Notes under the pieces: generated by a model
What the model was told of the DNA's origin: nothing
Database searches by the model: none
Seen by the model: only the letters and a program-made list of their open reading frames with translations
Source: a virus
DNA: 23,720 nucleotides
IMG/VR virus record: IMGVR_UViG_3300031884_001575
Coordinates: 1-23,720 of that record
Direction: 5' to 3' (one strand)
Program-made: the position numbers and the translations under genes
In this document: positions 1-23,720 of the stretch, one piece after another
Layout of the letters: each line of letters opens with the position of its first letter
Position numbering within the stretch: position 1 is the first letter of the stretch

Positions 1-2
1 TC

Positions 3-659
3 CGTTTTGTTCGAATCGATTCAGATCTGCCTTGGTTCAACACGCAAACCAGTGACACAGCTTCTGACGATGACCTCTCCGCCGTAAGCATTCCTGATCA
101 CCTGCTGCCAAACCTGCAGCGCATTGAGTTCGCCTTCCGCCCGGACAAACACCAGCTCTGGTTTGTCAGCCATGACCGCAAAGACAATATGGGACCGCAA
201 GCACTTGAGAAATTTTTCCAGGCGCTCTTTGACAAGGTATATCTCGCTGGTAAGTCTTCAGAGGTAGAGGTCACTGCGCTGCCCGATGTTGAAAGCCTGG
301 AACAGATGCTCAAGCTCCCGAAGCTTGACAGACTAACCATCCATCTCAAGCGCCCAAATGCCGATGATTTTGATGAAATCGAAGCGAGGTTGCTGAAGAA
401 GCTAGAAATCCAAAATGCTCGGCAGCAGGAAACCATCTTGATTGCCAAGAGCGGGGAAACAATTACGCCAGACGCTGATACTTTGGCGCTTGCCTCGGTA
501 GCAGCCAGGAATGGAAGTGTTTCCGTGGTCGGCAAGAACGCCAACGGCATGCGCGTGGAAGAATCCACCCAGAAGCGGCCATTGCAGATTTCCGCTTTGG
601 TGGACTCGGAGGTGGAAACCTCTCTGGACGTCCTTAAACGCATGATGTTTAGCCGCTAG
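3..659 (+). CDS. DUF4747-like protein, 3' part only
   Basis: The reading frame is open from base 3 to the TAG at 657-659, so the true start lies before the window; the internal Met codon at 189 is unlikely to be the start because the upstream codons also look coding. The visible part is about 218 residues. The pattern of a 'PDKHQLWFVS' strand, a 'LTIHLKRPNADDFDEIEARLL' helix region, 'NARQQETI' and a late 'NGMRVEEST' block matches my memory of the DUF4747 family, whose biochemical role I do not know. There are no membrane segments. The membrane-protein gene that follows starts within 20 bases, so the two are probably co-transcribed. The family call is by recognition only. Confidence 0.6.
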   Translation, partial: RFVRIDSDLPWFNTQTSDTASDDDLSAVSIPDHLLPNLQRIEFAFRPDKHQLWFVSHDRKDNMGPQALEKFFQALFDKVYLAGKSSEVEVTALPDVESLEQMLKLPKLDRLTIHLKRPNADDFDEIEARLLKKLEIQNARQQETILIAKSGETITPDADTLALASVAARNGSVSVVGKNANGMRVEESTQKRPLQISALVDSEVETSLDVLKRMMFSR

Positions 660-676
660 CGTTGTACCATCACGCC

Positions 677-1243
677 ATGTACAAGGGTGTGGCCAATATC
701 TTTGCTAAGTACTGGCAGGCATACGGTGGACTGCGGGCGCTCCTATGCTCGCCTTATCTGCACATTGCCGTATTGGTACTACTTCCGTTGACGTATCACA
801 CCTGGTCAAAGTGCGACTGGTGGAATGACCCAATGGCAGCATTGCCCAACCTTCTGGGCTTTACGCTGGCCGGGCTTGCTATGTCGATTGGATTTGGTGA
901 TGACAAATTTCGGGCACTACTTGCCGAGCCTGGTGTTGATCTCTCGAAACCCTCTGACTATGTGGTTATGAGCTCCACATTCGTCCACTTCATCGTGATT
1001 CAGCTTTTCGCGTTGGTCTATTCGGTAGCTGCAAAGGGGTTGTGGTTCTACGCTGAATGGGTGGACCCCATTCGCGATGTGCTACCGGTCCTGAATCAGA
1101 TTGCTGGTGGTATTGGGTATGGTCTTTTTTTGTATGCCCTCATGTCAGTCTTGGCAGCTACCATGGCTGTATTTCGTATCGCATCAATGTATGAGGCTTA
1201 CCAGCGCCACTTGGCCAATCAGCCCAAAACAGACTCAAAATAA
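677..1243 (+). CDS. Four-helix membrane protein, unknown function
   Basis: This is a 188-residue protein if the ATG at 677 is used; a TTG at 662 would add five residues, and neither start has a clear ribosome binding site. Hydrophobic stretches near residues 25-43, 54-72, 101-121 and 145-168 suggest four membrane helices, with an acidic 'GFGDDKFRALLAEPG' loop between helices 2 and 3 and a hydrophilic C-terminus. The gene begins 17 bases after the DUF4747-like gene and probably shares its transcript. I do not recognise the family. A soluble partner next to a small multi-pass protein resembles some two-gene abortive-infection systems, but that is inference from layout alone. Confidence 0.65.
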   Translation: MYKGVANIFAKYWQAYGGLRALLCSPYLHIAVLVLLPLTYHTWSKCDWWNDPMAALPNLLGFTLAGLAMSIGFGDDKFRALLAEPGVDLSKPSDYVVMSSTFVHFIVIQLFALVYSVAAKGLWFYAEWVDPIRDVLPVLNQIAGGIGYGLFLYALMSVLAATMAVFRIASMYEAYQRHLANQPKTDSK

Positions 1244-1415
1244 CTAGATTGATGCGGAGATTGATTGTCGCACTGCACCCCGCGCCCGTGCCCAGCCACT
1301 AGGCAATGCATGCAGACCGGGGTAACGCTTGGCAGTCATAGGTTGGCCAAATTCACCCATTTGGGGGAGGGCTCCGTAGTGCTCCTGATGTTACTGTCAC
1401 ACCCTACAACAGGGA

Positions 1416-1689
1416 GTGAATGTGGCCAGAAGAGGTAAAACCAGTCCACTGGAAGACGTGTTCGAGTTGGTGTGATGTTCCCATGGTGGGTGGGTGTGGT
1501 GGCCGCCATCGGCCTTTACATCGGTCTCCATGCTTATGCGAGCCAGGTCGGCGGGCCCATCACCCCAGGCGCGCAGTTGGGGGCATCGGTGTCGCAAGCC
1601 ATCTTTCGGACCGTCGCCAGCATCTTCCAATACATCCTGCCGGCGATCTGCCTGGCGGCCGCTGCGGCATCGGCTTGGAAGACATCGCA
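1416..1689 (+). pseudogene. Restriction-endonuclease-like gene, N-terminal fragment with frameshift
   Basis: A GTG at 1416 begins a frame reading 'VNVARRGKTSPLEDVFELV' and then a TGA at 1473. The continuation is in another frame from about 1472: 'MFPWWVGVVAAIGLYIGLHAY', followed by two hydrophobic stretches that end near 'AAASAWK'. Read together these resemble the N-terminus (charged leader, PWWVGV and two membrane helices) of Mrr-like restriction endonucleases that carry membrane segments. A frameshift at about 1470 separates the two parts, and the endonuclease domain is absent. Homology stops near 1685, where integrase sequence begins in yet another frame. I read this as a dead fragment left by a deletion or insertion. 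Confidence 0.55.
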
Positions 1690-1992
1690 GCGCAAGACCC
1701 TGGCTCTGGCGTCACCAGCAGCAGCTCGGCCGCGTCGCTGGATGGAATGACCTTGCACGGCCTGCGCCGGTCATTCAAGAGCCTGATCGAGTGGCTAGAG
1801 GTGCCCGTTGGGGTGGTGGCACAGATTCAAGGGCACAAGCCCAGCGCGACCGCTGAAAAGCATTACACAGTGCGACCACTTGAACTGCTGGCGCTGCACC
1901 ATAAAAAGATTGAAGCGTGGATGCTGGAGCAGGCCGGGATTGTGTTCGACGCCAAAGCCACGCCCGGTGCGCTGCGCGTGGTGGCTGGATAG
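1690..1992 (+). pseudogene. Tyrosine integrase, C-terminal fragment
   Basis: The frame ending at the TAG at 1990-1992 encodes the end of a phage-type tyrosine recombinase. From the Met at 1747 it reads 'MTLHGLRRSF' (the His-x-x-Arg box), then 'QIQGHKP' (second His) and 'EKHYTVRPLELL' (candidate nucleophilic Tyr), then a C-terminal helix 'IEAWMLEQAG'. The first catalytic Arg, the core-binding domain and the arm-binding domain are missing, so it cannot be active alone. The frame stays open upstream to 1420, but that portion is an out-of-frame reading of the endonuclease-like fragment. The 5' limit given is approximate. The scar probably records an earlier integration or an excision by deletion next to this element. 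Confidence 0.7.
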
Positions 1993-2072
1993 CGCCCTGT
2001 GGATAACTTTCACTGCGTTATGCGTCTGTCAGATGCCTATTTTTCAGGCAATGGATGAGGCTACGTAAGCCC

Positions 2073-2101
2073 TTGATTGCATTGAATAATTCCTCTATGA
2101 T
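2073..2101 (+). promoter_or_regulatory. Sigma70-type promoter upstream of the Cro-like gene
   Basis: TTGATT at 2073-2078 and TATGAT at 2096-2101 are separated by exactly 17 bases, a good match to the sigma70 consensus. The predicted start near 2108 gives a leader of about 118 bases before the HTH gene at 2226. Surrounding DNA is A+T rich (2070-2215). A second possible -10 (TACAAT, about 2191-2196) has a poorer -35. This is sequence-based only. Confidence 0.55.
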
Positions 2102-2225
2102 TACAAAGTTATCCTTTTTATCTACTTTATACAACGGGCGTTATGTTAAGTTATGAGTACGAAACTGCATTGTACGTAATCAGAAAGGAATACAATCTCA
2201 GCCTGTACCGACCGATGGACAACAC

Positions 2226-2447
2226 ATGACACCTGAAGAATTTACAAGCGCCCTGGCCGCGCTGGGCTGGAAGCAATCGGACTTTTGCCGCAAGTCCGGA
2301 GTTACCAAGCAAACGCCCTCACGCTGGGCAAACGGTCAATCCCCCATCCCGCTTTGGGTGGGTGCCTACCTTGGAGCCATGCAAGACATGGCCGCCCTGC
2401 ACGCAAAATACATCGCGCCAGCCAAGGATGGCAGTGCCAAAGCGTAA
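2226..2447 (+). CDS. Small Cro/XRE-like HTH regulator
   Basis: The product has 73 residues and is almost entirely one helix-turn-helix domain: 'FTSALAALGWKQSDFCRKSGVTKQTPSRWANGQ' carries the helix, turn and recognition helix of the XRE/Cro class, followed by 'PIPLWVGAYLGAMQDMAALH'. Such single-domain proteins act as repressors or Cro-like switches in phages and genomic islands. The ATG at 2226 has no strong Shine-Dalgarno sequence. The next small gene overlaps its 3' end. It is probably expressed from the promoter at 2073-2101, and the A+T-rich 120-base leader is where an operator would be expected, although I see no clear dyad. Function as a regulator of this element is inference from the fold and position. 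Confidence 0.8.
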   Translation: MTPEEFTSALAALGWKQSDFCRKSGVTKQTPSRWANGQSPIPLWVGAYLGAMQDMAALHAKYIAPAKDGSAKA

Positions 2448-2682
2448 AGGAAACAGCGAGCTGCGCGCATTGATTGCCGAGGCGTATCAGGTCATAGGCG
2501 TGCTGGCGCAGGACGCCGGACGCTTTGATGATGTTTGGGTAATCAAGGCCATGGACAACCTTGCAGCCGGGCGCCTGATGCATTCGGACGTGCTGCCATT
2601 CCCATGCAAGAGAAGCGACGGCGCGCAACCAGTGGCAAACCATGGCTTTGCAGACATGGCACAGTGCGACCCTGCCAAATAG
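2428..2682 (+). CDS. Small unknown phage-type protein
   Basis: This is an 84-residue frame from the ATG at 2428 (GTG at 2434 is an alternative), overlapping the end of the HTH gene by 20 bases, which suggests translational coupling. It begins with a basic patch, 'MAVPKRKGN', and then 'ELRALIAEAYQVIGVLAQDAG', a likely amphipathic helix. I do not recognise the family and see no catalytic motif or membrane segment. Its tail ends 40 bases before the convergent brnA gene. Because it sits directly behind a repressor-like gene, a partner or accessory early role is possible but unsupported. Confidence 0.6.
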   Translation: MAVPKRKGNSELRALIAEAYQVIGVLAQDAGRFDDVWVIKAMDNLAAGRLMHSDVLPFPCKRSDGAQPVANHGFADMAQCDPAK

Positions 2683-2722
2683 AGGCACCGTGAAGCCCTG
2701 CCCGCCGACCCGGCGAGTAGTG

Positions 2723-2989
2723 CTACACCTTACCGGTGGCCACTGCCTGGCGCAAAAGTGCATTTACCTTTGTTTGCCAACCCTGGCCCATGGCTCGTAG
2801 TGCCACCAGAACATCGGCATCCACGCGCATGGTCACGGTCTCCTTGGGGTGAGCCACGCGGGGCCGTCCCATGGGCTTCTTGGGCAGCAATGCCACCAGT
2901 TCAGGCGGCAGCGCCTCGCGGGCCGGCCGTGCCTTATCAAACCACTCTTGGCTCAGTTCTGGGGGGTCAAGCTGTACGGTTTTTTTCAT
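2723..2989 (-). CDS. brnA: BrnA antitoxin
   Basis: The 88-residue protein starts at the ATG complementary to 2987-2989, preceded by GGAGAAACGTT, a good ribosome binding site; a longer in-frame extension to 3145 lies inside brnT and is rejected. The C-terminal half, with 'VTMRVDADVLVALRAMGQGWQTKVNALLRQAVA', is the ribbon-helix-helix-type DNA-binding region of the BrnA family. The N-terminal half (residues 1-45, acidic and Pro-rich) would neutralise the toxin. BrnA normally binds BrnT and represses their shared promoter. The start lies 23 bases inside the end of brnT, in the usual toxin-first order of brnTA operons. High confidence from motif plus partner. Confidence 0.88.
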   Translation of the reverse strand: MKKTVQLDPPELSQEWFDKARPAREALPPELVALLPKKPMGRPRVAHPKETVTMRVDADVLVALRAMGQGWQTKVNALLRQAVATGKV

Positions 2990-3242
2990 AACGTTTCTCC
3001 TCTCGTGGATTCGCCTTGCGAAAACTGATAACCCGGATGCCGCCCTGAATGGCCGCGAACACCACCACGTGCAACCGTTCACCGATAGGCCCCACCGCTT
3101 CAAAACGGCGCTCAGGGTAGGCCTTGCGCGTGTCCTCGACCACAATGGCGGTATCCCAATCGAAGCCGTTCACCAAGGCAAAAGGCAACTGACGTTCGTC
3201 GGCATTCTTCTGGGACTTGATAGGGTCGAACTCGATACGCAT
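2967..3242 (-). CDS. brnT: BrnT toxin, ribonuclease family
   Basis: The protein has 91 residues, typical for BrnT. It shows the opening 'IEFDPIKSQKNADERQLPF', the middle 'YPERRFEAVGPIGERLHVVVF' and the end 'IRVISFRKANPREEKRYE', the conserved landmarks of this RelE-like RNase fold. Known members cleave RNA and are neutralised by BrnA. The start at 3242 lies only five bases after a TACAAT -10 box, so the message may be leaderless. It is transcribed away from the antisense-RNA leader, with promoters whose -35 boxes are 7 bases apart. A stabilising or anti-phage role for the element is inference. Confidence 0.88.
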   Translation of the reverse strand: MRIEFDPIKSQKNADERQLPFALVNGFDWDTAIVVEDTRKAYPERRFEAVGPIGERLHVVVFAAIQGGIRVISFRKANPREEKRYEKNRTA

Positions 3243-3247
3243 GACTT

Positions 3248-3276
3248 ATTGTATTTGCGCTAAGTGGACGTTGCAA
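3248..3276 (-). promoter_or_regulatory. brnTA promoter
   Basis: On the minus strand TTGCAA (3276-3271) and TACAAT (3253-3248) are 17 bases apart, a near-consensus sigma70 promoter. The -10 ends five bases before the brnT ATG, so transcription should begin close to the start codon itself. An inverted repeat GTATTTGC (3251-3258) / GCAAATAC (3286-3293) spans both this promoter and the start of the divergent one, and a direct repeat TTGCAAAT occurs at 3271-3278 and 3284-3291. These are candidate binding sites for the BrnT-BrnA complex. Confidence 0.7.
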
Positions 3277-3283
3277 ATTGTTT

Positions 3284-3312
3284 TTGCAAATACGTTTAGT
3301 TGGTGCTACAGT
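3284..3312 (+). promoter_or_regulatory. Divergent promoter for the leader RNA and early operon
   Basis: TTGCAA (3284-3289) and TACAGT (3307-3312) have a 17-base spacer. The -35 box is one arm of the direct repeat TTGCAAAT shared with the brnTA promoter, so a protein bound there could affect both directions. Predicted transcription starts near 3319, immediately before the GCC-GAAA-GGC hairpin that opens the structured leader. Confidence 0.6.
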
Positions 3313-3318
3313 AGCGTC

Positions 3319-3487
3319 AAGCCGAAAGGCCCGGTGCTATCAACACCAAACAGTTAGCGGCAGACCTCCCCGTAAGTGAGGTTTTTTCACGTCCTGAATT
3401 TCTGGTTTTGGGTGTGGGGAGGGCCTACCCGCGAGGATGGCCGCACGTCTAACTGCGTGTTGATATACCCCACATCCATCCTGCTGG
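3319..3487 (+). ncRNA. C4/CI-like antisense RNA leader
   Basis: The leader starts with a GNRA-capped hairpin (GCC GAAA GGC, 3321-3330). Two short elements follow, TATCAACAC (3338-3346) and CAGTTAG (3351-3357). They are exactly complementary to GTGTTGATA (3457-3465) and CTAACTG (3449-3455). The same pair occurs again before the next gene: TATCAA (3490-3495) and CAGTTAG (3519-3525), the latter overlapping the TAGGAG ribosome binding site. Further stems are TGTGGGG/CCCCACA (3413-3419/3468-3474) and AGGATGG/CCATCCT (3434-3440/3476-3482). In phages P1/P7 (C4) and P4 (CI), a short RNA from the same transcript pairs with such sites to block translation or cause termination. Ends are approximate; the class assignment is from architecture. 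Confidence 0.62.
3363..3387 (+). terminator. Short hairpin followed by six T, possible conditional terminator
   Basis: GACCTC (3363-3368) can pair with GAGGTT (3378-3383) over a nine-base loop, and the run of T spans 3382-3387. It lies inside the structured leader between the upstream sites and the antisense element, where a premature terminator would fit the P4 CI style of control. The stem is only five or six pairs, so the strength is doubtful. Confidence 0.4.
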
Positions 3488-3536
3488 CCTATCAAGTCAA
3501 ACGGGTGGTTTTGAGTCTCAGTTAGGAGCCAATTCC

Positions 3537-3986
3537 ATGACCACGGTCACATCACCCACGCCCACCACGGGCATTCCCCCACACCCTGTTTCCAACATCC
3601 ATGCGGCTTCCGAGCCGAAAAAGGCTGATTTACCCAACACCACTGCGCCCAAAGCGGCAACCCCACGCGCAACAAGCGCAATCGAAACAGCCTTGCGCGC
3701 CATCCTGTCCGAGGTCACACCCGGATACCGGCCGTTCTTCAGCTCCGACAGCTACCTGCCGGCCCACCTGGTGGACGCCGCACGGGCCGCGCTCGCTGGC
3801 AACAGCACGGAAGCCCACCAACAGGCTCACAACGCATTGAGCACCGCAGCTTGGCACATTGCACGCGGCGAGGCACCGCAGGCCCTGGCAAGGCTGCGCA
3901 GAGCCCGCAGCCACATCATGGCCAGCATGGAAGCCCCCGGCACGCCGAAGCAAACAGGCGATTGCATGGAGGTGGCCCATGTCTGA
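3537..3986 (+). CDS. First gene of the early operon, unknown phage protein
   Basis: The protein has 149 residues. The ATG at 3537 has a TAGGAG ribosome binding site eight bases upstream, and that site overlaps the CAGTTAG target of the antisense leader. The N-terminal third is Pro/Thr/Ala-rich and low in structure ('PHPVSNIHAASEPKKADLPN'). The C-terminal part is predicted to be helical, with 'LPAHLVDAARAALAG' and 'ARLRRARSHIMASME'. I do not recognise a catalytic domain. Bases 3573-3650 align without gaps to 19676-19753 (about 60 of 78 identical) in the same frame. By analogy with P1 ant and P4 operons, it would be the first protein released when the leader RNA is relieved; this is inference. 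Confidence 0.7.
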   Translation: MTTVTSPTPTTGIPPHPVSNIHAASEPKKADLPNTTAPKAATPRATSAIETALRAILSEVTPGYRPFFSSDSYLPAHLVDAARAALAGNSTEAHQQAHNALSTAAWHIARGEAPQALARLRRARSHIMASMEAPGTPKQTGDCMEVAHV

Positions 3987-4245
3987 AGCACTGACCATTG
4001 AAATCGGCACGGGCGTTACCGTCCACTTTGCCACTGCTGGCGATGCGCTGAACCATGCGCAGTACCTTGGAATTCTTCTGTCTGACCTGCTGGAAGTGCT
4101 GACGGCAACCGACGCTGACTACGAGGTCATGCAGTCAGCATTGATGATCGCGCGGGACATGGCGACGAAAATCAGGCGTGCGGTCGACTGCGTCGATAGC
4201 GCGAAGTCGGCCAGTCGCAAGATTGCGGAGGTGACCCATGGCTGA
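3979..4245 (+). CDS. Small unknown phage protein
   Basis: The 88-residue protein starts at the ATG at 3979, overlapping the previous gene by eight bases, with GGAGGTGGCC just upstream as ribosome binding site. It is mostly helical, acidic in the middle ('LTATDADYEVMQSALMIARDMATKIRRAVD') and has no motif I recognise. Overlaps on both sides (the next gene starts at 4238) show it is one cistron of a tightly packed early operon. Confidence 0.7.
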   Translation: MSEALTIEIGTGVTVHFATAGDALNHAQYLGILLSDLLEVLTATDADYEVMQSALMIARDMATKIRRAVDCVDSAKSASRKIAEVTHG

Positions 4246-4798
4246 TACCACCGCCAGCACTGCGCTGCGCCTCGTCCCTGCACCTGTCACCACCACCGAA
4301 GTAGTTGTTGAGCATCCGTTCACAGTCTGCATTCGCCCTCATGGCTGTGACTTCGCTGAGTACCAAGGTTCACGGGCACAGCTCGAAGCTGAGGGCGTCA
4401 TTCCTGCAGGGACTGAATGGCCAGAAGGCCAGCAGTCCGTTAGCTGGGAGCAGGGCCTGCTCTCGTTCTCTTTGAAGCGCACCCGTCCAGAAGGCATGAA
4501 GGGTCCCATGAAGCTCTGGATTGCTGGCGACTACTGGAACCTGCGCTGGGAACGCAAAGTTATGCCAGGTCGTGCCGCACGGGCAATTGCGGAGAAGTCG
4601 ATGGAGTTGGCGAAAGTAATTTACGACGAGTCCCCCGAAGGTCGGCGCGCCTATAGCGCCCGCTTCGAGCTTTACTGGGCAGCCTATAAAGACAAGGCAT
4701 TTCAAGCCTTCAAGAACACCATCATCCCCGAACGCAAGAAGCCTGGCCGCCCCGCCAAGTCCAACACCCCCGAACAATCCCAGGGAGCATCAAAATGA
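4238..4798 (+). CDS. Unknown phage protein, 186 residues
   Basis: The ATG at 4238 overlaps the previous stop by eight bases and has a GGAGGTG ribosome binding site. The protein has a beta-rich N-terminal half (residues about 20-110, containing 'FTVCIRPHGCDFAEYQG' and 'LWIAGDYWNLRWERK'), then helices to residue 165. It ends in a basic tail, 'ERKKPGRPAKSNTPE', which includes a GRPAK AT-hook-like sequence. That tail suggests contact with nucleic acid, but no family is recognised. It overlaps the following gene by ATGA. Confidence 0.7.
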   Translation: MADTTASTALRLVPAPVTTTEVVVEHPFTVCIRPHGCDFAEYQGSRAQLEAEGVIPAGTEWPEGQQSVSWEQGLLSFSLKRTRPEGMKGPMKLWIAGDYWNLRWERKVMPGRAARAIAEKSMELAKVIYDESPEGRRAYSARFELYWAAYKDKAFQAFKNTIIPERKKPGRPAKSNTPEQSQGASK

Positions 4799-5130
4799 CC
4801 GAGCGTGTGGACATGTGCCCCGCTGACGGCGCTTTCACCTGCAACGGCGAGGGCCTGGCGATGACCGGCCGAGGACATGCTCGGATGTATTCAGCATTGG
4901 ACGGTATCCAAACGCTCACGGCGCTACTGGTACGGCGTGAGCTGGATAGGGACTACGAAGGCGCGGACATGAGCCAAAGCACGGCCCTGGGCCTGCTTAA
5001 CGCCATGGGGTGCTGTGCGGAGCTGGCGCACAACCTGCTGAATGGTGACGGCTGCCAATCCCGAGCCATTCGCACCAGCGCCCCCGATTACGCGGAGCTG
5101 GCGCGCCTGGTGCTGGGCAGGCCGGGCTGA
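4795..5130 (+). CDS. Small unknown phage protein with several Cys
   Basis: The 111-residue product starts at an ATGA overlap with the previous gene and has a GGGAGCA upstream site. It contains 'MCPADGAFTCNGEG' near the N-terminus and 'MGCCAELAHNLLNGDGC' later, so five Cys in total, but not in a regular zinc-binding spacing. The middle is helical. I do not recognise it. It directly precedes the initiator-like gene with a four-base gap and is probably co-translated with it. Confidence 0.65.
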   Translation: MTERVDMCPADGAFTCNGEGLAMTGRGHARMYSALDGIQTLTALLVRRELDRDYEGADMSQSTALGLLNAMGCCAELAHNLLNGDGCQSRAIRTSAPDYAELARLVLGRPG

Positions 5131-5134
5131 CGCC

Positions 5135-5935
5135 ATGGCAAACGGACGCAACCCAAAGCGCCGGGGCCGCGACGAAACACGCGACTCTGGCGGGTTCGTT
5201 GCGTTGCCGTGGTCAGTGCTGGACTGTCCGGCCTACGCCCAGTTGTCCCACCCGGCCCGGTCACTGCTGCTGGAGTTCGCGCGCCAGTACGTGCGGGACA
5301 ACAACGGCCGGCTGCTGGCGTCTTATGCCTACCTGCTGCCGCGCGGATGGTGTAGCAAGGACGTTATCACCCGAGCCAAGCGGGAGCTGATCGCGGCAGG
5401 CTTTGTTCATGAAACCGTGATGGGGCACAGGCCGAACAAGGCCGCTTGGTATGCGGTGACCTGGCGCACCTTGGACAAGATCCCCGGCTACGACTTCGGG
5501 GCCGCTGAGGCATTCCAACGCGGGGCATATCGGCAGGGGGTGCCAATCGCCCGTGCTGCTGCTGGACCGGCTGGCGGTATGGGTCGTGCGCCTCTTGGCC
5601 CGTATCACGGGCAAGACAAAAACACAACCCTTAGCCCGTCTCACGGGCCAAGGGGCTCCATTACTGGCCCGTCTGACGGGCTAGAGGGTGCGACCATTGG
5701 CCCGGGAGACGGGCCAATAGAGGCTACTTTTTGCACCTTCCTTAGCCCGTCAGACGGGCACCATCTAGATAACCATCTACTGCACGTTGAATTGGAGGTG
5801 CCCGCAAGCAAGGTAACCGGTACTGCGAATGTCGGGATTCCGATTACGGCAAGGCAGCGGGACAACGCCGCCGGAGTAAGCCGACCTGACGATGCGAGTC
5901 GGGCTGGCGCCGCGTGCGCTAGCATGAGTATTTGA
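5135..5935 (+). CDS. Winged-helix replication-initiator-like protein 1, with internal iterons
   Basis: The 266-residue protein starts at the ATG at 5135. Residues 20-115 look like a winged-helix domain: 'LSHPARSLLLEFARQYV', 'NGRLLASYAYLLPRG', 'SKDVITRAKRELIAAGFV' and a beta wing ending in 'AAWYAVTWRTLD'. The same plan is found in phage replication proteins of the lambda O or RepA-like helix-turn-helix type. From residue about 150 the protein becomes low-complexity (repeated 'SPSDGP'), because this DNA holds five palindromic repeats. Lambda O likewise carries its origin iterons inside the gene, so this is a good candidate for origin plus origin-binding protein. The role is inferred, and the second such gene at 10922 shares the N-terminal plan. 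Confidence 0.68.
   Translation: MANGRNPKRRGRDETRDSGGFVALPWSVLDCPAYAQLSHPARSLLLEFARQYVRDNNGRLLASYAYLLPRGWCSKDVITRAKRELIAAGFVHETVMGHRPNKAAWYAVTWRTLDKIPGYDFGAAEAFQRGAYRQGVPIARAAAGPAGGMGRAPLGPYHGQDKNTTLSPSHGPRGSITGPSDGLEGATIGPGDGPIEATFCTFLSPSDGHHLDNHLLHVELEVPASKVTGTANVGIPITARQRDNAAGVSRPDDASRAGAACASMSI
5598..5759 (+). repeat. Iteron array 1: five 15-bp palindromes inside the initiator-like gene
   Basis: The repeats have the form GCCCG-(5 bases)-CGGGC and lie at 5598-5612, 5634-5648, 5667-5681, 5700-5714 and 5745-5759. Start-to-start distances are 36, 33, 33 and 45 bases. Centres vary (TATCA, TCTCA, TCTGA, GGAGA, TCAGA), while the arms are constant, and flanks tend to be TT(A/G) before and (C/T)A after. 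A constant arm with a variable centre points to a dimeric protein binding site. The array is the best candidate for a replication origin or operator in this half of the element. Confidence 0.75.
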
Positions 5936-6039
5936 TAAATGGTTTTGCCACCAGCTAGTTCCGCTTCGAAACCGGGACGAAAAGCCAAGCCCCCGCTGGC
6001 CTGCTGGTGGTTCCTTATGCGGGGATGCACGGGGGTGCA

Positions 6040-6972
6040 ATGTTTGAACCGAAAACCCTGAGCGTTCCAGAGCTTGCAGAGCGATGGAAGATGACGACAA
6101 GGCAAGTACTCGAAGCCGCTGCGCAACTGCGCATTCACCTGCTGTTTGATTTTGACGGCTTGGTGATTGATGACACCGGCGAAAAGTTGATGCAATACGA
6201 TTTGAATAACAAGCGTGAGCACGCCCGCCTGACGGAATTTATTGAAAGTGCCGAAGCGAAGTTCAAACGGCGCATTGCCGGTCTATTGTCACCGTGGGAA
6301 AGTTTGGCTGACGATGAAGCGGTGGAACTTCAGATCCAGGTGAGGAGTGCTCAATCTAAGATTCAGGATTTGCAAGATGTGTTTGATGTAGTGACTAGGG
6401 AGCGTTTGAAATGGCGGTATCGTGGTCCACTGATGGCGTCGCCTGAGACTGTTGACGAACTCAAGCGGATTGGATCCGCTAGGCACCCATTTCGTGCATA
6501 CAAGCCAGACGGTCCGTTTTCCTTGCAAGTGGCTGATGGCATGCCAGCCTTGGATGGACCGATTGTCCGACTGGAGGCCGCGGGCACCAAGTTGAAAGAG
6601 TGGCTGGAGATTGCAGACATGGTGGCGCTCATGGCTGACGTGAAGGCGATTGAAGCCGCTGCCAAGCCCCAGCAATTAGCGCCTGCCGCCAACACCGAGC
6701 CAGATCCGATCACCATTAGTTCAGACGTGCCTACTGTCGACGACAAAGCGAATACACCATGGTGGCAGGAAAAATACGACATTATGGAGATGGCGAAGAA
6801 CAAGGGCGCCAGCCTTAAGGCAAAAGGGTCAAACCCTTCAAATGCCGCAATTTCTAAGGAAATTGCAAATCACATAGCCAATGCCGAAAGGAGCAAGGGT
6901 TCAGTGTTCAGCGCGCCTAATCACGACACCATACGCGGCCTTCTCACGGGATGGAGATGGAAGGCTGAATAG
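6040..6972 (+). CDS. HTH-containing protein of unknown role, 310 residues
   Basis: I chose the ATG at 6040 because GGGGGTG lies immediately upstream; an in-frame Met at 6007 is less likely. Residues 5-30 ('LSVPELAERWKMTTRQVLEAAAQLRIHLLF') look like a MerR/excisionase-type HTH followed by a strand. The centre, about 60-130, is a charged helical region, likely coiled coil. The C-terminus from 225 ('PWWQEKYDIMEMAKNKGASL' through 'HDTIRGLLTGWRWK') resembles a second small helical DNA-binding module. Proteins of this plan are common but uncharacterised in proteobacterial islands. The gene is visibly less GC-rich than its neighbours. It may act as a regulator or nucleoid-type binder, but no function can be assigned. 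Confidence 0.65.
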   Translation: MFEPKTLSVPELAERWKMTTRQVLEAAAQLRIHLLFDFDGLVIDDTGEKLMQYDLNNKREHARLTEFIESAEAKFKRRIAGLLSPWESLADDEAVELQIQVRSAQSKIQDLQDVFDVVTRERLKWRYRGPLMASPETVDELKRIGSARHPFRAYKPDGPFSLQVADGMPALDGPIVRLEAAGTKLKEWLEIADMVALMADVKAIEAAAKPQQLAPAANTEPDPITISSDVPTVDDKANTPWWQEKYDIMEMAKNKGASLKAKGSNPSNAAISKEIANHIANAERSKGSVFSAPNHDTIRGLLTGWRWKAE

Positions 6973-7012
6973 TTGGGCGCGCCCAGGGCACGCCCAATTG
7001 GGCGATTGGGCT
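6973..7012. promoter_or_regulatory. Overlapping palindromes built from TTGGGC half-sites
   Basis: Directly after the previous stop codon lie a 12-bp palindrome TGGGCGCGCCCA (6974-6985) and a perfect 14-bp palindrome CGCCCAATTGGGCG (6991-7004), then another half-site ATTGGGC (7005-7011). TTGGGCG at 6973-6979 can also pair with CGCCCAA at 6991-6997 as an RNA stem. There is no T run, so an operator for the downstream AlpA-like gene is at least as likely as a terminator. Confidence 0.45.
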
Positions 7013-7155
7013 GATACGCGAAAACCCCTTGAAACCCGCATGAACATTGGGTTTTAGACTGTCTCACTGACAACCACGGCAACGCATACGCCCCGAGAAA
7101 CTTGTTCCAACCCTGCTAGGTTAGTGTTGTCAGTTGCAGGGATGGAGCAAGCTCA

Positions 7156-7452
7156 ATGCCCAAGCGTTCCCAGCCCACACAGGCTGATCACAGACCTGAA
7201 GCCCGCAAAGCCGCCCACACAGGCTTCAACTTCGACGACCTGCCAGATTCGGGCTACATGCGTCAACCTCAAGTCTTGGAGGTTGTTCCATTTTCTCCCG
7301 CCACGATGTGGAGAAAAATCAAGAAGGGTGAGTTCGTCTCGCCGGTTCGCCTCTCTGACCGCGTCACCGCCTTTCGGGTTGGCGATGTCCGCGCTTGGCT
7401 TAAAGCCCAGGCAGAAGCATGCGGCGTGGCAGTCTCGGTGGAGGCTGAATAA
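7156..7452 (+). CDS. AlpA-family regulator 1
   Basis: The product has 98 residues. After a basic leader, residues 34-84 match the AlpA/excisionase-like winged-HTH family: 'MRQPQVLEVVPFSPATMWRKIKKGEF' and 'VRLSDRVTAFRVGDVRAWLKAQ'. AlpA proteins activate integrase or excision functions of P4-like and CP4-like elements, or act as late activators in satellites. An ATG at 7258 would give a minimal domain, but the upstream part is kept because the frame is open with normal composition. The start has GGGATGGAGC upstream. The gene opens the replication operon, behind a palindromic region at 6973-7012 that could be its operator. Confidence 0.8.
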   Translation: MPKRSQPTQADHRPEARKAAHTGFNFDDLPDSGYMRQPQVLEVVPFSPATMWRKIKKGEFVSPVRLSDRVTAFRVGDVRAWLKAQAEACGVAVSVEAE

Positions 7453-7454
7453 CC

Positions 7455-7736
7455 ATGCAAGTATTCAAGCCGCCAAATGAAAAAGCCGTCAACGCCCTGG
7501 CAGGCAATTCGACGGCTCCCAAAAGTACACAGCAGTTGGATTCTATCCAATCGAATAACTGCGTGCAATCTCGTGGTGTGCGCCGCATCGCGATTGCCGT
7601 CATTCACCTTGTGGTGCATGGCCTGCGCTACATCACCAAACTTACCGCCAACCTGATCCGCCTGAAGAGCCTGGGCCTGGCGTTGTGGATCACTGCCTAC
7701 GAAATGGCTCCTGACTGCAAAGGGGGCCGCGAGTGA
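7455..7736 (+). CDS. Small unknown protein between alpA-like and parB-like genes
   Basis: The protein has 93 residues, starting two bases after the AlpA-like stop and overlapping the ParB-domain gene by four bases. The N-terminal half is polar; residues 43-85 ('RRIAIAVIHLVVHGLRYITKLTANLIRLKSLGLALWITAYEM') are amphipathic to hydrophobic and could lie on a membrane, though this does not look like a clean transmembrane helix. No family is recognised. Tight spacing on both sides supports a real coding sequence. Confidence 0.6.
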   Translation: MQVFKPPNEKAVNALAGNSTAPKSTQQLDSIQSNNCVQSRGVRRIAIAVIHLVVHGLRYITKLTANLIRLKSLGLALWITAYEMAPDCKGGRE

Positions 7737-8524
7737 AATATTCACAGCACCCACTGAGCTCAGCCTTCCCCGCAATGAGCGCGGAAGAATTCACGGCACT
7801 CAAGGACTCCATTGGCATCAATGGCGTCCTGAACCCCATCACTATTTTCGAAGACATGGTGATTGACGGTTGGCACCGGTACACCGCCGCGACCGAATCC
7901 GGCGTTGACTGCCCTTCGGTGGTTATGGATGACTCCATAGACCCGATTGACTTCGTGAAGGCACAGAACGAGAACCGGCGCCACCTGACCGCATCGCAAC
8001 GTGCAGCGGCGATTGTGAGCATCTACCAATGGGTGCCAAATGGCGCAAATCAGCATGCCAAGGGAGGGGTGGAACCAGGTTCCTACCCTCCAAAAACCAA
8101 TGCCGAATTGGCCTCTATTGCAAAGGTCAGTACCAAGACAATCCAGCAGGCGAAAGTGGCACAAAAGGCCGGCCTGACTGAGGCCGTGAAGGACGGCGCA
8201 ATCACTGTGAAGGAGGCCGCGCAGATTGCATCCGGCAAGTCACTGGTCAAGTCTCATGCAGCCCCAGAAGACGATGGCCCGGACGCCGACGAGCTCGCAG
8301 CCAACGCCATGGCTGCAGCGGAAGACGCCAAGCACCTGGCTGGTTTGCTGGATGCCGATGACAAGCTGGCATTCGCGGTGGCAGAGGTCAAACGCCTGAA
8401 CGCACTTAATGCGAACCTTCAGTTGCGCGTCAACGGCCTGATGAACGAGAAGAACGAAGCCGTTAGGGCTGCCAAGGCCATGGAACGACAAGTGCAGCGC
8501 CTGCGCAAGGAGGCTTCGAAATGA
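7733..8524 (+). CDS. ParB-like nuclease/N-terminal-domain protein
   Basis: The 263-residue protein begins with a GTG at 7733. Residues 1-65 carry the ParB/Srx fold signature ('GVLNPITIF' and 'VIDGWHRYTAA'), followed by the ParB-typical 'AQNENRRHLTASQRAAAI' at about 77-94. An HTH-like block follows near 112-150 ('NAELASIAKVSTKTIQQAKV'), then an Ala/Asp-rich linker and a C-terminal coiled coil (225-263). Phage proteins of this type act in replication, gene regulation or DNA modification rather than in classical partition. No ParA is seen next to it. It lies in one operon with the helicase, which starts by ATGA overlap at 8521. Confidence 0.82.
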   Translation: MKYSQHPLSSAFPAMSAEEFTALKDSIGINGVLNPITIFEDMVIDGWHRYTAATESGVDCPSVVMDDSIDPIDFVKAQNENRRHLTASQRAAAIVSIYQWVPNGANQHAKGGVEPGSYPPKTNAELASIAKVSTKTIQQAKVAQKAGLTEAVKDGAITVKEAAQIASGKSLVKSHAAPEDDGPDADELAANAMAAAEDAKHLAGLLDADDKLAFAVAEVKRLNALNANLQLRVNGLMNEKNEAVRAAKAMERQVQRLRKEASK

Positions 8525-10059
8525 ACGCCTTCAACAAGAACCTCTGGGAAGAAAAGCCCGACTATCTGGCAACGACATTCCCACCGGCGCGCCCGTTCCA
8601 GTTGGCGGCACATCAAGCATTGCGGGATGGATTCAAAGCTGGCCACCGCTGCCAGGTCATCATGGCACCGACCGGCGCCGGAAAGACATACCTTGCGCAC
8701 AAGATTGCACTGGAGGCCCTGCTGAAAGGTTGCCGCGTGGTGTTCGTGTGTGACCGCACGACGCTGATCAACCAGACCAGCGCGGCAGCAGATGCCTACG
8801 GACTGTCGGCGCACGGAATTGTGCAAGCGGACCACTGGCGTCGCAACGGGCACCGGTATCAGATCGCAAGTGCCCAGACTCTGGCCAAGCGCGGCTACTG
8901 GCCTGACGCTGACGTCATCATCATTGATGAGGTGCACACACAGCTTTCGGTCTGGACTGAGCACATCCAGAGCACCAAAGCGGCCTGCATCGGGTTGTCG
9001 GCGACACCGTTCAGCGCGGGTCTCGGGAAGTTGTTCACCAATCTGATCAACGCCACCACCATGCACGAGCTGACACAGCAGGGCGTTTTGGTGCCCATGC
9101 GCGTGATGTCCTGCAAGCGCGCCGACATGTCCGGCGCCGCCACCGCAGGCGGGGAGTGGACAGATGCGGCCGCAGAGCAGCGCGGCATGGAAATCGTTGG
9201 CGACGTCGTAACCGAGTGGCTGAAATATGCCCAGGGCCGCAAGACCATCGTATTCGGCGCCACCATCAAGCACTGCCAGGAGCTGGCCCGCCAGTTTTTG
9301 GATGCCGGTGTGATGGCTGCCGTGTTCACCAGCGAGACGACAGCCCCAGAGCGCGACCTGCTTATCAAGGAATACAGCAAGGCCGATTCCCTCCTTCGCG
9401 TGCTCATCAGTGTTGAAGCGCTGGCCAAGGGGTTCGATGTGCCAGATGTGGGTTGCGTGGTGGACTGCCGGCCGCTGCGCAAGTCGCTGTCGACGGCTAT
9501 CCAGATGTGGGGCCGCGGGCTCCGCTCATCCCCTGAGACCGGCAAAACAGACTGCTTGCTTCTGGACCACAGCGGCAACATCGTGCGCTTTGCGGAGGAT
9601 TACAGCGAAATCTTCTTCAATGGCCTTGAGGCACTGGACAGTGGCGAAAAGCTGGACAAGCAGATCCGCCGTGATGATGACGACAGGCAAGAGTCTGACG
9701 GCTGCCCAAAGTGTTCCTACAAGCCATTCTTCAAGCGTTGCATGTCTTGTGGCTACGAGAAGCAGGCCCCTGCGTTGGTCGAAGCTGTTCCGGGTGAGAT
9801 GCAAGAGATCTTTATTGGCAAGAAGAAGATGGCCGACGACCATCGCCACCTCTGGGAGCAGGTTTGTTCCTATTCGCGGGCCCACAGCGTCCCTGGCAAG
9901 CAGTATGGCCGTGCATGGCATCTGTTCCAGAAGATCGCAGGCCGGGACCCGCTCCAGGTGTGGCGCCTTGAGTCCACGCCCGTAGTCCCAATCACTGCCA
10001 ACGTTCGCAACAAAATCACGAGCCTGAACGTCGCGTACGCGAAAGCGAGGCGCGCATGA
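8521..10059 (+). CDS. Superfamily 2 DNA helicase with zinc finger
   Basis: The 512-residue product has Walker A 'APTGAGKT' (49-56), the DEVH Walker B box (136-139), motif III 'SATPF' (160-164), motif V 'SVEALAKGFDVP' (about 297-308) and motif VI 'QMWGRGLRS' (328-336). After the helicase core, Cys395, Cys398, Cys407 and Cys410 form a CxxC...CxxC zinc-binding site. This is the phage-type DEAD/DEAH-like helicase often found with Toprim primases, where it would unwind DNA at the replication fork or origin. A restriction-enzyme R subunit is an alternative family, but there is no methylase or specificity gene nearby. It overlaps the ParB-like gene and the primase gene by four bases each. Confidence 0.88.
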   Translation: MNAFNKNLWEEKPDYLATTFPPARPFQLAAHQALRDGFKAGHRCQVIMAPTGAGKTYLAHKIALEALLKGCRVVFVCDRTTLINQTSAAADAYGLSAHGIVQADHWRRNGHRYQIASAQTLAKRGYWPDADVIIIDEVHTQLSVWTEHIQSTKAACIGLSATPFSAGLGKLFTNLINATTMHELTQQGVLVPMRVMSCKRADMSGAATAGGEWTDAAAEQRGMEIVGDVVTEWLKYAQGRKTIVFGATIKHCQELARQFLDAGVMAAVFTSETTAPERDLLIKEYSKADSLLRVLISVEALAKGFDVPDVGCVVDCRPLRKSLSTAIQMWGRGLRSSPETGKTDCLLLDHSGNIVRFAEDYSEIFFNGLEALDSGEKLDKQIRRDDDDRQESDGCPKCSYKPFFKRCMSCGYEKQAPALVEAVPGEMQEIFIGKKKMADDHRHLWEQVCSYSRAHSVPGKQYGRAWHLFQKIAGRDPLQVWRLESTPVVPITANVRNKITSLNVAYAKARRA

Positions 10060-10925
10060 ACGCATTCCTCCTGTTTGCCCGGGCCCACGGCCTGGAGCTC
10101 GATGCGAGTCGCCTGATGGTTGGTGAGCGTGTGCGCCGCTGCGGCACCATCGACAAGCCCTGGTCAACCAACGGTGCGTACTTTTGGGATGGTGAACGCG
10201 GCTGGGTCTTCAACTGGGCAGAGGAAGCCAAGGCGTATTGGTTCAACGATGTCAATGCAGCGCCATGGACCGAAGCCGAGAAAGCCGCGTGGAAGGCCAA
10301 GCGCGCTGCGGCTGCGACCAACCTGGAGGCTAATTACCAACGTGCTGCCGTTCGCGCTGCCGAGCTGATTCGCAGCACTACCCCGGGCCCACATGACTAC
10401 CTGCACAGGAAGGGCTTTCCAGATGCCCAGGGCATGGTGGCAAAAGACGGCGCGCTGGTCATCCCCATGCGCAATATGGATACCAACGCTTTGCAGGGTG
10501 TTCAGCTGATCCTGTGGAATGAGGCTGAGCGCAAGTGGGAAAAGAAGATGATCCCCGGTATGCGGGCCAAGGGCGCCGTTTTCTGGATCGGCGACAAGCA
10601 AGCCCCGGAGACGTTTCTGGTCGAAGGCTATGCAACAGGGCTGAGCGTGGTGGCCGCGCTGCGCAGCGTGGGTCTGCGGGCTTCCGTGCTGATCGCCTTC
10701 AGTGCCAACAATCTGGTGCTGGTTGCCCCCCATGTGAAGGGCCGGGCGTTTGTCTTTGCCGACAACGATGTATCAGGCACCGGTCAGCGCGCCGCAGAGG
10801 CGACGAAATTGCCGTGGTGCATGAGCCCCGGGGCTGGCGAGGATGCCAATGACCTGCATATGCGTGCCGGCCTGATGGCGGTCTGTCAGCAGATCATGGA
10901 AGTTCGCAGGAGGGCGCGCCCATGA
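10056..10925 (+). CDS. Toprim-domain DNA primase
   Basis: The 289-residue protein has an N-terminal region with 'LMVGERVRRCG' and 'GAYFWDGERGWVFNW', which resembles the primase-associated domain of phage/plasmid Toprim primases. It then has a catalytic Toprim domain: the Glu in 'FLVEGYATGLSVVAAL' (Glu190) and the DxD in 'VFADNDVSGTG' (Asp236, Asp238). These residues bind magnesium for primer synthesis. No CHC2 zinc finger or helicase domain is present; the SF2 helicase encoded just upstream may supply the latter activity. The start overlaps the helicase stop (ATGA) and the end overlaps the second initiator-like gene. Confidence 0.88.
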   Translation: MNAFLLFARAHGLELDASRLMVGERVRRCGTIDKPWSTNGAYFWDGERGWVFNWAEEAKAYWFNDVNAAPWTEAEKAAWKAKRAAAATNLEANYQRAAVRAAELIRSTTPGPHDYLHRKGFPDAQGMVAKDGALVIPMRNMDTNALQGVQLILWNEAERKWEKKMIPGMRAKGAVFWIGDKQAPETFLVEGYATGLSVVAALRSVGLRASVLIAFSANNLVLVAPHVKGRAFVFADNDVSGTGQRAAEATKLPWCMSPGAGEDANDLHMRAGLMAVCQQIMEVRRRARP

Positions 10926-11761
10926 GCAGGTACACAAAGCCACAGCGTGACCCACGCGGCCACAGCATGCGCATCTATGACGACGTCTACGATAGCCACG
11001 CCTTCGCCGCACTTTCGCCGCATGATGTGCTGGCCTACCTAGCACTGCTGCGCGAGCTGAAGCAATACAACAATGGCGACCTGTCCCTACCGCTGACCCG
11101 CGCCAGCAAGCGCGGTATCAGCCATTCCAAGACCCTGGCCCGCAGCCTGCGCGCCCTGTGCGCCGTGGGACTGGTGGCAATCACTCGCAAGGGTGGATGC
11201 GCACGTGACGGAGAGCGCCTTCCGACACTGTACCGAGTGACCGACCGCGTGTGCTACGACATTCCAAAGTTGATGCTTCACGCCGTCAAGGAAACCAACG
11301 AATGGAAGCGCATCGCCAGTGTCGAACAGGCCATAGACCTCATTGCCGCTGCTGAACTTGCCGCAAAGAAAGCCTATGCAGAAAAAATTAGCCTAGGGCA
11401 CGCCGTGCTGCATACCGCATCACTAGGTGCCCTGGTAAGCCCAAATACTAGGGCACCTAGTGATCCATGGAATGATGGACTAGGGCACGGCGTGACTATG
11501 GTTGAAAAGGGCTCAAATCCAATAGGCATGCGGGTTGTGGGCGGGTTTTCTGATGAAGGTGAAAAAGCAATCCATAGGGCACCGCGTATGCCTCCTTTAT
11601 ATGTTGCCATCCCTACGCCGTATTTGGACTCTGTGAAGTACGTCCCTCGCTACCACTGGCTTACGAAAAACCAAATCGGCTTCATTGCAAATCTGATCGG
11701 CAAAGCCCAACCCCACGCCGCCGAGCACTTCGCCGGCAAACACGATCCCATCAACTTTTGA
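10922..11761 (+). CDS. Winged-helix replication-initiator-like protein 2, with internal iterons
   Basis: The product has 279 residues. Residues 18-110 have the same plan as the protein at 5135: 'LSPHDVLAYLALLRELKQY', 'NGDLSLPLTRASKRG', 'SKTLARSLRALCAVGLV', then a strand pair ending 'PTLYRVTDRV'. Identity between the two is limited, so they are distant relatives at best. Residues 157-225 are encoded by DNA holding five copies of a TAGGGCAC repeat, and the C-terminal 40 residues ('VPRYHWLTKNQIGFIANLIGK') are again ordinary. Position behind helicase and primase supports a role in replication initiation. Start is an ATGA overlap with the primase gene and has GGAGGGCG upstream. Confidence 0.68.
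   Translation: MSRYTKPQRDPRGHSMRIYDDVYDSHAFAALSPHDVLAYLALLRELKQYNNGDLSLPLTRASKRGISHSKTLARSLRALCAVGLVAITRKGGCARDGERLPTLYRVTDRVCYDIPKLMLHAVKETNEWKRIASVEQAIDLIAAAELAAKKAYAEKISLGHAVLHTASLGALVSPNTRAPSDPWNDGLGHGVTMVEKGSNPIGMRVVGGFSDEGEKAIHRAPRMPPLYVAIPTPYLDSVKYVPRYHWLTKNQIGFIANLIGKAQPHAAEHFAGKHDPINF
11394..11582. repeat. Iteron array 2: TAGGGCAC repeats with a 12-bp inverted pair
   Basis: Copies on the + strand are TAGGGCAC at 11394-11401, 11449-11456, 11481-11488 and 11575-11582. A reverse copy is at 11421-11436, where CACTAGGTGCCC (11421-11432) is a perfect inverted repeat of GGGCACCTAGTG (11451-11462) across an 18-base loop. The copy at 11447-11461 is itself palindromic (ACTAGG-GCA-CCTAGT). The sequence is unrelated to array 1. 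All lie inside the initiator-like gene, again as in lambda O. Confidence 0.72.
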
Positions 11762-11774
11762 GGACACCACCACC

Positions 11775-11969
11775 ATGAACATCACCGCCCGCACCTGTGC
11801 CAACTGCACATCCTTTGATCCAACAGCCAAGGACGGCTACACCTGCTTGGCCGGCGTCGGCATCCCCGCGCGCGATCCCGGTCGTCAGAACGTGTACTGC
11901 AGCCCAGCCGCTGGCGATTGCTGCGATTCCCATCAAACCGCCGTGGAAGCGGCAACACACGGACTTTGA
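11775..11969 (+). CDS. Small Cys-rich protein
   Basis: The 64-residue protein has seven Cys: 'TCANCTS' near residues 8-11, 'YTCLAG', 'VYCSP' and 'GDCCDS'. Its CxxC plus later Cys and His resemble a small zinc-ribbon or iron-sulphur-like fold. The ATG at 11775 follows the initiator-like gene by 13 bases with GAGGACACC upstream. No named family is certain; similar tiny Cys-rich proteins are frequent in phage replication regions. Confidence 0.7.
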   Translation: MNITARTCANCTSFDPTAKDGYTCLAGVGIPARDPGRQNVYCSPAAGDCCDSHQTAVEAATHGL

Positions 11970-11971
11970 TC

Positions 11972-12574
11972 ATGACAACACCCAAGCTCACCGCCGACCA
12001 AAGAGCCGCATTGCTGCACCTGGTATCCATGCGGGCCGAGGCTCGCTACCTGGTTCGAAACAAGGAAGCCAACAGGGCCTATATCCGCATGCTGAAGGCC
12101 GCCCACGCACAAGCCATCAGGACCGGCGACACCAAAGCCGAGGCGCTGCACAAGATTGACCTGGCCGAAGCCAAAGACGCCCAAATCGAATTGGAATTCG
12201 ACATCATTGAAACAGGCATGGCGTTCATGCAGTCATGCAGCCATTACGACAAGTTGCCCCGTGAAGTGTGGCTACGGGCGCTGTCGGTCAACGAAAGCGA
12301 GTGGTCCAACCCCCAAATGCTGAAGTACGGCGACAGCGTGCGCAACGTGGTTGCCGTGCTGAAAATGGAAAACAGTGCGACAGGCAAAGAGGATGACTAC
12401 GAGCTTGTGTACAGGCCGCTGAACTGGTGCTGCACCATGGCGATGATGAACGCCATGCAGACAATCCCAGCACTGGGCAAGGCCACGCACAACATGGCCA
12501 ACGAGATGTTTGATGGTGCGTTTGGCGATTGGAAAGCACCCTCGATGCTGGAGCAGATTGGGGTGAGTCGGTAA
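11972..12574 (+). CDS. Unknown phage protein, 200 residues
   Basis: The start at 11972 lies two bases after the previous stop; an in-frame Met at 11918 would run through the Cys-rich gene and is rejected. The protein is strongly helical and charged through residue 80 ('AEARYLVRNKEANRAYIRMLKAAHAQAI'), and has 'CCTMAMMNAMQTIPALGKATHNMANEMFDGAFG' near the C-terminus. No motif is recognised. It overlaps the next gene by a single base (TAATG). Confidence 0.65.
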   Translation: MTTPKLTADQRAALLHLVSMRAEARYLVRNKEANRAYIRMLKAAHAQAIRTGDTKAEALHKIDLAEAKDAQIELEFDIIETGMAFMQSCSHYDKLPREVWLRALSVNESEWSNPQMLKYGDSVRNVVAVLKMENSATGKEDDYELVYRPLNWCCTMAMMNAMQTIPALGKATHNMANEMFDGAFGDWKAPSMLEQIGVSR

Positions 12575-12858
12575 TGGCCAGCACACACATGCAGATAGTC
12601 GCCGCTGCATTGCGCTGGCACACGGCCCGGCAGAGGCGCATGGAAATTGGCGCCGAGCAAAGGCGCTACCAAGAGGCCAGCAAGCGCCGCACGGGCTTTG
12701 GAGGTGCAAGCTGGGACATAGGGCAGCACTTGACCGAATCGAAGCGCCTGGAGCTTGCTGCAGCCCGCGCCCTGTTCAAGCTGTTCGAGGCCGAGCGCGC
12801 CGGGCTGGGTGGCGCGCCGGATGGCGGTGTGGTGGACGCGGTGCTGCTGCTGGAGTAA
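12574..12858 (+). CDS. Small helical unknown protein
   Basis: The 94-residue protein begins at the TAATG overlap at 12574, with GGGGTGAG as likely ribosome binding site. It is rich in Arg and Ala and predicted helical: 'LRWHTARQRRMEIGAEQRRYQEASKRR' and 'ESKRLELAAARALFKLFEAER'. It may bind nucleic acid given its basic first half; no family is recognised. It is one cistron of the continuous operon. Confidence 0.65.
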   Translation: MASTHMQIVAAALRWHTARQRRMEIGAEQRRYQEASKRRTGFGGASWDIGQHLTESKRLELAAARALFKLFEAERAGLGGAPDGGVVDAVLLLE

Positions 12859-12866
12859 ATCAGAAC

Positions 12867-13772
12867 ATGAAACACCCTGATTCAAACCCCGACCACCGCA
12901 AGGTGCTGGACCTGCGTCGGCGCCATTCCCTGCGGGAGGTCGCTGACCTTACCGGCATGCCAATTGGCACAGTCAAGACGATATGCAGCCGCTCAGGCGC
13001 TTTTCGTGACAACCTGGCGCACCGCCAGCTCTTCAGCCTGCCGCCGATTCAGGTTAGCGAGTCGACAGCATTGACGGTGCCCACGCTGCCGCCTCAGGAG
13101 GCGGTGACCGGCGACAAGGAGCTTGACGCAGTGCTGTGGCTGCGCGAAGTTATCAAGACCGGGCAGGCCGAACTGATAGGCAAGGCCATGGTAGCGGCCA
13201 AGCGCATCCAGACGCCGCTCAAGGATCTGGAAGACAGATACATGAAACACCTGGTTTCAAAGAATCCTGGCAACTGGACGGTGATGTTCGCGACTTTCGG
13301 CTTTGCCGACCTGGAGGGCTTGGCTGGCAAGTCCGCCGATAAGTTGTCGCGCCAGCATGAGGCCTTGTCACGCTTCGGCAGTGTGGACGCCTTGTTTTCC
13401 GATACACCCGCCGAGCGGTTTTGCATTGACGCGATGAAGGGCTTGAAGCGCAAGGGCGACTTTGGCGACTACGACGAGGCCCAGGTGGACGCTCGATTTA
13501 AGGCGCGCCCGGACCTTGCACCCAACACCCTGAGCGACTGCCTGCACGAGTTGGCCTACTGGAGCAACCTGTACACGCTGCGCAATTCCCATGATTTGGG
13601 AGATCCAGGACCGCAAGCCAGTGCCCGCGAAGACTTTGCTTTTCGATGCCTTGCGCAAATTCGGCCCCGCACAAAGCCCGAGGCGGTGGCCGTGCTGCGC
13701 TACCTGGAAAGCTCTGAGCGCCTGGACTATGAGCACACCAGCGCAATTTTGTTGAATCTTGTTGGTGGGTAA
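12867..13772 (+). CDS. HTH protein of unknown role, 301 residues
   Basis: Residues 11-42 ('RKVLDLRRRHSLREVADLTGMPIGTVKTICSRSG') form a helix-turn-helix of the sigma-region-4 / transposase-like type. The rest, from about 80, is helical, with 'DKELDAVLWLREVIKTG' and 'LVSKNPGNWTVMFATFGFADLEGLAGKSADKL'. No catalytic motif is visible. The position, late in the replication operon and before the tail module, would suit an activator of later genes. This is inference; it could equally be a DNA-packaging or replication accessory. Confidence 0.65.
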   Translation: MKHPDSNPDHRKVLDLRRRHSLREVADLTGMPIGTVKTICSRSGAFRDNLAHRQLFSLPPIQVSESTALTVPTLPPQEAVTGDKELDAVLWLREVIKTGQAELIGKAMVAAKRIQTPLKDLEDRYMKHLVSKNPGNWTVMFATFGFADLEGLAGKSADKLSRQHEALSRFGSVDALFSDTPAERFCIDAMKGLKRKGDFGDYDEAQVDARFKARPDLAPNTLSDCLHELAYWSNLYTLRNSHDLGDPGPQASAREDFAFRCLAQIRPRTKPEAVAVLRYLESSERLDYEHTSAILLNLVGG

Positions 13773-13775
13773 ATC

Positions 13776-14159
13776 ATGGGCCACAGCACACCATCATTCA
13801 TCCTCGATCGGTTTGATTTAACCCAACCCAAAGAGAAGGGCACTCGCGCCGCCGGTCGACCAAAGACCCGCACTGCCAGCTATCTGGCAGGCTTGCTGCG
13901 CGACTATGCAGTCATGGCAGATTGGTTCCACCTGTCCCATGGCAGGGCCGCCAAGTCGGATGTTGAGCTACTCAATGCCTTTCTTCAAAGCGAATTCCAG
14001 AAGCATGGTCTGCGTGCCTGCCGCGTTGAATCGGCGGAAGTGCAGGGGCGTATCAAGACCCTTCGCAATCATCTGTCTGAGGCTCGGCATGTTTGTGCGG
14101 CTATCCCTGAAACCCTACTTTTTCCGGGATGCAATGCCAATCACACTGATGCTCATTAG
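13776..14159 (+). CDS. Unknown phage protein, 127 residues
   Basis: The ATG at 13776 follows the HTH gene by three bases; GTTGGTGGG is a weak upstream site. The protein has a basic 'RAAGRPKTRTAS' segment at about 25-36, an AT-hook-like GRPK core, then helices ('YLAGLLRDYAVMADWFHLSHG', 'LLNAFLQSEFQKHG'). The family is unknown. It is the last gene of the operon before a 28-base gap, after which the second AlpA-like gene starts. Confidence 0.62.
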   Translation: MGHSTPSFILDRFDLTQPKEKGTRAAGRPKTRTASYLAGLLRDYAVMADWFHLSHGRAAKSDVELLNAFLQSEFQKHGLRACRVESAEVQGRIKTLRNHLSEARHVCAAIPETLLFPGCNANHTDAH

Positions 14160-14187
14160 TGCTTATTAACGAATCGAGGTGTGATAA

Positions 14188-14550
14188 ATGCATACAGAAA
14201 TCGCCACCCAGCTGGGCACCAAAGCCACCGAGCCTACTGGTCAGACCTTGAGCATCTTGCGTTTCGCCGAGGTGACCAAAAAGACCGGCCTATCGCGTGG
14301 AGCGATTTCCCAGCGTTTAAGAAATAGCGAGTTCCCGGAACCGATCAACCTTGGTGGCCGTGCTGTGGGTTTCATTGAACATGAAATCAACGCCTGGATC
14401 GCTCAACTCATCCGCGCCAGCCGCAGGGAATCCTGCGATGCCGGTCAACAAAACCCGCCGCTTAACACCGGCACTCCCAGCACGGGCCATGCTGCCGTCA
14501 CTCCCGTTTTGGGTGTGGCGGCTGAGACCGTGCATTCCAACTCCCAATGA
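14188..14550 (+). CDS. AlpA-family regulator 2
   Basis: The product has 120 residues. Residues 22-74 ('LSILRFAEVTKKTGLSRGAISQRLRN' and 'FPEPINLGGRAVGFIEHEINAWI') match the AlpA/prophage regulator winged HTH. The last 40 residues are Pro/Thr/Ala-rich and probably disordered. The ATG has GAGGTGTG upstream. The stop overlaps the first ATG of the tail chaperone gene (ATGA at 14547-14550), so the regulator and tail genes appear translationally coupled, which is not a usual neighbour for a tail module. Confidence 0.8.
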   Translation: MHTEIATQLGTKATEPTGQTLSILRFAEVTKKTGLSRGAISQRLRNSEFPEPINLGGRAVGFIEHEINAWIAQLIRASRRESCDAGQQNPPLNTGTPSTGHAAVTPVLGVAAETVHSNSQ

Positions 14551-14975
14551 AAGAAAACATGTTCGACATTTCCACACTTGACCAAACAGCCAACGTCACA
14601 TTCGATGTGCCCGTTGTGCTTGACGCCGATGGCAACCCCGCCGCTGGCTTCAAAGTCGTTGGCCGCAATTCCCAGAACTTCCGCGATGCAGAGCGCGCCT
14701 TGACCCTTGCTGCCGTGAAAAAGGCCGCATCCAAGGCAACCAAAGCAATCGACACCGGCACCGATGCTGGCGCCGCACAGGTAATCGACACCATGAAAGC
14801 AAATGAAACCGGTATTGCGGTTGCCTGCACAGTGGACTGGTACGGTTTCAGTAAGGACGGTGCATCGGCACCCATGACGCCGGATGCCCTGGCCACTGTC
14901 TTCGAGAAACGCCCCACCTGGCTATCGAAGGTTACGTCAGCCATCGCCGCTGACGCAAATTTTCAGCCGAGCTGA
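14547..14975 (+). CDS. Tail assembly chaperone, G-type
   Basis: The protein has 142 residues; the second Met at 14559 may be the true start. It has a beta-rich N-terminal half ('ANVTFDVPVVLDADGNPAAGFKVVG') and a helical middle. Position directly before a T-type partner and a tape measure gene is that of lambda G. Three codons before its stop lies A AAT TTT (14957-14963) in the correct phase for -1 slippage. The product, alone and as a fusion with the next frame, would bind tape measure protein before tail polymerisation. Assignment rests on order, frameshift signal and the next two genes. Confidence 0.75.
   Translation: MKENMFDISTLDQTANVTFDVPVVLDADGNPAAGFKVVGRNSQNFRDAERALTLAAVKKAASKATKAIDTGTDAGAAQVIDTMKANETGIAVACTVDWYGFSKDGASAPMTPDALATVFEKRPTWLSKVTSAIAADANFQPS
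14957..14963 (+). promoter_or_regulatory. Programmed -1 ribosomal frameshift site
   Basis: The heptamer A AAT TTT fits the X XXY YYZ rule and is in the zero frame of the upstream gene (GCA AAT TTT CAG). Slipping back one base continues 'SAELIVDLCAYAEHE' into the downstream gene, bypassing the TGA at 14973-14975. A small hairpin TCAGC-CGA-GCTGA (14963-14975) follows at once. Conserved frameshifts of this kind make the G and GT tail chaperones in lambda-like phages. Confidence 0.72.
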
Positions 14976-14977
14976 TT

Positions 14978-15313
14978 GTGGACCTCTGCGCCTACGCTGA
15001 ACACGAATTGAATCTCAGCACGCCCGAGCCTGACGGTGTGCCGAAGCGTGAGCACCTGCGTATGGCGCAAGAGAGACTTGGCCGACCAATTGCGGAATTG
15101 CAGAGCGAACCACTTGCAGCAGAGTTGCATTACCTGTGGCAGTGGTTCGTTCAACTGAGCAACGCCCGGTCAAGTCAGACCGCAATCAGCTTTCAGGAAA
15201 TCCAAGCCTGGGCGCAACTCAAGCGTGTGGAGCTTGACCCATTCGAAGTCGAAGCCATCAAGGCACTCGACCAGGTGTTTTTGAACATTTTTAGAAAGAA
15301 GGCAATTCAATGA
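14978..15313 (+). CDS. Tail assembly chaperone, T-type extension
   Basis: The product has 111 residues if begun at the GTG at 14978, but the frame is open upstream and it is more likely made mainly as the C-terminal part of a frameshift fusion. It carries 'ELHYLWQWFVQLSNARSSQ' and 'ISFQEIQAWAQLKRVELDPFEVEAIKALDQVFLNIF', which I recognise from tail assembly chaperones located before tape measure genes in siphophages. The stop overlaps the tape measure ATG (15310). It would bind tape measure protein through this C-terminal part. Confidence 0.8.
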   Translation: MDLCAYAEHELNLSTPEPDGVPKREHLRMAQERLGRPIAELQSEPLAAELHYLWQWFVQLSNARSSQTAISFQEIQAWAQLKRVELDPFEVEAIKALDQVFLNIFRKKAIQ

Positions 15314-18105
15314 GCAATGAACTTACGAGTCTTGTTATTGTCGTTGACACCACTCAAGCGGCGAAGGCAACGGTCGACCTGGACAAGCTGACAGCCAGTG
15401 CAGACGTGGTTGAAGAATCCGTGACGCGCGCGGGAAAGGCTGCATCAGGCTCTGCCGCCGACTATGTGCGGGTTTCCACCACCACCAGCGATGCCGCCCT
15501 GAGTGCCGAGAAGTGGATAAAGAAGCTGCAGGAAGAGTTTGATGCACTCGGCAGAACCCGTGCGGAAATCGAGCGCATGCAAGCCCTGGCCGCGAACCTG
15601 CAAAAGTCAGAAGTCGACAAGATTACGGCGCTTGCACAGTCGATTGACTCTTACCACCGCCAAGAGCAGGTCATGAAGGACATGGTCAAGAGCCAAGACG
15701 ATGCGGCTTCAGCAGCAGAGCGGTTTATTGCAAAGCTGAAGGCGCAGGCTGATACTGTTGGCATGACCCGCAAGGAAATCCTTGCATTCCAGGCTGCGCA
15801 GCTGGGGGTGTCAAACGCAGCGGCACCGCTGATTGCCGGCCTTCAAGATGCAGGCCATGCTGCGGCAGGCTTCAGTCTGTCATCTTCCACGGCCACCCGT
15901 GAGCTGATTGTGATGTCCCGCGAACTTGCAAATGGCAACTTCACGCGGATGGGGAGTTCGTTTTCCATCTTCGCGCAATCCAGCGGCTTGCTAGCGGCAG
16001 CGATGAATCCCTTGGGGTTGACGATTGCTGCGGTTGCTGCATCGGCGGGCGTCCTTGCCGCCGCCTATACCTTTGGTGCCATGGAAGCAGAGAAGTTCAA
16101 GGCATCCTTGATTCTGACGGGCGGTGCTGCAGGTGTCACAGCCCAGCAGCTTCAGGCCATGGCGTTGGCGACAAGCACGGCGACGGGCTCCACGATCGGG
16201 AAATCAGCAGAGGCCATCACAGCGTTCTCGTCTAGCGGGCGGTTTGCGGCTGACCAGATTTCGCAGTTCTCCGCCACCGCGATAAAGATGCAACGCGAGA
16301 TGGGCATATCCCTGGAAGATTCCGTCAAGCAATTTGCTGAACTTGGCCGAAGCCCGGTTGATGCATCCATCAAGCTCAACGAATCAATGCACTACCTGAC
16401 CCTGGGTGTGTTCGAGCACATCAAGGCCATGAACGATATGGGCGACCGCGTGAATGCAGCCAAAGCGGCGGAAGAAGCCTATGCGGATGCCATGAATCAG
16501 CGCATGCCCGTACTGGCGGCCAACTTGGGCGTCCTGGAGCAGACTTGGCGCGGTGTCGGTGAGATGGCCAAAGCGGGATGGGATGCCATGCTGGGTATCG
16601 GCAGGACAGAAGACCCGACCGCGAAGCTTGCTAGACAGCTTGCCGCATTCGAGAAATATGCCACTTTCAAAAGGAGCGGCGGTGGCGGACTGACCCCGGA
16701 AGAAAACGCGCAACTGGTGGCGTTGGAAAAACAGGCCGAGGTTCAAAAGACCATCGATTACCTGGCGCTCATGACGGCGGAAAACCGGAGAAAAGACAAC
16801 GAGCAGGCCATAGCAGGGATTGCGTTTGACACGATTGCAGATCGCTACCTCGATAAAGCCCTGCTCACAAATCGCGAGATAACGCGGGTGACTTTGGAAG
16901 GTCTTGCGGCTGGCAAGTCGAGGCTTGAAATTGACAAGGTGATTGCGAATATCCGGGCCGCCAATGCTGCCAAGCCGGAGAGCGTCAGCGCTTACCAGAC
17001 CTTCATTGCGGACATGCAGAAATACGAGGATGCTGCAAATCTGGAAATTGAGACCGGTAAGAAGCTGACCGCTGCACAGAAGCTCGAGAGTGATAGCTTG
17101 GTGAATCTCTGGTCAAAGTACACGCAAGGCAAGATGACGCTTGACGAAGCTGTCGATGCTGAAAACCGGATGAATGATGCCGTCCAAGCCATGACCAAAT
17201 CAGAAGCCGACTTGGCGAGACAGAAGGAGCAGGCTGACGCCATTGCTGAATATTCCAAGACCGTGGATGGAATAGACAAGACCGTCGCATCCGTTCTGAA
17301 GCAAATCGAAGCTGAAAAGCTGCAGATTGCATCCTGGGGGCTTACCAAGGGCGCCATTGAGGCCTTGAACCTGGTGAAGATTCAGCAGCAGGCCGTTGAT
17401 GCCAAGAAGCGGGCCGACATGCTGCAGGGGCTGGGTGACGATGACCTAGTTAGAAAGGGCCTCTTGGAAGAAGCGGCGACGTATGCTGAACTTGTCCGCC
17501 TGAAGAAGGTCTATGCCGACCTGCAGGCCAAAAAAGAGCAGGATGGCGCGTTCGCCTACTGGTCGACCATCCAAGACCAAGCCATAGCCACGCAAACAGT
17601 CGTCTCCAAGGCCTTCAAGGGCATGGAGGATGCGCTGGTAACTTTCGCCACCACCGGCAAGCTGGATTTCAATGGACTGGCAAACAGCATCATCGCTGAC
17701 CTGATCAGAATCCAGATTCAGCAAAGCATCACCAAGCCACTGTCGCAAGCCATGAGCAATGCAGGCGGGATGAGTGGCATCGCATCGGGCGTGGCAAGTC
17801 TGTTTGGCTTCGCAACGGGCGGAAATCCAACCCCCGGCGTTCCGTACCTTGTGGGCGAAAACGGACCCGAAATCCGCGTTGACACAGGCCCCGGCGTGAT
17901 CACTCCAAACCATCTTTCGGGATCTGGCGGGGCCGCTTCCATGACCATCAATCAGCCCATCGTGATCAACGCCCAGAACGCCAGCGCCGAAACCATAGGC
18001 CAGATCAGGGCCATGATGCCAGGCCTCATCGCCACCAACGCACGGACTATCACCGCCGTGGTGCAGCAGGCATTCGCCAAGCAGGGCGTGAGGGTCAGCA
18101 TATGA
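15310..18105 (+). CDS. Tail tape measure protein, complete
   Basis: The protein has 931 residues. It is Ala/Lys/Glu-rich with long helical stretches, a hydrophobic segment near 226-256 ('MNPLGLTIAAVAASAGVLAAAY') and further coiled-coil-like regions at about 480-760. A C-terminal part holds 'GVPYLVGENGPEI' (about 843-856), a hallmark of lambda-H-type tape measure proteins. These set the length of the tail tube in siphophages; with roughly 1.5 angstrom per residue it would specify a tail near 140 nm. The gene is intact at both ends and overlaps its neighbours, so it looks under selection. No minor tail, tube or baseplate genes follow. Confidence 0.92.
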   Translation: MSNELTSLVIVVDTTQAAKATVDLDKLTASADVVEESVTRAGKAASGSAADYVRVSTTTSDAALSAEKWIKKLQEEFDALGRTRAEIERMQALAANLQKSEVDKITALAQSIDSYHRQEQVMKDMVKSQDDAASAAERFIAKLKAQADTVGMTRKEILAFQAAQLGVSNAAAPLIAGLQDAGHAAAGFSLSSSTATRELIVMSRELANGNFTRMGSSFSIFAQSSGLLAAAMNPLGLTIAAVAASAGVLAAAYTFGAMEAEKFKASLILTGGAAGVTAQQLQAMALATSTATGSTIGKSAEAITAFSSSGRFAADQISQFSATAIKMQREMGISLEDSVKQFAELGRSPVDASIKLNESMHYLTLGVFEHIKAMNDMGDRVNAAKAAEEAYADAMNQRMPVLAANLGVLEQTWRGVGEMAKAGWDAMLGIGRTEDPTAKLARQLAAFEKYATFKRSGGGGLTPEENAQLVALEKQAEVQKTIDYLALMTAENRRKDNEQAIAGIAFDTIADRYLDKALLTNREITRVTLEGLAAGKSRLEIDKVIANIRAANAAKPESVSAYQTFIADMQKYEDAANLEIETGKKLTAAQKLESDSLVNLWSKYTQGKMTLDEAVDAENRMNDAVQAMTKSEADLARQKEQADAIAEYSKTVDGIDKTVASVLKQIEAEKLQIASWGLTKGAIEALNLVKIQQQAVDAKKRADMLQGLGDDDLVRKGLLEEAATYAELVRLKKVYADLQAKKEQDGAFAYWSTIQDQAIATQTVVSKAFKGMEDALVTFATTGKLDFNGLANSIIADLIRIQIQQSITKPLSQAMSNAGGMSGIASGVASLFGFATGGNPTPGVPYLVGENGPEIRVDTGPGVITPNHLSGSGGAASMTINQPIVINAQNASAETIGQIRAMMPGLIATNARTITAVVQQAFAKQGVRVSI

Positions 18106-18221
18106 GCGGCCATCTTTCACGGAATGGTGAATGGTTGAAGCAGGCGCCCGCCGGGATGGTGGCCCTGACCGTGATCGATTTCCAAGGGTTCATCAACAAG
18201 ACCGTGAACGGGTTGTCATGA
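18102..18221 (+). CDS. Very short unknown protein behind the tape measure gene
   Basis: A 39-residue frame starts by ATGA overlap with the tape measure stop and reads 'MSGHLSRNGEWLKQAPAGMV' and then 'ALTVIDFQGFINKTVNGLS'. It could be a genuine small protein or the start of a once longer minor tail gene that has been cut off. No family is recognised. GAGGGTCAGCAT upstream could serve for ribosome binding. Confidence 0.45.
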   Translation: MSGHLSRNGEWLKQAPAGMVALTVIDFQGFINKTVNGLS

Positions 18222-18258
18222 GAATCAGCGAAACCGAAACCATAAAGGAGTGTGCAGC

Positions 18259-18471
18259 ATGACCGATGAAACCACGACGTCCAAAAAGACAAACCGTCTG
18301 ATTGGCTTCATTCCAGAAGATCAATTCTTGGAAATTACTGCCAATCTCGCCGCAACCGCAAAGCTGGCCAAGGCCGCAAAGGGAAAACTCGCCCAGATAG
18401 AGAAGCGGTTCAAAGAGGAGGGCGTGGTTGCAAAGGCCCAGCGCTCGAAAGCACAGAAGGGAATTGCATGA
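18259..18471 (+). CDS. Small basic unknown protein
   Basis: The 70-residue product starts at the ATG at 18259 with AAGGAG about 12 bases upstream. It is Lys-rich and helical in the second half ('AKLAKAAKGKLAQIEKRFKEEG'), perhaps nucleic-acid-binding or coiled. Its end overlaps the next gene by four bases. No family is recognised. Confidence 0.6.
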   Translation: MTDETTTSKKTNRLIGFIPEDQFLEITANLAATAKLAKAAKGKLAQIEKRFKEEGVVAKAQRSKAQKGIA

Positions 18472-19193
18472 CTGCCGCAAAATCATCTGCAGCTATGGCC
18501 AAGCCAAAAATCGGAAAGGCCGCAAATCTCATTGTGGCTGCCAATACAGGCAGGTTGGCGAAGCCTCATGAGTTGGTACTGATGTCATCGGCACAGAATG
18601 CAAGCGTCATGGAGTGTTGGAACACCTTTGGCGAGCTGGATGTATCGGCGCTGGCCAATGACTTGTACGCTCGGTCTCAAGTCGTGAAGAAGGGCGACCT
18701 CGGTACGGTGGAGTCCATGTTGTTTGGGCAGGCCATGTCTCTGCAGGCCATTTTTGCCAACCTCTCTCGCCAGTCTGCCAACAACTTGGGGAGTTCCGTC
18801 GATGTTGTTGACAAGTACCTGCGGCTGGCATTGAAGGCGCAATCACAGTGCCGGGCCACTCTGGAGACGCTTGCAATCGTCAAGAACCCGCAACCCTACA
18901 TCCGGCAGGCCAACATCGCCAATGGGCCGCAGCAGAACAACTTCGAAGCGGAATCGGCACGGTCTCAGAAACGCGCACGCGAGAAAAATCAAGAACCCTT
19001 TCCGAGTAACGAACTATTGGGGGCACCAGAGCATGGCCAACGGCTGGACGGCGGAGCGCAGGGCCCGTCAGGCGCAACTCATTCGAAACTGGAGCCCGTG
19101 GGAGCAGTCCACCGGCCCGCGCAGCCCACAGGGAAAGCAAAAAAGCGCCCAGAACGCACGGGTGCACGGCATGTGGTCGAAGGAGTGGCTTGA
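18468..19193 (+). CDS. Conserved-type unknown protein, 241 residues
   Basis: The start is an ATGA overlap with the previous gene. Landmarks are 'AANTGRLAKPHELVLMSSAQNASVMECWNTFGELD', 'ESMLFGQAMSLQAIFANLSRQS', 'YLRLALKAQSQCRATLETLAIVKNP' and 'RQANIANGPQQNN', which I recall from uncharacterised proteins common in betaproteobacterial genomes. The tail from 165 is hydrophilic and likely disordered. It has no known role and no catalytic motif. Its last 161 bases also encode another protein in a different frame (19033-19275), and both readings look natural. Confidence 0.72.
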   Translation: MTAAKSSAAMAKPKIGKAANLIVAANTGRLAKPHELVLMSSAQNASVMECWNTFGELDVSALANDLYARSQVVKKGDLGTVESMLFGQAMSLQAIFANLSRQSANNLGSSVDVVDKYLRLALKAQSQCRATLETLAIVKNPQPYIRQANIANGPQQNNFEAESARSQKRAREKNQEPFPSNELLGAPEHGQRLDGGAQGPSGATHSKLEPVGAVHRPAQPTGKAKKRPERTGARHVVEGVA

Positions 19194-19275
19194 AATCAAG
19201 GCAGCCGTCAGAGCTATGACAGTTCATCCGATGGAAGGCGAGATTCGCCGAATCCTGCGCAGAGACCTTGCGTAA
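19033..19275 (+). CDS. Small unknown protein overlapping the previous gene in another frame
   Basis: The 80-residue frame from the ATG at 19033 begins 'MANGWTAERRARQAQLIRNW' and then has 'PWEQSTGPRSPQGKQKSAQNARVHGMWS'. That block, of the form 'STGP(R/K)(S/T)PEGK...NA..HG', is typical of a widespread family of short unknown proteins in proteobacteria, so this is not merely an antiphase reading. It shares 161 bases with the gene at 18468. It is very basic and may bind nucleic acid. Confidence 0.68.
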   Translation: MANGWTAERRARQAQLIRNWSPWEQSTGPRSPQGKQKSAQNARVHGMWSKEWLEIKAAVRAMTVHPMEGEIRRILRRDLA

Positions 19276-19381
19276 GGCGGCAAGCGGTTAACGATATTGA
19301 CATACGTCGGTGAAAAGGAGGGGCGGGCCCGGTTCATCCCTACCTTATAAAACTTATGGTTGAACTTGACAAAACTCGACA

Positions 19382-19813
19382 TTGCCGCAGCAGGAAAAAG
19401 CCACTGGGCTAAAGAATGAACTGAGTAGCTGGCTCACTTTTGAGCCAGTAATCCAAAGCCGGGAGGGCGCACCCAAGGTGCGGGTAGACTTTCTTCCGAT
19501 ATGGGAATTCCAGCAACGGAGCCTGAGCCAACCCTTGGCCGTGGTCTATTTGGTGCTGGCGCTGGTGGCATGGCGTCATGTACACCAGGCGCGCCGTGCC
19601 GGTGGCCAGCGCCAGCGGAATGGGTCCACAGCTCACGCCCACGGCTTTTGCATACGGCGTGCGATGGTAGCCGAGATTACCCCACACCAAGAAACCTGTA
19701 TCCATGCGGGTTTCGAGCTAAAAAGGGCTGATATACCCAACATCCCTACGCCCACGGGCTCGCACGCCATGGACCAAGCCGGCGACAGCACTCTGAACAC
19801 TAACATTTGCTAA
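19382..19813 (+). CDS. Doubtful open frame with a copy of the early-gene N-terminal segment
   Basis: The frame could encode 143 residues, but only the last 45 ('TCIHAGFELKRADIPNIPTPTGS' onward) have support: they match the N-terminal part of the gene at 3537 in the same frame. The upstream part reads poorly, and the first codons contain two strong hairpins (19430-19447 TGGCTCA-CTTT-TGAGCCA and 19468-19482 CGCACC-CAA-GGTGCG), which suggests the leader is an RNA rather than protein-coding. It may be a decayed early-region remnant or an Ash-like phage P4-type gene. The start is unknown and I see no good ribosome binding site. Confidence 0.35.
   Translation: MPQQEKATGLKNELSSWLTFEPVIQSREGAPKVRVDFLPIWEFQQRSLSQPLAVVYLVLALVAWRHVHQARRAGGQRQRNGSTAHAHGFCIRRAMVAEITPHQETCIHAGFELKRADIPNIPTPTGSHAMDQAGDSTLNTNIC
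19676..19753 (+). repeat. Diverged copy of bases 3573-3650
   Basis: The two 78-base stretches align without gaps with about 60 identities by hand count, including an ATTxCCCCACACC start, CCATGCGG and GGCTGATxTACCCAACA. Both lie in the same orientation 16 kb apart and in the same reading frame of their host open frames. This suggests a repeated early-region module rather than a recent duplication. Confidence 0.7.
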
Positions 19814-19827
19814 CAGGCGGTGCGCAG

Positions 19828-19962
19828 ATGGTTCGCATCTTGATTCAGGTTCGCAGCATCTTTCCGGACGGCACCAAGCATGCAGTGAGCAAGAAACCCA
19901 ATGCTGGCGCGGCTTGCCCGACATTTCCAATTGCGTCAGCCGCAATTGCTCCGAACCCATAA
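19828..19962 (+). CDS. Very small unknown protein
   Basis: A 44-residue frame, 'MVRILIQVRSIFPDGTKHAV' continuing to 'AAIAPNP', has a natural strand-turn-strand start and ends just after a perfect inverted repeat CAATTGCG/CGCAATTG (19928-19935 / 19941-19948). There is only a weak GGCGG upstream. It could be real, since the N-terminal 20 residues look protein-like, but nothing identifies it. Confidence 0.4.
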   Translation: MVRILIQVRSIFPDGTKHAVSKKPNAGAACPTFPIASAAIAPNP

Positions 19963-20031
19963 ACCAGAATTCAGTAGCAAGTTGGTTCGCAGCTTGTGCG
20001 CTATTCTGATGAGTATGTAGCCTGGCAAAAC

Positions 20032-20072
20032 CGGGCGCTGAAAATCAGGGCGCGAAGCCAAATTTTCACCCG
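20032..20072 (+). ncRNA. Strong stem in the lipoprotein leader region, unknown class
   Basis: CGGG (20032-20035) plus TGAAAAT (20039-20045) pair with ATTTTCA (20062-20068) plus CCCG (20069-20072), giving 11 pairs with a three-base bulge and a 16-base GC-rich loop. The DNA from 19963 to 20148 holds no convincing gene (a 21-codon frame at 20088 is unsupported). The stem could belong to a regulatory RNA or a leader of the downstream lipoprotein gene. There is no T tract. Confidence 0.35.
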
Positions 20073-20148
20073 TTCAGGGGATACCCATGCAAGCCGTAGT
20101 GTGGCAGGCTGGGGTTGGATTTCACCCATCACAACAGGGATTTACTAA

Positions 20149-20625
20149 ATGACTACGATTTTCAAATCAATTCTCGCTGCCATCTTGGCGTCAATTCTTT
20201 CGATACCACTCGCTGGATGCGGCACTCCGGTGCAACGCATCACGACTACCGCGTCCGGCAATCCAGAGGTGCAAATCGACAATGTTGATGTTGACGCAGT
20301 TAAGTCGCGGCTGCTTGAACGAGCATTGACGAAAGGCTTTCAGGTGGAATCCGATTCGGCATCCCAGTTGGTCATATCGCAAGAGTTGAAGGGGATGCAA
20401 GAATCTTTGATGCGTTTGGCCATTGCAAATTCGTACTCCACGCCGGTACGAGCCGTGACGGCAATCACATTCATTAAGAATCCGGCCGGCGTGAAGATAT
20501 TCTCCAGAACCACCGCGATGTCTACCATGCCGATGGGGCAGGTCCAAAAAATGGCGATGGACGACGCCAACACTTTCAACACAATGCAGGCGTCATTGGA
20601 CAGGCTAAAGGAGAGCTTTAATTAA
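20149..20625 (+). CDS. Lipoprotein of unknown function
   Basis: The product has 158 residues. A signal peptide 'MTTIFKSILAAILASILSIP' leads to the lipobox LAGC with Cys24, so the mature protein should be lipid-anchored. Residues after the Cys ('GTPVQRITTTASGNPEVQID') are followed by an alpha/beta pattern ('KSRLLERALTKGFQVESDS', 'AVTAITFIKNPAGVKIFSRTTAM'). No family is named with certainty. In a phage-related setting it could be a superinfection-exclusion or lysogenic-conversion protein; this is inference. The sequence after the signal is less GC-rich than the phage genes upstream. Confidence 0.75.
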   Translation: MTTIFKSILAAILASILSIPLAGCGTPVQRITTTASGNPEVQIDNVDVDAVKSRLLERALTKGFQVESDSASQLVISQELKGMQESLMRLAIANSYSTPVRAVTAITFIKNPAGVKIFSRTTAMSTMPMGQVQKMAMDDANTFNTMQASLDRLKESFN

Positions 20626-20663
20626 GGCCCTGGGGGAAGATTACCGGCGCTTCCGATGCCAGT

Positions 20664-21056
20664 TCAGTGCTGTCCGGGCGAGTTGTCGGCAACGGCGCCT
20701 CGCCCGAAATCCTTGATGTATGGCCATGCTGACACGAGCAGCGCAAAGACTGCAATCACTGCAGCGATTTTTGACCACTTGGCGGATTCGGCAGCGTGTT
20801 TGGCTGATTCTGCAGCCGCGTGCGCTGACGACTCTGCCGCCTCCGTGGACCTTTTGGACAGTGCAAGCTGCTCGGCTTCGAGACGCCTCTGCCCACCGTT
20901 TTCCTGCTCTTCTAGCCACGCGCGAGCAACGCCTGCACTTTTGCCGCTAATGATTCCGACGGCGACGGTTTTGCGCAAATGGTCAACACCACTGCCATCT
21001 TCATTGTGTTCGCTCACCCACTTTTTGACGTCATCGAAGGACTGCATCTGTGACAT
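20664..21056 (-). CDS. Single-pass membrane protein with coiled coil
   Basis: The minus-strand protein has 130 residues. Residues 1-50 are mixed, 51-92 are Glu/Ala-rich and likely coiled coil ('EAEQLALSKRSTEAAESSAHAAAESAKHAAE'), and 94-114 form one transmembrane helix ('WSKIAAVIAVFALLVSAWPYI') followed by a short tail. Holin-like size and topology are possible, but holins usually have more helices. It is convergent with the lipoprotein gene, with only 38 bases between the two stops. The start codon overlaps that of the divergent gene at 21055, so the Met at residue 4 may be the true start. Confidence 0.65.
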   Translation of the reverse strand: MSQMQSFDDVKKWVSEHNEDGSGVDHLRKTVAVGIISGKSAGVARAWLEEQENGGQRRLEAEQLALSKRSTEAAESSAHAAAESAKHAAESAKWSKIAAVIAVFALLVSAWPYIKDFGRGAVADNSPGQH

Positions 21057-21186
21057 GTACGCTTTCTATGATGTTGTCATTGATCGTACACGGGGAGTTG
21101 CGCATTTGATGGCGGAAGTCCATGATCAATCGGAGTTCGATATTTTCGTTTATCAAGATGGTTTCACAAAAATTTGGAGTGAATAA
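21055..21186 (+). CDS. Very small unknown protein
   Basis: The 43-residue frame 'MYAFYDVVIDRTRGVAHLMA' continues to 'FVYQDGFTKIWSE' and overlaps the next gene by one base (TAATG). GAAGGA lies about 12 bases upstream. Its start codon shares two bases with the start of the minus-strand gene, which makes one of the two starts suspect. Composition is A+T rich like the next two genes. No family is recognised. Confidence 0.5.
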   Translation: MYAFYDVVIDRTRGVAHLMAEVHDQSEFDIFVYQDGFTKIWSE

Positions 21187-21653
21187 TGACTAAATCAGCA
21201 GATGAAATTTACAAGGCGTTTTCGATGCTTCAGAGTGCCCGTGGAAGCCTGGAAAATAGATTCAATTCATTTGTACGAGAGGTGAGTTGTGTTTGGGATC
21301 AATCCCGACATAACCAAAATCATCTTCTTGGTATGGAATTGACGAAATCGCTGGAAAACTCAAGGTTTGAAATTGCCTTGTGTGGCAGGACTTTACAATT
21401 TGCCTTTACCGTTGGATTAACAGATGAAGGGCAACCGAGAGGGTGTATCACGTGCACTACGCCTGATGACAGATTCGAAGGTTCCAGAGCCGTGATCGCA
21501 GTCATCACATTCAAGATAAATGGCGATGTCGAGTACCCACCTAAACCGACTGATTTCGCTGATTCACTCCAAATAGACGATACCATCTCGGCGATTTACA
21601 TCATCAGTTACTGCGTCTACAAAGTACTGCGCCTGAAAGTTGTTTCGAGTTAA
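21186..21653 (+). CDS. Unknown protein of the A+T-richer cargo, 155 residues
   Basis: The start overlaps the previous stop. An N-terminal helical half ('KAFSMLQSARGSLENRFNSFVREV') precedes a beta-rich part ('RFEIALCGRTLQFAFTVGL', 'RAVIAVITFKINGDVEYPP') and a last hydrophobic helix ('ISAIYIISYCVYKVLRLKVV'). The family is unknown. Codon usage differs from the phage genes at 15-18 kb (many A/T third positions), suggesting separate acquisition. It is followed by a hairpin-prone gap of 45 bases. Confidence 0.65.
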   Translation: MTKSADEIYKAFSMLQSARGSLENRFNSFVREVSCVWDQSRHNQNHLLGMELTKSLENSRFEIALCGRTLQFAFTVGLTDEGQPRGCITCTTPDDRFEGSRAVIAVITFKINGDVEYPPKPTDFADSLQIDDTISAIYIISYCVYKVLRLKVVSS

Positions 21654-21698
21654 GCGGGTGTCTAGCTCTGTTCTCTATAGATACACGCCCAACTAATT

Positions 21699-22781
21699 AT
21701 GAGCATCACAAAATGGATCTCTTCACTATTCCAGAAACTTGAGCCTGAATCGGTAGACGCAAAAGATGCTGGCTTAGATGCAAGACAGGAGTCTGTAAAA
21801 ACCGAAGTCGCGTCAACCTTGGAAGATGCTGTTGCGGGCCTTAGTCCAGAGCAGCGGATGTTCTGGGACTATGCGTCACGCATTACGCAAGTTCTGAACG
21901 AGTCGTTGAACATTTCAAATAGCTCAAAAAATCCCGAAACCAAGGTGTCTCGTCTTGAGTTGGCCAAGTTGAAGCTAAATGAATTGGTGGAGTTAATCAA
22001 TGTTCATCCATACATCAAATTGACAAACATCGATGATGTTCGGAAGACCATTGAAAATCTCACAGAAAAGTATGTATCAGTGGGGTACTTTGCAGCAACG
22101 GAAGGTGCTGATCAAGGCTATCAGCAGGACGTCTGGAAACAGTGGAATGTACCAATGATGGATATGACCAAGGGGTTCAGATTCACGGCAACATTGCAGT
22201 TGCGCACTCCATTAAGAGTAATTTCGCGCCATATGGAATACCACGAAGGCCTTACAGATCCGCCCAGAATTGCACATACTCAATGGGAGGGATGTTGGCT
22301 TCCGGTTCTGAAGACGTGGGCCGAGCAGGGCATTGAAGGTCTACCCGAAATTCCAGATAATGGATACGTTGCATCCTCAGTTGGGCCACTTGAGAACCAC
22401 GGAGTAGATTTCCAAAAGTTTTTGGTTGCCTTAAGAACCATCGTTGAAAGCAATCAATCTATAGAAGCTAGACGAGATGCTATTGAGGGTGGTTTTATAA
22501 GTGGTCAATGGCGTGATTTTTGCATATTGCTGGGTGGCCATGAGGATATTAAAAATCGGTTTTTCCCGATGTTTATACACACTATAAATGGAATTCCAAG
22601 TAGCGTGTTGTTAGACCTGCAGAATAGGGGGTTAACCACTCCAAAAAAACTAGCGCAAGAGTCAGATGAATCTTTGCTTTCAATTAAAGGCATTGGCCCT
22701 GCAAAGTTGAAAGCTATTCGACTAGCCGCTGAAAGTGCTACCAATCAGAATGCAGAATTTTTGGATCTTGTTCGGCATTGA
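21699..22781 (+). CDS. Unknown protein with C-terminal helix-hairpin-helix
   Basis: The product has 360 residues. The N-terminal 120 residues are helical and charged. The middle, about 125-310, is a mixed domain with 'GFRFTATLQLRTPLRVISRHMEYHEG' and 'FQKFLVALRTIVESNQS', and I do not recognise it. Residues 316-343 ('RGLTTPKKLAQESDESLLSIKGIGPAKLKAIR') form a helix-hairpin-helix DNA-binding motif. The ATG at 21699 has no clear ribosome binding site. A+T-rich composition and location among phage genes fit a cargo gene, for example defence or DNA repair; there is no nuclease motif I can point to, so the function is unknown. Confidence 0.68.
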   Translation: MSITKWISSLFQKLEPESVDAKDAGLDARQESVKTEVASTLEDAVAGLSPEQRMFWDYASRITQVLNESLNISNSSKNPETKVSRLELAKLKLNELVELINVHPYIKLTNIDDVRKTIENLTEKYVSVGYFAATEGADQGYQQDVWKQWNVPMMDMTKGFRFTATLQLRTPLRVISRHMEYHEGLTDPPRIAHTQWEGCWLPVLKTWAEQGIEGLPEIPDNGYVASSVGPLENHGVDFQKFLVALRTIVESNQSIEARRDAIEGGFISGQWRDFCILLGGHEDIKNRFFPMFIHTINGIPSSVLLDLQNRGLTTPKKLAQESDESLLSIKGIGPAKLKAIRLAAESATNQNAEFLDLVRH

Positions 22782-22857
22782 TGGTTGGAGATTCGTGTCA
22801 AATACCAGAGCTGCAGTTGGTAATGCCACAGAAGAAGTGAGCGATGAAAAAGCCGGT

Positions 22858-23568
22858 TTAGGTCTTGATCTTGGTTGGACGCCAGCCCATTGCTTTGATC
22901 CAGAGACCTATACGTCGGTCGCTTGCATGACGGATTAGCTCCTTTTGCAACACGGGCTGAATGAAGTCTGCAGCAGCGGCATATGACCTGAAGTGTTTGC
23001 TGTTTGCCAGTTCCAGTGCGCGTCTCTTGTACTCGCCCCACAATGTGGCGTTTGCAGTCTTGGCCGCGGGGGACCTAACAGATTTACTCTCCTGCTTCTT
23101 GGCAGCAATCGTTTCGTTTATGGCCTGGGTGGTGGCCTGGGTAAGGTGATGATCTTCACGCTCAGAGTGCTGTTCTCCGCCATCGATGTCTATTGCCAAA
23201 TCGGAACAGGTCATACCTTCCAGCACCAAACCGATTGCAGCAGGCGTTGCGCCGGCAAGTTCAAAGGCCTCTTTCGCGGCTGCAAACTTCCAAAGCGCCA
23301 GCACCGCGAGCTTATCGAACGGATTGATCTCGCAATACCCAGTCGGGATGTCGACCAAGTGTGAGGAGGTGTCATGCCTCCTGAGCAGAAGGTCATAGTC
23401 CGAGATAAATGTGCGCACCATAGCCGGGGTGTCGGCAACAAGAAACATGGCCTTTGCATCTGCGGAGGTACAAGCCCTTCCTAGCATTACACGAGCCTCT
23501 TGACTCTCCAATACGAACAGTGCCACCGCATGCAGATGCTTATCCAATTGCTTCGCAATGCGGCGCAC
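22858..23568 (-). CDS. Unknown protein, 236 residues, possibly 5'-truncated
   Basis: The only start available is a GTG at 23568 without a ribosome binding site. The frame stays open for 11 codons further upstream ('SQEKAHNAAS') to a TAG, so the gene may have lost its natural start. The N-terminal half has 'NPFDKLAVLALWKFAAAKEAFE'. The second half has an acidic 'LAIDIDGGEQHSEREDHH' linker and ends with 'ATLWGEYKRRALELANSKHFRSYAAAADFIQPVLQKE', a helical block reminiscent of DNA-binding tails in integron and island proteins. No name can be given. It runs against the HhH gene, with 76 bases between the stops. Confidence 0.6.
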   Translation of the reverse strand: MRRIAKQLDKHLHAVALFVLESQEARVMLGRACTSADAKAMFLVADTPAMVRTFISDYDLLLRRHDTSSHLVDIPTGYCEINPFDKLAVLALWKFAAAKEAFELAGATPAAIGLVLEGMTCSDLAIDIDGGEQHSEREDHHLTQATTQAINETIAAKKQESKSVRSPAAKTANATLWGEYKRRALELANSKHFRSYAAAADFIQPVLQKELIRHASDRRIGLWIKAMGWRPTKIKT

Positions 23569-23720
23569 AGATGCGGCGTTGTGGGCTTTTTCTTGGCTCT
23601 ATGCCGTTTAGTGTGGAACTTGACGTCACAGGCACCGATGAGTTAGTCCGCCGGCCTGCGGCATTGCCAGCTGCATAGGGTTTGAAGGCAAGTGCTTGAG
23701 TTTGGACATGCGCAAATATG

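Follow-up and report, generated by a model that had tools for sequence, protein, structure and literature searches.

The leader in front of the early operon of this virus is very probably a C4/IsrK-type antisense-RNA switch acting on translation of the coupled genes behind it. The leader occupies positions 3316-3537, on the + strand, of a virus record of 23,720 bases, the whole of which was analysed and is called the window below. This reading rests on the complementary elements of the leader, on two predicted folds of nearly equal energy and on covariation in relatives. Judged by sequence comparison, the leader is one of a group of phage-type antisense switches unnamed in Rfam 15, and similar leaders, some of them partial, are found in 40 of 399 genomes of one family.

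Elements of the leader and the surrounding genes

The order of the elements is a1 b1, a terminator-like hairpin, b' a', then a2 b2 (Table 1). An earlier note on this DNA had described two upstream elements as exactly complementary to two downstream ones, and re-reading the positions showed this to be correct to the base. Its further observation that both elements recur before the first gene was confirmed in position, with TATCAA at 3490 and with CAGTTAG at 3519 running onto the ribosome binding site. The a2 site is shorter than a1 (6 versus 9 nt), and most of b2 is predicted to be looped out by a hairpin that takes in the Shine-Dalgarno sequence. The T-run hairpin noticed before b' does form in folding. 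It was not listed by a simple terminator scan, though folding forms it, probably because the scan permits loops of 3-8; the predicted 3' end of a short, IsrK-like RNA is expected at this hairpin. No sigma-70-like promoter was found on the + strand by a simple promoter scan.

No family was recognised for ORF1, the putative direct target, in Pfam, PHROGs or NCBIfam, and used as a query it gave no relative in viral contigs or phages. A segment near its C-terminus could be aligned to a profile made from small first proteins in 16 of the 20 related loci, at 16.9 bits compared with 11.4 for the best of 1000 shuffles. Since ORF1 to ORF4 overlap end to start, a block on ORF1 could silence the operon. 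Translational coupling of the four genes is plausible from this layout, and coupling has been reported for orf45-anrP in the IsrK system (PMC4825925, in part). An antirepressor was not recognised among ORF1-ORF5 with Pfam. Later genes of the window encode a Toprim protein and a helicase whose best NCBIfam match, RadD, is far below the cut-off.

Upstream, on the other strand and facing away from the leader, are genes for a BrnT toxin and a BrnA antitoxin (2723-3300). Between these genes and the leader lie a promoter-like site in divergent orientation (minus strand, 3277-3248) and an imperfect inverted repeat (3244-3258/3286-3300) containing two TTGCAAAT copies, so that an antitoxin operator could overlap the leader promoter. 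The ORF at 1420-1992 has no Pfam or NCBIfam match; its C-terminal part (about 1747-1992) resembles, by eye, the end of a tyrosine integrase, and it is possibly a truncated integrase.

Table 1. Features of the leader and of the operon behind it (window coordinates)
Feature	Position	Strand	Basis or remark
Hairpin GGTG-loop-CACC displaying a1	3333-3347	+	Centroid fold and forced core fold
a1, TATCAACAC	3338-3346	+	Exact complement of a'
b1, CAGTTAG	3351-3357	+	Exact complement of b'
Terminator-like hairpin, 9-nt loop and T6	3362-3387	+	Sequence, predicted fold; same place in relatives
C4-type antisense core	3409-3478	+	Predicted fold; covariation in 22 leaders
Closing stem of core, 11 bp	3409-3419/3468-3478	+	Predicted fold
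Core hairpin 1	3422-3442	+	Predicted fold
Core hairpin 2	3443-3460	+	Predicted fold
b', CTAACTG	3449-3455	+	6 of 7 bases in hairpin 2 loop
a', GTGTTGATA	3457-3465	+	Last five bases unpaired in core fold
Seven unpaired nt in core	3461-3467	+	Predicted fold
a2, TATCAA, second target	3490-3495	+
b2, CAGTTAG	3519-3525	+	Overlaps Shine-Dalgarno AGGAG 3524-3528
ORF1 start codon ATG	3537	+
ORF1	3537-3986	+	149 aa, putative direct target
ORF2	3979-4245	+	Start overlaps ORF1 stop
ORF3	4238-4798	+	Start overlaps ORF2 stop
ORF4	4795-5130	+	Start overlaps ORF3 stop

Predicted folds of the leader

RNA folding, proposed in the earlier note as a check, gave a C4-like fold at 3409-3478 with a closing stem and two hairpins. 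The order of its parts, including the seven unpaired positions, is that of the Rfam C4 consensus as viewed in the alignment of L246, a C4-type leader described below. Folded alone, the stretch 3405-3482 reached a minimum free energy of -35.1 (z -2.62), with 2 of 200 shuffles as good; for the whole leader the advantage over shuffled sequence was slight (z -1.31), 22 of 200 doing equally well. The minimum for the window leader is the long hairpin a1b1:b'a' at -80.4 kcal/mol, and the core fold follows at -77.4, 3 kcal/mol away. The same order is seen in the related leader L370 (-108.4 and -104.5 kcal/mol, a gap of 3.9) and is reversed in the more distant L384, where the core fold is the minimum (-112.0 versus -107.0 kcal/mol, a gap of 5.0).

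That the window leader reaches its energy minimum as the a1b1:b'a' hairpin would suit a purely cis-acting attenuator, in which the leader would alternate between this hairpin, with the ribosome binding site not paired with b', and b'a':a2b2, with the site closed, and no separate antisense RNA would be made. We regard this as improbable, as a forced b':b2 pairing lies about 13 kcal/mol above the leader minimum and the core forms a C4-type fold of its own, covarying in the closing stem and hairpin 2, which would be superfluous for a simple two-state leader. C4 RNAs have moreover been reported as processed (PMC5320573, in part).

For an antisense switch, cofolding of a short RNA carrying a1 b1 with the core gave a gain of 4.2 kcal/mol. 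The free core cofolded with its target region gave no gain (+0.7 kcal/mol) in a method that cannot model loop-loop contacts. Duplex energies between cores and targets were set aside: cognate combinations were better on average with mixed ranks (the window was first for the upstream and eighth for the downstream site), probably because common stable pairing swamps the words.

Chance complementarity and two relatives

The collinear word score observed for the three segments was equalled in none of 5000 mononucleotide shuffles. In a looser search over the whole window, at least one chance match arose in 13 of 60 dinucleotide-shuffled windows (+ strand); further loose matches in the real sequence lie near 2379 and in the stretch at about 5600-5760 on both strands. 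These loose matches, together with the unexceptional fold of the whole leader, are what could be said for chance complementarity or a generic GC-rich leader structure, an explanation that we find hardly credible given that a and b are replaced consistently in L370 and L384 and that the words are conserved in 19 of 22 leaders.

The L370 leader came from a blastn search with the window leader as query against L246 and L327-L387, matching at 63.6% over 261 bp with E 1.6e-16. L359 was the one other match at E<=1 and denotes the same place as L370 (which is also numbered L388). L384 is more distant, with a local score of 32 versus a best of 28 among 2000 shuffles, and its core has a closing stem, two hairpins and a single-stranded segment in the predicted fold. 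The letters of a and b in L370 differ from those of the window consistently in all three places. For b1 the letters are CAGTTAG in the window, CGATAAG in L370 and AGATCAG in L384. Each b' pairs with its own b1 at 7 of 7 positions and with its own b2 at 7, 7 and 6 of 7, respectively, and combining b' or the b sites of the window with those of L370 or L384 leaves 3-4 of 7 positions paired. The earlier note had proposed covariation in relatives as a check, and had named complementarity lost without compensation as what would speak against a switch. The relatives examined show the opposite: in L370 the letters of a and b are replaced and all complementarities are retained. Because the letters change while the pairing stays, the complementarity is real, and the arrangement at 3316-3537 is, as far as sequence can tell, confirmed.

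Other routes to relatives gave less. Scans for exact b'a' word pairs returned at least 119 stretches in viral contigs and at least 120 in genome contigs. Among 250 records checked, nine loci besides the window's own copy had loose arrangements; six of the nine were inspected and look, by eye, like coding sequence. As query, ORF3 gave no relative in scans of genome contigs, plasmids or phages, its L370 homologue gave no match in the viral scan, and window DNA gave no match with phages (3250-7200) or plasmids (1-7800).

Covariation in a group of 22 leaders

The 40 of 399 genomes mentioned above were found with the L370 leader as DNA query at E<=1e-3, some in part only. We aligned 22 leaders by sequence alone with MAFFT, namely 19 further loci, L370 (as L388), L384 and the window. 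The upstream pairing is kept in 88.4% of cells, the downstream pairing in 90.9% and the core pairing in 97.7%, compared with about 33-57% for slid control pairings. These counts are lowered because MAFFT sets b' out of register in L395, L397 and L398. The covariation score of each of the three pairings was reached by 0 of 500 shuffles. Core covariation is seen in the closing stem and hairpin 2. For the downstream pairing, the number of double-change pairs was reached in 4 of 500 shuffles and that of pair types in 1 of 500; the upstream pairing is less extreme (34 and 15 of 500, respectively). In this alignment, 7 of 10 closing-stem columns and 6 of 8 a2 columns are paired in the row of the window, and the closing stem is fully paired in the window's own fold. 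The motif GGTGC...CACC around a1 is found in most related leaders of the alignment.

In 19 of the 22 leaders the a and b words are found letter for letter at all three sites, one of the 19 (L392) being doubtful since its b word sits behind the Shine-Dalgarno sequence; L393, L399 and L407 fail the word test at the exact length of 5. The cut-off of a C4-clan or isrK model of Rfam 15 was reached by none of the 20 loci L388-L407. In 3 of these 20 loci (L405, L394 and L388) an int-alpA RNA is found no more than 1.5 kb from the leader.

Rfam families and C4-type leaders

The covariance-model search for Rfam C4 proposed in the earlier note was negative: neither C4 (RF01695) nor isrK (RF01394) nor c4-a1b1 (RF03163) has a match at 3200-3600, even at E<=10, and the leader is therefore not a member of RF01695 as modelled. 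sRNA-Xcc1 (RF02221) has no match in the window at E<=10. At the Rfam cut-offs the only match in the whole window is int-alpA (5948-6024, 49.1 bits), which overlaps the start of a GTG ORF at 6007.

L246 was reached through the helicase gene (57% identity). It shares the six-element layout with different letters and matches Rfam C4 at 68.5 bits, isrK at 50.5 (cut-off 50) and c4-a1b1 at 30.3 (below the cut-off of 46.7). Helicase relatives are mostly without a leader; of the loci to which the word detector was applied, L246 (with its copy L250) alone was convincing, and other word matches at helicase loci were dismissed by eye as repeats or as missing the layout. In a sample of one family, Rfam C4 was present in 63 of 294 genomes. 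Some genomes have at least 14 Rfam C4 matches, and two C4-type leaders lie near each other in L332 (360-519 and 1029-1191) and in L381 (1328-1540 and 3657-3840).

Thirty-one Rfam-type C4 leaders (30 fetched plus L246) and the window made up a comparison set of 32. An automatic count found two collinear words of at least 5 nt common to the antisense and to both target sites, upstream and downstream, in 26 of the 32, and in 120 of 992 mismatched combinations. The window antisense fits 1 of the 31 other leaders, and none with a word of at least 6, and none of the 31 other antisense segments fits the window. Twenty-four b words and 12 a words were counted among the 26 leaders, some of the words in this automatic count (GGGTT among them) being conserved stem letters and not a or b.

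We also built models of our own, all with rough E-values. A leader model from 30 Rfam-type C4 leaders, window excluded (R2), ranks 3332-3483 first in the whole window at 13.7 bits with a weak E of 0.022. A second leader model (R3), made from 28 matches including L384 with the window excluded, likewise places the window leader first (15.2 bits, E 0.025). With the core-only model (R1), the window core was not significant (8.5 bits, E 3.6, rank 9). When the 28 matches were aligned to R2, in an alignment fitted to the structure, pairing was kept in 96.6% of cells, and for 30 of 37 pairs there is a sequence with both bases changed. R2 gives E<=0.1 in 4 of the 20 loci L388-L407.

The family of ORF3 has no Pfam, PHROGs or NCBIfam match, and the AlphaFold model of ORF3 is weak (pLDDT 69, pTM 0.42). 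Relatives were found in 10 of 399 genomes (11 places) and in 7 viral loci. ORF3 homologues stand behind a C4-type leader in 6 of the 7 viral loci (R2, E<=4e-5), five of them also by Rfam C4; L383 has no leader by R2. The genome places with an ORF3 relative have a leader at 3 of 11 (L378 and L379 by R2, L370 by blastn), and L369 and L371-L377 gave no leader match at E<=0.2 with R3. L380 (L350) also has an ORF3 relative, but this locus was chosen for its C4. It is possible that the ORF3 family is a marker gene for C4-type leaders. In L384 the first gene is an ORF3 homologue, and the second has Rha (Phage_pRha) and KilAC (ANT) antirepressor domains; the target of C4 in P1 is the kind of gene seen second in L384 (PMC12197685, in part).

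A possible link with sRNA-Xcc1

With relaxed thresholds, sRNA-Xcc1 (cut-off 53) matched L394 at 33.2 bits (E 2.8e-4) and L384 at 31.5 bits (E 6.7e-4). The match of L384 to c4-2, a C4-clan family, was no better than chance (E 1.1), and L398 matched neither family; L394 and L398 also match nadA weakly (E about 0.01). Nine of 20 related leader cores lie under sub-threshold sRNA-Xcc1 matches (31.8-43.0 bits, cut-off 53), as do three more leader places of the 40-genome set, of which 20 genomes were scanned, and further sub-threshold matches occur in G521 and G324. At the same loose limit 2 of 14 control genomes matched, none above the cut-off.

At E<=1e-7, sRNA-Xcc1 was found in 4 of 299 genomes, in all four over the cut-off (L410-L413). 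In each of the four, a hairpin holding an upstream a site is followed by a further hairpin with a T-run, then by the core and a start codon. Exact a and b words are present on both sides in L411, L412 and L413, and L410 has a only. A closing stem with two hairpins is the predicted fold of L410, L411 and L413, but not of L412; the motif AGTCTC-b2-AGGAGC, common to the window group, is present in L411 and L413. In shuffle tests of word length, 92, 58, 2 and 36 of 2000 shuffles did as well as the four loci, respectively. As these values are only mildly unusual for three of them, the likeness rests on position and layout.

In Rfam, sRNA-Xcc1 stands without a clan. It has been described as an sRNA with many predicted targets (PMC2996969, in part), and has been placed upstream of symE in integron cassettes, with a link to symE suggested (PMC12444791, in part). 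In Xylella, C4, isrK and sRNA-Xcc1 are annotated separately and yet close together (PMC12189769, in part). We did not find a link between sRNA-Xcc1 and C4 stated in the accessible text of the literature searched, most subscription papers, including the 2011 sRNA-Xcc1 paper, being outside it.

The unnamed leader group may include sRNA-Xcc1. We put forward, as a tentative idea somewhat short of an even chance, that the window group, C4 and sRNA-Xcc1 form a single class of phage antisense switch. In this view sRNA-Xcc1, hitherto described as a free small RNA of integrons and genomic islands, would be the antisense module, and its loop and single-stranded segment would pair with the beginning of the following gene. 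An orphaned copy would pair instead with this leader in incoming phages and so serve as an immunity RNA that can be transferred. This would offer a testable mechanism for an RNA that so far has, in the accessible literature, target predictions and a suggested symE link.

Proposed mechanism

We propose that the transcript would begin at a promoter upstream of 3316 and would either stop at the terminator-like hairpin, giving a short RNA with a1 b1, or read through the antisense core into ORF1. The core, which may be excised as a small RNA, would pair through a' and b' with a2 and b2 and hide the ribosome binding site of ORF1; the overlapping genes would pass this block on, and the early operon would be turned down. 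The upstream a1 b1 would be a competing target, which in cis would form one long hairpin with the core; carried by the short RNA, it could titrate the core, so turning translation on. Such a switch may serve in immunity, and since the a and b words vary while their complementarity stays, the specificity of immunity might be readable from sequence.

The core could act instead as CI RNA does in phage P4, pairing with the upstream copy to cause premature termination at 3362-3387 and not a block of translation. The terminator-like hairpin with its T6 is directly behind b1, and target copies flank the antisense as seqA and seqC do in P4 (PMC4825925, in part). We nevertheless consider this unlikely, as b2 extends into the Shine-Dalgarno sequence in the window, in L370 and in L384, which suggests translation over termination. 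Of the C4/CI-type antisense switch with duplicated a and b sites that the earlier note had put forward, the C4 side agrees with fold, layout and covariation in relatives.

Comparison with known systems

The leader resembles C4 of P1 and P7 (RF01695) in the closing stem, the two hairpins, b' in a loop, a largely unpaired a' and targets at a ribosome binding site, and differs in letters too divergent for the Rfam model. C4 controls an antirepressor, which was not recognised in ORF1-ORF5 of the window with Pfam but is present in the related L384. Processing by RNase P to about 77 nt, with a GGW start, is reported as a C4 feature in work on C4-like sRNAs of Acinetobacter (PMC5320573, in part); the closing stem of the window begins T-GGG. 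Sites named a1 and b1 are described by Rfam as C4 targets in c4-a1b1 (RF03163), a family without a match in the window; c4 and c4-a1b1 are both listed in PMC2864571 (in part). Likened by description, P4 CI RNA with seqA and seqC also has its antisense between two target copies, and its outcome in P4 is termination (PMC4825925, in part). sRNA-Xcc1 is like the related leaders in its upstream a, T-run hairpin, core and start codon, the window itself being unmatched.

The upstream a1 b1 with the terminator-like hairpin resembles IsrK (RF01394) of the Salmonella prophage Gifsy-1, a system that the earlier note had not named. RF01394 has no match in the window. IsrK is a short RNA with hairpins and a terminator, and its read-through mRNA adds a complementary segment; sequence and predicted folds of the window suggest a comparable order, with a terminator-like hairpin. 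Two folds of nearly equal energy are reported for IsrK, at -85.66 and -84.21 (PMC4825925, in part), and predicted for the window. Activation in trans has been reported for IsrK (PMC4825925, in part). The switch that we propose would combine the two systems, with an antisense core that blocks the ribosome binding site, as in C4, and a short upstream RNA that titrates the core, as in IsrK.

Follow-up and report, generated by a model that had tools for sequence, protein, structure and literature searches.

The dyad array inside the 266-aa gene that opens at ATG-5135 of the window, the whole 23,720-nucleotide viral stretch analyzed here, very probably supplies the DNA-binding half of a replication origin, one lying across the 3′ part of the gene for its own initiator. 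Judged by comparison of related loci, the arms of the dyads are not constant in the family and co-evolve with the recognition helix of the encoded protein, which most likely binds the dyads itself.

The dyad array and its gene in the window

The pattern GCCCG-N5-CGGGC (GCCCGNNNNNCGGGC) occurs in five exact copies, starting at 5598, 5634, 5667, 5700 and 5745; these are the only ones in the 23,720-base record. The exact pattern count thus agrees with the first-pass annotation, which had described five palindromic iterons at spacings of 36, 33, 33 and 45 bp; shuffled windows were expected to hold 0.07 ± 0.26 dyads, and none of 100 shuffles reached five. The array sits in the 3′ half of the gene, where all five dyads share one codon phase and encode a repeated G/S-P-x-x-G peptide (Table 1). 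The fifth iteron copy, 36 bp upstream of the other four, is present in the window and in two further loci (L035 and L064). No clear switch in GC skew was seen at the array.

By Pfam scan, the window protein has a weak, below-cut-off match to HTH_36 and no domain in its C-terminal tail. Its relatives match the "replication initiation" families phrog_270, phrog_678 and phrog_428, each weakly, and 2 of 15 relatives match TIGR01610 (phage_O_Nterm) weakly. The nearest solved folds are the staphylococcal plasmid initiators 4pql, 4pt7, 5kbj and 4pta (Z 7.6–6.8); the top match, 4pql_B (Z 7.6, under 8; 104 residues, rmsd 3.8), could reflect a common fold. In the AlphaFold2 model, the predicted recognition helix begins at residue 75. 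The family lacks a conserved C-terminal domain for helicase loading.

An AlpA gene lies near the array in the window, and tail genes lie farther along. Directly 3′ of the primase gene, the gene at 10922–11761 has a weak O-like replication-initiation match (phrog_18020, E 0.06) and has no visible repeat array. At 1420–1992 lies a phage integrase remnant, of which the C-terminal part alone can be read. A 79-nt direct repeat (3573–3651 and 19676–19754, 77% identical, 16 kb apart) lies near the start of the gene at 3537.

Table 1. Coordinates of features in the window, with strand and the basis of each assignment
Feature	Coordinates	Strand	Basis
Initiator-like gene, 266 aa: winged-helix domain and iteron-encoded tail	5135..5935	+	ORF, array-bearing homologues, relatives' phrogs
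Winged-helix DNA-binding domain, ~residues 20–118	5192..5488	+	AlphaFold2 mean pLDDT 87.4; HTH_36 weak
Predicted recognition helix, residues 75–88; residue 75 co-varies with iteron arms	5357..5398	+	AlphaFold2, alignment
Extra upstream iteron GCCCGTATCACGGGC	5598..5612		Exact pattern and spacing
Core iteron 1 GCCCGTCTCACGGGC	5634..5648		Pattern and 33/33/45 layout of homologues
Core iteron 2 GCCCGTCTGACGGGC	5667..5681		Pattern and 33/33/45 layout of homologues
Core iteron 3 GCCCGGGAGACGGGC	5700..5714		Pattern and 33/33/45 layout of homologues
Core iteron 4 GCCCGTCAGACGGGC	5745..5759		Pattern and 33/33/45 layout of homologues
T-run in the interval between iterons 3 and 4, position conserved	5728..5732	+	18-locus alignment
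Conserved tail ACCATCTAGATAACCATCT adjoining last iteron; possible unwinding element	5760..5778	+	A+T-rich in distant relatives
ParB-like gene, operon-like cluster shared with initiator-like gene	7733..8524	+	phrog_4715 3e-15
DEAD/ResIII-type helicase gene	8521..10059	+	phrog_16 3e-75, Pfam ResIII
Toprim-type primase gene	10056..10925	+	phrog_2249 7e-35, Pfam Toprim_3

Conservation of the array among homologous loci

Alignment-based searches yielded nine viral matches, one of which was the contig of the close relative L005 again, and 70 chromosomal loci, mostly from Comamonadaceae and Oxalobacteraceae (Burkholderiales) with some from Pseudomonas, Microbulbifer and Dokdonella. The viral relative L005 (63% identity) carries four copies of CACCGTCTCACGGTG at 33/33/45 bp, with both arms changed relative to the window. 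A comparison anchored on the tail found the motif in 69 loci, 67 of which were analyzed, and the exact 33/33/45 core spacing was present in 62 of these 67. Fixed blocks accompany the core: CCTT 5′ of iteron 1, the T-run between iterons 3 and 4, and CACCATCTAGA..CCATCT 3′ of iteron 4. The tail flanks the array on a single side and has the consensus CACC-A/T-TCTAGA-N-AT-R-CCATCT in most loci (CACCATCTAGA-N-ATGCCATCT), and in distant relatives the part upstream of its CCA is 78% A+T, against 49% in the surroundings.

Wider searches of three genome groups found relatives in 35 of 399, 17 of 195 and 17 of 274 genomes. With a strict dyad method, 27 of 60 further loci had at least three like dyads past the domain, compared with 0 of 180 shuffles; a looser method detected more arrays, and at least three dyads appeared in 1 of 23 shuffles. 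Almost all homologues in the close group whose DNA-binding domain is intact keep the array. The homologues without it are three truncated genes (L084, L088 and L093) and L067, in which other sequence, apparently a mobile-element-like end, has taken the place of the gene's 3′ flank. Homologues that conserve the protein and have lost the palindromes, the case that the first-pass annotation had named against its own proposal, were looked for and not found.

Six Pseudomonas relatives (L006, L024 and L089–L092) have a fixed 22/54/35 layout that lies largely outside the gene, with the arms GTACAG, GTCCA and TTCGA; this layout covers 111 bp in total, as does 33/33/45. Three further loci came from a dyad pattern search. 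L009 and L011 were set aside as coding repeats without an initiator. L010 (6650–9061) has a gene for an HTH_36 protein with internal dyads of the AGTCCG-N5-CGGACT type, followed by a DnaB-type helicase; it gave no alignment with the family, was rejected as a member, and was kept as a parallel case, apparently an independent instance of this layout.

Selection acts on the DNA, as had been suggested from the window alone. In 16 of the 67 loci the reading frame stops just past the winged-helix domain or within the array, and the array is nevertheless retained, with exact 33/33/45 spacing in 12 of the 16 and a departure of one base in the other four. Arm pairing is similar in frame and past the stop (on average 4.09 and 4.24 paired positions of 5). 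CCG accounts for 191 of 207 iteron codons, compared with 85 of 319 proline codons (27%) in the N-terminal domain part of the same genes. The array is in frame in about three quarters of loci, as expected if selection acted on P-x-x-G repeats in the peptide, but its persistence past stop codons, and its placement mostly or entirely beyond the gene in Pseudomonas and many further relatives, led us to reject this explanation, which is almost certainly wrong.

Every dyad could also form a 5-bp stem in a transcript, so that five hairpins might act in attenuation, stability or protein binding. Arm changes between lineages are usually two-sided, and several arm positions show three different Watson–Crick pairs. 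Among one-sided changes, 22 give G-U and 46 give A-C; since G-U is not the commoner product, RNA pairing is not what is kept. On this count we rejected RNA hairpins, which are highly improbable also because the arms track the recognition helix of the protein and the spacing follows the DNA helical repeat.

The claim that the iterons lie close to whole helical turns apart does not stand on the window alone, where every spacing is divisible by 3 as well and 36 bp is a poor fit, but it gains support from the family. In distant relatives with arrays outside reading frames, spacings cluster at 22, 32–33, 42–45 and 54–55 bp. Their best period is 10.9 bp with a phase near zero (R = 0.69, reached by 0 of 5000 jittered sets). 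The Rayleigh and Mantel tests used here correct only in part for shared ancestry.

Arm sequence and the recognition helix

The first-pass annotation regarded the arms as constant and the centers as variable. This is correct within the window, but between homologues the arms differ by lineage, and the differences follow the recognition helix: R75 occurs with GAC arms, P75 with an ACG core and H75 with TCC, while Q79 is found mostly with GTTC arms and M77/K80 mostly with GTAC arms. When the helix columns were left out of the tree, R75 appeared five times, P75 four times and H75 three times, with the matching arm in 12 of 12 cases; these counts are by parsimony on a protein tree without strongly supported branches. 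Residues 75, 76, 79, 80 and 83 correlate with the arms (partial r 0.225, 0 of 2000 permutations). Residues 64 and 46–50 correlate as strongly as residues 75–79, indicating that part of the arm signal is lineage or indirect.

Pairs of nearly identical proteins behave in the same manner. L038 and L018, with 9 differences in 108 residues, five of which lie in the recognition-helix region (73, 75, 78, 79 and 84), have ACTACG and ACACCG arms, respectively. L045 and L048 differ at 14 residues, including N75K, and have AGCCCG and ACACCG arms. Among additional loci read by eye, three GW-x-S-R proteins (L110, L114 and L145) have GAC arms, and TTCAG-type or similar arms occur with four of the five S75 proteins. 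Two loci from a single Hydrogenophaga bin, L058 and L066, have GTACCG and GGACCG arms and carry A75 and R75, respectively.

The two half-sites of a dyad are not equally conserved within a locus: one is well kept, at 88% identity, and the other is looser, at 51%. The better-kept half-site is the right half in iterons 1 and 2 and the left half in iterons 3 and 4, with 59% agreement between loci.

Probable origin function and comparison with known systems

The array is likely to be an origin. The following scheme is inferred as regards physical binding, dimerization, opening at the tail and the role as an origin. The N-terminal winged helix (~residues 20–118) would bind each dyad, probably as a dimer, with its recognition helix (residues 75–88) in the arms. 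Spacings close to the helical repeat would place the proteins bound at the four core dyads along a single face of the DNA. Strand opening or loading would then take place at the conserved tail next to the last dyad, a candidate unwinding element, and the element's own helicase and primase, or those of the host, would act next. The nearby helicase and primase genes speak for an origin; against it, the array in some elements has no replication gene beside it.

Dyads bound by a winged-helix protein are also typical operators, and capsid, portal or terminase genes come next in some elements, as would be expected if the protein were a transcription regulator, such as a late-gene activator or an autorepressor, controlling the genes downstream. 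However, the genes 3′ of the array differ among loci (helicase, primase, capsid, integrase or chromosomal genes). The array is at the 3′ end of the gene, away from its promoter. Like sites outside the arrays number 32 in 587 kb, near the ~22 expected by chance on our own estimate, and thus indicate no regulon. Together with the initiator-type matches of the family, the plasmid-initiator folds and the lambda-like layout, the varied 3′ genes and chance-level sites favor an origin, and we regard an operator array as improbable.

Less probable still is a partition centromere, in which the repeats would be a parS- or tubC-like site for plasmid or phage segregation. The winged-helix protein TubR (3m8f) is among the weak fold matches, and a ParB-like gene lies 2 kb from the array in the window, but that gene is not conserved beside the array at other loci and no partition ATPase recurs among the neighbor clusters. 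Most loci are chromosomal and ~3 kb from an integrase, and integration of most elements beside an integrase makes a centromere less likely than the origin.

The origin reading had been proposed by analogy with lambda O, and the analogy applies to layout, not to sequence family. As in lambda, where our control located four 18-bp iterons at 39034–39118 inside O (38686–39585), the iterons of the window lie inside the initiator gene; an N-terminal DNA-binding domain and an A+T-rich stretch beside the iterons are also shared. Phage_rep_O (PF04492) was not matched by the window protein or 15 relatives in a Pfam scan that recovered the lambda O control at 6e-36, and hhalign of the family against lambda O gave a probability of 2%, so homology to lambda O by profile is unsupported. 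The spacing of 33/33/45 bp also differs from that of lambda (20/24/23 bp), and unlike lambda O, the family has no conserved C-terminal domain and the array is often past the stop codon. Lambda O binds as a dimer, and related phages have six iterons (PMC7466680).

In pSK41-type RepA_N plasmids, four Rep boxes lie centrally in rep and are bound by a winged-helix N-terminal domain, and the linker encoded by the ori is dispensable (PMC5703833). The family shares boxes inside the initiator gene with these plasmids, and its best fold matches, all below Z 8, are the plasmid-initiator domains 4pql, 4pt7, 5kbj and 4pta. RepA_N (PF06970) was not among the Pfam hits with E ≤ 0.1 for the window protein and 15 relatives; moreover, the family has no recognizable primase-binding C-terminal domain and is found here in Gram-negative integrative elements and prophages. 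By the sequence tests run, the initiator gene falls outside both the lambda O and the RepA_N families.

RepA of PLEs, the satellites of ICP1, has a DNA-binding domain that co-varies with, and must match, semi-palindromic iterons, and PLE diversification has been ascribed to an origin-cutting nuclease (PMC8263062). The PLE origin, however, is in a separate noncoding region and has three iterons, and two specificity types of it are known. Here the array overlaps the gene and there are many specificities. The rep-ori of PICIs (PMC6092414) is similar in that the origin is directly 3′ of rep, with integrase, AlpA and sometimes capsid genes alongside, but in PICIs an A+T-rich region lies between two iteron sets, in contrast to the single set with a tail on one side found here.

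Across the family, the position of the array alternates between inside and outside the reading frame. In the open-access literature searched, we found no description of such an origin-initiator family in Burkholderiales; in the groups searched, this apparently undescribed family is present in ~6 to 9% of sampled genomes. Tentatively, its members may be mutually exclusive initiator-origin pairs of small integrative phages and satellites, in which changes of arm and helix repeatedly create new specificities, driven by avoidance of cross-replication among elements sharing a host or of attack by origin-cutting nucleases. If so, L058 and L066 of the Hydrogenophaga bin would be a compatible pair. 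Because protein and sites change together in relatives, rules of DNA reading can be read from nature, and the matched protein–DNA pairs are a natural series for reading and testing a winged-helix recognition code, which bears on the evolution of initiator-origin specificity and incompatibility.

Follow-up and report, generated by a model that had tools for sequence, protein, structure and literature searches.

Tape measure and tail chaperone genes as the only recognisable virion genes of a probable phage satellite

Introduction

Phage satellites have hitherto been seen as elements that remodel capsids or packaging and use tails unchanged, and to our knowledge chimeric tails have so far been shown for one Vibrio family only, with a contractile-tailed helper. 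These elements, the PLEs of V. cholerae, encode a tail assembly chaperone (TAC) and a tape measure protein (TMP), and in 2026 they were shown experimentally to make chimeric tails, as documented by EM, western blot and mass spectrometry (PMC12987554). The PLE tails are contractile, the helper is ICP1, and the PLE TMP differs in length from that of the helper; deletion of tmp lowers transduction by 96-99.9%, and PLE11 adds a baseplate hub (PMC12987554). An integrase, RepA, TcaP and SviR are among the core genes of the family. Some of the capsid-forming PICIs (cf-PICIs) carry putative tmp genes (Extended Data Fig. 10 in PMC12987554). The PICMIs, which belong with the P4-like elements and PICIs of int-alpA-primase type, are described without capsid-remodelling genes, and none was reported with a TMP in that description (PMC10803314). 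Another example is AH14b, the satellite of Pseudomonas phage AH14a, which uses the particles of its siphophage helper; the structural genes are all the helper's, and no TMP was reported in the satellite itself (PMC4936722).

The stretch of DNA analysed here, referred to as the window, is the whole IMG/VR virus record IMGVR_UViG_3300031884_001575, which is linear, 23,720 nt (23.7 kb) long and listed by IMG/VR without a completeness estimate. It resembles PLE1, PLE4 and PLE11 (PMC12987554) in encoding TAC and TMP without a complete tail, and it has the gene content associated with PLE-type chimeric tails, that is, a TMP and its cognate chaperone without tube or tip genes. Unlike the PLEs, it carries a lambda-type TMP (PF06791/PF09718), a gpG/gpGT pair and different replication genes, the likeness being one of TAC and TMP content, and it is not classed as a PLE. 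The AlpA regulator, the primase of its own and the small size recall the PICMIs, P4-like elements and PICIs (PMC10803314) as well as AH14b, which is likewise small with AlpA and primase (PMC4936722); alpA (twice) and primase are present in the window, but int is a fragment. The window also differs from cf-PICIs, which have capsid and packaging genes of their own, as no capsid, portal or terminase gene was found in it.

Results

The intact window genes described below, and the integrase fragment, lie on the plus strand. The tail-length module is headed by the second of two AlpA regulators (14188..14550; PF05930 2.2e-15), located directly 5' of the first chaperone gene, TAC1 (gpG-like; 14547..14975), which was assigned from a phrog_313 match (4e-4), its position and its frameshift site, the Pfam search giving no match. 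An ATG at 14559 aligns with the chaperone start (MFDIS...) of an ordinary phage from another metagenome, L003, and may be the true start of TAC1. The second chaperone, TAC2 (gpT-like; 14978..15313), matches PF23812 Phage_TAC_18 (1.3e-17); its frame is open from 14954 and the TAC1 stop ends at 14975, which gives a 22-nt frame overlap. Within this overlap lies the -1 slippery heptamer A_AAT_TTT (14957..14963), in the right X_XXY_YYZ phase to fuse TAC1 to TAC2; since in-phase heptamers occur in the window at 0.33% per codon, such a site would be met here by chance in about 2% of cases. The TMP gene that follows (15310..18105) is intact and lambda-type, with 931 residues and matches to PF06791 (3e-36), PF09718 (1e-19) and phrog_24 (1e-97). 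Regulator, frameshifting chaperones and complete tape measure gene are thus as the initial annotation had described them.

The gene 3' of the TMP (18250..18471) is small, with no assigned function and no PHROG match, and the usual tail-tip position of phages is taken by a 241-aa gene (18468..19193) with no Pfam and no significant PHROG match, to tail-tip families or otherwise. AlphaFold models were unusable both for this protein (pLDDT 46) and for TAC1 (pLDDT 44). The window proteins that were scanned against Pfam and PHROG gave no match to terminase or portal families, nor to any for capsid, tube, tip or lysis, which bears out the earlier statement that no head, packaging, tube or baseplate gene is recognisable.

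The replication module that had been proposed 5' of the tail module was also recovered. It opens with a replication-initiator-like protein (HTH_36; 5123..5935, start codon not fixed; phrog_428/270 1e-3/5e-3; PF13730 0.023), and inside this gene lies an array of five iterons GCCCGTNNNACGGGC, which are palindromic and of which one deviates by a mismatch (5598..5759, unstranded). Five matches compare with 0.10 expected and were reached in none of 100 shuffles, and the array is likely the replication origin. The first AlpA-like regulator (7156..7452; PF05930 1.2e-5) is followed by a ParB-like protein (7733..8524; phrog_4715 3e-15), a DEAD/DEAH helicase (8521..10059; PF04851 4e-17, phrog_16 3e-75) and a Toprim primase (10056..10925; PF13362 1.6e-7, phrog_2249 7e-35), which are 50%, 74% and 69% identical, respectively, to their counterparts in Acidovorax phage AP1. 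The replication region also encodes phrog_6204 (12867..13772; 1.6e-28), a conserved phage protein with a homologue after the primase in Salmonella phage Fels-1, with which the window shares this order as well as the helicase. In contrast to the window, AP1 and Fels-1 are complete phages, in which genes for packaging, head, tail and lysis are all present.

The initial annotation had considered all reading frames undamaged, which does not hold for the whole window. At ~1732..1992 lies an 86-residue C-terminal remnant of a tyrosine integrase (phrog_1 6e-4, profile positions 392-454 of 611), the N-terminal part of which is not present 5' of it, and by inspection a frameshifted gene (1420-1730) adjoins the fragment. 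No direct repeat longer than 11 bp joins the window flanks, which hold host-like genes or genes without assigned function; PADLOC found no defence system among the flanking genes. The window has its own replication and regulation genes without a full packaging, head and tail set, as satellites in general do; because it shows an integrase fragment only and no att repeat, where a bounded element of 7-20 kb would have an integrase and att repeats, it is filed as satellite-like with a probability and not as a proven member.

A contig from a second metagenome, L002, carries the same 16.5 kb at 99.75% identity, again without head genes. Outside 7174-7813 just two differences separate the copies, and the one in the TMP gene is a synonymous SNP, for which reason the window TMP's own dN/dS is not measurable; the near-identity is no proof of long-term selection, since both copies may be one recent clone. 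The two contigs diverge after 23594, and the right end of the window beyond this point gave no plasmid match.

The last ~165 residues of the window TMP are 82% identical to the TMP of L003, and its body is ~26-30% identical to other TMPs. Among TMP pairs at least 80% identical over the last 60 aa, unrelated bodies were seen only between the window and L003 and between two further loci, L103 and L119; the window and L103 TMPs match certain ordinary phage TMPs strongly at the C-terminus only. The C-terminal comparison of window and L003 gives an omega of 0.11, a figure that includes the phage lineage. The L003 lineage is a candidate helper, albeit from a metagenome other than the window's, and no helper was identified in the window's own sample. 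A short-pattern search of GTDB genomes found no close relatives of the window TMP. A separate hit, L172, was rejected, since on inspection it is a ZorA-like operon that does not encode a TMP.

The layout, which the initial annotation had thought worth seeking elsewhere without head genes, recurs in L103, with the order HTH-TAC1-TAC2-TMP (TAC1 phrog_344 2e-22; TAC2 PF06223 3e-16). As in the window, overlapping -1-frame genes of lambda gpG/gpGT type with an in-phase heptamer stand 5' of the TMP, and no tail tip was found 3' of it. The TMP, the HTH and the slippery site (A_AAA_AAC, in phase) all differ from those of the window. A tail operon on contig C385, in the same bin, marks a candidate helper lineage for L103. 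A gene common to both loci (g4238, 36-40% identity) was rejected as a satellite marker, being also found in AlpA-primase islands and in IMG/VR contig L133, which by inspection has terminase-like and portal-like ORFs.

Three elements in the survey combine an integrase, att repeats and an intact TMP with no other tail gene and no recognisable chaperones. G228 (14.6 kb, 45-bp tRNA-Asn repeats) carries VapE and a TIR gene, and G288 (8.8 kb, 49-bp repeats) carries CHC2, D5 and a capsid gene, a pairing of capsid gene and TMP that recalls the cf-PICIs with putative tmp genes. G782 (15.9 kb, 48-bp repeats) has a DUF5906 primase, an integrase assigned by inspection and homology and, by inspection, an OLD-type nuclease and helicase. 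The integrase and the TMP are common to G228 and G288, which differ in replication genes and att site; this TMP is under purifying selection (omega 0.40), and an IMG/VR scan with it returned ordinary phages or contig ends only. Like the satellites of int-alpA-primase type, G782 and G027 each have an integrase, an AlpA-like HTH and replication genes; in G027 no att repeat longer than 13 bp was found. The satellites of the survey occur in Burkholderiales and other Proteobacteria. The Pseudacidovorax locus L116/L074 looked satellite-like at first but has a tail operon of the usual kind into which cargo has been inserted, and L154 (G222) was rejected as a satellite, being a truncated prophage that ends at its TMP.

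Discussion

The window is probably a phage satellite, or was one until very recently, and a tail-length cassette provides its only recognisable virion genes. This satellite reading, already put forward in the initial annotation, gains from the recurrence of such elements in unrelated loci and from the PLE parallel (PMC12987554), and for this particular copy it is no more than probable. Such a satellite would replicate itself, probably from the five-iteron origin in the initiator gene. Its cassette consists of AlpA, a gpG/gpGT-type chaperone pair with its -1 frameshift site, and the TMP, and would act when a lambda-type siphophage helper grows in the same cell, presumably activated through AlpA. 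The satellite's chaperones would load its own TMP, whose C-terminus, matching that of the helper, would dock on the helper's tail-tip complex; tube subunits, supplied like the tip by the helper, would then polymerise along it. The result would be satellite particles with chimeric tails, in which both the ruler and the injected protein differ, and helper tail tips would be diverted from helper particles. It is likely that the satellite swaps its own TMP and chaperones onto the helper tail tip, and the selected property may be the exchange of the TMP itself, whatever its length.

The strongest rival, which we consider unlikely, is a prophage remnant, that is, an ordinary siphophage from which large deletions removed everything for packaging, head, tube, tip and lysis, while the replication and TAC-TMP genes stayed behind and have not yet decayed. 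Prophage descent with loss of head genes, or a dead remnant, is possible because of the integrase fragment (with its adjoining pseudogene), the missing att repeats, the missing same-sample helper and the replication module, which is of the phage type seen in AP1 and Fels-1; moreover, a true truncated prophage ending at its TMP (G222, L154) was present in the survey. Against this, at least two separate deletions would have had to spare exactly AlpA-TAC1-TAC2-TMP and the frameshift site, L103 shows the same outcome with a different TMP, HTH and slippery site, and selection for such a gene set is evident from the att-bounded satellites that carry a TMP.

It is much less probable that TAC and TMP serve mainly as an anti-phage device, decoys that poison the tail assembly of a helper or invader without becoming part of useful particles. 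Defences directed at tail assembly are known, for instance Tai, Tab and Rta (PMC11364771, PMC12987554), and the satellites carry other defence-like cargo, such as the TIR gene of G228 and the OLD-type nuclease and helicase of G782. However, the PLE TMP is required for transduction (PMC12987554). The blockers known so far are proteins of a different kind (Rta of PLE11 has 80 aa), none being a full TMP with chaperones and frameshift site, and a decoy needs no real-tail chaperone stoichiometry.

That the record is a fragment of a whole phage, with head and other tail genes beyond the contig ends, is mostly refuted and hardly credible: the record is linear and lacks a completeness estimate, but in phages the genes for head and tube stand between the replication module and the TAC genes, and those for the tip directly 3' of the TMP. 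Both places lie inside the window and are occupied by other genes, in L002 as well, and the genes of the flanks are host-like or without assigned function.

Returning to the satellite reading, the several unrelated complete satellites suggest that rebuilding of helper tails is a recurring trick. Whether tail-ruler piracy is a widespread and repeatedly evolved satellite strategy, aimed at the lambda-type siphophages of Beta- and Gammaproteobacteria, with the extreme C-terminus of the TMP matched to the helper tip and the rest replaced, is in our judgement evenly balanced. If so, tail length and ejected protein would be altered, possibly together with DNA entry and host range, and G288, at 8.8 kb, would represent the strategy reduced to integrase, replication, capsid protein and TMP. 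The presence of a TMP in unrelated att-bounded satellites, and of one layout with frameshifting chaperones, points to tail assembly as a general satellite target. The C-terminal match between satellite and helper TMPs offers a testable molecular rule for predicting satellite-helper pairs, and satellite TMPs furnish a natural experiment on the roles of tape measures beyond length.

Tail module and flanking genes

All 23,720 bases of one IMG/VR record make up the window, and the record is classed as linear. The tail-length module claimed in the initial annotation is real according to its profile matches, which comprise an AlpA regulator (14188-14550; PF05930, 2e-15), the tail assembly chaperones TAC1 (14547-14975; weak match to a PHROG tail assembly chaperone, 4e-4) and TAC2 (14978-15313; Phage_TAC_18, 1e-17), and a 931-residue tape measure protein (TMP) with TMP_2, Tape_meas_lam_C and phrog_24 (1e-97) matches. 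The TAC2 reading frame is -1 relative to TAC1 and open from 14954, and the frameshift site that had been claimed is present as A_AAT_TTT at 14957, in the correct phase and within the 22-nt overlap of the frames up to the end of the TAC1 stop. In-phase XXXYYYZ heptamers occur in the window at 0.33% per codon, and therefore the chance of one in this seven-codon overlap is about 2%. By comparison with the chaperone start in L003, a phage sequence, TAC1 may begin at its second ATG (14559); the TAC2 stop is overlapped by the TMP start (ATGA).

Upstream lies a replication module encoding an initiator-like protein (PHROG matches weak), a ParB-like protein, a helicase and a Toprim primase. Inside the initiator-like gene, five 15-bp palindromic iterons GCCCGTNNNACGGGC occur at 5598-5759 with 33-45 bp spacing, a number reached in 0 of 100 shuffles, and they are probably the replication origin. 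The helicase shows 74% and the primase 69% identity to the counterparts in Acidovorax phage AP1, which is a complete phage of 55 kb. As had been claimed, profile matches to packaging, head, tube or tip genes were found neither between the replication genes and AlpA nor past the TMP; small genes alone fill these stretches, where phages usually carry such genes.

The claim that all frames are undamaged holds for the tail module and fails at the left flank, where an integrase C-terminal fragment adjoins a frameshifted gene. The latter is truncated, resembles a restriction endonuclease N-terminus by inspection and runs into the integrase fragment; the whole stretch (1420-1992) is the scar of an old recombination. 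No att repeat was found in the window. Inspection also revealed a BrnT/BrnA-like toxin-antitoxin pair at 2723-3242 on the reverse strand. Between 20500 and 23000, GC content drops from 0.56 to about 0.44-0.45, and genes of no known role, including one for an HHH-domain protein, are probably imported cargo.

A near-copy from another metagenome, L002, starts at 7113 and corresponds to the window up to 23594 at 99.75%. Of 41 differences, 39 cluster within 7174-7813, which marks either a strain variant or the edge of a recombined stretch to the left of the replication genes; of the remaining two, one is a synonymous change in the TMP and the other falls within a lipoprotein-like gene. Part of the window is repeated in another sequence, L004. 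Because both carry the same DNA, the element is real and circulating rather than a one-contig accident, and such close copies carry little weight on long-term selection. The window and L002 split abruptly at 23594, within a gene on the reverse strand. Beyond this point the window continues for 126 bases, which had no match among plasmid records and are possibly an insertion sequence or alternative flank.

Related layouts and satellites

The same gene order without head genes, which the initial annotation had proposed to look for, was found in L103, a 10.6-kb MAG contig. It carries a HTH_17/MerR-like regulator, TAC1 (phrog_344, 2e-22), TAC2 (Phage_tail_T, 3e-16) and an 874-residue TMP, with an in-phase A_AAA_AAC in the chaperone overlap. 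Small genes follow, and no tail tip was found up to a host HDOD gene. The body of this TMP differs from that of the window; the layout must therefore have emerged, or been retained, on at least two occasions.

Across most of its sequence, the window TMP shares about 26-30% identity with its counterparts in ordinary phages. The final ~165 residues, by contrast, match the 726-residue TMP of L003 at 82% identity (90% for the final 60); that TMP belongs to a normal siphophage tail operon. Similarly, the L103 TMP is 86% identical over its last 70 residues, with little before, to a TMP cut by the end of contig C385, which belongs to the same bin (bins can be contaminated) and has a gpJ-type tip gene after the TMP. 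Wherever two of the collected TMPs share 80% identity or more over their final 60 residues, their bodies are related too, save in these two pairs; the comparisons are not mutually independent, and in ordinary phages the pattern occurs at lower C-terminal identity.

An unbiased PF09718 search of 399 genomes of one order found matches at 39 sites in 31 genomes. The surroundings of each, some 14 kb, were classed by the size and inspection of neighbouring ORFs, with domain searches for exceptions only. The bulk were ordinary tail operons, and three (G027, G228, G288) had replication genes and a TMP without tube or tip. G222 was rejected as a truncated prophage, and L172 (G285:C16) as a false positive of the model, being a ZorA-like protein in an apparent Zorya defence operon. 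A class-wide sample of 369 genomes added one element, G782, among six new places inspected.

Three of these elements, G228, G288 and G782, are complete satellites. G228 spans 14.6 kb between exact 45-bp repeats of a tRNA-Asn 3' end and encodes an integrase, VapE, a 662-residue TMP and a TIR gene. G288 (L201/L167; C31:169398-178200), a strikingly minimal pirate of 8.8 kb between 49-bp, tRNA 3' end-like repeats, has only an integrase, a CHC2 zinc finger, a D5 helicase, an HK97-type capsid and a 682-residue TMP. The integrases (2e-113) and TMPs (1e-137) of these two are homologous, and two small genes are also common to both; the replication genes and att site are not shared. The dN/dS comparison suggested for the TMP was run on this pair (44% identity), giving an omega of about 0.40 at a dS of about 1.5, near saturation; thus, the TMP is a conserved core gene there, the opposite of relaxed selection. 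G782 (L283/L278; C1:2840110-2856040) is 15.9 kb long, is bounded by 48-bp repeats, of which one lies at a tRNA-Glu, and encodes an integrase homologous to both, a DUF5906 primase, an AlpA-like HTH (by inspection) and a 705-residue TMP. An M41-like short protein precedes this TMP, and an OLD-nuclease and UvrD-helicase pair, Gabija-like by inspection, lies on the opposite strand. The satellite-like G027 (L155/L180/L181; C15, ~15 kb) carries an integrase, an AlpA-like HTH, a 726-residue TMP and an S49 peptidase of head-protease type, beside which no capsid gene was recognised; no att repeat was found. Recognisable chaperones were found in none of the four, in contrast to the window and L103.

Interpretation and proposed mechanism

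The window is best explained as a satellite that contributes its own tail-length genes, and this reading is reasonably probable. It is strongly supported as a class by G228, G288, G782 and L103, and less so for the window copy because of the integrase remnant and the phage-type replication genes. The main rival, a prophage that has lost its other genes by deletion, is rather unlikely; these same two features speak for it, and the undamaged tail module and the recurrence of the layout in L103 speak against it.

The principle of satellite TMPs and chimeric tails is already known from the PLEs, V. cholerae satellites of phage ICP1, which encode a TAC and TMP, with a baseplate hub added in PLE11 (Mathur, Boyd and colleagues, Nature 2026, PMC12987554). 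PLEs build chimeric tails, those of PLE11 being 10 nm shorter than ICP1's, and loss of tmp costs 96-99.9% of transduction (PMC12987554). Compared with PLEs, the novelty lies in the non-contractile lambda type and its frameshifting chaperone pair, in the other bacterial groups concerned, in the att-bounded examples, one of 8.8 kb with capsid and TMP, and in the C-terminal matching rule. The open-access literature searched yielded no paper on these points.

In lambda-type tails, assembly begins at the tail-tip complex via the C-terminal part of the TMP, which chaperones coat and whose length sets the tube. The satellite would retain a TMP C-terminus suited to the tip of its helper and provide its own chaperones and ruler, upon which the helper's tube and tip would assemble. 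With an L003-like helper, satellite tails would be longer (931 versus 726 residues), and the benefit could be that satellite particles are preferred, that tail-targeting defences are evaded, or that a different protein is injected.
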